Shown here: positions 1 to 64,000 of the stretch, piece after piece
Numbering within the stretch: the first letter of the stretch is position 1
How the letters are laid out: each line of letters opens with the position of its first letter
From: Candidatus Desulfovibrio intestinavium
Lineage (GTDB): Bacteria > Desulfobacterota > Desulfovibrionia > Desulfovibrionales > Desulfovibrionaceae
Assembly (NCBI GenBank): GCA_019118345.1
Contig: DWZD01000019.1
Coordinates: 1 to 64,000 of the forward strand
Length of the DNA: 64,000 bases
Direction: 5' to 3'
Notes under the pieces: generated by a model
What the model was told of the DNA's origin: nothing
The model's input: the letters and a program-made list of their open reading frames with translations, nothing else
Database searches by the model: none
Position numbers and translations under genes: made by a program

Positions 1-219
1 GCATGATTACTATGTGACTTGTTATGTATAGCCATGTAGTCTATACCTCTTTCATTTCTGTATATCAGTTGTAATTTTCACTACTCATGAAGCGGGAGTT
101 TGCGCCGTACCGAACGCATGCGAGGAAGCCACGTAACGGAGGGACATCTTAGCTTTTTAGGACGGGGGAATCAATATAAATGCAGCTTACTGGTATACCA
201 CTCAAAAAAGAGTACTTTT

Positions 220-1013
220 ATGCTAGAGCCGCAAAATGATAATATTTACGAACTCGTTATTGATAATTCTTACTTCATTTTCATTGGCAATGATAGCTTC
301 AGCGAAGAGATAGACTATTTTAGGAAACTCAGCGTCCAGCAGCCTTTCAGCATTATCACAGATTACGATAGCCAATATTCAAAGATTGGTGCATATTATT
401 GTCGGCTGACACAAAGTCAAACAAAGATTTCTTTACTAATGACATTCTAGAACGAACAGAAAAAGTAGGCCATATTTTTATATTCTCTGACATGAGTACC
501 GATGAAGTAGCTAAAGTGACAGCAAATATATGCGAACTATCAAAAGACAAACAGACAACACTCATCATTAAGCCAAATACAATCTTAGACAAAAACACCG
601 TCATAAACATCTCCAAACATGCCAATATCACCATAGTTTCACAGATTAAAGATAAATCTTTCAATATCTTCAAGGTAGCTTACTTAGCCATTAGCCATAT
701 TCTAAACAGTCTTCGCGATACCGAAGAAGAGCATATTTTCGGAATCCTCAGCTATGGTAGTGCAAAAGGCTATCTCAGCGGCATAAAGTCATGCGTTCAA
801 GCAATCGAAGGACTAGAATCAAGCTACCGCGAAAAACTACAAGATCTCAATCTAATGATTTCCGCTGCCGATGATGTGCCATTTACAGAGGTAGGGAGTG
901 CTTTTAAATTCCCCGCAGACATACTTGGATGCAATGGCAGTATAATAACCGACACGGAAAGGAACCCGCAAAGCACAAGCCTGGATGTGCTGGCGCTTGC
1001 TTTTGCAGGCTGA
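220..1013 (+). pseudogene. Divergent FtsZ/tubulin-superfamily protein, interrupted by a frameshift (ORF 100..450 continues in ORF 399..1013)
   Basis: Joined translation follows FtsZ order by eye: 'FIFIGNDSFSEEIDYF..FSIITDYDSQ' vs 'IKVIGVGGGGGNAV..FFAVNTDAQ'; 'VGHIFIFSDMSTDEVAKVTANICELSKDKQTTLIIKP' vs '[40 protein letters not shown]'; 'ISKHANITIVSQIKDKS' vs 'LSKHVDSLITIPNDKL'; C-terminal 'TEVGSAFKFPADILGCNGSIITDTE..LDVLALAFAG'. Frame change between about 372 and 450. Confidence 0.6.
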
Positions 1014-1137
1014 TTGTCTGACGTATTTTTTTCAAATTTTATGGTACGTATGGCGTAGCGCAGCGCCATAACGCGCAGAACGTGTTGAAATCGAAAAATA
1101 AATACCCCACATTCTAGACAGTTAAAAACAAAACCAA

Positions 1138-1204
<67 letters not shown>

Positions 1205-1214
1205 CGAAAATCAG

Positions 1215-1245
1215 GGCAGCATGGTGAAGCCGTGCTGCCTTTTTT
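1215..1245 (+). terminator. Rho-independent terminator downstream of tRNA-Ser fragment
   Basis: ggcagca...tgctgcc followed by tttttt. Confidence 0.8.
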
Positions 1246-1345
1246 GTTGCCTGTTTCCGCCTTCGCGGGCAGGGGGGCGAGCCTCCCGGCAAGAGTGCAA
1301 TCAATGCCGGATTTGCCGCCTTCGCGGGCAGGGGGAGATCGGCGC

Positions 1346-1382
1346 AAAAAAAACCGGGCCGGCGCAATGCGCACCGGCCCGG
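1346..1382 (-). terminator. Rho-independent terminator for the minus-strand locus 1411-4147
   Basis: Inverted repeat ccgggccgg/ccggcccgg; on the minus strand the stem is followed by a T8 tract (aaaaaaaa on plus). Confidence 0.8.
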
Positions 1383-1410
1383 CGACATATGCCGAGGAGG
1401 CCCGGCAGGC

Positions 1411-1734
1411 CTACTGCAGACTGAGCGCCACGGCCTGCTTGTAGCCGCGCAGGCGCATTTTCTGCTTGCGCGTGCCCTGCAGGCTGGTCAGCACGCTCTG
1501 ATGCGCTTCACGGGCAAGGGCGGTCAGTTCCCGCTGCATGTCGGCAAGCTGCAAAAGCCGCTCCCGATACGCCGCGTGTTCGGATGCCTCAAGCCTGTCC
1601 CGGGCCGCTTCCATCAGGGCCTGCCGCTGTTCGGACAGCTTCACGGCCTGATCGTAATTTCGTGTCCGCAGGGCCTCCCGTTCCAACCGGGCAAGTTGAA
1701 AGGCCCTTTCCAGAAGCTGCAATGCCTGTGACAT
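1411..1734 (-). CDS. Small helical protein, possibly FliT/FlgN-like flagellar chaperone
   Basis: ORF MSQALQLLERAFQLARLEREALRTRNYDQAVKLSEQRQAL...; helical pattern and gene context only. Confidence 0.45.
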   Translation of the reverse strand: MSQALQLLERAFQLARLEREALRTRNYDQAVKLSEQRQALMEAARDRLEASEHAAYRERLLQLADMQRELTALAREAHQSVLTSLQGTRKQKMRLRGYKQAVALSLQ

Positions 1735-1780
1735 GGCTCTGCCCCCGTGTGACGGAAACGCGCGTCCGCCGGACGCCCGT

Positions 1781-2386
1781 CTAATCCTTCTGCGCCTGCA
1801 TGGCCGCGTGCACTTGCTTGCTGGCATCGCGCCACGCTTCGCAGAGCGGAGCGAATTCGTATTCCAGCAGGTCGGCCAGCAGGATCCAGTCTTCCCCTTC
1901 CATGACCTCATTCATTTCCGAGACCAGCTCGGCAAACTTGTCGCCCTGGAGGTTCAGGCTGATGTCGCCGGCAGTCTTGAGGTACTGCGTGCGCAGCAGG
2001 TTCAGCATGCTCAGGAAGTCGCGGATGACCTCCACGAGATCCTGCAGAAGGTCAAGGGCATCGGCATTGGTGCCCTCGCGGAACAGGCGGGCAATCTCGT
2101 GCGCGGCCTTTTTCATCATGACGGCGACCTTTTCCATTTCTCCGGCAATGGCCAGCGCCATTTCTGAGGCTTCGATGGAACGGACTTCCACGGAATTGAT
2201 GGAGGCGGTGGAAATATCTTCGGCCTGATGCGGGTAAATTTCGGAAAACAGCTCGTTGTTCACCAGCACGTCGGTGACCACACGGCTTTCCATGCCTTCC
2301 TCTTCCATGACGTCCACAAGGATTTCCTCAAGGTTGGCAAAGTTGGAAATTTCCTTGCCGCTGTTGCGGCCGTCGACAATGATCAT
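1781..2386 (-). CDS. Conserved hypothetical protein, probably flagellum-associated locus
   Basis: ORF MIIVDGRNSGKEISNFANLEEILVDVMEEEGM...; RBS ggagg upstream of ATG at 2386. Confidence 0.6.
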   Translation of the reverse strand: MIIVDGRNSGKEISNFANLEEILVDVMEEEGMESRVVTDVLVNNELFSEIYPHQAEDISTASINSVEVRSIEASEMALAIAGEMEKVAVMMKKAAHEIARLFREGTNADALDLLQDLVEVIRDFLSMLNLLRTQYLKTAGDISLNLQGDKFAELVSEMNEVMEGEDWILLADLLEYEFAPLCEAWRDASKQVHAAMQAQKD

Positions 2387-2497
2387 AAAACCTCCTCGCA
2401 TCAGCGAACCACGGCATCCCCGCCCGAAGGCAAGCATGCCGGCAAAAATTTCCCACCGCAGGGAGTTGTGTCACGTTACAGCAAAAAATATGCCTTT

Positions 2498-4147
2498 TCA
2501 AGCGGCAAACAGCTGGCCAAGCCGGCGGATTTGCACGGCCAGATCCTCGCAGAAAGCGGCCAGCCCCTCCAGATCGCCCCCCCGGGCCTGCCGGATTTCC
2601 CGCCAGAAATAGGCCAGCGACGTCAGTTGCTCGCTGCCTTCCAGCACGCGCTGCAACTGGTCGCAGGAACGCAGGAGAAGCTGCCCCATGCGGGGATGTC
2701 CGGGAGCCAGCCGGCAGAGTTCCGGCAGACGGGCCGCAAGGGCCTGCGCTTCCGTCAGGGGGGGACGCACGCTTTCCGCCAGTGCGGATGTCCGGCAGGC
2801 GGCCCGCACCGCTTCCGGCAATCCGGCAAGGAGATCTTCCTGCCCCGGCCCGCTGTCCAGCGCGTCCAGCAATTGCCGCCAGAAGGGGCGCTGCACCCGC
2901 AGCCAGAGGCTGCGATCCTCGAGCGCATGTCCGCTCAGGCAGACCAGATCGGCCAAACCGCCGGCATCGCGCACGGTTCGCCAGACGCGCGCCGTCCGCC
3001 GCAGCTCGCCGTCCACGCCGTCTTCCCAGCGCCCGCTCTCCAGCCGGGCCAGAGCCAGCCGCAGGACGCCGGCTGCGCCAATGCGGGTGCGGCAGGCGCC
3101 GTCGTGGGGGCAGGCCCGCCGGAAGCCGCAGGGATGACAGGGCAGGGCCGGTTCCAGACAACAGCAGTCCGGCAGATAGGGGCCGGTATCCCAGGGTTGC
3201 GCCGTGGCCAGAAAAAGGGCCAGCGACGGCACGCCCAAACCGGCTGCCAGATGCATCGTTCCGGTATCATTGGTGATGAGCAAACGCAGGCGGGACACCA
3301 GGGCCGCCAGCACCGGCAGGGAGGTGGCCCCGACGGCATCCACGAAGGGCGCGCGCGCCCGCGCGGCATAGGCCCGGGCCAGAGGCTGTTCGGCCCTGCT
3401 GCCCAGCAGGACGGGGCAGAGTCCGGAAGCCTGCCACAAGCCGTCCCCCACTTCGGCAAAACAATCTTCCGGCCATTGGCGTTGCGAATGGCTGGCGCCC
3501 AGCTGCAGCCCGACGAAGCCCGCGCAGCCCGGCGGAGCGGCGGCAAGCAGGCCTTGCGCCTCGTCCAGCGCCTTGTCCGAAGGCGCCTGCAGACGGCCCC
3601 CGGTCTCCGTCAGGGGCGGCAGGCTGCCGCCTGCCAGCGCGCGCAGGGCCGGACGGGCGGCCATGCGAAACATGTCCTGCATATTGAAGGGAGCATTGCC
3701 CCGTTGCAGGGTGGAGCCGCAGAGATAGGCGGCCCATGCGCCCCGGCAGAAGCCGTAGCCGGCGGGATCAAGGGCGAAACCCGTCACCGCCTCCGGGGCA
3801 GGGGCCAGCAGGGAGGCCAGCAGACGCGCGGGCAGGGTCGCCGTCAGATTGACGACATGGCGCGGCGCGGCTTCCCGCCGGATGCGCTCCACCCATTCCA
3901 GCAGCAGGGCCGGCGCCTCGTGCCAGCATTTTCCCGGCCCCTTGCCGTCGAGCCGGCGCAGCAGCTCGCCGCCCGGCAAGGCCCAGCTCCCGGCAAGGTG
4001 CCGCAGCAGGGGCAGGGCCGGAGCAAAATTGTCCAGACAGAGAATGCCCGCCCGCAGACCGGCCCGCCGGCAATCTTCCAGCAGGGCCTGGCTTTGCAGC
4101 AGGTCTCCGAAACGGGTAAGGTTGAGCAGAAGGATGTCGATAGCCAT
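2498..4147 (-). CDS. Glycosyltransferase family 9 (heptosyltransferase-like) protein with long C-terminal extension
   Basis: MAIDILLLNLTRFGDLLQSQALLEDCRR...; LLITNDTGTMHLAAGLGVPSLALF is the typical GT9 motif. Confidence 0.8.
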   Translation of the reverse strand: MAIDILLLNLTRFGDLLQSQALLEDCRRAGLRAGILCLDNFAPALPLLRHLAGSWALPGGELLRRLDGKGPGKCWHEAPALLLEWVERIRREAAPRHVVNLTATLPARLLASLLAPAPEAVTGFALDPAGYGFCRGAWAAYLCGSTLQRGNAPFNMQDMFRMAARPALRALAGGSLPPLTETGGRLQAPSDKALDEAQGLLAAAPPGCAGFVGLQLGASHSQRQWPEDCFAEVGDGLWQASGLCPVLLGSRAEQPLARAYAARARAPFVDAVGATSLPVLAALVSRLRLLITNDTGTMHLAAGLGVPSLALFLATAQPWDTGPYLPDCCCLEPALPCHPCGFRRACPHDGACRTRIGAAGVLRLALARLESGRWEDGVDGELRRTARVWRTVRDAGGLADLVCLSGHALEDRSLWLRVQRPFWRQLLDALDSGPGQEDLLAGLPEAVRAACRTSALAESVRPPLTEAQALAARLPELCRLAPGHPRMGQLLLRSCDQLQRVLEGSEQLTSLAYFWREIRQARGGDLEGLAAFCEDLAVQIRRLGQLFAA

Positions 4148-4248
4148 GTGCGCGGAACGGACAGTCACGGAAGCCGACGGGGTGCGGCGGACGCCGCTCG
4201 CCGCCTGCCGTCAGCGGAAGCAGGCGGGGACGCGTCCGGCGCGTCGGC

Positions 4249-5523
4249 CTAGGCCGTGCGGGAGCGGGTTCCCTCCAGCATGTTCAGGGCCAGCGATTCT
4301 TCCTCCCGGAAGCGGTTGTGGACGGACTGCTGAATATCGGCGCTGTGCCCGCCAAACTGGCCGGAACGAATGTCATAGACCCGGGAAATGAGGTTGCGCT
4401 CGTACGTCCTGCCGCTGCCGCTGCTGGTGGCGTCGGCCTGTTCAAAGATGCGCACCGCCCCGCGCGCGCCATGCTGCACCGCCGTGCTCCAGATGACTTC
4501 GCGCATGATGGGCGACAGCTCGTCCAGATTCAGGCGCGTGCGCTCCGTGATTCCCGCCACGGCGGGATCATAGTGGCTTTCGCGGATGAAGGATTCCTGC
4601 AGCTTGCCGAAGCGTTCGGGCTGCTCGCTCGCAATGTCGCGCCAGGTATCGGGCATGGCGCCCTGCCGGCTGCCGGTATTGGCCGGGCCGGCATCGCGCA
4701 GCCGCCGGGAGATGTCCGGGGCCTCATTGTCCAGAAAGGACAGAAAGGCGTCCATGGTGCCCACGCGGGAGGCAATCTGGTATTTGCCGTAGGACGTGCC
4801 GCCCTTGCTGTCATAGCCGATGGCCGAAATGCCCGCCTTGCCGGACTCGAAGCGCGCCGACAGCGAGCCGATTTCCTCGCCGCCCCGCTGCGCGCCCTCG
4901 CCGCGCCGCTGCCGCGCGGAACGGCGTCGTGCCCGCGCCGCCGCCGCATCCGAGGCATTGTGCGTGCGTACATAATCGTCATGACTCAGGGCGCGGATGA
5001 CGTTCTGATCGCGCATGGAGAGGCTCAGGCCCGGCAACTGCCGCGCCACATTGAAATTCCGCGCACTGGACAGGGGGGAGTCGTCGCTGACGCCCATGCC
5101 TTCCATCAGCCCTTCCAGCGCCTGGGTGCGCTTGATGTCCTGCGAGGCTTCGGAGAACAGCCGCCCCTGCATGACCTCGCTGGGACTGCGCCCGGCCATG
5201 ACCGCCCGCTGGAACACGGCAACGCCCCGACCATGCAGCGGCATGCCCGGCACCTCGGGCCGCGGCGCGCGCGCCTCAGCGCCCTCTTCCGCCGGGGTCG
5301 CCGCAGGCGCGCCGGCCCGGGGAGACTCCCCGCCCGGGGCGCCGTCCGCCTTGCCCCCTTCCCCCGCCGCGCCGGCAGACGCCCGAACGGCGTCCGTCCG
5401 CGCCGTTTCCTTGCCGAGCAGGGCGGCAAAGCCCTCCCCGTCTTCCGGCTTACGGTTTTGCGGCACGGAAAGTGTGGCCTGCCGCTCCAGGGGCGGTTGG
5501 ATATGGGGCAATGAATTTGTCAT
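4249..5523 (-). CDS. Protein with C-terminal lysozyme/peptidoglycan-hydrolase-like domain
   Basis: Region SARFESGKAGISAIGYDSKGGTSYGKYQIASRVGTMDAFLSFL resembles phage/VgrG-associated muramidase-like domains. Confidence 0.5.
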   Translation of the reverse strand: MTNSLPHIQPPLERQATLSVPQNRKPEDGEGFAALLGKETARTDAVRASAGAAGEGGKADGAPGGESPRAGAPAATPAEEGAEARAPRPEVPGMPLHGRGVAVFQRAVMAGRSPSEVMQGRLFSEASQDIKRTQALEGLMEGMGVSDDSPLSSARNFNVARQLPGLSLSMRDQNVIRALSHDDYVRTHNASDAAAARARRRSARQRRGEGAQRGGEEIGSLSARFESGKAGISAIGYDSKGGTSYGKYQIASRVGTMDAFLSFLDNEAPDISRRLRDAGPANTGSRQGAMPDTWRDIASEQPERFGKLQESFIRESHYDPAVAGITERTRLNLDELSPIMREVIWSTAVQHGARGAVRIFEQADATSSGSGRTYERNLISRVYDIRSGQFGGHSADIQQSVHNRFREEESLALNMLEGTRSRTA

Positions 5524-5716
5524 GCAATCCCTCCATGCAGGGCAGCGCGTTTCTGACAGGCTTCCCTGCATGGAGAACATTAGCAAAAAATGTGCGAGAA
5601 CAAATTTTCTTACGGATTACACCATATTGAAAATAAAAACGCGCCGGATTGCCGCAGAAGGAAACGACGGAAGAACACCGGCGTCAAGAAGCTGACGACG
5701 CGTGCCCGCCGGGAGA

Positions 5717-6391
5717 CTATTTTCCGTCCGCGCCCTTCGTCTTCGCGCCCGCCGGCGCAGCGGCCGCGGCATGGGGATCGGCTGTTTCCGCCGCATGGTG
5801 CAGGACAGGAACGCAGATTTCCGCCGCCAGCCGCCTGCCCACATCCGCGGGCAGCCCCCTGTCGGCATCAAGGGTCTTGCGGGCCTGCAGGCCCAGCCGC
5901 ATCTGGCTGTTGGCCACGGCCTGCCGGTTGGAAATGCTCTGCAGGGCCTGTTTCTTGCCCGCGCGCGGCACACGACGCAGCACCAGCAGGGCGTCGGCCA
6001 CCAGCGAAGTATGGCCTTCGCCCGACAGATGAACCGGCGCGCCGTAGCCGGCGTCCACACTCTGCCGCAGGGCTTCGGTGCTCGAAGGATCACAGGCAAG
6101 GACGGAAATCTGCAGGATATAGCCCGCCTGACTGGGATTGCCGGTCAGCTCGATGCCGTGGCTGCGCAGCCGGCTTGCGATCTCGCCGTGCAGATTGCCC
6201 ACGAGGGCGGTGCTGTCGCGCACATTGACGTAGGCCACATCCGTGATGTCCGTCCCGGCCTCATCGAGTTTGCCGTGGCGGTAAACATCCAGATCGCCGG
6301 CCTGTTGGGACGACGGCTTCACGCAGCCGCCGGCAAGGGGCAGCAGGCAGGCAAGGAGCAGCAGGACAAGGGCATTCCGAAACTGTTTCAT
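5717..6391 (-). CDS. TraT-like lipoprotein
   Basis: Lipobox LLPLAGGC; 'VAYVNVRDSTALVGNLHGEIASRLRSHGIELTGNPSQAGYILQISVLA' matches TraT order. Confidence 0.65.
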   Translation of the reverse strand: MKQFRNALVLLLLACLLPLAGGCVKPSSQQAGDLDVYRHGKLDEAGTDITDVAYVNVRDSTALVGNLHGEIASRLRSHGIELTGNPSQAGYILQISVLACDPSSTEALRQSVDAGYGAPVHLSGEGHTSLVADALLVLRRVPRAGKKQALQSISNRQAVANSQMRLGLQARKTLDADRGLPADVGRRLAAEICVPVLHHAAETADPHAAAAAPAGAKTKGADGK

Positions 6392-6936
6392 CTGCATATC
6401 CGTTTGGTATGGCGCATCCCCGACGTCAGGGTCGGACAGCGTCAGCGCCCGACCGGCACATTGGGCGAGTTTTTTTGCGGAACGACCGCGGCCATGCATC
6501 GGTCAGGCAGGGGATCGTTTTTGCAGGCGGAGCTGCGCCGCATGTTTTGGGGCACGCCGCCGCGCTCGCGTCCGGCTGAGACGTGGATGCCCATGCGCGA
6601 CCGGGGCGAAACTTCGCCGCCATGCGCAGCCCCCGAGCCTCAGGCAGCCTCATGGGCGATGCGGAAGGCCGGATGGGCCTGCGCCTCCTCCGGCCCATCC
6701 GGCAGGAAGATGTCCGCATGCCTTGCGGGGGCCGGCAAAACGGCCCTTTGATGCAAGCCCGGGATGTTCCGGCAGAGGAGGCAACGGAACCACGCCGCCG
6801 CACGCCGAAGCAAAAAGAGCGGCGCATCAACCTGCCCTCTCAGGGTTCCTTCATGCTATACCCGAAGCGGGCATCGCCTGTCCACCGTTCCGGGCGCGGG
6901 GCAAGGGCGAGCGCGCGGCAGCCGCGGATCCTGCCG

Positions 6937-7629
6937 TCATGACGAGGACGGCTCGGCTTGCAAGGCCTCGCAGATGCGCTCAGCCAGTTTTTCATACAGG
7001 ACGGGCAAGGCCTTTTCCCGCTCCATCTTGCCGGAATTGACAAGGAGGATCTTTTCCTCACCCGGCGTTTCGCCGTGCCCGATGCTCACGCTTGCCCGCA
7101 TGCTCCATGTGGGCTGGGGAAAAAAGTCCCGCACCATGAGGACGGCTCCACCGGGGATGGCCAGCACAACGGCGATTATGCCCTTGACGGGCGTGTCGAG
7201 AATGCTGTCGCCGCCACCGCCGCTGCGACTGCCGCCGCCGGACAGGCTGGCGCTGCCGAAGCCGCCCCTGAAGCCGGAAAGATTGAGATCCATGAAGCCC
7301 TTTGCCACCTCATACGGGCGCAACAGGGTATCGCCGGAAAGGGGGCGGCAGGATACCACGAAAAAATCCTCTTCCTTCACCCGGATCACGACGGCATCGG
7401 GGCGGGCATCGACCAGCCCCGTCAAGTCGTTGTCCCGCAATTCCCGATCAAGGACGGCGCGGAATTCCCCCTCGTCAAGATGCTCTCCCGTGAAATCCAG
7501 GCAAAAGATCTCTTCTCGCTTCACGGTCAGCGGTGTCACTTCCCCCTTGTCCAGCCGGCCGGCGCAGCCCGTACAGCACAGCAGGCCCGCCAGCAGCAGG
7601 CAGGCTGTCCGTTTGCCGAGGGATTTCAT
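6937..7629 (-). CDS. TraT-like/glycine-zipper lipoprotein paralog
   Basis: Signal LLLAGLLCCTGC; shared core 'TWSMRASVSIGHGETP'; Gly/Ser-rich segment. Confidence 0.6.
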   Translation of the reverse strand: MKSLGKRTACLLLAGLLCCTGCAGRLDKGEVTPLTVKREEIFCLDFTGEHLDEGEFRAVLDRELRDNDLTGLVDARPDAVVIRVKEEDFFVVSCRPLSGDTLLRPYEVAKGFMDLNLSGFRGGFGSASLSGGGSRSGGGGDSILDTPVKGIIAVVLAIPGGAVLMVRDFFPQPTWSMRASVSIGHGETPGEEKILLVNSGKMEREKALPVLYEKLAERICEALQAEPSSS

Positions 7630-7692
7630 GCGGGCGCGGCGGGGCATCGGCAATTCTCCCAAAACTGACGGCATGCTGTCCCGACCTCGACA

Positions 7693-8355
7693 TCACGAGC
7701 CGCAGGAGGCCCCCAGGATGGCCTCCGCCATACGCATCGCGATCCAAGGCATGGCCTTGTTGCGAGGCTTGCCGAGATCGTTATTAATGATGACTTCCTC
7801 CAGCTCGTCCGGCGGCCTGCCCAGAGCTATGCCCACGCCGGCGCGCACGGCCCAGATTTCTTGGCAGCTCTCCATGGCAAAACCGATCCCCCCCAGCATG
7901 CCGACGCCCATCCCCAGGAGAGCGCCCCTCACCGGGCCGACCTCCCGTGCGCCCAGGGTGCCCCCCAGCACACAGCCCACGATGCCGCCGCCAATGGCCG
8001 TGCCCACCCAGCGAAAGGGGTTGAAGCGGCACCCCTTTCTGGCTCTGAACATCTCGCGCATTTCCACCTTCACCATCACCGTATTCTCGTCAGGCGTATC
8101 AACGACCTCCCATCGGCCCCTGTCGATCTGCTCCCTGAGACATTTTCTCAAGGCGTTGACTTCATCCTCACTGGTCTCGCTCGTTCCCGATACGTCCAGA
8201 TAAAAGCTGCGGTAGTCATCGCCCAGCCCCGTGGGGGTAAGCCAGCACTTGTCCGGCGGCTTTGCCGCGCAGCCCGGCAGGCAAAGGCAGAAGCTCAACA
8301 ACAGGACAAGCAGAAAATGCGAAAGACTACGGTTCCACCTGAAACGATGCGACAT
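7693..8355 (-). CDS. TraT-like/glycine-zipper lipoprotein paralog
   Basis: Lipobox CLCLPGC; FYLDVSG; Gly-zipper; IWAVRAGVGIALGRPPDELEEVIIN; RBS ggaggag. Confidence 0.7.
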   Translation of the reverse strand: MSHRFRWNRSLSHFLLVLLLSFCLCLPGCAAKPPDKCWLTPTGLGDDYRSFYLDVSGTSETSEDEVNALRKCLREQIDRGRWEVVDTPDENTVMVKVEMREMFRARKGCRFNPFRWVGTAIGGGIVGCVLGGTLGAREVGPVRGALLGMGVGMLGGIGFAMESCQEIWAVRAGVGIALGRPPDELEEVIINNDLGKPRNKAMPWIAMRMAEAILGASCGS

Positions 8356-8403
8356 GTCTCCTCCTGTTCCCGTTCAGTCAAGAGGAAGAACGCGGCAACG
8401 GCG

Positions 8404-9084
8404 TCACTCCCCGCCCGCCCCGCCTGCACCGGTCGAGATGACCTCGCGGATGCGCTCCGCCAGCCGCCGCCCGATCTGCGGGATGGCTTCCTCGCGGGAA
8501 GCGACGCCGTCCTCGCCGGAACTGACGACGATTTCCTCCAGCCTGTCCGGCGTCCGGCCCGTGGCCATGCCCACGCCGGCGCGTACGGCCCAGATTTCCC
8601 TGTCGGCCTGGGCCAGGGCATAGCTGCTGCCCCCCACAACGCCCACAACCATCCCCACGCCCGCCCCCAGCAGGGCGCTGGTTTCCGTGTAGGCTCCCAC
8701 AAGGGCCCCGAAGGCAAGCCCCGCGAGGGCGCCGCCGACGGTGCTGCCCAGCCAGCCCACAGGGCTGAAGCCCACGGTCCCGGCCTGGAACATGTCGCGC
8801 ACCTCCACCTTCACCACCAGCGTTTTCTCATCGGGATTGTCCACGGGCCGCATGACGCTGTTGTGCTCGATGCCCTGCCTGATGGCGGCGGACAGCTTTC
8901 CGGCATCCACGTCCTTGCCCGAGACATCCAGATACAGGGAGCTGTCCTCGTCCGCCGCCACGGACGTGAGGCTGCCGCCGTCCGGCAGTTTGCTCCCGCA
9001 GCCCGGCAGGCACAGGCAGAGGATCAACAGCAGGACAAGCAGAAGGCGCAGGATGTCATGGTTGCGCATGAGACGATTCCGCAT
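8404..9084 (-). CDS. TraT-like/glycine-zipper lipoprotein paralog
   Basis: Lipobox CLCLPGC; LYLDVSG; IWAVRAGVGMATGRTPDRLEEIVVS; aaggag RBS before ATG at 9084. Confidence 0.7.
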   Translation of the reverse strand: MRNRLMRNHDILRLLLVLLLILCLCLPGCGSKLPDGGSLTSVAADEDSSLYLDVSGKDVDAGKLSAAIRQGIEHNSVMRPVDNPDEKTLVVKVEVRDMFQAGTVGFSPVGWLGSTVGGALAGLAFGALVGAYTETSALLGAGVGMVVGVVGGSSYALAQADREIWAVRAGVGMATGRTPDRLEEIVVSSGEDGVASREEAIPQIGRRLAERIREVISTGAGGAGGE

Positions 9085-9129
9085 GCCCTTTCTCCTTCGT
9101 TTCTTCATGCCGCAGGGAACGGCGACGGG

Positions 9130-9822
9130 TCACTTCCCGTCGGCTCCGCCCGCCGCGGGCACAATCGCCTTGCCAATGCGTTCCGCCAGACGCCGCCCAA
9201 TCTCCGGGATGGCCTCCTTGCGGGAGAAGGCCTCTTCCTTGCCGGTACTGACGACAAGCTCCTCCAGCTTGTCCGGCGTCCTGCCCGGGGCCATGCCCAC
9301 GGCGAGGCGCATGGCCCAGATAATCCTTGTGCCGTTGCCCAGGGCATAACTCTTTCCCGCCTCAATGCCCGCGGCCATCCCCAAGGCCGAACCCACCACG
9401 AGGCCGGAATCCACGGCGTGCTTGGCCAGACTGTCGTCGAAGGCCCTGTCCAGCCAGCCCAGAGAATCGTCCTTCACGGTTCCGGCCCTGAACATCTCGC
9501 GCACCTCCACCTTCACCACCAGCGTTTGCGCATCAACGTCATCCGCAGGCCGCATGATGCTCCCGCGCTGCATGGTCTCGCTGATGGCGGCGCTCAGCGC
9601 CTCGATGTCCACCCATCGGCCCGACACCTCCAGATGAAAGGCGCCGCTCCTGTCCGCCCGCACGGGCGAGAGGCTGCCCTTGTCCGGCGATCCGGCCCCG
9701 CAGCCCGGCAAGCCGAGGCAGAGAACCAGCATCAGCGCGCACAGGAGGCGCGGGACAGCGGATCTCCGCTCGCGGCGCTGCGGCAGGCGGCCACTGCCGA
9801 TGCCGGCAGGCGGGCAAGACAT
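9130..9822 (-). CDS. TraT-like/glycine-zipper lipoprotein paralog
   Basis: Lipobox CLGLPGC; IWAMRLAVGMAPGRTPDKLEELVVS; start position uncertain. Confidence 0.65.
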   Translation of the reverse strand: MSCPPAGIGSGRLPQRRERRSAVPRLLCALMLVLCLGLPGCGAGSPDKGSLSPVRADRSGAFHLEVSGRWVDIEALSAAISETMQRGSIMRPADDVDAQTLVVKVEVREMFRAGTVKDDSLGWLDRAFDDSLAKHAVDSGLVVGSALGMAAGIEAGKSYALGNGTRIIWAMRLAVGMAPGRTPDKLEELVVSTGKEEAFSRKEAIPEIGRRLAERIGKAIVPAAGGADGK

Positions 9823-9832
9823 GCCTGCCGCC

Positions 9833-10489
9833 CTACTGTCCGCCGGACGCCGCCGAAGCCGTGATCGCCGCGCTGATGCGCTGGGCCAGCTTGTCCTGCA
9901 AGGTGGGCAGGGCATCCTCGCGCGAGCTGACGCCGTCGGCGCTGACGACGACTTCCTCCAGCGTGTCGGGCGTCTTGCCTCTGGCCATGCCGACCCCGGC
10001 GCGCATGGCCCAGGTCGTCTTTGTCTGGCTGTCCAGCGCCGAGACGCCGACACCGGTAGCCGCGCCGACGCCCGCGCCGATGAGCGCGCCGCTCCGGCCT
10101 CCGGCCAGACCGCCCACCAGTGTGCCCAGCAAGACGCCGGTGGCCGTTGTCCCCAGCGTCTCGCTGGCGTCCAGGCTGGACGAACCGGCGGCAAAAATCT
10201 CCCGCACGTCCACCCGAATCACCAGAACCTCAGGGCCGGGGGCATCGGCCATGCTCAGGCCGGTATCGCTTTGCAGATAGCCCATGATGGTGTATTTGAG
10301 ATCCGCGGCATTGACGCCCTTGCCCGAAATATCCAGATAAAACGCCGTATTTTCGTCCACGTGCGTGGGGGTGAGCGTGCCGCTGTCCGGGCGTGAGCCG
10401 CAACCTGCCAGAAGCAGACAGCAGCACAGCGTGAGCAGTGTCGGCAACAGCCTGACGCCGAGGTCGTCGCGGCGGAAAATGTGCCTCAT
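9833..10489 (-). CDS. TraT-like/glycine-zipper lipoprotein paralog
   Basis: Lipobox LLLAGC; FYLDISGKGV; TWAMRAGVGMARGKTPDTLEEVVVS. Confidence 0.7.
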   Translation of the reverse strand: MRHIFRRDDLGVRLLPTLLTLCCCLLLAGCGSRPDSGTLTPTHVDENTAFYLDISGKGVNAADLKYTIMGYLQSDTGLSMADAPGPEVLVIRVDVREIFAAGSSSLDASETLGTTATGVLLGTLVGGLAGGRSGALIGAGVGAATGVGVSALDSQTKTTWAMRAGVGMARGKTPDTLEEVVVSADGVSSREDALPTLQDKLAQRISAAITASAASGGQ

Positions 10490-10513
10490 AATGTCCTCGC
10501 TTGCGATCTGTCG

Positions 10514-11211
10514 TTACGACGGCGCTGTGATGGCATCCCTGATGCGTTGCGCCAGTCTCTCTTCAAGGTAGCCTGCAGCCTCCTCGCTGGAGTCGGGGCC
10601 CGTGGTGCCGGTGCTCACGACAAGTTCTTCCAGCTGCTCCGGCTGCTCGTCCCAGGCCAAGCCCACCCCGGCCCGTACGGCCCAGATCTCTTTTTGATTG
10701 CTCATGGAAAAGCCGTAGACCAGGCCGGAAACGGCCCCTACCAGCCCGCCGATGGTGGCGCCGAGAACGGTGTCGGAGGAGGTGTCGAAAAAACCGGCCT
10801 CCTGAGCCCCGCCGGCAATGGCCCCGCCCACCGTGCCGACGGTGGCGAAAGCGAGGGCCGCCCCCGCGGACTTCAGGTAGTTTTTGCGCGTCATGCCCGC
10901 CAGATAGAGATCCCGCACATCCACGCGCACCACCAGTGTGCCGGGGCCGGGCTGATCGACGGCCTTCATGCCGTCAACGGTCAGGAGCCGCTTTTCAATG
11001 GCTGAGGCAAGCGAGTCGGAGCACATGCCCATTTCCTCCCCCCTCTCTGCCGAGACATCCAGGTAAAAGGGCGTCTCCTTCCTGACCGACACCGAGGACA
11101 GGGATCGCTGTCCGGCAATTGGGTGCAGCCCAACAGGATCAGACTGCAGCATGCCGTCAACAGGACAAGCAATGGACGCAGGCAGGCATATTTCCGTATG
11201 CAGGCCAACAC
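10514..11211 (-). pseudogene. TraT-like/glycine-zipper lipoprotein paralog with frameshift between signal peptide and mature domain
   Basis: Signal/lipobox 'LRPLLVLLTACCSLILLGCTQLPDSD' lies in the frame of ORF 10981..11298; the rest '..SLSSVSVRKETPFYLDVSAERG..IWAVRAGVGLAWDEQPEQLEELVVS' lies in ORF 10514..11251. Shift near 11096-11113. Confidence 0.7.
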
Positions 11212-11574
11212 GGAACTCTCCTGTGGACGGATGTCGGACGGAGCGCGCCAAAAAACTATTTTTTTATGCTTATATAATGATGCAGACATGTTGTCCACCC
11301 ATTTCGGCTCCGGCCCGCTGTATCGACGGAGGGGAGGGACATCCCCTGTTGCGCCATGCGGCAGAAAGAAGTAACCCCTTGATGGAAGGATATGCAGCGG
11401 ACAGGATGTGAAGGTTGACCGATCTCCGGCAGGGCTGCCGATGCGCCGTCCCGGATGCCCCGGACACGCGCGGGGTGAGTGGCCGCCCGCTCCGGCAGCG
11501 CATGCGACAGGCTCTCTTGACGCTGGCGCATTTTGCCGTATTCTCGCCTGCGAAAACGCCGAAGGAAGCGACGC

Positions 11575-13836
11575 ATGGGCAAAGAGCTGATTATTGTGGA
11601 ATCACCCGCCAAGGTGAAAACCATCCGAAAATTTCTGGGGCCGCACTATATGGTGCTGGCCAGTGTGGGCCATGTGCGGGACTTGCCGTCCAGCACCCTG
11701 GGCGTGGACGAGGCCAATGATTTCGCCCCGCAGTATCAGGTCATCGACAACAAGAAGCCTGTGGTCAGCGAGCTGCGCAGCGCGGCGGCCAAGGCGGACA
11801 CCGTCTACCTTGCGCCCGACCCCGACCGCGAGGGGGAGGCCATTGCCTGGCATGTGGCCGAGCTTATCGGCGACAAGGCCAAGGACATCAAGCGCATCCA
11901 GTTCAACGAGATCACGGCCAAGGCCGTCAAGGATGCCCTTGCCCATCCCCGCGTCCTCAACCGGGATCTTTTTGACGCCCAGCAGGCCCGACGCATTCTT
12001 GACCGGCTGGTGGGCTACAAGATTTCCCCCCTGCTCTGGAAAACCATCAAGCGCGGCATCTCAGCCGGGCGCGTACAATCCGTGGCCCTGCGCCTCATCG
12101 TGGAGCGCGAGGACGAGCGCAATGCCTTTGTGCCCGAGGAATACTGGCAATTCCGCGCCACCCTGCAGGGCGACGCGCCGCCGCCCTTTCGGGCCGAGCT
12201 GGCCAAAATCAACGGCAAGAAGGCCGTGGTGCCCCATGCCGAGGCCGCGCAAAAGCTCGAAGCGGCCCTCACGGGCCAGCCCTGGCGGGTGGAAAGCGTG
12301 GAGCAGAAGGAGCGCGAGCGCGCCCCGCAGCCGCCCTTCATCACCTCCACCCTGCAGCAGGCGGCCAACCAGCGCCTGTCCTACACGGCCAAGCGCACCA
12401 TGAACATCGCCCAGCGCCTGTATGAGGGCGTGGAGCTGGAGGACGGCAGCATTACGGCGCTCATCACCTATATGCGCACCGACTCCACGCGCATCGCGGA
12501 CGAGGCGCGCACGGCGGCCCGGGAGTTCATCCTCGCCAGCTACGGCAAGGACTACCTGCCCGCCAAAAGCCGCATCTACAAGGCGAAAAGCGGCGCGCAG
12601 GACGCACACGAAGCCATCCGGCCCGTGGATGTGACCATCACGCCGGACAGTCTCAAGGGGCATCTGCCGCCGGATCAGTACAATCTTTACCGCCTCATCT
12701 GGTCGCGTTTCGTGGCTTCGCAAATGGCCGGCGCGCACTTTCACGACACCACGGCCACCATTGCCTGCGGGCCGAGCCAGTGGCGCGCCAAGGGGGAACG
12801 CCTGCTCTTCCCCGGCTTTCTGGCAGTCATGCCGCGCGGCAAGGACGAGGCGGACAGCGAACTGCCCCCCCTTGCGCCCGGGCAGGAACTCCGGCTGGAC
12901 AAGCTGGAAAAGGAACAGAAGTTCACCCAGCCCCCGGCCCGCTACAGCGAAGCCAGCCTCGTGCGCGAACTGGAAGAGCGCGGCATCGGGCGGCCGTCCA
13001 CCTACGCCAGCATTATTTCCACGTTGCAGGATCGCGAATACGTCAGCCTGCAGGACAGGCACTTCATCCCCACGGATCTGGGCCGCATCGTCTGCAAACA
13101 GCTTGTGGAACACTTTGCGCGGCTCATGGACGTGGGCTTCACGGCCGGCATGGAGGAAAACCTCGACAGGGTGGCCGAAGGCAAGGTGCGGTGGGTGGAT
13201 CTGCTGCACCACTTCGCGGACGACTTCAATCCCACCCTGGCGGCGGCTGCCAGGAACATGCAGTCGGTCAAGGGCGGCATCCCCACGGATCTGACCTGCC
13301 CGGACTGCGGCAAGCCGCTGGTCATCAAGTTCGGCAAGGCCGGACAGTTTCTGGCCTGCTCCGGCTATCCCGACTGCCGCTATACAAGCAATTTCCAGCG
13401 CAATGCCGAGGGACAGGTGGAAATCGTCGCACCCCTGAAGCCGCAGCTGGAAAAGGTGGGCGAATGCCCCCGCTGCGGTCGGGATCTCGTCATCAAGCGC
13501 TCGCGCACGGGCAGCCGCTTCATTGCCTGCACGGGCTATCCCGATTGCGACTACGCCGCGCCCTTCTCCACGGGCGTGACCTGCCCGCGCTGCGGCAACG
13601 GGCGGCTTGTGGAAAAGAGCAGCAAGCGCGGCAAGCTCTTCTATTCCTGCGATCAGTATCCCCAATGCGACTTTGCCCTCTGGGATCGCCCGCTGCCTGA
13701 GGCCTGCCCGCGCTGCGGTTCTCCCTATCTGGTGGAAAAGAAATCGCGGGACGGCCTGAAGGTCGTCTGCCCGGTCAGGGGCTGCGGCTATGTGAAGGAG
13801 GAGGACGACAATGGCCCGGAAACAAACGCCAGCTGA
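11575..13836 (+). CDS. topA: DNA topoisomerase I
   Basis: MGKELIIVESPAKVKTIRKFLG; APDPDREGEAIAWH; TYMRTDSTR; C-terminal Cys4 zinc motifs. Confidence 0.97.
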   Translation: MGKELIIVESPAKVKTIRKFLGPHYMVLASVGHVRDLPSSTLGVDEANDFAPQYQVIDNKKPVVSELRSAAAKADTVYLAPDPDREGEAIAWHVAELIGDKAKDIKRIQFNEITAKAVKDALAHPRVLNRDLFDAQQARRILDRLVGYKISPLLWKTIKRGISAGRVQSVALRLIVEREDERNAFVPEEYWQFRATLQGDAPPPFRAELAKINGKKAVVPHAEAAQKLEAALTGQPWRVESVEQKERERAPQPPFITSTLQQAANQRLSYTAKRTMNIAQRLYEGVELEDGSITALITYMRTDSTRIADEARTAAREFILASYGKDYLPAKSRIYKAKSGAQDAHEAIRPVDVTITPDSLKGHLPPDQYNLYRLIWSRFVASQMAGAHFHDTTATIACGPSQWRAKGERLLFPGFLAVMPRGKDEADSELPPLAPGQELRLDKLEKEQKFTQPPARYSEASLVRELEERGIGRPSTYASIISTLQDREYVSLQDRHFIPTDLGRIVCKQLVEHFARLMDVGFTAGMEENLDRVAEGKVRWVDLLHHFADDFNPTLAAAARNMQSVKGGIPTDLTCPDCGKPLVIKFGKAGQFLACSGYPDCRYTSNFQRNAEGQVEIVAPLKPQLEKVGECPRCGRDLVIKRSRTGSRFIACTGYPDCDYAAPFSTGVTCPRCGNGRLVEKSSKRGKLFYSCDQYPQCDFALWDRPLPEACPRCGSPYLVEKKSRDGLKVVCPVRGCGYVKEEDDNGPETNAS

Positions 13837-15016
13837 CGCCAGCCGCAAGAACGGCAGGCAGGACGCCCCTGCCGCCCTCCCGGCGACGCCCCCCGTGCCC
13901 CCGCGCATCACGCCCCTGAGCAGCCCGCTGGGCCTTGAGGCCCGCCTTGCCGACCTGCTGGAAAGCGGGCAGCCCGCCGTGCTCATGACCGTCATCAGCC
14001 GGGAAGGTTCCGCGCCGCGCGGGGCCGGCACCCGCGCCCTGCTGACCGCCGACGGGCTGCTGGGCACCGTGGGCGGCGGCGCGCTGGAAGCGGCGGCTCT
14101 GGACATGGCCCGCCAGTGTCTGGCCAGCGGCCTCTCCGCCTGCCACCTGTGCCGCATGGACGGCAGCGCCGATACGGACATGATCTGCGGCGGCAGCATG
14201 GAAGTGCTTTGTGAAAGTCTTGACGCCGCGCAGGCTCCGCTTTTCCGTCAGGCCCAGCGCGCACTGGATCAGGGCATCGAAGGCATCTGGTCCGTGGACG
14301 TCACCCGGGAGAAACATCCCCGGCGCGTCCTCTATCTGGAACGGCAGCCCGACAGTCCCGCGACGCCGACCGACGGCCTGTCGCTTGACCTTTCCGCCCT
14401 GCCCGGGGATACGCCCGGCGTCATCATCGGCCTCGATCCGGCCCGCAACCTGCTGGAAAAGAACAGGGGCAAGGCCGGCCTTGTGGATGCCACCGTGGCC
14501 CGCATCTACATGGAGCCGCTGGATACGCCGCCGGTGCTCCTGCTCTGCGGCGGCGGCCATGTGTCGCTGGAAGTGGCCACCCTGGCCCATGCCTGCGGCT
14601 TTGTGGTGGATGTGGTGGACGATCGGGCGGAATTCGCCTCCCCGGATCGCTTCCCCATGGCCCGCCACTGCTTCGTGCTCAAGGCCTTTGCCGACCTTGT
14701 GCGGGCCTGCGGCATCGGGCGGCGGCATTATGTGGCCATCATGACCCGGGGCCACAGCTTTGATCGGGAAGTGCTTGTCCAGGCCCTGGAAAGCCATGCC
14801 TTCTACATCGGCATGATCGGCAGCCGTTCCAAGCGGGAAAGCGTCTATGCCGCCCTGCGCGCCGAGGGCATGCCCGACGCCGAACTGGCCTGCGTGCGCT
14901 GCCCCATCGGCCTGCCCGTCGGCGCGGACTCGCCGCAGCAGATCGCCGTCTCCGTGGTGGCCGAACTGCTGGCCGCGCGCGCCGGAACCCTGCAACGGCT
15001 GCGCATTGACGACTGA
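13811..15016 (+). CDS. XdhC/CoxI-family accessory protein
   Basis: VLMTVISREGSAPRGAGTRALLTADGLLGTVGGGALEA; LLCGGGHVSLEVATLAHACGFVVDVVDDR; YIGMIGSRSKR. Confidence 0.9.
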   Translation: MARKQTPADASRKNGRQDAPAALPATPPVPPRITPLSSPLGLEARLADLLESGQPAVLMTVISREGSAPRGAGTRALLTADGLLGTVGGGALEAAALDMARQCLASGLSACHLCRMDGSADTDMICGGSMEVLCESLDAAQAPLFRQAQRALDQGIEGIWSVDVTREKHPRRVLYLERQPDSPATPTDGLSLDLSALPGDTPGVIIGLDPARNLLEKNRGKAGLVDATVARIYMEPLDTPPVLLLCGGGHVSLEVATLAHACGFVVDVVDDRAEFASPDRFPMARHCFVLKAFADLVRACGIGRRHYVAIMTRGHSFDREVLVQALESHAFYIGMIGSRSKRESVYAALRAEGMPDAELACVRCPIGLPVGADSPQQIAVSVVAELLAARAGTLQRLRIDD

Positions 15017-15075
15017 GAACCCCCCGGCTGCCGCGAGGCAAGCGGCAGCCCTTTCGCCCTGTGGAGGACTTGCCC

Positions 15076-15726
15076 GTGGTTCAGCTTTTCATTGTCCTGC
15101 TCCTGTTGAGTGCCATTGCCATCATCTATATGGAAGCCCGCCGCCGCCTGCTGGCCCAGCGCCGCCTGATCGCCTCCATCAAGGCGGACATCGCCGACGA
15201 AACGCGCATGACCGCCCAGGTGGGCGTCTACGCCGGCGCGGATCAGAGTACGGTGGTCATCGGCGTTTCCGAGGAAATGGGCGGATTCTACTACCGCGTC
15301 GTGCGGCAGCATGCCGAGGCCGGGCGCGGCAAGATCAATCTCTGCAACATCACTGTCGTGGATCTGTATATTGACGGACAGGTTCAGGACATTCACGAAA
15401 ACGGCTCCGAAATGCCCACCAGCACCGCCCAGGCCACGGATCTGGCCGCCCGCCTGCTGAGCCAGTATCCGCCGGATCAGGTCAATGCCATGCAGCGCAT
15501 CGAATTGCGCATCAGCTACCTCAGCGAGTCCGGTAGCGAACATACGCTGGAATTCTCCGCCCTGCGGCCCAGCGTGGCCCCCCGCCGGCGAGATCGCACC
15601 CAGATTCTCAAGAATGCCCTCTGGTGGTGCATCTTCATCCGCCTGGCGGCTCAGCATACCCGGCTCGCCGCCGAGGGGCTGTATGGCCTTTCTGATGACG
15701 AAAATAGTTTCAAAAAAAATAATTAA
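15076..15726 (+). CDS. Hypothetical membrane-anchored protein
   Basis: N-terminal TM (VVQLFIVLLLLSAIAIIYM); GTG start preceded by ggagga. Confidence 0.6.
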   Translation: MVQLFIVLLLLSAIAIIYMEARRRLLAQRRLIASIKADIADETRMTAQVGVYAGADQSTVVIGVSEEMGGFYYRVVRQHAEAGRGKINLCNITVVDLYIDGQVQDIHENGSEMPTSTAQATDLAARLLSQYPPDQVNAMQRIELRISYLSESGSEHTLEFSALRPSVAPRRRDRTQILKNALWWCIFIRLAAQHTRLAAEGLYGLSDDENSFKKNN

Positions 15727-16039
15727 AAAAATCAATAGGATAGAAAGAGACAATACGGTTCTCCAGCCCATTGACATTATTGACTTTTTTTGGACAATTT
15801 TCAGGCCGGGCCTTTCCGCCCTTTCTTGACACCACCGCCGAAAGTGTGCTTTTCGATAATTTGCCTTTGCGCTGACCGGGCACTGTCCCGCCAGCCGGCG
15901 CGTGACGGACGGCATCCGCGGCAAGGCCCGGGCCACGGCCCCCCTTTCCGTTGGTTGCCGCCGCGTCTTCTGATTCATTGTCCGCCGAGCGGCGGCAACC
16001 CTCGTGAAAAGCGGGCAACCGCTTATGGAGCTTCGTTCA

Positions 16040-17206
16040 ATGCGAATCAGTCACATGTTTTCGGCGGCGCTTGCCCTGTTCATGCTTGTCCAGCTTGCCG
16101 CCTGCAAGGGCGAGGAGCAGGCCCGGCAGGGCGGCAAGGGGCCGCTTGTAAGCGTCTTTCATGTGGAGGCCAAGGATCGGCCCTGGCCCGCGGAATTCCA
16201 GGCCCAGGCCTCGGGGTCGCGTTCCGTCGAGGTGCGCGCCCGGGTGCAGGGCATCATTGAAAAACGCCTCTATGACGAAGGGGCCTTCGTCAAGGAAGGC
16301 CAGCAGCTTTTCCAGATCGAGCGCGATCAGTACGAGGCGCAGGTGCAGCAGGCCCAAGCCCAGTACGACAGCGCCGCGCGCGAATGGCAGCGCATCCGCC
16401 CCCTCTACGAAAAGAACGCCGTCTCCCAGAAGGATCGCGACAATGCCCGCGCCGCCTATGACAGCGCCCGCGCGGCCCTGCGCGAGGCCAAGATCAATCT
16501 GGATTACTGTCAGGTGGTCTCGCCGGTGTCCGGCTACAGCTCCAAGGAAAACTACACGCCCGGCAACCTCGTGAGCAACAATTCCCTGCTCACCTATGTG
16601 GAACAGACCGATCCCATGTACATCGACTTTTCCATTGCCGCGCCGGAACGCATGCGCCGGCAGCAGCTGGCCGCCGAAGGGCGTCTGCGCTTCCCGGAAA
16701 AGAATCTCTACAAGGCTCGTCTGCGCCTGCTGGACGGCAGCATGAGTCCGGTGGAAGGCGTGGTCAACTTCATCGACAGCCGGGTGCAGCCCACCACGGG
16801 GGTCATTCAGGCCCGCGCCACCTTTGACAATTCCACCGGTTCCATCATGCCCGGCCAATATGTGCGCATCTTCATGGAAGGCGACGTGCTGGTGGACGCC
16901 GTGCTTATTCCCCAGAAATCCCTGCTCATCACCCAGAAGGGTTCCTTTGTCATGGTGCTGGGCAAGGACAATATCGTCCAGTCCGTGCCCGTGACGGTCA
17001 GCGAGACCATCGGCGACATGTATCTGGTGGATTCCGGCCTCAAGGGCGGGGAAGTCATTGTCAGCGAAGGCCTGATCAAGGCCCGCCCCGGCCAGCCCGT
17101 GACGCCCATGAATGACGCCAGCCAGGCGTCGGACGCCGGGAAAAGGGAAGACGCCGCGCCCGCGGCAAAAGACGGGGACGACAACGCGGAAAAGGCCGCC
17201 CAATAG
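16040..17206 (+). CDS. RND efflux periplasmic adaptor (AcrA/MexA family)
   Basis: Lipoprotein signal LAACK; HlyD/biotinyl-lipoyl architecture; operon with RND permease and OMF. Confidence 0.93.
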   Translation: MRISHMFSAALALFMLVQLAACKGEEQARQGGKGPLVSVFHVEAKDRPWPAEFQAQASGSRSVEVRARVQGIIEKRLYDEGAFVKEGQQLFQIERDQYEAQVQQAQAQYDSAAREWQRIRPLYEKNAVSQKDRDNARAAYDSARAALREAKINLDYCQVVSPVSGYSSKENYTPGNLVSNNSLLTYVEQTDPMYIDFSIAAPERMRRQQLAAEGRLRFPEKNLYKARLRLLDGSMSPVEGVVNFIDSRVQPTTGVIQARATFDNSTGSIMPGQYVRIFMEGDVLVDAVLIPQKSLLITQKGSFVMVLGKDNIVQSVPVTVSETIGDMYLVDSGLKGGEVIVSEGLIKARPGQPVTPMNDASQASDAGKREDAAPAAKDGDDNAEKAAQ

Positions 17207-17216
17207 GTGAGACGTC

Positions 17217-20200
17217 ATGGCTGCCTCCGCAAAACCCAATCTTTTCCTGCGCCGACCGATCCTTTCGTCGGTCATTTCCATCCTCATCACCCTGGTGGGC
17301 GCGCTGGCCATGAAGGCCCTGCCCATTGCCCAGTATCCTGATCTCGTGCCGCCCACGGTCAGCGTGTCGGCCTACTATCCGGGCGCTTCGGCGGAAACCA
17401 TCGCCGCCACGGTGCTGGCCCCGCTGGAAGTGAACATCAACGGCGTGGAAAACATGCTCTACATGACCTCCACGGCCTCTTCCGGTTCGGGTTCAGGCTC
17501 CATCAACGTCTATTTCTCGCTGGGCAGCGATCCCGACATGGCGCTGGTCAACGTCAACAACAAGGTCAACCTTGCCCAGACCACCCTGCCCGAAAGCGTG
17601 CGCCTGCAGGGCGTGACCGTGACCAAACGCTCGCCGGCCATGCTGCAGGTCATTGCCCTCTATTCGCCGGACGGGCGTTATGATGAAGTTTACCTGCACA
17701 ACTACATGCAGGTGAACATCGCCGACGAACTCAAGCGCGTGCCCGGCGTGGGCGACGTGTCCGTGTTCGGCCAGATGGACTATTCCATGCGCATCTGGAT
17801 CCAGCCGGACAAGCTGGCCAAGTACAAGCTCTCCGTCAGCGACATTGCCGCCGCCATTCAGGAACAGAACTCCCAGTTCTCGCCCGGTCGTCTCGGCGAC
17901 CCGCCCCTGCCCGCCAATGCGGAACTCTCCTGGCAGATCGACACCCAGGGCCGCTTCAGCACGCCGGAGCAGTTCGGCGAAATCATCGTCCGCACCGGCG
18001 AGGACAGCGCGCTTTTGCGCCTCAAGGACGTGGCCCGCATCGAAATGGGCGGCAAGGACTACAGCGTCAGCTCGGAAATGAACGGCCTGAAGTCCCGCGC
18101 CATGGGCATCTACCTCCTGCCGGGCGCCAACGCCATTTCCACCGGCGACGCCGTGACCGCCCGCCTCAAGGAGCTGGAAAAGGGCTTTCCCGACGGCATT
18201 GCTTACAAGGTCATCGTGGACACCAACGACTTCGTGATGGAATCCATCAACGAAGTGATCAATACCCTGGTGGAAGCCATGATCCTCGTGTTCATCGTGG
18301 TCTTCGTCTTCCTCCAGAACTGGCGCGCCACGCTCATTCCCTGCATTGCCGTGCCGGTATCCATCATCGGCACCTTTGCGGGCATGTACGCGCTGGGCTA
18401 CTCCATCAATACCCTGACCCTCTTCGGCATGGTGCTGGCCATCGGCATCGTGGTGGACGACGCCATTGTGGTGCTGGAAAACGTGGAACGCATCATGTCC
18501 ACCGAACACCTGCCGCCCAAGGAAGCCACGGCCAAAGCCATGAGCGAGGTGACGGCGCCGGTTATCGCCATCGTGCTGGTGCTCTGCGCGGTGTTCATTC
18601 CGGTGTCCTTCATGGGCGGTCTGGCGGGCCAGATGTACAAGCAGTTCGCCATCACCATCTCGGTATCGGTGGTGCTCTCCGGCATCGTGGCCCTGACGCT
18701 CACCCCGTCGCTCTGCTCGCTGCTGCTCAAGCCGCATGCCCACGATCATCAGCCGGCCAAGCCCTTTGTGATCTTCAACTATCTCTTCACCAAGACCACG
18801 CACAAATATGTGCGCATGGTGCGCTTCATCAAGGATTCCGCCCTGCGGGCCTTCATCCTCTTTGCCATCATGATCGGCGCCGTGGTCTGGCTGTTCCGGG
18901 TCGTGCCCGGCGGCCTCGTGCCCAACGAGGATCAGGGCTATATCCTCGGCATGGCCATTCTGGATGACGGCGCCGTGCAGACCCGCACCTCTGACGTGAC
19001 GCGTCTCATTGCCGACCATCTGCTCAAGAATCCTGCGGTCGAGTCAGTCATGACGCTCAATGGTCTGGACATCACCTCCATGTCCACCAAGAGCAACTAC
19101 GGCACCTTCTTTGCCACGCTCAAGCCCTGGAGCGAGCGCAAGACGCCAGAGTCCAGCGCCGACGCCATCAGCGCCAGCGTCATGGCCGTGACCATGATGC
19201 AGCCCGAGGCCGTGACCATCGGCTTCACGCCGCCGCCCATCAGCGGCATGTCCACCACCGGCGGCTTTGAATGCTATATCCAGATGCGCGGCGACGGAAC
19301 GAGCCGGGATCTGGAAGAAACGGCCAACAAGTTCGTGACCGCCGCCATGTCCACGGACGAGAACGGCAATCGCCGCTATCCGGCCATTGGCTCGCTGCGC
19401 AGCCTCTTTTCCACGGGCGCGCCGCAGCTCTATGCCAATCTTGACCGCGACCGCTGCAAGGATATGGGCATCAACATCAGCGATGTCTTCACGGCCATGA
19501 ACGCCTCGTTCGGCGCCATGTACATCAACGACTTCAACTACCTCGGCCGCACCTTCCAGGTGCGCATGCAGGCCGAGGCCGATTACCGCCTGCTGCCCGA
19601 ATCCCTGCACGACGTCTATGTGCGGACGAGCAACGGCGAAATGGTGCCCCTCTCGGCCATCATGACCCTGGAACGCCGTACCGCCCCCCAGACCATGGAG
19701 CGGTACAACGTCTTCCCGGCGGCCCATCTCATGGGCGATCCCGCTCCGGGCTATTCCTCGGGGCAGGCGCTGGCGGCCATGGATCAGGTGGCGGCCGACG
19801 TGCTGAGCAACGACTACGCCCTGGGCTGGGTGGGTTCGGCCCTGCAGGAAATGCTGGCCAGCGCGGATACCACCATCATCTTCGTGCTGGCGCTGGTCAT
19901 GGTATTCCTGATCCTTGCGGCCCAGTACGAAAGCTGGTCGCTGCCGCTGGCCGTGCTCACGGCCGTGCCCTTCGGGGTGTTCGGCGCGCTGGTGGCCACC
20001 TGGCTGCGGGGACTCTCCAACGACGTGTACTTTCAGGTGGCGCTGGTCACCCTCGTGGGGCTGGCGGCCAAGAACGCCATTCTCATCGTGGAATTTGCGG
20101 TGGAGGCCTGGCGCGACGGTCGCAGTCTGGACGTGGCGGCCATGCACGCCGCCCGCCTGCGCTTCCGGCCCATTGTCATGACCTCGCTGGCCTTCATTCT

Positions 20201-20414
20201 CGGCTGCGTGCCGCTGGCCATCAGTTCCGGCGCGGGCGCCAACAGCCGCCATGCCATCGGCACGGCCGTGGTGGGCGGCATGCTGGCGGCCACCTGCCTT
20301 GCCACCCTGTTCATTCCGTTCTTCTTCCGCTTCATCATGTCCGTTTCCCTGCGCCTGCAGGGCAAGCGCGATCCCAATGAAGGGAAGGGGCGCTACGAGG
20401 AGGACGACATATGA
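17217..20414 (+). CDS. RND efflux permease (AcrB/MexB family)
   Basis: 1065 aa; FLRRPILSSVISILITLVGALAMKALPIAQYPDLVPPTVSV; GIVVDDAIVVLENVER. Confidence 0.97.
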   Translation: MAASAKPNLFLRRPILSSVISILITLVGALAMKALPIAQYPDLVPPTVSVSAYYPGASAETIAATVLAPLEVNINGVENMLYMTSTASSGSGSGSINVYFSLGSDPDMALVNVNNKVNLAQTTLPESVRLQGVTVTKRSPAMLQVIALYSPDGRYDEVYLHNYMQVNIADELKRVPGVGDVSVFGQMDYSMRIWIQPDKLAKYKLSVSDIAAAIQEQNSQFSPGRLGDPPLPANAELSWQIDTQGRFSTPEQFGEIIVRTGEDSALLRLKDVARIEMGGKDYSVSSEMNGLKSRAMGIYLLPGANAISTGDAVTARLKELEKGFPDGIAYKVIVDTNDFVMESINEVINTLVEAMILVFIVVFVFLQNWRATLIPCIAVPVSIIGTFAGMYALGYSINTLTLFGMVLAIGIVVDDAIVVLENVERIMSTEHLPPKEATAKAMSEVTAPVIAIVLVLCAVFIPVSFMGGLAGQMYKQFAITISVSVVLSGIVALTLTPSLCSLLLKPHAHDHQPAKPFVIFNYLFTKTTHKYVRMVRFIKDSALRAFILFAIMIGAVVWLFRVVPGGLVPNEDQGYILGMAILDDGAVQTRTSDVTRLIADHLLKNPAVESVMTLNGLDITSMSTKSNYGTFFATLKPWSERKTPESSADAISASVMAVTMMQPEAVTIGFTPPPISGMSTTGGFECYIQMRGDGTSRDLEETANKFVTAAMSTDENGNRRYPAIGSLRSLFSTGAPQLYANLDRDRCKDMGINISDVFTAMNASFGAMYINDFNYLGRTFQVRMQAEADYRLLPESLHDVYVRTSNGEMVPLSAIMTLERRTAPQTMERYNVFPAAHLMGDPAPGYSSGQALAAMDQVAADVLSNDYALGWVGSALQEMLASADTTIIFVLALVMVFLILAAQYESWSLPLAVLTAVPFGVFGALVATWLRGLSNDVYFQVALVTLVGLAAKNAILIVEFAVEAWRDGRSLDVAAMHAARLRFRPIVMTSLAFILGCVPLAISSGAGANSRHAIGTAVVGGMLAATCLATLFIPFFFRFIMSVSLRLQGKRDPNEGKGRYEEDDI

Positions 20415-21952
20415 CCGCCTTTTCCCGCCTGCGGGCGCTGACCGCCTGCCTGACGGTGCTGTTCGTGCTGGGGGGCTGCTCGCTGGCCCCCAAATACGAA
20501 CGTGAAACCTTCGACATGCCGAGTCAGTGGCGCAAGGTGAATCTGGCCACCCAGCCGCTCTATACGGACTGGTGGAAGCGCTTTAACGATCCGGTGCTCA
20601 CCGCGCTGGTGGAAGAAGCCCTCAAGAACAACCTTGACCTCTCCGAGGGCATGGCCAAGATCGAATCCGCCGCGGCGCAGGCCGGGGTGGCGACCTCGGC
20701 TCTGTTCCCGCTGGTCTCAGGCAGCGCGGGCGCCGCCGCGCAGAGCAGTTCCGAACGGGCCGCCAATTACAACGCCCAGGCCAACCGGGCCAACACCACC
20801 TATCAGGGCGCGCTCAGCGCGGCCTGGGAGCTGGACTTCTGGGGCAAGTACCGCAATCAGCGCACCATGCTGACCGATGTGCTCATGAGCACCCTGCTCA
20901 GTCAGGAGGCCCTGCGCCTGTCCATTGCCAGCCAGACCGCGCAAAGCTACTTCGCCCTGCTGGCCCTCGACATGCAGCTGGCCACGGCCAACCGCACCCT
21001 CAAGAGCCGCGAGGAATCCTTCGGCATCTACACGAGCCGCTACCAGCAGGGCGACATCACCGAACTGGACTGGCAGCGCGCCCGCGCCGAAGTGGAAACC
21101 GCCCGTTCACAGCTGCACAGCGCCATGGTGGCCGTGGACTCGGCCGAAGCCGGTCTGGCCGTGCTGCTGGGCCGCTCGCCGCGCGAAATCATGGACGGCA
21201 CCATTGCACGCGGCCGCACCATCGAAAACATGCCCTCGCCGCCGGTGCTGCCCGAAGGCCTGCCATCGGATCTGCTCATGCGGCGGCCTGACGTGCGGGC
21301 CGCTGAGTTTCTGGTCATGGCCTACAATGCCAATATCGGCGTGGCCCGTGCCCAGTTCTTCCCGTCCATTTCCATCACCGGCGCGCTGGGCACGCTCAGC
21401 GCCTCCTTCGGGCATCTCTTCACCAATCCTTCCGGCACATGGAATTACGGGGCCACGGCCAGCGTGCCGCTGCTGGACTTCGGCTACAACTGGTACAACC
21501 TCAAGGACGCCGAGGCCCAGAAGAAGGCCGCCATTGCCGTCTACCGCAAGACCGTGGGCGAGGCCTTCTCGGACATTCGCTCGGCCTATGTGGCGCAGCG
21601 CGAAGCCAATGCCATCGTGGAAAGCTATCAGACGCAGGTGAAGAGCCTGCGCCGCGCGGTGGACATTGCCCGCCTGCAGTACGACAACGGCTATTCCGAC
21701 TACCTCACCGTGCTGGATGCCGAACGCCAGCTCTTCTCGGCCGAGCTGTCCCTGGCCAATGCCCTGCGCGACCGTCTGTACGCGGTGGTCGGCATGTGCA
21801 TGGCTCTCGGCGGCGGCTGGCAGGATCCCGGCGTAACGCCCGGCCCGGTGCTCGTGGACAGCGAGGCCCTTGTCGAGGCCCAGCGCACGGCCGGGCAAAA
21901 GACGCCCGCACCGGCGACTGCCGCGGCTCCGGCTGCCGCTGCGCCCCGCTAG
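20411..21952 (+). CDS. RND efflux outer-membrane lipoprotein (OprM/NodT family)
   Basis: GGCSLAPKYER lipobox; repeated OEP domains; overlaps permease stop by 4 nt. Confidence 0.95.
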   Translation: MTAFSRLRALTACLTVLFVLGGCSLAPKYERETFDMPSQWRKVNLATQPLYTDWWKRFNDPVLTALVEEALKNNLDLSEGMAKIESAAAQAGVATSALFPLVSGSAGAAAQSSSERAANYNAQANRANTTYQGALSAAWELDFWGKYRNQRTMLTDVLMSTLLSQEALRLSIASQTAQSYFALLALDMQLATANRTLKSREESFGIYTSRYQQGDITELDWQRARAEVETARSQLHSAMVAVDSAEAGLAVLLGRSPREIMDGTIARGRTIENMPSPPVLPEGLPSDLLMRRPDVRAAEFLVMAYNANIGVARAQFFPSISITGALGTLSASFGHLFTNPSGTWNYGATASVPLLDFGYNWYNLKDAEAQKKAAIAVYRKTVGEAFSDIRSAYVAQREANAIVESYQTQVKSLRRAVDIARLQYDNGYSDYLTVLDAERQLFSAELSLANALRDRLYAVVGMCMALGGGWQDPGVTPGPVLVDSEALVEAQRTAGQKTPAPATAAAPAAAAPR

Positions 21953-21975
21953 ACGCGACGCACATGGCGAGTTCC

Positions 21976-22009
21976 GCGCCCCTGTCCGGCAACGGACGGG
22001 GGCGCTTTG
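21976..22009 (+). terminator. Terminator after RND operon
   Basis: gcgcccctgtccg-gcaa-cggacgggggcgc followed by tttgt. Confidence 0.65.
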
Positions 22010-22114
22010 TCTGGCGGCCCTCGCCGCCCAGCCCGGCAGCCTTGACAGTCCGCGCCTGTCCCGGATAGGAGTGGCCCGAACATGCGTCGCCAAGCATGCG
22101 AAAAAGGAGAAATC

Positions 22115-23353
22115 ATGAGCGTCAAGAAACATCTGAGCCTGCCTGCCCAAATGGGTGTGGGCATGCTGCTGGGCGTGGCCGCGGGCGCGCTGGTGCAGCA
22201 TTTTGACATGGCCACGTCCTGGTTCCAGCCCTTCGGTCAATTGTTCATCAATCTTGTCCGCATGGTGGTGGTGCCGCTGGTTATCGTCTCCCTTGTCTCA
22301 GGGGCCGCCAGCGTGGGCGATGTGGGCCGTCTGGGCCGCATGGCGGGCAAGACGCTGGTCTATTATTTCCTGACCACTGCCGTGGCCATTGTCATCGGCC
22401 TGATCCTCGGCAATCTTCTCCATCCCGGCGCGGGACTCGATCTGGCCCATGACGTTGCGCAAAACAAGGCCTCCGCCACGCCGCCGAGCCTGGTCAAGGT
22501 GCTCATGGACATTGTGCCCGTCAATCCCATGGACGCCCTCTCCAAGGGCAATATGCTGCAAATCATCTTCTTTGCCGTCATGCTGGGCTTTTCGCTCAGC
22601 GTCTGCGGCGAAAAGGGCCGGCCCGCAGTGGCCATTTTCGACAGCCTGACCGAGGCCATGCTGCGCATGACCCATATGGTCATGCTGTATGCGCCCATCG
22701 GCGTCTTTGCCCTCATGACCGTGGCCGTGGGCAATCACGGTCTGGGCGTGCTGCTGCCGCTCATCAAGCTGGTGGGGGTCATGTATCTGGGCTGCGTCAT
22801 CCATGTGCTGGTGGTCTATCTGCCCATTATCCGCTGGAGCGGCATCCGGCCCGGGCATTTCTTCCGCATGCTCGGCGCGCCCTTGCTCATCGCCTTTTCG
22901 TCCTGCTCCAGCGCGGCCGCGCTTTCGTCCAACATGGAAGGCGTGCAGCGGCTCGGCGCCTCGCGCACCGTGGCCAGCTTTTCCATCCCGTTGGGCAATA
23001 CCATCAACATGGACGGCACGGCCATCTACATGGGCGTGGTGGCCATCTTTGCCGCCGAGCTGTACGGCGTGCCCATGCCCTTTGACAAGCAGCTCGCCGT
23101 CCTGCTCATGGGCATTCTGGCCTCGGTGGGGACAATGGGCGTGCCCGGCGCCGGCCTGCTCATGATCACCATGGTGCTGACCCAGGTGGGCATTCCGCTG
23201 GAGGCCGTCGGCATTGTGGCAGGCATCGACCGGGTGCTGGACATGGCCCGCACCACCATCAACGTCCTGGGCGATGCCACCGGCGCCATCTGCATTTCCA
23301 AGCTGGAAAAGGATCTGGATCCCGAACGCGGGGCGCGCATGGCCGAGGACTAG
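22115..23353 (+). CDS. Dicarboxylate/amino acid:cation symporter (DAACS family)
   Basis: AFSSCSSAAALSSNMEG, PLGNTINMDGTAIYMGV motifs; aaggagaaatcATG. Confidence 0.93.
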   Translation: MSVKKHLSLPAQMGVGMLLGVAAGALVQHFDMATSWFQPFGQLFINLVRMVVVPLVIVSLVSGAASVGDVGRLGRMAGKTLVYYFLTTAVAIVIGLILGNLLHPGAGLDLAHDVAQNKASATPPSLVKVLMDIVPVNPMDALSKGNMLQIIFFAVMLGFSLSVCGEKGRPAVAIFDSLTEAMLRMTHMVMLYAPIGVFALMTVAVGNHGLGVLLPLIKLVGVMYLGCVIHVLVVYLPIIRWSGIRPGHFFRMLGAPLLIAFSSCSSAAALSSNMEGVQRLGASRTVASFSIPLGNTINMDGTAIYMGVVAIFAAELYGVPMPFDKQLAVLLMGILASVGTMGVPGAGLLMITMVLTQVGIPLEAVGIVAGIDRVLDMARTTINVLGDATGAICISKLEKDLDPERGARMAED

Positions 23354-23406
23354 TCGGCCCGGCTGCGGCCCGCCGCCACGACGCCACCGGAAACGGAGGC
23401 GACGGC

Positions 23407-23450
23407 CAAAGGGGAGTTCTCGTTCGCGGGGACTCCCTTTTGGCATCTTT
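23407..23450 (+). terminator. Terminator after symporter gene
   Basis: ccaaaggggagt...gactcccttttgg followed by T-rich tract. Confidence 0.65.
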
Positions 23451-23524
23451 GCCGACGACGCCACATGGGGCAGAGGCTCGCCCGCTCGCTAGGCCGCGCG
23501 GCGGCGAACAAGGCCGGGGCGGCC

Positions 23525-24319
23525 TCAGCGCGCGGCAAGCGGACTCATGGCCCGCAGCAGATTGATGAACAACCCTGCAATGCCGCTGATGAACTCGGCC
23601 ACATGCTCGGCCATGATGTAAAGCAGCAGACTCAAAAAGAAGAAGCCCACGGCAATCTTGACGGGAAAACCAAATTCCATGATGTGGATTTGCGGCGAGG
23701 TGCGCGCCATCATGCCCAGGGCCACTTCCACGAGAAAAAGGGCCACCATGACCGGCGCCGAGATCTTGAGGGCCAGAATGAACACGTCCGCCGACAGAAG
23801 GAGCACCTGATCAAGAACAAGCCGCCCCACGGTCACGCCGCCGGGAGGCACGATGGCAAAGCTGGCCGCAAAGCCCTGCAGCATATGGAGGTGCCCATCC
23901 AGCACGAGAAAGGTCAGGGCCGTCACCATCCAGATGAAGAAGGCCGTGGCGCCGGTCTGATTGCCCGAGATGGGATCGGCAAAGTTGATCATGGTGAAGC
24001 CCATCTGAAAGCCGAGCAGTTCGCCGCCGGACTGTATGCCCATGAAGAGGAAGTTGACCGCCATGCCCAGCACCAGCCCCAGCACCACTTCGCCCAGGAG
24101 CATGAGCACCATTTCAAAGGGATGCTGGGGCATGAGCGCCCCGCTGACTGAGAGATGCGGCCAGACGCCGAGGGTCAGCACGACGGAAATGGCGGCCTTG
24201 ACGGTGATGGGAATATTCTGGGTGGAAAAGATGGGCAGCATGAAGACCACGATGCTTATGCGCATCAGGGTCAGGATAAGGCTGAGCACCGTTGCCGCAT
24301 CATAGGAAAAGATGTTCAT
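23525..24319 (-). CDS. fliR: Flagellar biosynthesis protein FliR
   Basis: RISIVVFMLPIFSTQNIPITVKAAISVVLTL; GELLGFQMGFTMINFADP. Confidence 0.93.
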   Translation of the reverse strand: MNIFSYDAATVLSLILTLMRISIVVFMLPIFSTQNIPITVKAAISVVLTLGVWPHLSVSGALMPQHPFEMVLMLLGEVVLGLVLGMAVNFLFMGIQSGGELLGFQMGFTMINFADPISGNQTGATAFFIWMVTALTFLVLDGHLHMLQGFAASFAIVPPGGVTVGRLVLDQVLLLSADVFILALKISAPVMVALFLVEVALGMMARTSPQIHIMEFGFPVKIAVGFFFLSLLLYIMAEHVAEFISGIAGLFINLLRAMSPLAAR

Positions 24320-24425
24320 ATTGCCGTGTGCCCTTGTTTTCCGCCCGGCATCCGACAGGAGAAGGCGTCCGCACCGGGCTGCCGCCGGCAGATCGGAGGC
24401 GGCCCGGCCCGATGCCGTGCCCGGT

Positions 24426-25205
24426 TCAGGCCGTCACCACCGTACCCAGCGGCGCGTCCTCGCGCAGGTAGCGCCAGAGGCTCGAGGGCTGGCGTCCGTC
24501 CAGAATGAGGGCGCTGCCGCAGCCCGCGTCCAGCGCATGCAGGCAGGAACGCACCTTGGGAATCATGCCGCCGTTGATGACGCCCTCGGCCACCAGCGCC
24601 TCGCTGCGGGCGCGGTTCAGCGCCGGGACAAGCTGCTTGTCGGCATCCAGCACGCCGGGCACGTCGGAGATCAGCACAAAGCAATCGGCCCGCAAGGCCC
24701 CGGCCAGCGCGCCGGCTGCCGTGTCGGCATTGATGTTCAGGGGCTGCCCGTCGGCATCGGAGGCCACCGGGGCCACCACCGGCACAAAGCCCCCCGCCAG
24801 CAGACATTCCACCAGTGCGGCGTCCACCCTGTCAACCTCGCCCACCCGGCCAAGGGCCGGATTGCGGACAGAGGCCAGCAACAGACCGCCGTCCCGCCCG
24901 GAAATGCCGGCGGCGCGCACCCCGTGCCCGGCAAAGCGGCGCACCACGTCCTTGTTGACCTGCCCGCAGAGCACCATTTCCACGGCCTGCATGGTGGCCT
25001 CATCCGTGACCCGCAAGCCGTTCTCGAAACGGCTTTCGATATGCAGGCGTTCCAGCATGGCGCTGATTTGCGGGCCGCCGCCGTGCACCACCACGCAGCG
25101 CGTGCCCTCCCGCGTCAGCCGGGCCAGATCGCCCGCAAAGGCCGCGCACAATGCTTCCTTGTCCATGGCGTGCCCGCCGAATTTGATTACCACGGTCTGC
25201 GGCAT
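24426..25205 (-). CDS. argB: Acetylglutamate kinase
   Basis: VVIKFGGHAMDKE; CVVVHGGGPQI; GVINGGMIPKVRSCLHAL. Confidence 0.95.
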   Translation of the reverse strand: MPQTVVIKFGGHAMDKEALCAAFAGDLARLTREGTRCVVVHGGGPQISAMLERLHIESRFENGLRVTDEATMQAVEMVLCGQVNKDVVRRFAGHGVRAAGISGRDGGLLLASVRNPALGRVGEVDRVDAALVECLLAGGFVPVVAPVASDADGQPLNINADTAAGALAGALRADCFVLISDVPGVLDADKQLVPALNRARSEALVAEGVINGGMIPKVRSCLHALDAGCGSALILDGRQPSSLWRYLREDAPLGTVVTA

Positions 25206-25476
25206 CTTCCACCTCCTTTGGGGGACAGGCCGACCGCCCGCCCGCACAAAAAAATCTGTAGCATCGGGGCCTGCCCCCTGCAAGCGCAATTGCCTTGCCG
25301 GGACAAATAGGATAGTCCAAGCTGTTGCGGCAGCAGCCCGTTCCGGCCCGGGCCGGAGGCACGTTGCCCGCGCGCGGCGGCCCCTGCGGCGCGCGGCGTC
25401 GGGACGGACGCGGGGTCAGGCTGCCCTCCCCTCTTCAACCCCTGTTCCGGCGGCATGAACCGCCCGAGGATTTCCC

Positions 25477-26868
25477 ATGAACGTGGTTACCCGCTTCGCT
25501 CCCAGCCCTACCGGGCACCTGCATATCGGCGGCGCGCGCACCGCCATTTTCTGCTGGCTGCTGGCCCGCCATTACGGCGGTCAATTCCATCTGCGCATCG
25601 AAGACACCGACCTTTTGCGCTCCAAACAGGAATATACGGATTCCATCCTTGCCTCCATGCGCTGGCTGGGGCTGGACTGGGATGGGCCCCTCAATTACCA
25701 GACCCAGCGCACGGCTCTCTACAACGAGTATGTGGACAGGCTGCTGGCCAGCGGACACGCCTACTGGTGTTCCTGCACGCCCGAAGAGGTGGAGGCCATG
25801 CGCGAAAAGGCCCGCGCCCAGGGCCTCAAGCCCCGTTACAACGGCTGCTGCCGCGAACGCAACCTCGGCCCCGGCGAAGGGCGTTGCGTGCGCCTCAAGG
25901 CTCCGCTGGCAGGCAAGGTGGTCTTTGACGATCTCGTCAAGGGCACCATTGCCGTGGATGTGAGCGAGCTGGACGACATGGTCATCCGGCGCGCCGACGG
26001 CATGCCCACCTACAACATGGCCGTGGTGGTGGACGATCACGAAATGGGCATCACCCACGTCATCCGCGGCGACGACCATGTGTCCAACACTCCGCGCCAG
26101 ATTCTCATTTACGAGGCCCTCGGCCTGCCCGTGCCCCGTTTCGGTCATGTGCCCATGATTCTCGGCCCCGACCGCCAGAAACTTTCCAAGCGCCACGGCG
26201 CGCGGGCCGTCATCGAATACCAGAACGACGGCCTCCTGCCGCAGGCCCTGGTCAACTATCTTGTCCGTCTGGGCTGGTCGCACGGCGATCAGGAAATCTT
26301 CAGCCGCGAGGAACTGATCGCATACTTTGACGGCAGCAATCTCAATCCCGCTGCCGCCGCCTTTGATCCGGCCAAGCTGGAATGGTGCAATGCCCACTTC
26401 ATGCGCGAGCTGCCCCTGACCGAACTGGCCGGTCTGGTCAAACCCTTTGCCGAACAGGCAGGCTATGACATGGCCGCGTTGGACGCTTCCCGCCTCGAAG
26501 CTCTTTGCCACATGTTCCGCGAGCGCGCCGCCAACCTCAAGGCGCTGGCGGAAAATTTCGCGCCCTTGCTGACCCCGGCGGCCGCCCTGGCCTATGACGA
26601 AAAGGCGACGGCCAAGAACTTCAGCGAGACCGGCAAGCGGCACCTTGCCGCCCTCGGCCCGGTTTTTGCCGCCACGGATTTCTCGCAGGCCGCGCTGGAA
26701 GCCGCCCTGCAGGGCTATGTGGAAGGCAACGGCCTCAAGTTCAAGGATGTGGCCCCGGCCCTGCGCACCGCGCTCATGGGCTTCATGGGCGGCCCGCATC
26801 TGCCGGAAATCATGGCCTTCCTCGGCCGGGACGAAACCCTGGCCCGCCTCGCACGGGCCGCCGCCTGA
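25477..26868 (+). CDS. gltX: Glutamyl-tRNA synthetase
   Basis: VVTRFAPSPTGHLHIGGARTAIF; KLSKRHGA. Confidence 0.97.
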   Translation: MNVVTRFAPSPTGHLHIGGARTAIFCWLLARHYGGQFHLRIEDTDLLRSKQEYTDSILASMRWLGLDWDGPLNYQTQRTALYNEYVDRLLASGHAYWCSCTPEEVEAMREKARAQGLKPRYNGCCRERNLGPGEGRCVRLKAPLAGKVVFDDLVKGTIAVDVSELDDMVIRRADGMPTYNMAVVVDDHEMGITHVIRGDDHVSNTPRQILIYEALGLPVPRFGHVPMILGPDRQKLSKRHGARAVIEYQNDGLLPQALVNYLVRLGWSHGDQEIFSREELIAYFDGSNLNPAAAAFDPAKLEWCNAHFMRELPLTELAGLVKPFAEQAGYDMAALDASRLEALCHMFRERAANLKALAENFAPLLTPAAALAYDEKATAKNFSETGKRHLAALGPVFAATDFSQAALEAALQGYVEGNGLKFKDVAPALRTALMGFMGGPHLPEIMAFLGRDETLARLARAAA

Positions 26869-26906
26869 TGCCCGGCGGCCCTGAGCCGTATTCCGTCTTT
26901 GCGCAC

Positions 26907-26934
26907 GGCCCGTTGCCTTGGCAACGGGCCTTTT
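26907..26934 (+). terminator. gltX terminator
   Basis: ggcccgttgcc-ttggcaacgggcc-tttt. Confidence 0.8.
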
Positions 26935-26948
26935 GTCTGTCCGGCGGC

Positions 26949-26984
26949 AAAAGGCGGCCCGCCCCGCACGGGGAAGGCCGCCTC
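26949..26984 (-). terminator. Terminator for nhaC-family gene (minus strand)
   Basis: aggcggcc/ggccgcct stem with T4 on the minus strand. Confidence 0.6.
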
Positions 26985-27008
26985 AGCTGAACGGAAGAAC
27001 CCGCGTCC

Positions 27009-28559
27009 TCAGGCAATCGTTTGCCGATCGCCGTGGGTGCGCAGCACCAGCATGGTGACAATCATGACCAGCAGTCCGGCCCCCAGACTGGGCAGGAGCG
27101 CGCCGCCGGTAAAGCCCGCCACCACATAGCCCACCAGACTGCTGCCCGCCACAATGAAGGCATAGGGCATCTGGGTGGACACATGCTCGATATGGGTGCA
27201 GGCCGCGCCGGCGCTGGACAGGATGGTGGTATCGGAAATGGGCGAGCAGTGATCGCCGAAGACGCTGCCCGCGAGGGTGGCCGACAGGCAGACCAGCACA
27301 AGGCTGGGGTCAACCTGCTGGGCCACGGGCACGACAATGGGAATCAGGATGCCAAAGGTGCCCCAGGCCGTACCGGTGGAAAAGCTCAGGAAACCGGCCA
27401 GAATGAAGATGATGGCCGGCAGAAGGCCGCCGGTCATGCCGCCGTCGGCCTCCACAAGGGTGCGCACATAGGCCGGGGTCTGCAGCAGATTCTGGCAGAC
27501 GCCGGAAATGGTCCAGGCCAGCACGAGAATGATGTTGGCGGGCATCATGGCCTTCATGCCCTGCACGGCTCCATCCATGAAGGTCTTGAGGGACATGCGC
27601 CCGAGGGCCACAAACTGGATGAAGGCAATGACCATAGCCCCGAAGGAGGCCAGCACCAGCGCCTTGGCCGCCGTGCAGTTGCCGAAGGCCCCGGCCAGCG
27701 TATGGTATTGGGGATCGTCCCCCCAATAGCCGCCGTTGTAGAGCAGGGCCAGCACCGCGAGGACGATGAGGCCGCCGATGGGCACGAGCATATCGGCCAG
27801 GTGCCCCTTGCCGCTGACTTCCGGCTGCTTGCGGGCCTCCTCCACTTCCTCCTCGGACGCGCCGACATGGCCCTCGAGGGCGCGCTGCTCGGCCTTGCGC
27901 ATGGGGCCGAAATCGAAACGGCCCAGACAGACCATGACCACCATGACCAGGGACAGCAGGGCATAGAAATTGTAGGGAATGGTGGCCACAAAAGCGGCAA
28001 AGTCGCTCTCGAAGGCCCCGGTGGCCTTGAGGTTGCTGCCCACGGCAGCGGCCCAGCTGGAGATGGGGGCAATGATGCAGATGGGCGCGGCAGTGGCGTC
28101 AATGATATAGGCCAGCTTGGCGCGCGAAATCCTGAAGCTGTCCGTCACCGGGCGCATGACCGTGCCCACGGTGAGGCAGTTGAAATAGTCGTCGATGAAG
28201 ATGAAGAGGCCGAGGCCGGACGTGGACAGCATGGCCGAGCGCCGGCTGGTGATGCGCCGGGTGGCCCATTTGCCGTAGGCCCGGGTGCCCCCGGCCATGG
28301 CAATGACATAGACCAGCGCGCCCAGCAGAGTGCAGAAGAGGATGATGTTGAAATCCAGCTTGCTGACCATGACGGCAAAGGCCGTTTCCACCGGTTTGAC
28401 CAGCAGCGGGCCGGAACCTGTGCCGATGGTGTGAATGACCGTTCCGCTGAGAATGCCGAGGAACAGGGAGGAAATGACTTCCTTGGTCAGCAGGGCCAGG
28501 GTAATGGCGACAATGGGCGGCAGCAGGGACAGCCAGCCTGCGGCTTCAAACGGCTCCAT
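27009..28559 (-). CDS. Na+/H+ antiporter, NhaC family
   Basis: GLFIFIDDYFNCLTVGTVMRPVTDSFRISRAKLAYIIDATAAPICIIAPISSWAA. Confidence 0.9.
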   Translation of the reverse strand: MEPFEAAGWLSLLPPIVAITLALLTKEVISSLFLGILSGTVIHTIGTGSGPLLVKPVETAFAVMVSKLDFNIILFCTLLGALVYVIAMAGGTRAYGKWATRRITSRRSAMLSTSGLGLFIFIDDYFNCLTVGTVMRPVTDSFRISRAKLAYIIDATAAPICIIAPISSWAAAVGSNLKATGAFESDFAAFVATIPYNFYALLSLVMVVMVCLGRFDFGPMRKAEQRALEGHVGASEEEVEEARKQPEVSGKGHLADMLVPIGGLIVLAVLALLYNGGYWGDDPQYHTLAGAFGNCTAAKALVLASFGAMVIAFIQFVALGRMSLKTFMDGAVQGMKAMMPANIILVLAWTISGVCQNLLQTPAYVRTLVEADGGMTGGLLPAIIFILAGFLSFSTGTAWGTFGILIPIVVPVAQQVDPSLVLVCLSATLAGSVFGDHCSPISDTTILSSAGAACTHIEHVSTQMPYAFIVAGSSLVGYVVAGFTGGALLPSLGAGLLVMIVTMLVLRTHGDRQTIA

Positions 28560-28586
28560 GACAACTCCGTGGGTTGGGGATGGGGA

Positions 28587-29009
28587 TCAGGAATTCTGGC
28601 TCAGGATCAGCTCGACCTCATCAACGCTGAGGCCGGCATTGCGGGCTATCTGCCGGGCCGAGAGGCCCTTGCGCTGCCCGTTGAGGATGAGTTCGCGCAA
28701 AAACTGCGGCGAACGGGTAATGCCTTCCGCCTGCTCCAGCAAACGGCGCAGGGTTTGCGCGCGCTGTTCGAGCTTTTCATCCAGATTGCGCAGTTCGGCC
28801 TGACGCTGGGCAAAGGTGGCCACGATTTCCTTCTCCAGACGGGCGTTCATTTCGATGCGGTTCAGCAAATCCTGCTGATTGCCCTGCAGGGTATTGAGCA
28901 GGCGCTCGGAATTTCGCAACCGCAGATAGAAAAAGAGGACGCCGCACAGGATGAGCAGCTCCATGACGGAAAACAGGATAATCAGTCCCAGCTGGAGATA
29001 GTCGTTCAT
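28587..29009 (-). CDS. Membrane-anchored coiled-coil protein with C-terminal HTH-like segment, DUF2802-like
   Basis: TM then coiled coil; LSARQIARNAGLSVDEVELIL. Confidence 0.6.
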   Translation of the reverse strand: MNDYLQLGLIILFSVMELLILCGVLFFYLRLRNSERLLNTLQGNQQDLLNRIEMNARLEKEIVATFAQRQAELRNLDEKLEQRAQTLRRLLEQAEGITRSPQFLRELILNGQRKGLSARQIARNAGLSVDEVELILSQNS

Positions 29010-29338
29010 ACACGTACATTGAGCAGGTTTCCCACCAGCGGCGAGCCGGAGGGGCGGGGTTCCTCTTCCTCTTGCGGCACAAGCGGCGGCCTGCGCCGTC
29101 TGCGGCTGCCGAATTGTGCGCCCGACTGTCCCTGATCGTGGGCATCAGTATTGATGGCGCTGCCCTCGGTCTTGGGTTCGCTTTTTTCGACCAGCTGCAA
29201 CTGCTGCTTGGCCATTTCGGTGGCAAGCGCCTGCGACATGGCCAGCGCAGCCTGCGGCGCGTTGGTTGTGGCAGAAACCAACGGCGCGGCAAGCCCGGTC
29301 TGGGCATACAGCACGGCCATGGTGGATTGGATGCTCAC
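29006..29338 (-). CDS. Hypothetical protein in flagellar gene cluster
   Basis: GTG start with ggaggggaacc RBS; overlaps the next gene by 4 nt. Confidence 0.55.
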   Translation of the reverse strand: MSIQSTMAVLYAQTGLAAPLVSATTNAPQAALAMSQALATEMAKQQLQLVEKSEPKTEGSAINTDAHDQGQSGAQFGSRRRRRPPLVPQEEEEPRPSGSPLVGNLLNVRV

Positions 29339-29590
29339 CGGTTCCCCTCCCGGACAAGGCTTCCGTCCCGTTTGTCTGTGACAATGATCTGGCATGCGAC
29401 ATGGGAGCGATGGCGCCGGAAGGCCTTTCGCCGTCCTCGCTGGCGAAGCGCCGCAGGATTGGCTGCGCCGCGACCGCTCCGCCCGTGCCGCCCCGGTGAA
29501 GGCCCGTCAGGCCGCCCCGGGCCGTGCATGGCCCCCAGTCTGTCTCCTCATATTCCCCGCGTAAAGGTTTTTTACATCCGCCCCGGGGCA

Positions 29591-30229
29591 TCAGTGCCCC
29601 AGATAGCTCTCCACCAGCACATCTTCAATCTGTCCGTGGATCAGATAGCTGTTCACCACGGAGGTCAAGTCCTTCTTGATGGTTTCCCGGTTGGTCGCCG
29701 CAAGCAGGAAATCCAGCGTCTTGTTGCGCAGATAGTAGTACATGGCATCGCGCACGGTCATCAGCTGCTGTTCGATTTCGGTATTGATGATTTCCTTCTT
29801 GGCAATGGTGGAAAAACGGCAGACCAGGAACGTCATATTGCCCGCATCATCCCGGACAGGCACCCAGAAGGGTTCCAGCTCATAGACAAAATCCTTGTCC
29901 GCTGCCGGAATCTCCGGCGGCTTGACCACGATGACCTCGGGCTTGGGCGGCTCCACCGGCGGCGGCGGCACGCGAAAAACAAACCACCAGACAGCCGCGG
30001 CCACCGCAATGAGCGCGGCAATGCCGCCGATGACAAGTTTTTTCCTGCTTCGGGGTTCTTCCTGCACCACGGCGGGAGCGGTGGTTGTCCGCTCCACCGG
30101 CGGCAGGGGCTTTTCTTCCGGTTCGCGCAAAAATGGCGCATCATCCAGATCCAGCTCGACCTTGCCGCCCCCGGACGGAGCGACTTCCACCTGGAGATCG
30201 TCCTTTTCCTTTACCTTGTCGTCCGCCAC
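29591..30229 (-). CDS. fliL: Flagellar basal body-associated protein FliL
   Basis: KKLVIGGIAALIAVAAAVWWFVF TM then FliL domain (VCRFSTIAKKEIINTEIEQQLMTVRDAMYYYLRNKT). Confidence 0.85.
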   Translation of the reverse strand: MADDKVKEKDDLQVEVAPSGGGKVELDLDDAPFLREPEEKPLPPVERTTTAPAVVQEEPRSRKKLVIGGIAALIAVAAAVWWFVFRVPPPPVEPPKPEVIVVKPPEIPAADKDFVYELEPFWVPVRDDAGNMTFLVCRFSTIAKKEIINTEIEQQLMTVRDAMYYYLRNKTLDFLLAATNRETIKKDLTSVVNSYLIHGQIEDVLVESYLGH

Positions 30230-30355
30230 GACATCCTCCGGGCCAAAAGGCTGCGCGCGCTCCGCCCCCGGCAGGGAGAAGCGGCGCAGAAAAAAGAGGG
30301 CAACGACAGGTCATGCCCGCCGCTGCCCCGGAACATGCAGGCCAGAACGGAGAGC

Positions 30356-30736
30356 CTACGCAAAAATTTTGTCAATCTTCTGTTTCATGGTATCGGCGGT
30401 GAACGGTTTGACGATGTAGTTGTTCACCTTGGCCTGCACCGCTTCAATGATGTTTTCCTGCTGGGCTTCGGCCGTGACCATGAGGAAGGGAATGTTGGCA
30501 AACTGCTCACTGGCGCGCACCTTGCGCAGCAGATCGATCCCGGTCATATGGGGCATGTTCCAGTCGGAAACGATAAAATCGATTTTTTCGCGGTTCAGCA
30601 CATCCCAGGCCGTGGTGCCGTCATCGGCCTCCACCACGTTGTTGAAACCGATCTGGCGCAGGATATTGCGAACAATGCGACGCATGGTGGAAAAATCATC
30701 CACGATGAGAACGCGCATATTGGTATCATAGCTCAT
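30356..30736 (-). CDS. cheY: CheY-like chemotaxis response regulator
   Basis: MRVLIVDDFSTMRRIVRNILRQIGFNNVVEADDG; DFIVSDWNMPHMTGIDLL. Confidence 0.9.
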   Translation of the reverse strand: MSYDTNMRVLIVDDFSTMRRIVRNILRQIGFNNVVEADDGTTAWDVLNREKIDFIVSDWNMPHMTGIDLLRKVRASEQFANIPFLMVTAEAQQENIIEAVQAKVNNYIVKPFTADTMKQKIDKIFA

Positions 30737-30806
30737 GACCATCTCCTCCCTTGCGTTTGCCCCAACGGCAAAAAGGCATCAAAAAATACTCCCCACCCGC
30801 ATTGCC

Positions 30807-31589
30807 TCAGGGTGCGGAGGAGTCCCCGTACTGACTGAGAAATTCCTTGCGCAGGCGATTGAGGGCCTGGGAATGCAACTGCGAAACGCGACCCTCGGTA
30901 ATGCCCATTACCTCGGCCGTTTCCCGCATATTGAGTTCATCCGTGTAATAGAGTGACAATACCAGCTTTTCACGAGGTGTCAAACGCTCAATGAGCGGGG
31001 CCACCCGCTCGATCATTTCCTGACGGGCCGTGGAGGAAAAGGGCTGGCCGCCGTTATCGCCCCCTTCGCCGGAAATCGTGTCCTGAATGGCGTCCAGCGA
31101 CAGCCAGAGTTGGCTTTGCAGGGCCTCCAGCCCCTGCCGCACGTCGCGCAGCTCCAGACCGGTCAGCTCGTGCAGCTCTTCTTCCGTGGGCTGGCGTCCC
31201 TCCTCGAATTCCACCTTGCGCATGGCCTCGTCAAGCAGGCGAATGCGCTGCCTGAGCGAACGCGGAAACCAGTCCAGACGCCGCAATTCATCCAGCATGG
31301 CGCCCCGGATGCGGGTTTCGGCATAGGTCTCGAAGCGGATGCCGAGCTGCGGGCGGAACTTGCCCAGGGCCTCCATGAGGCCCAGCGTGCCGGCGCTGAT
31401 CATTTCGTTCAGTTCCACGCTGCGCGGCAGTTTGACCTTGAGCCTGAGGGCCAGAAAACGGATCTTGGGCGCATAATGCCGCACCACGGCCTCCTGCTCC
31501 GCCGGGGAGAAGTCCTCCCAGGCGGTGAGGCCGGTTTCGAGAGCCTCCCAGGGGGCCAGCTCGTGTGCACGTGCGCTTTCGCTCGTCAT
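30807..31589 (-). CDS. fliA: RNA polymerase sigma factor for flagellar genes (FliA/WhiG)
   Basis: VRHYAPKIRFLALRL; TYAETRIRGAMLDELRRLDWFPRSLRQ; MRETAEVMGITEGRVSQLHSQAL. Confidence 0.93.
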   Translation of the reverse strand: MTSESARAHELAPWEALETGLTAWEDFSPAEQEAVVRHYAPKIRFLALRLKVKLPRSVELNEMISAGTLGLMEALGKFRPQLGIRFETYAETRIRGAMLDELRRLDWFPRSLRQRIRLLDEAMRKVEFEEGRQPTEEELHELTGLELRDVRQGLEALQSQLWLSLDAIQDTISGEGGDNGGQPFSSTARQEMIERVAPLIERLTPREKLVLSLYYTDELNMRETAEVMGITEGRVSQLHSQALNRLRKEFLSQYGDSSAP

Positions 31590-31642
31590 TCCCGTCCCTT
31601 GCCTCCGTCAGACTCCCATATGCTTCCGGGCCGCTTGCCGGC

Positions 31643-32455
31643 TCAGGCGAACAGCAGCTTTTTCCAGAAGAACTTGATGTTGCCGTCAAGCTGGTGGGGC
31701 ACCTCCCACTGGCTGATGGTGTCGGCAAGCTGGTCAATGGCCTGCGCGGCCGGACTTTCCGGCAGGGCGGCACACAGGGGTTTCTGGGCCAGTACGGCTT
31801 TGCGCAGGGAGGCATCGCGCGGGACAAATCCGGCAAAATCCAGCGAAACGCCGCTCAGGAAGGTGTCGCAGGCCTGATGCAGGCGGGCAAAGAATTCCTT
31901 GGCCATCTTGAGATCCGCGGCCATGTTGACGCAGACCTTGAAATGCTCCACCCCGTGCGTGAGCTTGAGCACCTTGATCAGGGCATAGGCGTCCGTCAGC
32001 GAGGTCGGTTCGGGCGTCAGCAGCACCAGGCGTTCCTGCGCCGCCAGATTGAAATACAGCACATTGTCGTTGATGCCCGCGCCGGTATCAATAATGAGGT
32101 AATCCACCTCGTCCTCGAGATCGTCCACGGCTTCCAGCAGCTCCAGCTTCTGACCGCTGGACAGGCTGAGCATGTCGCTCATGCCCGACGAGGCGGGCAG
32201 AATGGAAAAGCCGTAGGGCGTGGGATAGAGAATCTCCCGCAGACTGACGCCGTCATGAAACAGATGAAAAAGATTTTTGGCCGGCGTAAGCCCCAGCAGC
32301 ACATCGACGTTGGCCAGCCCGAGGTCGGCATCAATCAGAACGACTTTCTTGTTCTTCCGCGCAAGACACATGGCCAGGTTGACGGAAAGGTTCGTCTTGC
32401 CCACGCCACCCTTGCCGGATGTTACGGAAAATACGAGGGGGAAATCGCCGCTCAT
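31643..32455 (-). CDS. flhG: MinD-like ATPase FlhG/FleN
   Basis: VFSVTSGKGGVGKTNLSVNLAMCLARKNKKVVLIDADLGLANVDVLLGL. Confidence 0.9.
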   Translation of the reverse strand: MSGDFPLVFSVTSGKGGVGKTNLSVNLAMCLARKNKKVVLIDADLGLANVDVLLGLTPAKNLFHLFHDGVSLREILYPTPYGFSILPASSGMSDMLSLSSGQKLELLEAVDDLEDEVDYLIIDTGAGINDNVLYFNLAAQERLVLLTPEPTSLTDAYALIKVLKLTHGVEHFKVCVNMAADLKMAKEFFARLHQACDTFLSGVSLDFAGFVPRDASLRKAVLAQKPLCAALPESPAAQAIDQLADTISQWEVPHQLDGNIKFFWKKLLFA

Positions 32456-33555
32456 GCTCTTGCTCCAGACGGGGATACTGCGGTATTGCCCCCGGCAAGC
32501 TCGCCGGGGAGCTGTCGTTTGAATATCAGCCGCCAGATCAGCGGCTCCGTTGCGGGCACCATGCTTTTCTTGAGTTCCGCGCCGCAGGACAGGCCGGACA
32601 CCGGCAGGTTCGTGGCACGGGCCACGTTGACGATGCCCCCGTAACAGGCGGCCTCGTCCAGATGCGTCCAGATGAGGCTTGCCGCACCGTCAGGCGCATA
32701 GGTGCTCAAAAATTGATCCATCTGCACCCCGCCCCACAGGGGCGTCAGCGTCAGGTGCGAGGCGCAATCCAGCTTGCCCAGCCCCATTTGCGTCCGCCAG
32801 TCCCGCAAGGTGCAGGCGCGCGACATGCCCGGCGTGTCGATGAAGACGATGGCCGCCTCACGGCAGGCGCGCAGGGCCTTTTCCATGCCGGAGGCGTCCG
32901 AGGCTTCCAGATAGAGGAAGTCGGAAAGTTCGGCCCAGTGCCGCAGCACAAGCCGCCCGTTGCCGCGCAGGCAATCGGCATTGATGAAGGCAATGCGTGC
33001 TTCCGGCTCCCACTGCTTCCATTGCAGGGCGTAGCGCAGGGCCGCCGTGGTCTTGCCGCTGCCGTAGGGGCCGGCCAGCAGGTGCCAGCGTTGCGGCCAG
33101 TTGCCCGCGCTCCAGCCGCGCACGGGCACCATGTCGCAGAGGCATTCCAGCACCGAACTGCCGGGCTGGGCCAGCAGATGCTTGTAGAGATCCACGGCCA
33201 CCGAATCGGATACGCCCTCCCGCTGCAGATATTCCAGCGCCACGCGCTGGCGCGGCGTCAGGCGCTCCATCTGGATGGCAGGCTTCATCAGGGCAAACAG
33301 CTGCTCCTTGATCTGCAGCCAGTCCTTGTGCCATTCGCTCCAGCCGCTGGGCATCATGCCTTCGCCCGGCCCGCCGCTCACGGGCTGCTGCGCACTGATG
33401 GGATTGCGGTCGATGCCCGCCGTGATCTCGTGACAGATCTCTCCATTTTTCTTGAAGGTGCGATTGCCGATGATGACAGCCTCAGGCCCCATTTCCGCCT
33501 TGATGCGGGCCAGGATTTCCTGAGAGCTGGCACCCGTGAATGTTTTTACTTGCAT
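32452..33555 (-). CDS. flhF: Flagellar biosynthesis GTPase FlhF
   Basis: MQVKTFTGASSQEILARIKAEMGPEAVIIGNRTFKKNG; divergent P-loop GPYGSGKTTAALRYAL; precedes flhG. Confidence 0.85.
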   Translation of the reverse strand: MQVKTFTGASSQEILARIKAEMGPEAVIIGNRTFKKNGEICHEITAGIDRNPISAQQPVSGGPGEGMMPSGWSEWHKDWLQIKEQLFALMKPAIQMERLTPRQRVALEYLQREGVSDSVAVDLYKHLLAQPGSSVLECLCDMVPVRGWSAGNWPQRWHLLAGPYGSGKTTAALRYALQWKQWEPEARIAFINADCLRGNGRLVLRHWAELSDFLYLEASDASGMEKALRACREAAIVFIDTPGMSRACTLRDWRTQMGLGKLDCASHLTLTPLWGGVQMDQFLSTYAPDGAASLIWTHLDEAACYGGIVNVARATNLPVSGLSCGAELKKSMVPATEPLIWRLIFKRQLPGELAGGNTAVSPSGARA

Positions 33556-33860
33556 GCACGCATCCTTGGAACATCTGGCCCGCAACAGGCCGCGGGCGAT
33601 CCCTTCGCCCGGCCCTGCCGCCCGGCCTCATCGCTCCGGCGCTTCCGGCGGCGGATTTTCTCACCCGCCTGACGGCACCGTGCGACAGCCGCCATGACGG
33701 CTTCTCTCAGGGGCATGCACCCACGCCCCTCATGCTCTGCCGGCGCTCCCCCCCGGGCGGCACGGCATATCCAGAAAGAAATAGAGAGTTGCGCCCGAAA
33801 TGTCCAGACCCCTGCCGGTCTTTCCCCGCGTCAGTCTCCTGACGCTTCCGCCCGGCGGGC

Positions 33861-35969
33861 CTACTCCACGCCCACGCTGCCCACGCTCTGCAGCCGGATG
33901 TCCGGCGGAATCTCGGCCTGCGAGATGACCGGCACGGCGGGCAGGAAGCGGGTGACCAGCTGGGCGAGGTGGGGCCGCACCGGCGGACTGGTGAGGATGA
34001 CCGGCTGCCCGTCGGTGTTGACCGCGTTTTCCACCGCCGTGTTGATATGCTGAATAAGCCGCTGGGCCGTGGCCGGATTGAGCGAAAGGAAGGTGGCGCC
34101 ATTGTCCGCCTGCCGGATGGCCTCCTGCAGGGTGCGCTCGGCCTGCCCGGTAAGGGTGAGCACGGGCAGCGCGCCCTGACTGTCCAGATAGGGCCGCACA
34201 ATGGAGCGCGAAAGGCGCTCGCGCACATATTCGGCCAGCAGATCGGGATTCTTGACCCCGCCGCCGTAGTCGCCCAGGGTTTCCACGATGGTGAGCATGT
34301 CGCGGATGCTGACGTTCTCGCGCACCAGGCTCTGCAGCACCTTCTGCACCACGCCCAGGGGCAGGGTGCCGGGCACGAGATCTTCCACGGCCTTGGGGGC
34401 CGTCTTGCCGACGGTATCCAGCAGGCCCTGCACGGCCTGCCGGTCGAGGAACTCGGCCAGATGGCGCTTGAAGACTTCGGTCAGGTGGGTGGCGATGACC
34501 GTGGCCGGATCGACGACGGTATACCCGGCCATCATGGCCTCTTCGCGCTGATTGTCGGGAATCCAGAGCGCCGGCAGGTTGAAGGCCGGTTCGCGGGTTT
34601 CGATGCCGCGGATCTGGGTGTTCACGTTGCCCGGATCCATGGCGAGGAAGTGATCCACCAGAATTTCGGCCGTGGCCACCTGATTGCCCTTGATGAGCAG
34701 GGCATACTGGCCGGGCTTGAGCTGGAGATTGTCGCGCAGGTGCAGGGAGGGGATGACCACCCCCATGTCCAGCGCGAACTGGCGACGGATGGAGCGGATG
34801 CGCGAGAGCAGGTTGCCGCTCTGTTCTTCGTCCACCAGCGGGATGAGTCCATACCCCACTTCGAGTTCCAGGGTATCCAGCGGCAGCAGGGCCTGCACTT
34901 CCTCGGGCGTATCGGCCGTGGGGCTGCCCCGCTTCTTGCCGCCCTTGCCCGCACCCGCGCTTTCGCCGTCCCGGGATTCCTCCTCGTTGGCGGCGGTGAC
35001 GCGGGCGGCGATGTAGACGAGCACGGCCAGGATGAGGAAGGGCAGGGTCGGCAGGCCGGGCACCAGGGCAAAGACCACCAGCACGCAGGAGACCAGCTTG
35101 AGCGCCCGGCTGTTGAAGGTCAGCTGGGCCAGGAATTCTTCGCCCATCTTGGCTTCGGACGCCGCGCGCGACACCAGCAGGCCCGTGCCCGTGGACACGA
35201 TGATGGACGGAATGGTGGACACCAGACCGTCGCCGATGGTCAGCAGCGAATAGGTGGTCAGGGCCGTGTTCCAGTCCATTTCCTTCTGCACCACCCCGAT
35301 GAGGATGCCGCCGATGAAGTTGACCATGGTGATCATCATGCCGGCGTTCACGTCCCCGGACACGAACTTGCACGCGCCGTCCATGGCCCCGTAAAAGTCG
35401 GCTTCCTTGCGCAGGGCTTCACGGCGCTCGTTGGCCTCCTCCTCGCCGATGAGTCCGGCGTTGAGGTCGGCTTCAATGGCCATCTGCTTGCCGGGCATGG
35501 CGTCAAGGGTGAAGCGGGCCGCCACTTCGGCAATGCGGGTGGTGCCGGCCGTGATGACGGTCTTGTTCAGGATGAAGAGGATCATGAAGATGACCGCGCC
35601 CACCACATAGCTGCCGCCCACCACAAATTCGCCGAAGGAGCGGATGACCTCGCCGGCCGCATCCGCGCCCATGTCGCCATTGAGCAGGATCAGACGGGTG
35701 GAGGCCACGTTGAGGGCCAGACGCAGCAGGGTCGTCACCAGCAGCAGGGAAGGGAAGATGGTAAATTCCAGCGGCGAGGTCATGAACATGGTGGTCATGA
35801 GCACCAGCAGGGAAATGGAAATGCTCACGCAGAGCATGATGTCGAGAAAGAAGGTCGGCAGCGGCACCAGCATGACAAAGAGGATGACCACCACGCCCAC
35901 GCCGAGCATGACGTCGCCCTGCTTGGCAAAGCGGGTATAATCCAGCTTGGGAAGGCTGACTGTCGCCAT
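33861..35969 (-). CDS. flhA: Flagellar export protein FlhA
   Basis: 702 aa; FTLDAMPGKQMAIEADLNAGLI; YTVVDPATVIATHLTEVFKRH. Confidence 0.96.
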   Translation of the reverse strand: MATVSLPKLDYTRFAKQGDVMLGVGVVVILFVMLVPLPTFFLDIMLCVSISISLLVLMTTMFMTSPLEFTIFPSLLLVTTLLRLALNVASTRLILLNGDMGADAAGEVIRSFGEFVVGGSYVVGAVIFMILFILNKTVITAGTTRIAEVAARFTLDAMPGKQMAIEADLNAGLIGEEEANERREALRKEADFYGAMDGACKFVSGDVNAGMMITMVNFIGGILIGVVQKEMDWNTALTTYSLLTIGDGLVSTIPSIIVSTGTGLLVSRAASEAKMGEEFLAQLTFNSRALKLVSCVLVVFALVPGLPTLPFLILAVLVYIAARVTAANEEESRDGESAGAGKGGKKRGSPTADTPEEVQALLPLDTLELEVGYGLIPLVDEEQSGNLLSRIRSIRRQFALDMGVVIPSLHLRDNLQLKPGQYALLIKGNQVATAEILVDHFLAMDPGNVNTQIRGIETREPAFNLPALWIPDNQREEAMMAGYTVVDPATVIATHLTEVFKRHLAEFLDRQAVQGLLDTVGKTAPKAVEDLVPGTLPLGVVQKVLQSLVRENVSIRDMLTIVETLGDYGGGVKNPDLLAEYVRERLSRSIVRPYLDSQGALPVLTLTGQAERTLQEAIRQADNGATFLSLNPATAQRLIQHINTAVENAVNTDGQPVILTSPPVRPHLAQLVTRFLPAVPVISQAEIPPDIRLQSVGSVGVE

Positions 35970-36041
35970 ATTTCTGACACCTCGATTCCGCCCCGCCGTC
36001 CCGGAACGACCGGCAGGGAAAGGCGGCACAACTGCCCGTTA

Positions 36042-37115
36042 TCAGTGACTTCTGGGCTTCAGCCGCCAGATGCTGGCCAGCACGGCGGCCACGGCCTTGT
36101 ACAAGTCCTCGGGGATCATCTCCCCCACCTCCACCGACTTATACAAAGCCCGTGCCAACGGCACATTCTCGCGGATGGGGACGCGATTTTCGCGGGCGAT
36201 TTCCTTGATGCGCTCGGCCAGCCGGTTGGCCCCCTTGGCCAGCACCACCGGCGCGGGCGCCTCCGAGGGATTGTAGCTCAGGGCCACGGCGATATGCGTG
36301 GGGTTGGTCACCACCACGTCGGCCTTGGGCACATTGCTCAGCATGCGCTTGGCCATGAATTCCAGCATCTTCCGCTTCTGCCTGTTCTTGATGACCGGGT
36401 CGCCTTCGGCCTGCTTGCGCTCGTCCTTGACCTCGTCCTTGGTCATCTTGAGGCTTTCGTTGTAGGCATAGCGGGTTTGCCAGACATCGAAGGCCGCTAT
36501 GACGATCAGCGGCAGCATGGAGTATTTGACCACGGTGAAGCCCGTCTCCAGCATGTAGGCGGCAACGCCTTCGGGCGTGGCATAGTACATGGGCAGGAAA
36601 TTGAGGTACTCGTTCCAGAGCACCATGCCCGGGATGATGCCCAGAATGAGGGAGAAAATCAGGCTTTTCAGGGCGCGCAGCGCGGTCATCGGCGAGAAGA
36701 AGCACTGCTTGAGGCCGCGCAGGATGTTGAAACGCGCCCACTTGAACTTGAACACCTTGGTCGTCCAGAGCTTGCCCACCTGCAGGCGCTGGGCGATATA
36801 GCCCAAAAGCGCCAGAAAGAGCAGCACCGGCAGGATCAGATAGGCAATATCAAGACTGAGCGCCACAAAGAGCGCATAAATGCTTTCCGAGTTGACCGTA
36901 AACTCGCTGCCGTATTGCAGATAGTGACGAAAGAGCAGCTTGAGCCGCTCCGACATGGGGCCAAGCCAGAGGTTGAGAATGATGAGTCCGCCCAGCAGGC
37001 TGACGACCTTGCCAAGTTCCTGCGACTTGGGGACGTTGCCTTCCTGGCGCTGCTTCCGCAGGCGCTTGGGCGTCGCCTTTTCCGTTCTGCTGGGGTCTTG
37101 TTGCTTGCCGAACAT
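36042..37115 (-). CDS. flhB: Flagellar export protein FlhB
   Basis: DPSRTEKATPKRLRKQRQEGNVPKSQEL; VVVTNPTHIAVAL autocleavage motif. Confidence 0.95.
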   Translation of the reverse strand: MFGKQQDPSRTEKATPKRLRKQRQEGNVPKSQELGKVVSLLGGLIILNLWLGPMSERLKLLFRHYLQYGSEFTVNSESIYALFVALSLDIAYLILPVLLFLALLGYIAQRLQVGKLWTTKVFKFKWARFNILRGLKQCFFSPMTALRALKSLIFSLILGIIPGMVLWNEYLNFLPMYYATPEGVAAYMLETGFTVVKYSMLPLIVIAAFDVWQTRYAYNESLKMTKDEVKDERKQAEGDPVIKNRQKRKMLEFMAKRMLSNVPKADVVVTNPTHIAVALSYNPSEAPAPVVLAKGANRLAERIKEIARENRVPIRENVPLARALYKSVEVGEMIPEDLYKAVAAVLASIWRLKPRSH

Positions 37116-37180
37116 GTCCGCGTCTCATGAAAGGGGAAAGCGCCCGCCGCCCGGTGTGCGGACGAGGCCGGGGCGTGTCC

Positions 37181-37681
37181 TCAGCGCAGGAAGTGGTGGA
37201 GCAGCCAGCTCAGGAGCGGCGCGAGGATGATGACCGTATACAGCCGCACGATGTGAAAGGCCATGACCGTGGGCGCGCTCTCGCCCATGTCCACGGCCAG
37301 CCCCACCACGGCCTGCAAGCCGCCGGGGCTGGTGGCCAGCACCGCATCCGCCGCGCTCAGGCCGGCCTGACGGGAAACGAACCAGGCCCCCAGACAGCCC
37401 GCCAGCACGAGGATCATGGTGGATCCGAGCATGAGGCCCGCCATTTTGCGGATTTCCAGCAGGCCCTCGCTGGTCAGCATATTGCCCACAAAGATGCCGA
37501 TGGCAATCTGCGAGGCCAGCTGAAAGGCGGACGGCGTCAGGGTCATCACCTGCCCCAACAGCTTGACGGCCAGCACGGCCAGCACCGCGCCGAACATGGC
37601 GCCGCCCGGCACATACAGCCAGTGGAACAGCAGGCCGCCCGCCGTACCGGCAAGGACAAGAAGCGGAAACGCGTAACTCAT
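37181..37681 (-). CDS. AbrB-family membrane protein
   Basis: PGGAMFGAVLAVLAVKLLG; DAVLATSPGGLQAVVGLAVDMG. Confidence 0.75.
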   Translation of the reverse strand: MSYAFPLLVLAGTAGGLLFHWLYVPGGAMFGAVLAVLAVKLLGQVMTLTPSAFQLASQIAIGIFVGNMLTSEGLLEIRKMAGLMLGSTMILVLAGCLGAWFVSRQAGLSAADAVLATSPGGLQAVVGLAVDMGESAPTVMAFHIVRLYTVIILAPLLSWLLHHFLR

Positions 37682-37743
37682 GCGCACACACCTCACACGG
37701 TTATTCCTGTCTGTTACGCCAGTTTCCCTCCAAGCTCAAGGCA

Positions 37744-38577
37744 TCACGCGCCGCCGCCCGCCGCCCCCTCCTCGTCCCGCCACCACCAGCGCGCCCGGCG
37801 GCAGAGCAGGTCAATGTCCCCGCCCGCCGCAATGTTGAGCATCTGCCGGTACTGGCGCACGGCCTCGTGACTGTAGGGATTGGCCTCGAACAGGGCGCAG
37901 AACATGGCCCCGTCCTCGGTGAGCATCTTGCGGGCCGCAGCCTGCCGCCGCCGGAAGGAGGGCGTGATGTAGGGCAGCAGATCCTCCTCCCCGGCCAGCA
38001 GGGCAAAGTAGGCCAGGGTGGTGATGAAGTTCATGTTCTGCACCCGGGCCATGGCCCGGTCGTGATCCCCGGCCGTGGTGCGGAAGCAGCGGCAGCCCAG
38101 GGCCGAGAAAAAGGCCTCCACCCGGCCAATGGCCTCTTCCGGGGCATCCACATCGGGCGTGATCGCCACCGGCAGATCATCCCCCGCCTGCGGGTGCGGG
38201 CCGAACAGCGGATGCGTGCCCACCACGGCATGGGGCCAGACCGCCGCCATCTGCCGCATGGGCTGTTCCTTGACGCTCACGATGTCCGAAAGCACGGCCG
38301 TCGGCGGCAGATGCGGGCAGAGAAGGGCCGCCGTTTCCCGCAGGGCCGCGGCGGGCACGCAGAGCAGGACAAGCTCCGCGCCCGCACAGGCGGTGCGCAG
38401 CTCATCTTCGTCAAAAAGCCCCGTACCGCCGTCCACCGGCACCCCCGGGGCTTCCGCCGGCGGCAGGCCCGCCGCAATATCCAGCGTGGACACGGACAGG
38501 CCCGCCGCGCGGGCGCGGGCCAGCAACATGCCGCCCATGCGCCCGCGACTGCCCACCAGCAGGGTTTTCCCGCTCAT
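37744..38577 (-). CDS. tyrA: Prephenate dehydrogenase
   Basis: TLLVGSRGRMGGMLLARARAAG; VLSDIVSVKEQPMRQM; VGTHPLFGP; operon with pheA/aroA. Confidence 0.85.
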   Translation of the reverse strand: MSGKTLLVGSRGRMGGMLLARARAAGLSVSTLDIAAGLPPAEAPGVPVDGGTGLFDEDELRTACAGAELVLLCVPAAALRETAALLCPHLPPTAVLSDIVSVKEQPMRQMAAVWPHAVVGTHPLFGPHPQAGDDLPVAITPDVDAPEEAIGRVEAFFSALGCRCFRTTAGDHDRAMARVQNMNFITTLAYFALLAGEEDLLPYITPSFRRRQAAARKMLTEDGAMFCALFEANPYSHEAVRQYRQMLNIAAGGDIDLLCRRARWWWRDEEGAAGGGA

Positions 38578-39965
38578 CGCACCTGCTCCCAGCGCTGCCA
38601 GAAGTCGGGGAAGGACTTGTCCACCACGGCGGGATTGTCCAGACGCTCCCGCATGTTGATGGCGGAATCCCGCAGGGAGAGCAGGGAAAGCGACATGGCC
38701 ATGCGGTGATCATTGTGGGTGCAGAGCGAGACCTCGTCCGGCAGCACCGGCGCCTTGAGGCCGAAACTGCGCCCGGCCAGACCGTGGATCAGCAGGCCGT
38801 CGGACAGTTCGTCCACCATGACGCCGGTCTTGCGCAATTCCTCGGCCGGGGCATGCAGGCGGTCGGACTCCTTGAGGCGCAGATGGGCCACGTTGCCGAT
38901 ACGGGTTGACCCTTGCGCAAAGCCCGCCAGCACGGCCACGGTGGGCACGAGATCCGGACAGTCGCCCATATCCAGCTGCACGCCGTGCAGGGCCGAGGGA
39001 AAAACCGTCACGCCCGTCTCGTCCGCGTCCACTCGCGCGCCCATGCGGCGCAAAATGTCCAGCATGGCCCGATCGCCCTGCAACGAATCGACGCGCAGGC
39101 CCTCCACCCGTACCGGATGCCGCCCCACGGCCCCGGCGGCCAGCAGATAGGACGCGCCCGACCAGTCCCCTTCGATGACGTGATGCCCCGGACGGTAGCT
39201 GCCGGGCTGGACGGTGACGCGCACGCAGCCCGGAACGGCCTGCCGTATGTCGCGCCAGGCCCTGTCGGCAAGGGGCTGCCACGCCGCATCGGGCTGCGGT
39301 CGCCTTTCCACGCTGAAGGCAATGCCGAAATCCTCGAGGCACTGGAGCGTCAGCCCCACATAGGGCCAGGAAACGGCCTTCTTGCCGCCCAGGGTCAGGG
39401 TGAGCGGGGCGGGACAGAGGGGAGCGGCCAGCAGCAGACCGGAAAAATACTGGCTGGAGGCGTCCATGCCCAGTTCCACGTTGCCGCCCGGCACCCGCTC
39501 GGGGTGCAGGCCGTCGGCATGCAGGAGCAGGGGCGGGCAGTCCGGACGGGCCTCATGCCGGATGTCCGCGCCCAGTTGCCCGAGAGCCGCCGTCAGTTCC
39601 CCGACAGGGCGCTCGTGCATGCGCCCGGCCCCGTGAATGCGAAACCAGCCCTGCCCCGCCGCCAGCACGGCGGTGAGCAGGCGGCAGGTGGTGCCCGATT
39701 CGTGCACGTCGCAGGACAGGGCATGGGCGGCATTGTCGCCGCCCTGCGGTCGCCGCATGCCTCTGACCAGCCATTGGGCCGAGGCCTGACTGTCCTTGCC
39801 CAGCACCTCGAAGCGCGCTCCGGCGCTCACAAGGATGGCCCGCGTCTGTTGCAGATCGCGGCTTTCCAGCACATGTTCCAGCGTGGAGTCGCCGTTGGCC
39901 AGGGCCGCCGCAATGCAGTAACGGTGCGAAAGGGATTTGGAAGCCGGCGTGCTTACGTTACGCAT
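38574..39965 (-). CDS. aroA: 3-phosphoshikimate 1-carboxyvinyltransferase (EPSP synthase)
   Basis: SKSLSHRYCIAAALANGDSTLEHVLES; ESGTTCRLLTAVLAAG; LRLKESDRL; TDDHR-like NDHRMAMSLSL. Confidence 0.93.
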   Translation of the reverse strand: MRNVSTPASKSLSHRYCIAAALANGDSTLEHVLESRDLQQTRAILVSAGARFEVLGKDSQASAQWLVRGMRRPQGGDNAAHALSCDVHESGTTCRLLTAVLAAGQGWFRIHGAGRMHERPVGELTAALGQLGADIRHEARPDCPPLLLHADGLHPERVPGGNVELGMDASSQYFSGLLLAAPLCPAPLTLTLGGKKAVSWPYVGLTLQCLEDFGIAFSVERRPQPDAAWQPLADRAWRDIRQAVPGCVRVTVQPGSYRPGHHVIEGDWSGASYLLAAGAVGRHPVRVEGLRVDSLQGDRAMLDILRRMGARVDADETGVTVFPSALHGVQLDMGDCPDLVPTVAVLAGFAQGSTRIGNVAHLRLKESDRLHAPAEELRKTGVMVDELSDGLLIHGLAGRSFGLKAPVLPDEVSLCTHNDHRMAMSLSLLSLRDSAINMRERLDNPAVVDKSFPDFWQRWEQVR

Positions 39966-41142
39966 GGTCATCGTCCTCGTTGTTTTCCAGTCTGTCCAGC
40001 TGCGGCCCCGTGGGATAGCAGCCAAGAATGCGGAAACTCGTGCAGACCTCACGCAGCTTGTCCAGAAGTTCCGCATGCTCCGGCGCTTCCAGATCGCTTT
40101 CCACATCGGCAAAAAAGACATACTTCCAGCACTGGCCGCGCAGGGGCCGCGATTCCAGCTTGCGCATGTTGATCCCGTGCCGGGCCAGCAGATCCAGCAC
40201 GGCGGAAAGTGCCCCGGCCTTGTCCGGCAGGGTGAAGAGCAGGGAGGTCTTGTCCGCGCCGGTATGTCCGGGAAGCGGCGTGCGCATGTTGCCGCCGAGT
40301 TGCGCACGGGCAGCCCGCGGGCCGATGATCACAAAGCGCGTCCAGTTGCCGGCCTGATCCTCGATACGCCGGGCCAGAATGGACAGACCCGTGAGATCCG
40401 CCAGCTTGCCGTTGCCGATGGCCGCAGCCCCGGCCTCGCCCTGTGCGCGCCGGGCCGCCGCGGCCGTGGATTCCACGGGCACCAGCGCCGCCCCGGGCAT
40501 GTGGGCGCGCAGCCAGCCGCCGCACTGGGCCAGCGGCTGCGGATGGGAATAGACGGTGCGCACCTCGGCCAGCGAAGCGGCATGGCTGAGCAGGCAGTGG
40601 GAAATGCGCGAAAAGAGTTCAGCCTGAATATGCACCTCATGGCTCAGGAAGAGATCAAAGCTCACGCCCACCGTGCCCTGCAGGGAGTTCTCCAGCGGCA
40701 CGACGCCCAGTTCACACTGCCCGCCGCTCACCTCCTCGAACACCTGGGCCAGATCGTTGCAGGGATGGAAGATCGCCGAATGTCCCAGATATTCCACGCC
40801 CGCAAAGTAGGAAAAGGTGCCTTCCGGGCCGAGATAGGCCACGTTCTGCGGCCGCTGCAGGGCACGCGAGGAGGAAAGAATCTCCCGCCAGATGGCCCGC
40901 AGATGTTCGTCCGGCAGCGGCCCCGCGTTCTGCCGGGCCAGATTGTCCAGCACCTCGCGTTCGCGCAGGGGCTTGAAGATGATGCCCGGATCGCCGGCCT
41001 TGATCCGCCCCACTTCCAGGCTGAGTTCCGCACGCTCGTTGAGCAGGGGCAGCAGGCGGCTGTCCACCTCCTCGATGCGGCGGCGGATTTCCCCCAGCCG
41101 CCGCAGGGAGGCGTCGGCGCTTTTCGTACCCGATACGGTCAT
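39958..41142 (-). CDS. pheA: Bifunctional chorismate mutase/prephenate dehydratase
   Basis: N-terminal chorismate mutase helix; VAYLGPEGTFSYFA; ACT domain GALSAVLDLLARHGINMRKLESRP. Confidence 0.94.
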   Translation of the reverse strand: MTVSGTKSADASLRRLGEIRRRIEEVDSRLLPLLNERAELSLEVGRIKAGDPGIIFKPLREREVLDNLARQNAGPLPDEHLRAIWREILSSSRALQRPQNVAYLGPEGTFSYFAGVEYLGHSAIFHPCNDLAQVFEEVSGGQCELGVVPLENSLQGTVGVSFDLFLSHEVHIQAELFSRISHCLLSHAASLAEVRTVYSHPQPLAQCGGWLRAHMPGAALVPVESTAAAARRAQGEAGAAAIGNGKLADLTGLSILARRIEDQAGNWTRFVIIGPRAARAQLGGNMRTPLPGHTGADKTSLLFTLPDKAGALSAVLDLLARHGINMRKLESRPLRGQCWKYVFFADVESDLEAPEHAELLDKLREVCTSFRILGCYPTGPQLDRLENNEDDDHA

Positions 41143-41143
41143 G

Positions 41144-42127
41144 CTAGACCTCCCTGATCTCTTCCTGAATCCGCATGCCGAAATGACGTCCCGCCTCGTC
41201 GGTGCGGCAGAGCACCGCATCCCCCGGCTTGAGCGTCACCACGCTGAGCGGCGTGCCGTCCGGCGCGGTCAGGCGGATGGTCTCGGCATTCTGCAGGAAG
41301 ACCGCGCCGCGCTGTACGCCCTGCGGCCCGCGCACCTCGGCCTCGATGAGCAGCATGGGCCGCACCTCGATCTTGACCCGCCCGAGGGTCGCCACGGTGG
41401 TCTGCCCGTCCGCGCCCACGATGAGCACCTCCTGTCCGGCGGCCAGTTCGCCCAGATAGCAGGTCTTGTCGTGCGGCAGACGGGCATAGGCATGCACCGC
41501 CCCGGCATTGACCCGGAAAGGCCGCGCGGCCACATATTCGTTGTGCTCCGTTTCCGCATGCACAAGGAAGGTGAAGGCGCTGGAATTGCCGACCAACATG
41601 CCCTGCCCGCGCTTGAGCAGGGAAAGGGTGTCGGCGCAGACGCGATGGCCGAGGCCCACCGGTTCCACCCGGGTGATGACGGCCTCCTGCAGTTCCTCCC
41701 GGCCCTGCGACAGCTTGCACTGGGCCACGATGGCCTTCAGCTCGCCCACGGCTTCGGGCAGCACCACAATGCCCTGCACCCCCCGTTCGAGGATACCCGC
41801 CGCAAGGCGCGCCTCCTCCAGACTGCCCGCCTCGGCCAGCACGTTGTCGCTCTGGGCCAGCAGATTTTCCACGGGGATGACCTCCCAGCCCCGGGCCAGC
41901 GCCACGCGCTCTCCGGCCCGCAGGCGCTCCAGCACGGCCTCCTCGTCGGCCTTGACCGTGAGCGCCACGGCGGGCACCTCCTCCGCCGCCCAGACCGGGC
42001 AGCGGGACAGGCCCGCCACGGCCTCCACCTGCGCGCGGGGCACGATGACCCCATCCACTCCCGACTCGAGCGCCAGCGTTACCGCGCCCTTGTCGAAGGG
42101 GTCACAGCGAAAGTAGACCCGTGCCAT
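41144..42127 (-). CDS. 3-dehydroquinate synthase II (archaeal-type)
   Basis: Ordered with ADH synthase; GILERGVQGIVVL; RVEPVGLGHRVCADTLSLL..GQGMLVGNSSAFTFLVHAE; RPFRVNAGAVHAY. Confidence 0.88.
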   Translation of the reverse strand: MARVYFRCDPFDKGAVTLALESGVDGVIVPRAQVEAVAGLSRCPVWAAEEVPAVALTVKADEEAVLERLRAGERVALARGWEVIPVENLLAQSDNVLAEAGSLEEARLAAGILERGVQGIVVLPEAVGELKAIVAQCKLSQGREELQEAVITRVEPVGLGHRVCADTLSLLKRGQGMLVGNSSAFTFLVHAETEHNEYVAARPFRVNAGAVHAYARLPHDKTCYLGELAAGQEVLIVGADGQTTVATLGRVKIEVRPMLLIEAEVRGPQGVQRGAVFLQNAETIRLTAPDGTPLSVVTLKPGDAVLCRTDEAGRHFGMRIQEEIREV

Positions 42128-42128
42128 G

Positions 42129-42926
42129 CTATTCCCCCACAATGGCCAGCGCCTGTTCCACGTCGGCATTGTCGTGCACGAGCGCACGCATGGCGCGCAC
42201 CAGCTCGATGCGGCGGGGATGCTGGAAGACATTGCGGCCGATGGACACGCCCGCGCCGCCGGCCTTGACCGAATCGTGCACCATCTGCAGGAGCTGGCGG
42301 GTGGAATCCATGAGTTCGCCGCCCGCGATGACCACCGGCACGCAGCAGCCGCCCACCACATCGGCGAAGCTCTCGATGTCGCCGGTGTAGGGCACCTTCA
42401 CGATGTCCGCGCCCAGTTCCACGCCCACGCGGGCGCAATGGGCCACCACCTTGGCGTCGTAGCTGTTGGGCACCTGAGGGCCGCGGGCGTAAACCATGGC
42501 CAGCAGCGGCATGTGCCAGTTGTCGCAGGCTTCGGCCACCTTGCCCAGATCGGCCAGCATGAGGCGTTCGTTGGGATCGCCGAGGTTCACATGCACGGAA
42601 ACGCAGTCCGCGCCGTGCTTGATGCCCTCCTCCACCGTGCCCACAAGGGTTTTGGTATTGCCCATCGGCGAAAGGGCCGTGGAGGCGGAGAGGTGGACGA
42701 TGAGGCCGATATCCTTGCCCGCGCTACGGTGCGAGCAGCGCACGAGGCCCTTGTGCATGAGCACGGCGTCAGCGCCGCCGATGGCCATGTCGTTGACGGT
42801 TTCCCGCATGTCGACGAGGCCGTCCACCGCGCCGATGGTGACGCCGTGATCCATGGGGACGATGATAGTGCGGCCATTGTCGCGATTGATGATGCGTTCC
42901 AGACGGACTTTTTTGCCAAGGTACAT
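42129..42926 (-). CDS. 2-amino-3,7-dideoxy-D-threo-hept-6-ulosonate synthase (ADH synthase, class I FBP aldolase/DhnA family)
   Basis: VRLERIINRDNGRTIIVPMDHGVTIGAVDGLVD; VVIAGGELMDSTRQLLQMVHDSVKAGGAGVSIGRNVFQ. Confidence 0.88.
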   Translation of the reverse strand: MYLGKKVRLERIINRDNGRTIIVPMDHGVTIGAVDGLVDMRETVNDMAIGGADAVLMHKGLVRCSHRSAGKDIGLIVHLSASTALSPMGNTKTLVGTVEEGIKHGADCVSVHVNLGDPNERLMLADLGKVAEACDNWHMPLLAMVYARGPQVPNSYDAKVVAHCARVGVELGADIVKVPYTGDIESFADVVGGCCVPVVIAGGELMDSTRQLLQMVHDSVKAGGAGVSIGRNVFQHPRRIELVRAMRALVHDNADVEQALAIVGE

Positions 42927-42971
42927 GGTGCTTCTCCTTCTGCGGATGCGGTTTGGGGCCGCGGCGGCATG

Positions 42972-43005
42972 AAAAAAGGGCCGCCGGCGTTTCTGCCTGC
43001 GGCCC
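42972..43005 (-). terminator. Attenuator terminator of aromatic operon
   Basis: Minus strand: GGGCCGCaggcagaaacgccgGCGGCCC-TTTTTT. Confidence 0.85.
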
Positions 43006-43054
43006 TTCGGGTTCGGTTGACGGATGGATGTCAGCAACGACCCCGGCCACAGGC
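42995..43054 (-). promoter_or_regulatory. Putative antiterminator pairing
   Basis: Minus strand GCCTGTGGCC (plus 43045-43054) can pair with GGCCGCAGGC (plus 42995-43004), with one G-U, mutually exclusive with the terminator stem. Confidence 0.7.
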
Positions 43055-43135
43055 TTCGGTAAAATACGCAAAAAAGTACCAGCCAAAGAAGCCGGCGGCG
43101 TAGTTGGAAGTGGTGGCAAGGGTAATGCGGGACAT
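43031..43135 (-). CDS. Aromatic-rich leader peptide MSRITLATTSNYAAGFFGWYFFAYFTEACGRGRC
   Basis: ATG with ggag upstream; 9 of 15 residues 12-25 region (NYAAGFFGWYFFAYF) are Phe/Tyr/Trp; upstream of terminator and aromatic biosynthesis operon. Confidence 0.85.
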   Translation of the reverse strand: MSRITLATTSNYAAGFFGWYFFAYFTEACGRGRC

Positions 43136-43158
43136 GAAAAACTCCATCGTTTGAGAGA

Positions 43159-43187
43159 GTGCTACGCCCCATCGGGACGCCTGTCAA
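43159..43187 (-). promoter_or_regulatory. Sigma-70-type promoter for leader peptide/aromatic operon
   Basis: Minus strand TTGACA (43187-43182), 17-bp spacer, TAGCAC (43164-43159). Confidence 0.55.
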
Positions 43188-43212
43188 GTCCCGCTGGGGC
43201 GTTTTTCATTTT

Positions 43213-43948
43213 GGCTCTTGACTAGCTGAGAGGACCTAAAAAGGTTATCTAGCTAGGCATGGCAATGAAAAACAAATACGCATACCGTTCAAGAATTTCT
43301 GAGGCCAAAATTCGGCAACTTGTGAAGCTTTTTTCCGTCGATTTGACAGCTTCTCAGATTGCGGAATTGTCTGGTGTCAACCGCAATACCGTTAACCGCT
43401 ATGTGACGGCTTTCAGGGAAAGAATTGCCCGTTACTGTGAGGCGGAATCACCTGTAAAAGGTGAGGTTGAAGTCGATGAAAGCTACTTCGGCGCACGCCG
43501 TGTCCGAGGAGTCCGAGGACGCGGCGTGCATGGAAAAACTATTGTTTTCGGCCTGTTCAAACGTAACGATAAAGTCTATACAGAAATTGTTCCTGATTGT
43601 TCCAAGGCTACTCTCCAGGGAATTATACGGGGACGAGTTGACCTTGAGAGCGTCATTCACTCGGATGGGTGGCGAGGCTATGATGGTCTTGTCGATTTGG
43701 GGTATCAAAAACACTTCCGCGTTCAACACTCTCATAACGAATTTGCCAACAAACACTCGCATATCAATGGGATAGAATGCTTTTGGGGGTTTGCTAAAAC
43801 TCGATTAGTTCGTTTTCGGGGACTCCCGAAGCATACTTTTTATTTCCACTTGAAGGAATGCGAGTTTCGGTTTAATCATAGACAAGAGAATATCTATCTT
43901 CTGGTGTTAAAAATGCTCAGAGAATATCCTCTCAGCTAGTCAAGAGCC
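43213..43948 (+). mobile_element. Complete IS1595-family (ISXO2/IS1016-like) insertion sequence
   Basis: Perfect 22-bp TIR GGCTCTTGACTAGCTGAGAGGA at 43213-43234 and inverted at 43927-43948; 8-bp TSD TTCATTTT at 43205-43212 and 43949-43956. Confidence 0.95.
43259..43939 (+). CDS. IS1595-family transposase
   Basis: HTH N-terminus; GEVEVDESYFGARRVRG...; VIHSDGWRGYDGL; HINGIECFWGFAKTRL; stop lies within right TIR. Confidence 0.93.
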   Translation: MAMKNKYAYRSRISEAKIRQLVKLFSVDLTASQIAELSGVNRNTVNRYVTAFRERIARYCEAESPVKGEVEVDESYFGARRVRGVRGRGVHGKTIVFGLFKRNDKVYTEIVPDCSKATLQGIIRGRVDLESVIHSDGWRGYDGLVDLGYQKHFRVQHSHNEFANKHSHINGIECFWGFAKTRLVRFRGLPKHTFYFHLKECEFRFNHRQENIYLLVLKMLREYPLS

Positions 43949-43984
43949 TTCATTTTTTTTTTTTGCGAGGAGGATGTGCTCGCC

Positions 43985-45391
43985 TCAGGCGGCGGACGGC
44001 TCCCGCTCAATGGGCGGCGGCGGCCGCCAGCGCCAGAACAGCAGCAGCAGCGGCACAAGGCCCGCAAGTTCGGCAATCTCCCGCCGGGCCACCTGCGAGA
44101 GGCCATACCAGATCGCAAGGCAGGCTCCGCAGGCCAGCAGCATGAGCGCCCATTGCCGCAGGCTCATGGGCCGGGCCACGGCCTGAAAATAGCCCACGGT
44201 GAGAATGGCCACCCAGACCTTGGTGATGGTCAGGGTCAGGGCGGTTCCTTCCAGCCCCAGCGCGGGAATGAGCGTCAGGCAGCAGACAAGGTTGACGGCA
44301 AGGCCGCTCAGGTAGAAGGCGAGCAGCAGCTTGTGCTTGCGCATGCCGATCATGGCATAGGCCGCCAGATTGTGCAGAAAGGCCGTGGCCAGACAGGGCG
44401 TGAGCAGGCGCTGGGCCGTCACGGCGTCCAGATAGCCGCTCCCGTAGACCAGAGGGATGAAGCGGTCGGTTTCCACGCAGATGAGGAAGATGACCGGCAG
44501 GGCCGCGGCCCAGAGCGAGCGGGCCGTCTGCCCGGCCAGATGGCGGAAGGCCTCGCGGTTTTCCTGCCAGTAGCGGGCCAGCAGCGGAAAGATGACCTTG
44601 CCGAGCAGGGCGCTGGACACGAGGACGGACAGGCCCTCCACCGTCTCCCAGGCCACGCTGTAGGAGGCGACTTCCGCCTCGGAGTAGGCGTCGGCGAGAA
44701 AAAAGACGTTAATCTTGTTATAGCACATGGTGCAGCAGGCCATGAGCGTGAAGACGACGCCGTTTTTCATCTTGGCGGCCAGTTCGCGCAGGCTTTCCCA
44801 GTTCATGCGGCGCAGGGGATTATGGCCGAGGGCAAGGACGGCCAGCGTGGCGCAGCAGACGGACTCTATGGGCTTGTAGAGCACAATGGCCAGCAGGGGC
44901 AGTTGCAGAACGACGCAGGCAATGCCGTAGCCGATGCCGATCAGCGCGGAAGGAATACGGATGCGCATCTCCACATCTTGACGCCCGCGGGCCTGGCAAA
45001 GGGCAAAAAAGGAATCGCTCACCCCGTCAAGGCCGAAACCCGCGGCAATGATCAGCATCACAAGGCGCTGTTCCGGCGAATTGGGCAGGACGAGAACCCA
45101 GGTGACCGCCAAGGCAATGAACAGAACGCACAGCTTGAGCCAGGTGACCTGTCCCAGCAGCACCGTGGGGCGACCGTCCCGCCGGGCAAAGGACGAGAGC
45201 AGAAAGTCGTTGAGGCCCACGTCGGCGATGGTCTTGACCAGATAGCCTGCCGACAGGGCAAGCTGCAGCTGGCCCATCATGCTCTTGTCGTAGCGCGCCA
45301 GCAAGATGGTGAAAATGGTCCACGAGAGATCCCGTGTCCACTGTGCGCCCAGGATGAAGCCGAGCTGCCGGGTAATCCGGGTAAGCCTCAT
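43985..45391 (-). CDS. Polysaccharide/oligosaccharide flippase (Wzx-like)
   Basis: Multi-TM, ITRQLGFILGAQWTRDLSWTIFTILLARYDKSMMGQLQLALS; PLVYGSGYLDAV. Confidence 0.75.
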   Translation of the reverse strand: MRLTRITRQLGFILGAQWTRDLSWTIFTILLARYDKSMMGQLQLALSAGYLVKTIADVGLNDFLLSSFARRDGRPTVLLGQVTWLKLCVLFIALAVTWVLVLPNSPEQRLVMLIIAAGFGLDGVSDSFFALCQARGRQDVEMRIRIPSALIGIGYGIACVVLQLPLLAIVLYKPIESVCCATLAVLALGHNPLRRMNWESLRELAAKMKNGVVFTLMACCTMCYNKINVFFLADAYSEAEVASYSVAWETVEGLSVLVSSALLGKVIFPLLARYWQENREAFRHLAGQTARSLWAAALPVIFLICVETDRFIPLVYGSGYLDAVTAQRLLTPCLATAFLHNLAAYAMIGMRKHKLLLAFYLSGLAVNLVCCLTLIPALGLEGTALTLTITKVWVAILTVGYFQAVARPMSLRQWALMLLACGACLAIWYGLSQVARREIAELAGLVPLLLLFWRWRPPPPIEREPSAA

Positions 45392-45394
45392 GCC

Positions 45395-46285
45395 CTACTT
45401 GTTGAACCGGACAATGGCCTGAAAGCCGGGCTTCAGTTCCAGGGCGGGATTGGGCACCGTCAGCTCCACGGTATAATACGAGGGATTTCCCACGTTCATA
45501 TCCGTGGAGGCCCAGGAAATCTCGCTCACCGTCGCCATGAACTCCTTGTCCTGCAGGGAGGGAATCTGCACGGTGGCCACATCGTTCACGGCAATCCTGT
45601 TCACGTCGGCCTCATAGACCGGCACGCGGATGATGACGGGATTGAGCTGGCCCACGCTCACGGGTGCGGCCCCGGCCTGCAGCAGCGAGCCGGGATTGGT
45701 GCCTGCGCTCACGGACAGCACATAGCCCGCAATGGGCGAGGTCAGCGTCAGGGTTTGCGGCAATTCGCCCTGGGGATCCAGCTTCTGGCCGAAATAGCCC
45801 TCCAGCTCGCGCATGCGGGCGGCGAAATTCTTTTCCTGCTTCGCGATGGTCAGCTTGAGCAGCTCGATGCGCCGCTGAATGCTGTCGTAATTGGCGTCCA
45901 GCCGCGAGGAGGCCTGGCGCGATCCCAGGCCCGAGGCGGCCAGCTGCCGCGCCTTGTTGCGCTGGGCCTCGATGTCGGTCAGCTCCTGCCGCAGGCTCAG
46001 GATCTGGCTGCGTTCGCCCTCGGTCCCCGCCCCGGTGACGACTTCGCGCTGGAGCATGCGGGCGGCCTCGTCCTGCAGATGGTAGCGCATCAGGGGCGCA
46101 CCCTCTTCCACGGCATCGCCGGGCTGGACAAGCACTTCGTCCACCACGGCATTGAAGGGCATGAGCGCGGCGCGGGTCACGGTGGTGACGACCTTGCCCG
46201 TGAGACGGATTTCCGCGGCGTATCCCGACCGAACGGCGAGCGCCGCCAGCAGGACGGTCAAAAGGAAGGTTACGGCAAAACGCAT
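45395..46285 (-). CDS. HlyD-like membrane fusion protein
   Basis: N-terminal signal; FNAVVDEVLVQPGDAVEEGAPLMRY; TSPIAGYVLSVSAGTNPGSLLQAGAAPVSVG. Confidence 0.8.
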   Translation of the reverse strand: MRFAVTFLLTVLLAALAVRSGYAAEIRLTGKVVTTVTRAALMPFNAVVDEVLVQPGDAVEEGAPLMRYHLQDEAARMLQREVVTGAGTEGERSQILSLRQELTDIEAQRNKARQLAASGLGSRQASSRLDANYDSIQRRIELLKLTIAKQEKNFAARMRELEGYFGQKLDPQGELPQTLTLTSPIAGYVLSVSAGTNPGSLLQAGAAPVSVGQLNPVIIRVPVYEADVNRIAVNDVATVQIPSLQDKEFMATVSEISWASTDMNVGNPSYYTVELTVPNPALELKPGFQAIVRFNK

Positions 46286-46287
46286 GG

Positions 46288-47733
46288 CTAAACCTCTCCA
46301 CCGGGCAGGCCCAGGAAACTTTCCTGCAGCAGGCTTGCCACATACATCCATTCAAGATTGGCGAGACGGTATTCCAGTTCCGCCTCGATGAGCGCGATCT
46401 GCGCCTGAATGAGCGCCTCCTGCCTTTCCGTCACGGTCGGCAGCTCGCTCAGACCCTCGTTAAAGGACACCCTGGCTTCCGTATGCTGCATCTTGGCCGT
46501 TTCCTGATTCAGGCGGGCCAGACGCAGATTGGTTTCGGCCAGGGACACGCGCTGCTCGGCCTGCAGCCAGGTATTGGAATAATCCGTGCGCTGGCGGGCC
46601 TGCTGGTTGAAGGCCTGCGCCTTTTCCATGCGGGCCGTCTGCACGCCGCGATAGCGCCGCCCCCAGTCGATGAGCGGGAAATCGAAGGTCAGGTGCACAA
46701 AGGTGTCGTCCGTACCGCCCACGGGCTGGGCCTGACCGGACGGCGGGGAGTTGTTGATGTCGATGCGCATGTCGGGCACATAGGCGGCCCAGGCCACCAT
46801 GATGTTGTAATCGGCCAGCTTGATCTGACTGCGCAGAAGCAGGTCGTCCTCGCTCTTGTCCCAGCGCTCTTCCCACTTGAGCTTGCGGCCGTCAAAGCCC
46901 TTGAGGATTCCCTCCGCGGACTGCGTGTCCACATTGAGGCGCTGCTGGGGATCCACGCCGGCCAGGATCTTCAGTTCCGTCAGCTGGATGACTTCCTGCA
47001 TCTTGGCCTTGTCAATGCGCAGTTCCACTTCCTTCTCGTGCTGGGCGGCCAGATTGAGGGCCACGCCCTGCCGTCCGTCCACGCTTTCCAGCTGCTGCCA
47101 GTATTTGGTCGTTTCCTTGGCCACGGGCAGGAGCTTTTTCTGTTCCTCGAGGATCAGGCGCTGGGCATGCAGGCGCATGTAGGCATTGGCAATCTTGTAG
47201 ATGGCTTCGCCCACGGCCTTGCGGTGCGTGGAAATGGCCAGATTGACCATGAGCTTCTGGGTCTGATGCTCGAAATAGGTGGCCACGGGATTGGGAAAGG
47301 CGGCATAAAAGCCCACCCGCAGTTTGGTGCGGCCGTAATCGCCGGGCACATCCGGCTCATTCTTGTTGTAGGCAGTGAGGTTGTTGGTCACGGCCAGCGT
47401 CATGCGCGGCTCGGGCAGATACTTCCACACGGCGTCAGTGAGGGCCAGACGCTTGATTTCGAGATTGACGGCGCTGTTGACCAGAAGAGGCGACTGCTGA
47501 ATGGTCAGATAGACGCAGTCTTCAAAGGTGAACTTCTTGGCCGGATCATAGAGATTGGTGACTACGGCATCCAGCTGTTCCTTCTTTTCCACGGGTACGC
47601 CCGGGGTTTCCTCCAGCCAGTGCCGCGCCGGCAGTTCCGGCGCATCCATTCCGGCCTTGCTGGAAGCGCAAGCCGTCAGGCCCGCCCCCAGGCACAGCAG
47701 GGCAACCGCCCACAGACGCCACGTCCTTTTCAT
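46288..47733 (-). CDS. TolC-like outer membrane efflux lipoprotein
   Basis: LTACASS lipobox; long helical OEP pattern. Confidence 0.8.
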   Translation of the reverse strand: MKRTWRLWAVALLCLGAGLTACASSKAGMDAPELPARHWLEETPGVPVEKKEQLDAVVTNLYDPAKKFTFEDCVYLTIQQSPLLVNSAVNLEIKRLALTDAVWKYLPEPRMTLAVTNNLTAYNKNEPDVPGDYGRTKLRVGFYAAFPNPVATYFEHQTQKLMVNLAISTHRKAVGEAIYKIANAYMRLHAQRLILEEQKKLLPVAKETTKYWQQLESVDGRQGVALNLAAQHEKEVELRIDKAKMQEVIQLTELKILAGVDPQQRLNVDTQSAEGILKGFDGRKLKWEERWDKSEDDLLLRSQIKLADYNIMVAWAAYVPDMRIDINNSPPSGQAQPVGGTDDTFVHLTFDFPLIDWGRRYRGVQTARMEKAQAFNQQARQRTDYSNTWLQAEQRVSLAETNLRLARLNQETAKMQHTEARVSFNEGLSELPTVTERQEALIQAQIALIEAELEYRLANLEWMYVASLLQESFLGLPGGEV

Positions 47734-50700
47734 CAAGCCCTCGCTCCTTGTTCCTGTGCGGCACTTGCGCACGCCAGTTCGCGCGCAGCCGAACCTTCTC
47801 CGGCAGCCTGCGCTTCCGCAGGCGCTGTTTCTGTCATGTCCGGTTCAAATTCCATCTGATTCAACGTCACAAGCGGCCTGCCGTCCGCGTCGCACACCTG
47901 AGCGTCAAAACGCCGCAGGCGATCGGTTCGCCAGCCGCAGCGCAATTCCAGCACCGCGGCCCGCCGCGCGTCCGCCTGACCGAAACGGATAAAGCCGACG
48001 CCGGTCAACCGCCAGGCCGCGGCGTCGCCGTCAAAGAGGCTTTCCTGCGTCCACCAGGCTCCCTGTTCCACAGCGTCAACCAGGCGCAGGAAAAGGGTAT
48101 AGCCGGAAACGTCCTCCGGGGCAATGCCGCTGGCCCCATGCAGGGCAAAACGCAGCGTTCTGCCCGGCTGTCGCCCGTCCCCGCCCGGCGCGAACGCCGC
48201 CCCATCGGGCAGGCAAGCCGCCAGCAGCCGCGAGGACGGCCCCACGCGCCGACCTTCATAGAAGGCCGTCAGCTCAGCCGTGCCGCCGGGTTGCGCATCC
48301 CCTGTCCGGCCGCCGCTTTCCCAGAGGGGCGGCAGGCCGGCCGCCTCCCGGCCGAGCAGGGCCATGCCGGCCACGAGCGGCTGCCAGCGATCCGTATGGC
48401 GGCCGTTGGCGGCCAGTTCCCTGACATCCATGCGGCAGCGGCACATGCGCGTCGTCACCGCATCCTGCTGCAGCCAGTCTTGCGCACGCACATCCAACCG
48501 CACCTCCCGGGTCACGCCCGGCGGCAGGGGCAGGGGCGCGCCGCAACGCACATCGCACAAGCCATTGGGCGTCAGCCAGGGAAAATACAGGCGTGCGCCG
48601 TCCAGCAGCAGGCGCAGGGATTCGCTGAGGGGCAGCTCAGGCAGGAGCGCTCCCGGTTGCCCGCCGCATTGGGCAAGCCAGGGCCGGGCATAGCGGGAAA
48701 ACTCGCCGCAGAGCGGAAAATCCCGCCCCGAGATCGGTCGCGACAGGCTTGCCGGGGCATAGAGGCCCGGAAAGTTCTCCGGGCGTTCCCGCCAGGGCTG
48801 CGCCTGTAGGCGGGCGTCCTGCGCCGGCAGGGGCAGGAGGGAGCGCAAGGCCCCGGCCCGCGCCCAAAGCAGGCGTTCCTCGCGGCACAGGCAGATCTCG
48901 CGGGCGAGCATGTCGCCCCATTCGCGGGCCAGCGGCGACAGGCCGTCTTGCAGAATGCCCAGTTGCCGCCAGCCGGTCGCGGCCCCCGCTGCGCCGTCTT
49001 CCCGCCCTGTTCCGCCGCGCACGAAGGCTTCCGCCGCTTCCGGGCGAATGTCGCGCACCAGCCAGCGCCAGCCGGGTTGCGGCAGGCAGGGGCGGCAAAG
49101 CTCGGCCTCAACGATGGCGGTTTCCGCCCCTCCGTCACGTTCGCCCACCTCCAGCAGGCAGCCGGACAGCGGCAGCCCTTCGGCCTCAGCCAGAATCAGG
49201 GCCGCCCGGAAAAATCCGGCGAGCGCCGCTTCGGCATCGCTCTCCGGCGACATGTCCGCAGCCGCGCCGAGCGCGCCGGACGCCGCGTCCTGCGGGCAGC
49301 GCACCACGCAGCCAAGGCGCTCCAGTCGTGCACAGGCCGCACGGCAGGCAGCCGGCACGATGAGTCCCTGCCCCAGGGCGGCCACGCCCTCCAGCAGCCG
49401 GGCCAGACGCAGCCCGTCCCGACTCCAGGCCACCACTACGCCGCCCGCCCGCAGGCCAGGCCCATGCCCCTCGGGATCCCAGGGAGCCGGCGCGGGCGTG
49501 CCGCCGGCAGTGGCCGCATAGCGTACAAAGGGGGGCCGGTCAAGGGCATCGCCGCCTCGTCCGCCGGACGCCGTTTCCGCTTCGCCGGCCGACGCGTCCT
49601 TCGCCGGCGTCGGGGCGGACAGGCCCAGAGCGGCCAGCAGATCGCCCACCGTATACACGCCCATGAGATCCTCATATGCCACGCCGCGCCCCAGCACGCC
49701 TTCCAATTGCTGCACCAGCAGGGGGAAGCGGCTGGAGCGCAGGGCAAGGTCATGGCGCAGATCCCATTGCGGCGTCACGCTGTCGGGGGAAAGTCCGGCC
49801 GCCTCCTCCAGCAGCCGCATGACCCGGCGCGCCAGCGGGCCGAGCGGGGCATTGCCCTCGCCGGGGGCCGTCACCGGCGCGGACGCGACAGCCGGCGCCG
49901 GGGAAGCGTCCGCCCGTGCGGCGTGCGCTGCCAGCGTGGCGGCATCCAGATGCCCCAGGGCATAGAGGGCGGCGCAGGTGCGGCGCAGGCCATCGGCCTC
50001 GCGCCCCTTGCGGGCGGCGGAAAGGCAGAGGGCCTGCGGCTCAATGTCCGCCACCAGGCCGCACAGGGTATCCTGCGGACCCAGTTCCACGAAATGCCGG
50101 ATGCCGTCCCGATTCCACATGTGCCGCACGCATTCCACCCAGCGCACGGCATTTTCATCCAGGTCAGCGATATAATCGCAGATTTCCCGCTGCGCGGCGG
50201 GATAGAAGCCCGTGGTCACGCAGCTCAGCAGGGGCAGGCGCGGGGCCTGCATGGGCAGGGCGTTGAGCCGCCGCAGGGACATGTCGCGCAGCACCCGCAT
50301 GCCCGGATGATGAAAGGCCAGACTCACATTGAGCATGATGGCGGGCAGGCGCTGCTTGCGAAAGTGCTTGCGGGCCTCCATGAGCATGTCGCGCGGGCCG
50401 CTCACGATATATTGTCGCGGCGTATTGTAGTTGGAGACATAGAGCGCGGGCCAGAGCCGCCGGGCCTCCTCGATGAGACCGGCCTCGGCGTGCACGGCCA
50501 TCATGCCCGTCTCCCGCGTGGCGCGGGCCTCCAGCTCGGCCATGTGCCGCGCCCGGGTATCGAGAATGTACCACGCCGTTTCCGGATCGTAGACTCCGGC
50601 CAGACAGAGGGCGATGAGTTCGCCGAGGCTGTGGCCGCAGACAAGGGCCGGGCGCAGGCCAAGCGCCCGCAAATGGCTCCACTGGGCGTATTCCAGCAGA

Positions 50701-51521
50701 AAGAGATAGGGCTGCTGCCAGCGGGTCAGACCGATCCGCTCCTCGTCCTTCTCGTCCAGCAGGGCCAGCACATCCCAGTCGGCGCAGGCCGCCAGCCGAT
50801 CCATGGCCGCGCGGGCGGCGGGAAACTGATCGTAGAGTTCGCGGCCCATGCCCGGCCAGACGCTGCCCTGTCCGCAGCACATGGCGGCCAGGGGCGCGGC
50901 CTCGCCCCGCCCCAGCCAGACCCCGCGCTGCGCCAGTTCGCGCGCGGCCGCCTCGCGCACGGCCTCCTGCGGGGAAAAGGGGGCCTTGCCCACGGCCAGC
51001 AGGGCCTGCCGCCAGTCGGCGCAGGCCGCACCCAGACGCCAGTCCTGCCCGTCCTCGTCCAGTTCGGCACACATCAGGCCGTCAGCCGTCAGCGGCTGCA
51101 CGGCGGCCAGCTTGCGGGCACGCCGCTCATCAGGGCCAGGCCCCACGAGCCAGAGTTCCTGCCCGGACGCTCCCGCCAGCAGCACAACGGCGCAGGCGGC
51201 GGCGCCGTTGTCCATCCTTCGGGCCAGCTCGCACAGGGCCTCGCCCGTCCGGCGACCGGCGTCAAGGGGATGCTCCTGCGGAGCGGGCAGGCCCGCCGCC
51301 TCGCAGGCTGCCGTCAGGGCGGCCAGCAGCCGTGCGCCCGTCCCGGGTTCCCGGGCAGCGGCATCACACCACCAGATCTCCCCCCGCGCGGGGTGTTGGC
51401 GCAGCGCGCCCGCCTCGGCGATCAGATCCGTCAGCACCAACGGCCATTCCGCCGCGTCGCGCGGCAAGACATAGGCCGCCGTGCAGGCCAGCGGCACCGG
51501 CAAAATACGATATTCGTTCAT
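47733..51521 (-). CDS. KS-less polyketide synthase-like protein (acyltransferase, ACP-like, degenerate Rossmann-like region, DH/hotdog-like domain)
   Basis: AT: CCGQGSVWPGMGRELYDQFPAARAAMD, CGHSLGELIALCLAGVYD; ACP-like: LRHDLALRSSRFPLLVQQLEGVLG..YTVGDLLAALG; C-terminal DH-like region; no ketosynthase motif seen. Confidence 0.75.
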   Translation of the reverse strand: MNEYRILPVPLACTAAYVLPRDAAEWPLVLTDLIAEAGALRQHPARGEIWWCDAAAREPGTGARLLAALTAACEAAGLPAPQEHPLDAGRRTGEALCELARRMDNGAAACAVVLLAGASGQELWLVGPGPDERRARKLAAVQPLTADGLMCAELDEDGQDWRLGAACADWRQALLAVGKAPFSPQEAVREAAARELAQRGVWLGRGEAAPLAAMCCGQGSVWPGMGRELYDQFPAARAAMDRLAACADWDVLALLDEKDEERIGLTRWQQPYLFLLEYAQWSHLRALGLRPALVCGHSLGELIALCLAGVYDPETAWYILDTRARHMAELEARATRETGMMAVHAEAGLIEEARRLWPALYVSNYNTPRQYIVSGPRDMLMEARKHFRKQRLPAIMLNVSLAFHHPGMRVLRDMSLRRLNALPMQAPRLPLLSCVTTGFYPAAQREICDYIADLDENAVRWVECVRHMWNRDGIRHFVELGPQDTLCGLVADIEPQALCLSAARKGREADGLRRTCAALYALGHLDAATLAAHAARADASPAPAVASAPVTAPGEGNAPLGPLARRVMRLLEEAAGLSPDSVTPQWDLRHDLALRSSRFPLLVQQLEGVLGRGVAYEDLMGVYTVGDLLAALGLSAPTPAKDASAGEAETASGGRGGDALDRPPFVRYAATAGGTPAPAPWDPEGHGPGLRAGGVVVAWSRDGLRLARLLEGVAALGQGLIVPAACRAACARLERLGCVVRCPQDAASGALGAAADMSPESDAEAALAGFFRAALILAEAEGLPLSGCLLEVGERDGGAETAIVEAELCRPCLPQPGWRWLVRDIRPEAAEAFVRGGTGREDGAAGAATGWRQLGILQDGLSPLAREWGDMLAREICLCREERLLWARAGALRSLLPLPAQDARLQAQPWRERPENFPGLYAPASLSRPISGRDFPLCGEFSRYARPWLAQCGGQPGALLPELPLSESLRLLLDGARLYFPWLTPNGLCDVRCGAPLPLPPGVTREVRLDVRAQDWLQQDAVTTRMCRCRMDVRELAANGRHTDRWQPLVAGMALLGREAAGLPPLWESGGRTGDAQPGGTAELTAFYEGRRVGPSSRLLAACLPDGAAFAPGGDGRQPGRTLRFALHGASGIAPEDVSGYTLFLRLVDAVEQGAWWTQESLFDGDAAAWRLTGVGFIRFGQADARRAAVLELRCGWRTDRLRRFDAQVCDADGRPLVTLNQMEFEPDMTETAPAEAQAAGEGSAARELACASAAQEQGARA

Positions 51522-51736
51522 GGCACTTTCTAAAAAAGGATAATTACCTCATAGTATAGCCCGGCACATTGCGCCTTGTCCAGCGCCTTGCCGGAAAAAC
51601 TCCCGGCACATGGCCCGTCCGGCAATGCACTTGCCATATGCCGTCACATACGGTACGCTGAAGCGATACAAATTTGCAGCACGGGGCGGAGAGCTTGTAT
51701 CTTCCCGCTCACATACATCTTCGAGGATATGACAGC

Positions 51737-53035
51737 ATGAAAGACCCGCAAACCCCCCAGGCCGCCGCACATGAAAGCGCAGCATCCGGCTTCAACCGCA
51801 TGCGCTCCAAACTTTCATTTGCCCGTCTTGTGGAAATGGGCGCCAAGATGGGGTTGGAAAATCCCCTCTTTCTCTGCCATGACCGTGCCGCCAAGGCCAC
51901 GGCCCAGATAGGCGGCAAGGAGTACCTCAACTTTTCCACCTACGACTACCTCGATCTCAACACGCACCCCGAAATCACCGAGGCAGTCACCGAGGCCGCG
52001 CGTCTTTTCGGCTCCTCAGCCGGCGCGAGCCGCCTCGTGGGGGGAGAACGCCCGCCGCACCGTCAGCTCGAGCAGGCCATTGCCCGCCTCTACGGCGTGG
52101 AGGACTGCATCGCCTATGTGAGCGGCCATGCCACCAACGTCTCGACCCTGGGCTTCATGTTCGGCCCGCGCGACGCCATTTTTTATGACGGGCTGGCGCA
52201 CAACTCCCTCATGCAGGGCGCGCGCCTTTCCGGCGCGGAGCGCTATTCCTACACGCACAACGATTGCGACGCGCTGGAGGCGCTGCTCAAGGCCCATCGC
52301 GACAAGCACAAGCGGGCGGTCATCGTTACCGAGGGCCTGTTCAGCATGGACGGGAACATCCCGGATTTGCCGCGGCTCATCCGTTTGAAAAAACAGTACG
52401 ACTGCATGCTGCTCGTGGACGAGGCCCATTCCTTCGGGGTGCTCGGAGCCACGGGGCGCGGCGCGCATGAATACTTCGGCATTGACGCCCATGAAGTGGA
52501 CATGTGGATGAGCACGCTCAGCAAGAGCATGTGCGGCTGCGGCGGCTTCATTGCCGGCAGCGGCGAACTGGTGGAGTTCCTGCGCTACGGTTCGCCGGGC
52601 TTCGTCTTCAGCGTGGGCATGCCGCCCATTGTGGCCGCCGCCTGCCACAAGGCCCTGGAACTCATGCTGCGCGAGCCGCAGCGCGTGCACAAGCTCCAGC
52701 GCATCAGCCAGTTCTTCCTGGAATATGCCAAGGACAAGGGACTGGATACCGGCGCGGCCCAGGGCTACGCCATTGTGCCGATCATGGTCGGCGACTCCAT
52801 GGCCGCGGGATTCCTGGCCAACCTGCTGTTCAAGCGCGGCCTCTATGTCATGCCCATCACCTTCCCGGCCGTGAAGGAAGGCGAGGCGCGTCTGCGTTTC
52901 TTCCTTTCCGCCGCCCATTCCGAGGATCAGATCCGTCAGGCGCTGGATGCCGTGCAGGAAGATCTGCCCCGGGCACGGGAAATCGTGGAAACCTACAAAC
53001 GGGAACACGCCGACGATCCCGTGGATGAACAATAG
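51737..53035 (+). CDS. Alpha-oxoamine synthase family PLP enzyme (AONS/SPT-like)
   Basis: NFSTYDYLDLNTHPE; GSSAGASRLVGGERPPHRQLEQAIARLYG; LLVDEAHSFGVLGATGRG; STLSKSMCGCGGFIAG. Confidence 0.88.
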   Translation: MKDPQTPQAAAHESAASGFNRMRSKLSFARLVEMGAKMGLENPLFLCHDRAAKATAQIGGKEYLNFSTYDYLDLNTHPEITEAVTEAARLFGSSAGASRLVGGERPPHRQLEQAIARLYGVEDCIAYVSGHATNVSTLGFMFGPRDAIFYDGLAHNSLMQGARLSGAERYSYTHNDCDALEALLKAHRDKHKRAVIVTEGLFSMDGNIPDLPRLIRLKKQYDCMLLVDEAHSFGVLGATGRGAHEYFGIDAHEVDMWMSTLSKSMCGCGGFIAGSGELVEFLRYGSPGFVFSVGMPPIVAAACHKALELMLREPQRVHKLQRISQFFLEYAKDKGLDTGAAQGYAIVPIMVGDSMAAGFLANLLFKRGLYVMPITFPAVKEGEARLRFFLSAAHSEDQIRQALDAVQEDLPRAREIVETYKREHADDPVDEQ

Positions 53036-53108
53036 ATGAATCATTCCGGGGCCGGGGCCGCAACGCCCCGGCCCTTCCTTCCCCCTGTCCGCGTCTTCAG
53101 GAGTTGCC

Positions 53109-54497
53109 ATGACCACGGCCAGCGATACGCCCCGGCAGTCCGTCTCTCCCGCCCCGCCCCTGCCCGGCCCGATGCCGCGCACGGCCTATGTGCTGCTCTG
53201 GTTTCCGCTCTCCTCAGAGACCTTCATCTTCCGCGAGATTCAGCGCCTGCATGCCCTGGGCATGCCCCTGCAGATCTACACCATGTACGGCAAACGCCTG
53301 CAGGGCGGCAGCCAGGAAATGCACCATACCGCCCTGCCCATCAAACGATTGGGCATTCCGGCCTCCTTCCGCATGCTCGCCGCGTTTTTGCGCGCTCTGG
53401 GGCGTGCCCCCGGCCCGGTCTGGCGGCTCATGCGCGAGGGGCTGTTCCGCCGCATGCGCAATCTGGAAGCCACGGGCGAAAATGCGTGGTGCTTTTTTGC
53501 CGGCTTCCTGCTGGCCGAGCTGGCCCGGCGCGATGGCGTGGAATTGCTGCACGCTGCCTGGGCCAACGGCTGCGCCACGGCGGTCTGGGTGGCCTCGCGC
53601 CTGTCCGGCATCCCCTTTGCCTTTACCGGACGCGCCGGCGACATCTATCCTCAGGACGGCATTCTGCGCGAAAAGGCCCGGGATGCCCTCTTCATCCGCA
53701 CCAACAATCAGGCCAATGTGGCCTGGCTGCAATCCTTCTGTCCGGAGGACGAGCCGGACAAGGTGCATGCCGTCTACAACGGATTGACCCTTGTCCGGCG
53801 CACGGAATGCGCCATGACCTTTGCGCCGCCGTTCCGGCTGCTGGCCGTGGGGCGCTTCTGCCGCACCAAGGGCTTCCCCGAACTGCTGACCATGATGGCC
53901 CGCCTGCGGCGCGAGGGCATGCCCGTGCATCTGACGCTCGTCGGCGACGGCGGCTGGCGGCGCAAGCTGCGGGCCTTGCGCAAGCGCCTTCATCTCGAAG
54001 GGGTGGTGAGCATGCCCGGCTTTGTGCCCAATGATCGCATACGCGACTACATGCACGACCACGATATCCTTGTCGTGCCCAGCGTGGTGCACACCAACGG
54101 CGACCGTGACGGCATTCCCAATGTGATCATGGAGGCCCTTTCCTGCCGCATGCCCGTGGTGACCACCGACGTCTGCGGCATTCGCGAGGTCATTGAGGAC
54201 GGCGTCACCGGCCTGCTCGTGCCGCAGCGCGATCCCGCCGCCCTGGCCCTGGCGGTGCGGCGCATGCTCGGCGACCGGGAGGCCGCCTTGCGCATGGCCG
54301 AAGCCGGACGCGAACGGGTGCTGCGCATGTTCGACAGCGAAGCGAATACCCGGCAGCTAGCTGAACTTTATTGCGGCCAAATGGCGGACTGGCGGGCCTC
54401 ACGTCCGGATATCTGGCTTTTTACCCGTGGCCTGCCGCCACAAGACGACGAGGATCGGCATGAGCCGCCCCATACTGTGGCTGGCCGCCAGTCTTGA
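53109..54497 (+). CDS. Glycosyltransferase family 4
   Basis: LLAVGRFCRTKGFPELL; PSVVHTNGDRDGIPNVIMEALSCRMPVVTTDVCGIREVI. Confidence 0.87.
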   Translation: MTTASDTPRQSVSPAPPLPGPMPRTAYVLLWFPLSSETFIFREIQRLHALGMPLQIYTMYGKRLQGGSQEMHHTALPIKRLGIPASFRMLAAFLRALGRAPGPVWRLMREGLFRRMRNLEATGENAWCFFAGFLLAELARRDGVELLHAAWANGCATAVWVASRLSGIPFAFTGRAGDIYPQDGILREKARDALFIRTNNQANVAWLQSFCPEDEPDKVHAVYNGLTLVRRTECAMTFAPPFRLLAVGRFCRTKGFPELLTMMARLRREGMPVHLTLVGDGGWRRKLRALRKRLHLEGVVSMPGFVPNDRIRDYMHDHDILVVPSVVHTNGDRDGIPNVIMEALSCRMPVVTTDVCGIREVIEDGVTGLLVPQRDPAALALAVRRMLGDREAALRMAEAGRERVLRMFDSEANTRQLAELYCGQMADWRASRPDIWLFTRGLPPQDDEDRHEPPHTVAGRQS

Positions 54498-55506
54498 TGT
54501 GGAAGAGGAGGGCCTTTTCGGCGGGCGCTACGATTGCCGTACCCCCACGGTACGCAATACTTCCCACCTCTACCGGCTTGCGCCCCTGCTGGAACGCGGC
54601 CTCCGGCCCACGCTTTTCTGCGCGTACAGCGTACTGACCGACGCCGCCTCCCGCCGCGAGCTTGCCAGCCTGCGCGACCGGCATGGTGCGGAAATTGCCG
54701 CCCACCTGCACCACTGGAACACGCCGCCGCTGGACAACGGCCCGGCCACGCGGCATGCGGTTCCGGCCGCGGCACTGGATGCCCAGACCTTCCGGGCCAA
54801 GATGCAGCGCCTGCTGGCCGCCGGCAAGGACTTTCAGGGTGAGGCGCTGCGCTCCTTCCGTATGGGACGCTGGGATCTGCATCGCCACCACTGGCCCGTG
54901 CTGGCGGAACTGGGCCTGAATTGCGACGCCTCGGTGCGCCCCCTGCACGGAGCGCGTTGCGATGCGCGCGGGCAGCGGACGCGCCCCGACCATTTTGCCG
55001 CGCCGCGCACCCCCTATGCCGTCCGCACGGACTGCGGCGACATTCTGGAGGTTCCCCTTTCGGTGGTGCCGCTGACCGCCGCACTGCCCGCCGCGATCCG
55101 GCGTCTGCCTGCCGGCCTGCGCCGGCGCGCCGAGGGCGGCTTTCCGCACTGGGGGGCGCTGAGCCTGCTGCCCGTGGAGCATCCCCTGCCGGTCATGCGG
55201 TACATGACCCGTCGCTTTGTGGCCGCCGGCGGACGTGTGCTCAGCCTGACCTGGCATTCCTCGGAAATCATGCCCGGCGGCGCGCCGCACATGCCCGACG
55301 AGGCCCATGTGGCCCGTTTTATAACAAAAATTTCACGTTATCTTGACTGGTTGCCAACGATTGGCGAGCTACGTTACCTTACCATGCAGGACATCCGAAG
55401 AGAAATGCGACAGGTTCCGGTTCCCGTCTGCCCCCCCGATGCTGACTGGAGCGTCGCCCCCCATGCGGGACGCCCTGTTTCTTCCGGCTTACAGGAGGAT
55501 TCATGA
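54460..55506 (+). CDS. Polysaccharide deacetylase-like (WalW-type) protein
   Basis: LWLAASLDVEEEGLFGG; IAAHLHHWNTPP; SLTWHSSEIMPGGAPHMP; between two GT genes. Confidence 0.65.
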   Translation: MSRPILWLAASLDVEEEGLFGGRYDCRTPTVRNTSHLYRLAPLLERGLRPTLFCAYSVLTDAASRRELASLRDRHGAEIAAHLHHWNTPPLDNGPATRHAVPAAALDAQTFRAKMQRLLAAGKDFQGEALRSFRMGRWDLHRHHWPVLAELGLNCDASVRPLHGARCDARGQRTRPDHFAAPRTPYAVRTDCGDILEVPLSVVPLTAALPAAIRRLPAGLRRRAEGGFPHWGALSLLPVEHPLPVMRYMTRRFVAAGGRVLSLTWHSSEIMPGGAPHMPDEAHVARFITKISRYLDWLPTIGELRYLTMQDIRREMRQVPVPVCPPDADWSVAPHAGRPVSSGLQEDS

Positions 55507-56810
55507 TACCGAACCCATCCGCTGATACCAGCGCCCCCCTGCCCCCCGGGCTGCCGCATCTGGCCATTGTCCTGCTCTGGTATCCGCTGTTCACCCAACC
55601 GTTCATCTTTCGCGAGGTGGAGGCGTTGCGCCGTCGCCTGCCGCTCAAGGTCTATACCCTCTATGGGCGCAACACGCGCTGCTGCTCCGGGGAAATGCTG
55701 GCTGCGGGCAGCGACGTGCACCGCCTGGGCGTGCCTGCCCTGCCGCGGCTGCTGGGCGCATTTTTTGTCCAGCTGCTGACGCATCCGCTGCGTCTGGCCC
55801 GTCTGCTCCGTTCCTGCCTGTTTCATCGCTGGGCCACATGGGAGACGCTGGGCGAAAACTGCTGGGCCTTTCTGGCCGGACTGCATCTGGCGCGCCTCAT
55901 GCGCGAGGACGGCATGGACATGATCTATGCGCCCTGGCCGCGCGGCACGGCGACCGCCGCCCGGGTGGCCGCCTGCCTTGCGCATATCCCCTTTGCCACG
56001 TCCGTGCGCGGCGACAACCTGGAACCGGCGGATCCGGATCTGGCCGACAAGCTGCGCGATGCCCTCTTTGTGCGCGTCAACAACGCCGCGGACAAGGAGC
56101 GCACGGAAACGTTCGCCGCCGGCGAGGCGCGGGACAAAACCTGCCTTGTCTACAACAGCCTGACCCTGCCGGCGGATGCCGCCTGCCCCATTCGCCTGCA
56201 GGCCCCGTTCCGCCTGCTGGCGCTGGGCCGTTTTGACGTCACCAAGGGCTTTGACATCCTCCTGCGCGCCTGCGCCGTTCTCAAGGAACGCAACCTGCCC
56301 TTCACCCTGACCCTGGCGGGCAGCGGCGGGCATCTGCTCGGTCTGGGCAATGAGGAAAAGCACCTCCTTGCCCTGCGCACGGAGCTGGGGCTGGAACAGT
56401 GCGTGCAGCTGCCCGGCCTGGTCAATCACAATGAACTGCCCGCCCTGCTCATGGCCCATGACATCTTTGTGGCGCCCTGCGTGGTGCATGCCTCGGGACG
56501 GCGCGACGGCATTCCCAATACGGTCATCGAGGCCCTGTCCTACGGCATGCCGGTGGTCAGCACCAATATCAACGCCCTGCCCGAAGTCGTCCGCCATGAG
56601 GAAACCGGGCTGGCCGTGCCGCCGTCCGACCCCGCGGCCCTGGCCGACGCCATCCAGCGCCTTGTGGAACACCCCGAAGAGGCCCGGCGCCTTGGCGAGC
56701 AGGGACGGCAGCTGGCCCGGCGCATGTTTGATCCCGACACCAACAGCCGTATGCTGGCGGAGCTTTTTGCCGACCGCCATGCCCGGTGGAAGCGGACATG
56801 TGCGGCATAG
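55503..56810 (+). CDS. Glycosyltransferase family 4
   Basis: LLALGRFDVTKGFDILLRA; APCVVHASGRRDGIPNTVIEALSYGMPVVSTNINALPEVV. Confidence 0.87.
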   Translation: MIPNPSADTSAPLPPGLPHLAIVLLWYPLFTQPFIFREVEALRRRLPLKVYTLYGRNTRCCSGEMLAAGSDVHRLGVPALPRLLGAFFVQLLTHPLRLARLLRSCLFHRWATWETLGENCWAFLAGLHLARLMREDGMDMIYAPWPRGTATAARVAACLAHIPFATSVRGDNLEPADPDLADKLRDALFVRVNNAADKERTETFAAGEARDKTCLVYNSLTLPADAACPIRLQAPFRLLALGRFDVTKGFDILLRACAVLKERNLPFTLTLAGSGGHLLGLGNEEKHLLALRTELGLEQCVQLPGLVNHNELPALLMAHDIFVAPCVVHASGRRDGIPNTVIEALSYGMPVVSTNINALPEVVRHEETGLAVPPSDPAALADAIQRLVEHPEEARRLGEQGRQLARRMFDPDTNSRMLAELFADRHARWKRTCAA

Positions 56811-58708
56811 CCGGCATTTGCGCCGTCAACGGGCAGCCCCTGCCGGAGGACGCCGCCGCCCAGGTGGAGGCCATGTGCCGGCGCATGCGCCACCGGGGGC
56901 CTGACGGGCAGGGCGTCTGGCAGGAAGGCGGCGTCTGTCTGGGGCATCGCCGTCTGTCCATCATTGACCTTGCGGGCGGCGCGCAGCCCATGCACAGCGC
57001 CGACAATCGCCTCCATGTGACCTTCAACGGCGAAATCTACAATTTCCCGGAACTGCGGCAGGAACTGGAAGCCCGGGGGCATGTCTTCCGCACGACCTCG
57101 GATACGGAAATCATCCTGGCGGGCTGGCGGGCCTGGGGTCGGGACTGTCTGCAACGCTTTGACGGCATGTTTGCCCTTGCCCTCTGGGACGCACAGGAAA
57201 AGCGCCTGTTCTGCGCCCGCGACCGCTTCGGCAAGAAGCCCTTTTTTTACACCCTGCAGGCTGGCCGTCTTGCCTTCGCCTCGGAGCTGAGCGCCCTGAC
57301 CAGCCTGCCCGGGCTGACCTTCAGCCTGTCCCCGCAGGCCATCATGCGCTATCTGGCCTACGAATATGTGCCCACCCCGCAGACCATGTACGCCGAGGCC
57401 CATTCCCTGCCCCCCGCCCACTGGCTGGAACTGCATGAAGGGCAGCTGCGCACGGAACGCTACTGGGATCTGCCCTTTCCTGACGAGGACGATGCCCGCG
57501 ACGAACACGAGATCTGCGCCGCCTACCACGAGCTGCTCTCCCGGGCGGTCAAGCGCCGCATGATCAGCGACGTGCCGCTGGGGGTTTTTCTTTCCGGCGG
57601 CATTGACTCCTCCATCGTGGCCGGACTCATGGCCCGGCAGTCGTCCGCGCCGGTGAAAACCTTTTCCATCGGCTTCCGCGAAGCCAGCTATGACGAAAGC
57701 CGCTATGCCCGCATTGTGGCCCGCCGCTGGCAGACCGATCATCACGAGCGCATCCTCTCGGCCGAGGACTGTGCCGAACACCTGCCGCGAATCATCAGCT
57801 GCATGGACGTGCCCCTGGCCGACGCCTCGGTGGCGCCCACCTGGCTGCTTTCCGGCGTCACCCGCGAAAAGGTCACGGTGGCGCTGGGCGGGGACGGCGC
57901 CGACGAACTCTGGGCCGGATACGAACACTATATCGGCTACAAGGTCGCCACCTGGTACAATGCCCTGCCCGCGGGCCTGCGCCGGGGCTGCATCGAACCG
58001 CTCTGCCGCCTGCTGCCCTCCTCCTCGGGCTACATCAATCCGCGCCTGGCCGTGCAGACCTTCCTGCGCGGCGCGCACGCGCCGGACTGGCTGCGGGTGC
58101 AGACCCTGCTCACCGCCCTCGGCCCGGACGTCCAGCGGGACTTGCTGGCCCGGCCCGACCCGGACTTTCTGCGCGAGGAAAACCTGTTTGCCCCCACCCG
58201 GGAGCACTTTGACCACTGGCCGCCCGGCCCCTCCCCGCTGGCCCGCGCCTTTCACGTCTATGCCCGGCAGTACCTGCTGGACGATATTCTGGTCAAGGTT
58301 GACCGCTGCTCCATGCTCTGTTCGCTGGAAGTGCGCGCGCCCTTCCTTGACCGGGACGCGGCGGAATTCGTGGCCCGCCTGCCCATACGCCACAAGCTGC
58401 GGGGCTTCAAGCGCAAGTATCTGCTCAAGCGGGCCTTTGCCGACGTGCTGCCGCCGGAAATCCTGCACCGCAACAAGCGCGGCTTTCAGATTCCCGTGGC
58501 CGACTGGCTGCGCGGACGGCTGCGCCCCCTGCTCGAGGACATGCTCGCCCCGGCCCGGTTGCGGGAACAGGGCATCCTTGATCCGCAGGCGGCGCGGCGG
58601 CTCATGGACGCCCACTTCAGCCGCCGTCAGGATCTGCGCAAGCCGCTCTGGACGCTGCTTGTCCTGCAGCTCTGGCTGGAGGCCCGGGGGCACGACGCGC
58701 AGGGCTGA
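56798..58708 (+). CDS. asnB: Asparagine synthetase (glutamine-hydrolysing)
   Basis: MCGIAGICAVNGQ (Ntn Cys2); SGGIDSSIVAGLMARQS PP-loop; FNGEIYNFPELR. Confidence 0.92.
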   Translation: MCGIAGICAVNGQPLPEDAAAQVEAMCRRMRHRGPDGQGVWQEGGVCLGHRRLSIIDLAGGAQPMHSADNRLHVTFNGEIYNFPELRQELEARGHVFRTTSDTEIILAGWRAWGRDCLQRFDGMFALALWDAQEKRLFCARDRFGKKPFFYTLQAGRLAFASELSALTSLPGLTFSLSPQAIMRYLAYEYVPTPQTMYAEAHSLPPAHWLELHEGQLRTERYWDLPFPDEDDARDEHEICAAYHELLSRAVKRRMISDVPLGVFLSGGIDSSIVAGLMARQSSAPVKTFSIGFREASYDESRYARIVARRWQTDHHERILSAEDCAEHLPRIISCMDVPLADASVAPTWLLSGVTREKVTVALGGDGADELWAGYEHYIGYKVATWYNALPAGLRRGCIEPLCRLLPSSSGYINPRLAVQTFLRGAHAPDWLRVQTLLTALGPDVQRDLLARPDPDFLREENLFAPTREHFDHWPPGPSPLARAFHVYARQYLLDDILVKVDRCSMLCSLEVRAPFLDRDAAEFVARLPIRHKLRGFKRKYLLKRAFADVLPPEILHRNKRGFQIPVADWLRGRLRPLLEDMLAPARLREQGILDPQAARRLMDAHFSRRQDLRKPLWTLLVLQLWLEARGHDAQG

Positions 58709-58788
58709 TCCGCAGGCCGCAGGGCCGCACGCCAGCCGCTGCCGCCCGACCTGCAACAGAGCGATACGATTGTCGCGGCAAACAAGGC

Positions 58789-58817
58789 TTGCCCCCCTTC
58801 GGCGCAGTGCTTATACT
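58789..58817 (+). promoter_or_regulatory. Sigma-70-type promoter upstream of htpX
   Basis: TTGCCC-17 bp-TATACT. Confidence 0.5.
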
Positions 58818-58863
58818 GAAAGGGAAACGCCGCCTCGCGGCGCAAGCCTTTCAAGGAGCATAC

Positions 58864-59739
58864 ATGACCAGTCAGATAAAAACCATTCTCCTGCTCGGCC
58901 TCCTTTCCGCCGTCATCATCGGTCTGGGGGGGCTTGTGGGCGGACGCAGCGGCATCATCATCGCCTGCGTCCTGGCCCTGCTCATGAATGTGGGGAGTTA
59001 CTGGTTTTCGGATTCCATTGTCCTGCGCATGTACCGTGCGCGTGAACTCAGCCGGGACGAAGCGCCGTGGCTGCATCAGATCGTCGAAAACCTGGCCCGC
59101 AATGCCGGCATTCCCAAGCCCCGCATCTGCAGCATTCCTGAAGACGCCCCCAATGCCTTTGCCACGGGCCGCGATCCTGAGCACGGCGTGGTAGCCGTAA
59201 CCGAGGGCATTTTGCGCATCCTCTCCCCCGAGGAGCTGCGCGGGGTGCTGGCCCATGAAATGGCGCACATCGCCAACCGCGACATCCTCATCCAGACCAT
59301 CGCCGGCGTCATGGGTTCGGTCATCGTCATGCTGGCCAACATGCTGCAATTTGCCGCCTTCTTCGGCGGGAACCGCAGCAATGAGGACGGCGAGGGCGGC
59401 ACCAGCCCGCTGGCAGGCATCGTTCTGGCCATCCTGGCCCCCATTGCCGCCAGTCTCATCCAGATGGCCATTTCCCGCTCGCGCGAATATCTCGCCGACG
59501 AAACCGGCGCCCGTCTCTGCGGGCAGCCGCTGGCCCTGGCCGGCGCCCTGCACAAGCTCAGCGGCGCCAGCGGTGCATTGCCCCTGCGCAGCGGCAACGC
59601 CTGCACCGAACAGATGTTCATCGTCAAGCCCGTGTTCGGCTTCGGCGGCAGCATGAACAATCTGTTCAGCACCCATCCGCCCATCGAGGAACGCATCCAG
59701 CGCCTTGTGGATATGAACCGTACCGGTCAGTTCCGCTAA
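58864..59739 (+). CDS. htpX: Protease HtpX homolog (M48 metallopeptidase)
   Basis: GVLAHEMAHIANRD HExxH motif; N-terminal TM pair; aaggag RBS. Confidence 0.94.
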   Translation: MTSQIKTILLLGLLSAVIIGLGGLVGGRSGIIIACVLALLMNVGSYWFSDSIVLRMYRARELSRDEAPWLHQIVENLARNAGIPKPRICSIPEDAPNAFATGRDPEHGVVAVTEGILRILSPEELRGVLAHEMAHIANRDILIQTIAGVMGSVIVMLANMLQFAAFFGGNRSNEDGEGGTSPLAGIVLAILAPIAASLIQMAISRSREYLADETGARLCGQPLALAGALHKLSGASGALPLRSGNACTEQMFIVKPVFGFGGSMNNLFSTHPPIEERIQRLVDMNRTGQFR

Positions 59740-59766
59740 CCGACCGCACGCCGCCAAGGAGTTACC

Positions 59767-60186
59767 ATGATCCGTCCGCTTTCCCGCCTTGCTCTCCTCT
59801 GCGTCTGCTGCCTGCTGCTCGGGGCCTGTTCCGCACGACAGCAACAGGCGGATACGCTCTTCCCCGAAGACTGCGAGAAGGCCTACACCTATGCGCCCGG
59901 CAACTACATCATTGAAATTGCCGGCGGCTCCGAGGTGGTGCTTGATCCCCTGATGCATGATTTCCTGCTGTTCTGCAGCGCCAAACAGGCCCACGACCAT
60001 GTACTGGAAGAAATCAGCCGTCACCGCCTGCCGCGCGGCGACTGGCGCATCTATGTGGTAGGCGGTTCCTTCCGCGATCTGGCCCAGCCTGCGGGCGGGA
60101 ATACCTATGTGCTCAAGCGTATGGCCCCGCTGGTGGATTGGGTATCGGAAATGCCGGTGGGCAATATGCGCTACATCGAACCGTAG
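59767..60186 (+). CDS. Small lipoprotein of unknown function
   Basis: LLLGACSARQQQ lipobox; aaggagttaccATG. Confidence 0.7.
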   Translation: MIRPLSRLALLCVCCLLLGACSARQQQADTLFPEDCEKAYTYAPGNYIIEIAGGSEVVLDPLMHDFLLFCSAKQAHDHVLEEISRHRLPRGDWRIYVVGGSFRDLAQPAGGNTYVLKRMAPLVDWVSEMPVGNMRYIEP

Positions 60187-60253
60187 GCCGCGCCATACCA
60201 CTGCAGCCCGGCGGGCAGGAGGGGAGACCCTTCCGCCCGCTTTTTTGTCGCTC

Positions 60254-60540
60254 GCAGCGCCAAACAGGCCCACGACCATGCGCGAGAAGAAATCAGCCGT
60301 CACCGCCTGCCGCCGCGCGACTGGCGCATCTATCGCATCTATGTGGTAGGCGGTTCCTTCCGCGATCTGGCCCAGCCTGCGGGCGGGAATGCCTATGTGC
60401 GCATGCGCATGGCCCCGCTGGCGGATGGGCTATCGGCAATGCCGGTGGGCCATATGCGCTGCATCGAACCGCAGACCGCGCCATACCGCCGCAGCCCGAC
60501 GGGCAGGAGGGGAAAAAACGCGCCTTGTTTCGCGCGTCGC
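60254..60540 (+). pseudogene. Degenerate partial tandem duplicate of lipoprotein gene 59767..60186 and its 3' flank
   Basis: gcagcgccaaacaggcccacgaccatg recurs at 59975 and 60254 (offset 279) with near-identity through '..GSFRDLAQPAGGN.YV..' and the post-stop flank. Confidence 0.85.
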
Positions 60541-60804
60541 GGCGGCGTGCGGCACTAGCCTGGACGAGCCGGCGGGAATCTGACTCGACGCCATTCCCAC
60601 GCCATAATGCAACAGGCCGCCGGGGGGTCGGCGGCCTGCGCGAGAGGGAGGATGTTCCAACGGTTAGAGGTTACTGTTCAAGTGAGGAGGAGTTGTCATT
60701 GGTTGAGGGTTAATGGAATGAGGAGGAAGTTGTATGCGTACCGCCATGAGGCGGACAATTTCACGTTTTGCGTGTCTTTGGGATGTCGTGCGCTTGCTGC
60801 GGTT

Positions 60805-61407
60805 TTAGTCGTCCTTGTCCTTCTTGTCCTTCTTTTCCTTCTTGTCCTTCTTGACATCCTTGGCGGGACGATCCGCATAGCCGTCGGGCGCGCCGACTTC
60901 CTTGGAAATCTTGTCCATCATTTCGTCATGCAGGTCGGCCATCTGATTGTGCAGCTTGACCAATTCCTCGGCGGTCTGGCGCACCTGCTGCACATCGGGA
61001 TTGCTGGCGTTGCGCAGGGCGCGCAGTTCCTGCCGTTTCACGAAAATCTGATCCCGCAGGGGTTCCATGCGCGGGGTGTACTCGTCAATGATCTTGTCGA
61101 AGGCGGCGCGCTGTTCGGGCGACATGGCCCGATAGCCGAAACCGTAGCCGTGATGTCCCCTGTGGCCCCAGCCCATGCCGGGGCAACCGCCGCGGAATGC
61201 CGGGCCGTCACAACCGGGGCCGTAACCGGGGCCGCCATAGCAGGGGCCGTTGCCCGGGCCGCGCCCGCCATAGCCGGGGCCGTAGCCGTAACCGTCACCG
61301 TGGCGGGGGCCGCCGTGATGGGGGCCGGCAAAGCTGTCGGCGGCAAAGAACGTTCCGCCCGCCAGGGCTGCCATCAACACCGGAATCATCAACTTCTTGT
61401 TCATCAT
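60805..61407 (-). CDS. Periplasmic heavy-metal sensor/ZraP-Spy-like protein with Gly/His/Cys-rich N-terminus and Lys/Asp tail
   Basis: Signal peptide; GPHHGGPRHGDGYGYGPGYGG...; YRAMSPEQRAAFDKIIDEYTPRMEPLRDQIFVKRQELRAL; aaggag RBS. Confidence 0.8.
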   Translation of the reverse strand: MMNKKLMIPVLMAALAGGTFFAADSFAGPHHGGPRHGDGYGYGPGYGGRGPGNGPCYGGPGYGPGCDGPAFRGGCPGMGWGHRGHHGYGFGYRAMSPEQRAAFDKIIDEYTPRMEPLRDQIFVKRQELRALRNASNPDVQQVRQTAEELVKLHNQMADLHDEMMDKISKEVGAPDGYADRPAKDVKKDKKEKKDKKDKDD

Positions 61408-61590
61408 CTGCTCCTTCGGAAATTACCTGTCAGCGGAGGTTTGAACCTGTCCATTCCTGGAGTTGACAGGCCGGCTCTTCTCTGCCGGCCAGCAGCATCA
61501 CCGAAATGGCCGCAGCAATTATCAGGGTTATCATCCTGGCTCCTGCAATCTTTTGTCCGGGCGGTTTGCATCCGCTCGTGCCTCTTTTAT

Positions 61591-61606
61591 AGCAACCCGC
61601 GTGCCA
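61591..61606 (-). promoter_or_regulatory. Sigma-54 (-24/-12) promoter
   Basis: Minus strand TGGCACGCGGGTTGCT: TGGCAC-N5-TTGC consensus match. Confidence 0.85.
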
Positions 61607-61703
61607 AACTTATTTTTTTCTTTTATTTCCAATAGATATAAGAAAACACCCACAGTTGCTCCCCCACGCTGGCCCGGAGCTGCCCGGCCATTGCCCATAA
61701 ATT

Positions 61704-61747
61704 GAACAGCCGTGTTCAGGGGCTGTTCATTTTTTGAACACCTGTTC
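61704..61747. promoter_or_regulatory. Putative enhancer-binding-protein sites (GAACA/TGTTC repeats)
   Basis: GAACA-N4-TGTTC (61704-61717), TGTTC (61724-61728), GAACA-N2-TGTTC (61736-61747), about 100-140 bp upstream of the sigma-54 promoter. Confidence 0.6.
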
Positions 61748-61889
61748 GATTTTCGCACGCCTTTGCTCGCAAGCGTCACAGCCGTCTGCCGCGCAGAGGA
61801 ATCGCACCGTCAGGCTTTTCCAGCAAAAAGCCCCGCCTCGACAATGCGAAGCGGGGCCGGAAGGCATGGCGGATCGGATGGCAGCGTGC

Positions 61890-62318
61890 CTACTGCGGAA
61901 AAGCGGGCTTGATCATGCTGCGGCAGCCGCGTCCGCGCTGATGGGGGAAGATCACCCCCGCCTCCTCGTACAGACGTTCCCGCACATGCCGGTAGCGGGC
62001 ACGCAGTTCATCCCGCAGGCTTTGCAGTTCCCAGCCCAGACGGGGCAGGGCATCTGAGGGGGTGTTGGCGTTATAACTCAGGCTGTCCAACTCTTCCATC
62101 TTGGCGTGGATGCGTTCCCGCAGTTCCAGAATGGCGGGACGCTCCTCATCCAGAATGGCGCGGGCACGCTCGCCCTGTGCGGGGGGAAGCTCGGACAGCC
62201 ACTCTTCCACATCGCGATATTGCCGATGCCCGCCGCCGTGCCCATGCCCGCCGGCAACAATATCCGCCGGCAGGGACAGGCTCAGCAGAAGCAGCAAAAG
62301 AATGGCGAAAGTGTGCAT
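61890..62318 (-). CDS. Second Spy/ZraP-like periplasmic protein
   Basis: Signal peptide, His/Gly segment AGGHGHGGGHRQYRD, helical ELRERIHAKMEELDSLSYNANTPSDALPRLGWELQSLRDELR. Confidence 0.7.
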   Translation of the reverse strand: MHTFAILLLLLLSLSLPADIVAGGHGHGGGHRQYRDVEEWLSELPPAQGERARAILDEERPAILELRERIHAKMEELDSLSYNANTPSDALPRLGWELQSLRDELRARYRHVRERLYEEAGVIFPHQRGRGCRSMIKPAFPQ

Positions 62319-62505
62319 TGTCGAGTCCTTGAACAGAATTCGGCCGCTTTTCTTGCATAACAACAAGCCTGCGTCTCGCGCAAGCCGGGCCGGATGAAAT
62401 TTTTGTTGCAAGAAGCGTGCAATTCCGGCCTTGCCGACTCCCGGGCACGCTCCGGCGACCGCTCCCGAAAAGCTGCGGTGAGACGCGCCGAACCGCACGT
62501 GCGGG

Positions 62506-62534
62506 ATGACAGCCCGGGCCGGGGCGCGTATACT
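62506..62534 (+). promoter_or_regulatory. Sigma-70-type promoter abutting the histidine kinase start codon
   Basis: ATGACA-17 bp-TATACT, 6 nt before ATG at 62541. Confidence 0.5.
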
Positions 62535-62540
62535 CTACGC

Positions 62541-64000
62541 ATGAAACAGACCGATTCGGCCCCTCCCTGCGCCGCCGGGGCAGCCGCCGGGCCGCCGGGC
62601 GGCAGCGACGACACGCGCCCCCTCGCCCTTGGCCTCGGTGGGGCGGCCTTTGTCTTCGTCTTCATTGTCGCGCTGGTGGCCGTGGGTTCCATCCACCGCA
62701 ACGAGGACGCCATGGGACGCCTGCTGGCGGAAAAAGGCTCCACCCTCGTCAGCACCCTGGAACGGGTGCTGGGCCTGGGCCTGCGCAGTCAGGCGGGCAT
62801 TCCCCTGCAAAGCCTGCTGGACACCCTGGGCACCAGCCGGGACGTGCGCTTCATTGCCGTCACCATGCCGGACGGCACCATTCTTGCCCACAGCCAGCGC
62901 AATCGACGCGGCGAAATCCTCCTGCTGGACGGGCGAGAAATGGACGAAAACCGCATGAAGGGCCTGCATCCTGACGGCAAGATGCGCTACGGCTTTCTGA
63001 ACATGGAGAACAAACCGGTTTTTGTGGTCTACCGCCAGTTCATGCCGCCTCCGCCGGAGCTGGCCGGGCGCTTTCCCACGCCGGTCATCTTTCTGGGGCT
63101 GGATCCGTCCCCCTTTGACATTACACGCCAGCAGGACAGGGATTACATGATCATCCTCGCGGGCGTGGCCCTGCTGGTGGGGCTGGCCTGCCTCATGGCG
63201 CTCTATTACGCCGAGCGCGCCCGCCAGTCGCGCCGGGGACAGCGCCGGGCCGAAGGCGAGGTGCGCCGTCTGGAAGAGGAAATGCGCCGCAAGGAAAAGC
63301 TGGCCGCCGTGGGCACGCTGGCCGCCGGGGTGGCGCATGAAATCCGCAATCCCCTCAGTTCCATCAAGGGCTATGCCACCTATTTCGGCCAGCGCTTCCC
63401 CGAGGACAGCGAAGATCGCAAGGCCGCCGAAGTCATGGTGCGCGAGGTGGACAGGCTCAACCGGGTCATCACCGATCTGATCGGCCTCTCCCGGCCCACG
63501 GACATTCACCCGCGCCCGACCCGGCTGGACGAAGTGATGGAACATGTGTTGCGCCTCATCCGTCAGGATGCCGCGCATCACCATATCCGCCTGGAAAGCA
63601 CGGCGGACGCCCATCTGCCCCCGGCCAGCATCGATCCCGACCGTCTGGGTCAGGCCCTGCTCAATATCTGCCTCAATGCCCTGGACGCCCTGCAGGGCGC
63701 GCCGGACAGCCCCCCGCTGGAAGGCGAGGCCATCTTGCGGCTGGACGCCCGCCGTGAAAAGGATATGCTGCGGCTGGACGTGATCGACAACGGGCACGGC
63801 ATTGCGCCCGAAAACCTGCGCCATGTCTTTGATCCTTATTTTACGACCAAGGGACATGGCACCGGGCTGGGGCTGGCCACGGTGCACAAGATTGTGGAAG
63901 CCCACGGCGGGACGGTCGGCGTCCGTTCCCGACAGGCCGCCAACGGCCGGCGCGGCGAGACCGTGGTCAGCCTGCGCCTGCCCGTGGCCGCCGGCAGCGC
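62541..64000 (+). CDS. zraS: Sensor histidine kinase, ZraS/HydH-like (runs off window; absent from ORF track)
   Basis: Open frame from ATG 62541 to window end; TM LALGLGGAAFVFVFIVALVAV; H-box LAAVGTLAAGVAHEIRNPLSSIKGYATYF; N-box QALLNICLNALDAL; G-box FDPYFTTKGHGTGLGLATVHKIVEAHGG. Confidence 0.85.
   Translation, partial: MKQTDSAPPCAAGAAAGPPGGSDDTRPLALGLGGAAFVFVFIVALVAVGSIHRNEDAMGRLLAEKGSTLVSTLERVLGLGLRSQAGIPLQSLLDTLGTSRDVRFIAVTMPDGTILAHSQRNRRGEILLLDGREMDENRMKGLHPDGKMRYGFLNMENKPVFVVYRQFMPPPPELAGRFPTPVIFLGLDPSPFDITRQQDRDYMIILAGVALLVGLACLMALYYAERARQSRRGQRRAEGEVRRLEEEMRRKEKLAAVGTLAAGVAHEIRNPLSSIKGYATYFGQRFPEDSEDRKAAEVMVREVDRLNRVITDLIGLSRPTDIHPRPTRLDEVMEHVLRLIRQDAAHHHIRLESTADAHLPPASIDPDRLGQALLNICLNALDALQGAPDSPPLEGEAILRLDARREKDMLRLDVIDNGHGIAPENLRHVFDPYFTTKGHGTGLGLATVHKIVEAHGGTVGVRSRQAANGRRGETVVSLRLPVAAGS

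Follow-up and report, generated by a model that had tools for sequence, protein, structure and literature searches.

A lineage-restricted gene near the distal end of a tRNA-Ser(GCT) integrative element in Desulfovibrio, and its undecided relation to FtsZ

The stretch of DNA analyzed here (the window, 64,000 nucleotides) opens with the first base of contig C1 in the 2.53-Mb draft genome of Candidatus Desulfovibrio intestinavium. Comparison with related genomes indicates that it begins with the far end of a decayed integrative element, from which the integrase is gone and in which the last gene, here called FZL (220..1013, plus strand), is frameshifted. FZL is a real gene under purifying selection; its 264-aa product is of alpha/beta type and looks soluble. 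The reading we favor, to which we give about an even chance, is that of an accessory gene without an assigned fold, located just inside the distal attachment site and presumably having a role on the side of defense.

The gene is present in the window as two overlapping frames, 220-450 and 399-1013. The first 58 codons are read in frame 1 from the ATG at 220, while the remainder lies in frame 3 and ends with the TGA at 1011-1013. DNA alignment revealed a one-base difference at 393..394 (plus strand) which shifts the frame with respect to all three relatives that were found. Because the intact relatives read through as a single open reading frame, the comparison confirmed that the two frames are one gene, split by one base missing between 393 and 394. 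An earlier note on this DNA had joined the open reading frames 100..450 and 399..1013, and rightly so, as the counterparts in two other genomes (G095 and G096) are each one uninterrupted frame of 264 aa when read from the shared start; all of the residues cited in that note were likewise found in the sequence. Alternatively, the frameshift could be a sequence or assembly error, since position 1 of the window is also the end of a contig. The delineation of FZL as a frame-broken gene for a lineage-restricted protein of approximately 264 aa rests on the frames, the intact relatives, dN/dS estimates, and a GC content of 0.39 versus 0.64 for the window.

Three further copies of FZL were recovered when 288 genomes belonging to the family were searched, all from the same genus: G095, which is Desulfovibrio piger PG-251-APC-1, G096, and G052. 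The G095 and G096 products are 81% and 80% identical, respectively, to the C-terminal 204 aa of the window protein, and the G052 copy has two in-frame stops and lacks its 3' end. By Nei-Gojobori counts, dN/dS was 0.23 between the intact copies of G095 and G096, and 0.25-0.30 between the window copy and the intact copies; these values mark FZL as more than a chance open reading frame. Searches of 348 genomes of the class and 395 genomes of the phylum brought up no copy from any other genus, viral-contig scans and phage tblastn gave none from phages or viral contigs, and plasmids yielded no credible match. Matches to Rhizobium plasmids at 23.5% identity (E 0.1) had no annotated gene beneath them and were set aside as chance. 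Sequence searches of Pfam, NCBIfam, PHROGs, PADLOC, and PDB with FZL produced chance-level matches only, and a pilin match obtained with phmmer (E 0.0014) disappeared when a three-sequence profile was used.

The earlier note had placed the gene on a mobile element beside an att site, and both points were borne out. The distal attachment site, identified by sequence identity, is a 66-bp segment at 1138..1203 (plus strand) corresponding to the 3' end of tRNA-Ser(GCT), whose intact gene in the window's genome is at G000:C42:2136-2230. In G096 and G095, which carry intact elements, 66-bp direct repeats with 0-1 mismatch in 66 bound the element at both ends, one repeat being within the intact tRNA gene and the other just beyond FZL. 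The block at 176-1204 of the window occupies this end in three elements, and the fourth genome has a truncated copy of it. Alignment showed the leader at 176..219 (plus strand) to be the start of the block common to all four copies; within it, the intact copies have AAGGAG, which resembles a ribosome-binding site, where the window has AAAGAG. On the other side of the gene, a conserved spacer at 1014..1137 (plus strand), also defined by alignment, leads to the attachment site and contains a TATGGCG/CGCCATA inverted repeat read from the sequence. Comparison of the copies further revealed a leader repeat at 90..175 (plus strand) that is common to G095 and G052, not G096, and is part of a 330-bp repeat occurring twice in tandem in G095. 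These two tandem copies (94% identical) lie just before FZL at L007:18153-18850; G052 has one copy, and a remnant is seen at 90-159 of the window.

Taken from end to end, the sequences make up a small integrative element using tRNA-Ser(GCT), with a length of 7,575 bp in G096 and 9,160 bp in G095. A tyrosine integrase adjoins the tRNA (PF00589, E 2.4e-21 in G096, with the G095 copy 97% identical), followed in order by genes for a 127-aa HTH-like protein, a 273-aa putative Rep, a 193-212-aa protein, a 205-aa protein, the cargo, and FZL; the first five of these genes constitute the core. The putative Rep, which would be of rolling-circle type, has a weak match to the G2P-type family PF23343 (E 0.0042, 17.8 bits versus a cut-off of 27.8). 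FZL is the last gene of the element, coming after a variable cargo consisting of an N6/N4 methyltransferase and a type II endonuclease in G096, a TetM/TetW-family tetracycline-resistance protein in G095 (L007:15418-17337), and a zinc-ribbon protein in G052. No mobilization or packaging genes were identified in the element. It resembles known small tRNA-targeting integrative elements having a tyrosine integrase and Rep in its integration at a tRNA-Ser 3' end, its direct repeats, and its variable defense or resistance cargo, but differs from them in that the Rep match is weak and below the family cut-off. In G096, a second integrase gene is found directly past the distal attachment site (L006:9910-11283), and for this reason two elements may be present in tandem at that tRNA.

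The other end of the element in the window's own genome is on contig C42. There the tRNA gene is accompanied by a 205-aa gene in truncated form and by cargo consisting of an endonuclease of EcoRI type and the end of a methyltransferase gene that is cut by the contig boundary. The endonuclease is 230 aa long, matches EcoRI at E 1e-99, and is located with the methyltransferase at G000:C42:1-1473 (L053). No close copy of the integrase was detected anywhere in this genome, and a gap in the assembly separates C42 from C1. Elsewhere in the window, the minus strand carries three adjacent lipoprotein-like genes at 5717-8355, of which the first matches TraT above the cut-off and the third weakly. At 4249-5586 is encoded a protein with a C-terminal domain matching a VgrG3-like C-terminal family (E 9.8e-33). 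An Rfam scan of the window gave no match.

Sister elements with integrases 44-45% identical were found in G093, G058, and G036; two of these elements lie in the vicinity of tRNA-Ser(CGA). They carry a different protein, of 200-202 aa, next to the 205-aa core gene, and adjoin TIR, caspase-like, or helicase genes; no recognizable FZL relative was found in them. The 200-202-aa protein (L073:12676-13278, L074:13357-13965, and L075:4196-4798) is Rossmann-like, has a GxGxxG-like stretch KRIAFIGIGDIGNAAADAVH, and matched no family. Its kinship with FZL was considered and found to be unsupported (hhalign P 0.24). The genes for TIR-TPR, TIR, ThsB-like TIR, and caspase-like proteins adjoining the sister elements (L073:10131-12527 and L074:16362-19346) are probably defense cargo.

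FZL had been proposed to follow FtsZ block by block while having lost all GTPase signatures. The loss was upheld by a pattern check, in which none of the copies was found to have T1, T3, T4, or T7: each is without the glycine-rich T1, the tubulin signature T4 (GGGTG[TS]G), and the T7 synergy loop NxDxxD. By eye, the order of hydrophobic strands and helices is like that of FtsZ (PF00091 and the FtsZ C-terminal domain), and the segments KVDNIFIFSDM, LIIKP, GSAKG...AIE, and DDVSFKEV are collinear with it; FZL falls short of the FtsZ core by about 50 residues, however, and its sequence and profile scores against FtsZ are not significant. With a profile built from 29 FtsZ sequences of the order, FZL scored like its shuffles and like 108 natural proteins, local PSSM comparison at standard gap costs gave a z of about 0 to 0.8, and hhalign a P of 0.24-0.36. 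The block-by-block correspondence was thus unconfirmed beyond chance by hmmsearch, local PSSM, or hhalign, all of which ranked FZL with shuffles or natural proteins. PhuZ of phage 201phi2-1, on the other hand, reached a z of 10-12 on the FtsZ profile at standard gap costs, with no shuffle as high, but fell to chance when the motif columns were masked. Since PhuZ is a genuine relative and is also at chance when so masked, these sequence tests are powerless for an FtsZ lacking the motifs.

A chaining of chosen blocks, placed at the strands and helices of FtsZ, ranked FZL ahead of 186 of 186 natural pieces with two block sets; with a third, 1-5 of the 186 scored higher. The z values of all sets ranged from 2.0 to 4.6, and permutations of the block order scored as high in just 0-13 of 300 trials. 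Blind tiling of the FtsZ profile on FZL gave a z of about 0.1 to 2.2, with a mean near 1. The chosen-block result is not taken as proof, because the blocks were picked after the resemblance had been seen and the blind tiling signal is weak. AlphaFold models of FZL (pLDDT 47.2 with the three-row alignment) and of its C-terminal 204 aa (pLDDT 39.5) were built from alignments of two or three rows, no distant relatives having been found, and were too poor to judge the fold; the strand-helix order of both low-confidence models fits FtsZ, but also many other alpha/beta proteins. Foldseek searches with the models found nothing at E ≤ 0.001, the best matches being unrelated proteins. With the second model, three chains of M. 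tuberculosis FtsZ took ranks 15, 25, and 26 (E 0.34-0.47), whereas no FtsZ was among the best 50 with the first, and no named FtsZ or tubulin was among the best 50 in the viral library.

The divergent FtsZ-like proteins of the FtsZl1 and FtsZl2 families typically accompany an ordinary FtsZ encoded by the same genome. Their nucleotide-binding core is reported to be conserved, with all motifs in FtsZl2 and those up to helix H5 in FtsZl1; most FtsZl1 operons contain a vWA gene (PMC2875224, Biol Direct 2010). FZL differs in being without the nucleotide-binding motifs and without a vWA neighbor, no vWA match having been found among the profiled genes of the element. PhuZ (gp59 of phage 201phi2-1) also comes from an invading element, as would an FtsZ-like FZL, but it has kept the GTPase motifs and is found readily by the same profile. 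In the part of the literature covered, no description was found of a motif-less FtsZ on a mobile element.

These considerations bear on the suggestion that FZL is a degenerate, nucleotide-independent protein of the FtsZ/tubulin fold, acting as decoy or inhibitor by binding the FtsZ of the host or a phage tubulin, which we regard as rather unlikely. Speaking for it are the compatible strand-helix order of the models, the M. tuberculosis FtsZ chains retrieved with the second of them, and the chosen-block chaining in two of three block sets, and set against these are the missing profile match, the hhalign values, PSSM scores far below that of PhuZ, a blind tiling z of only about +1, and the Foldseek results with the first model and the viral library. 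That the protein has the tubulin/FtsZ fold at all is doubtful, and it is similarly improbable that the element carries a tubulin-fold protein devoid of the nucleotide site and kept by selection because it caps, poisons, or titrates the FtsZ of the host or the tubulin of a phage. For the roles put forward in the earlier note, as FtsZ inhibitor, decoy, or partner of a second FtsZ, nothing was found in support: the window's genome gave a single PF00091 match, as did every one of 40 further relatives, with no paired second FtsZ, nor did the element itself yield another FtsZ-like gene.

The main alternative to an accessory role is a core role in the element: FZL would then not be cargo but would serve replication, copy control, or stability, or would confer immunity to a second copy. 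This we also think unlikely, even though FZL keeps its place at one end in both intact elements, as in the remnant of the window, whatever the cargo, and the sister elements have another Rossmann-like protein of about 200 aa by the same core gene, since those sister elements contain no recognizable relative of FZL and the other core genes are all at the tRNA end. It is very improbable that FZL is on its way out, having escaped selection; two of the four copies are broken, by the frameshift in the window and by the stops and truncation in G052, but the dN/dS of the intact pair and that to the window copy both argue against lost selection. We return to the accessory gene as the favored reading, on which the element anatomy, the variable cargo, the restriction to one genus, the purifying selection, and the defense genes by the sister elements converge. 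Its presence in both intact elements regardless of cargo counts against this reading, as it would fit a core function too, and for a defense role no credible match of FZL was found in PADLOC, Pfam, PHROG, or NCBIfam. As an accessory gene, FZL would be expressed from the edge of the element, its product acting in the host cell alongside the variable defense cargo, and might protect the element or the host against competing phages or elements.

Were the FtsZ fold to prove true, FZL would add to the FtsZ/tubulin superfamily a member that is free of nucleotide and carried by a mobile element, and would represent a natural means of interfering with division or with phage tubulins. For the D. piger group, the comparisons bring out a family of small tRNA-Ser elements in which genes for restriction-modification and tetracycline resistance travel along with proteins specific to the lineage.
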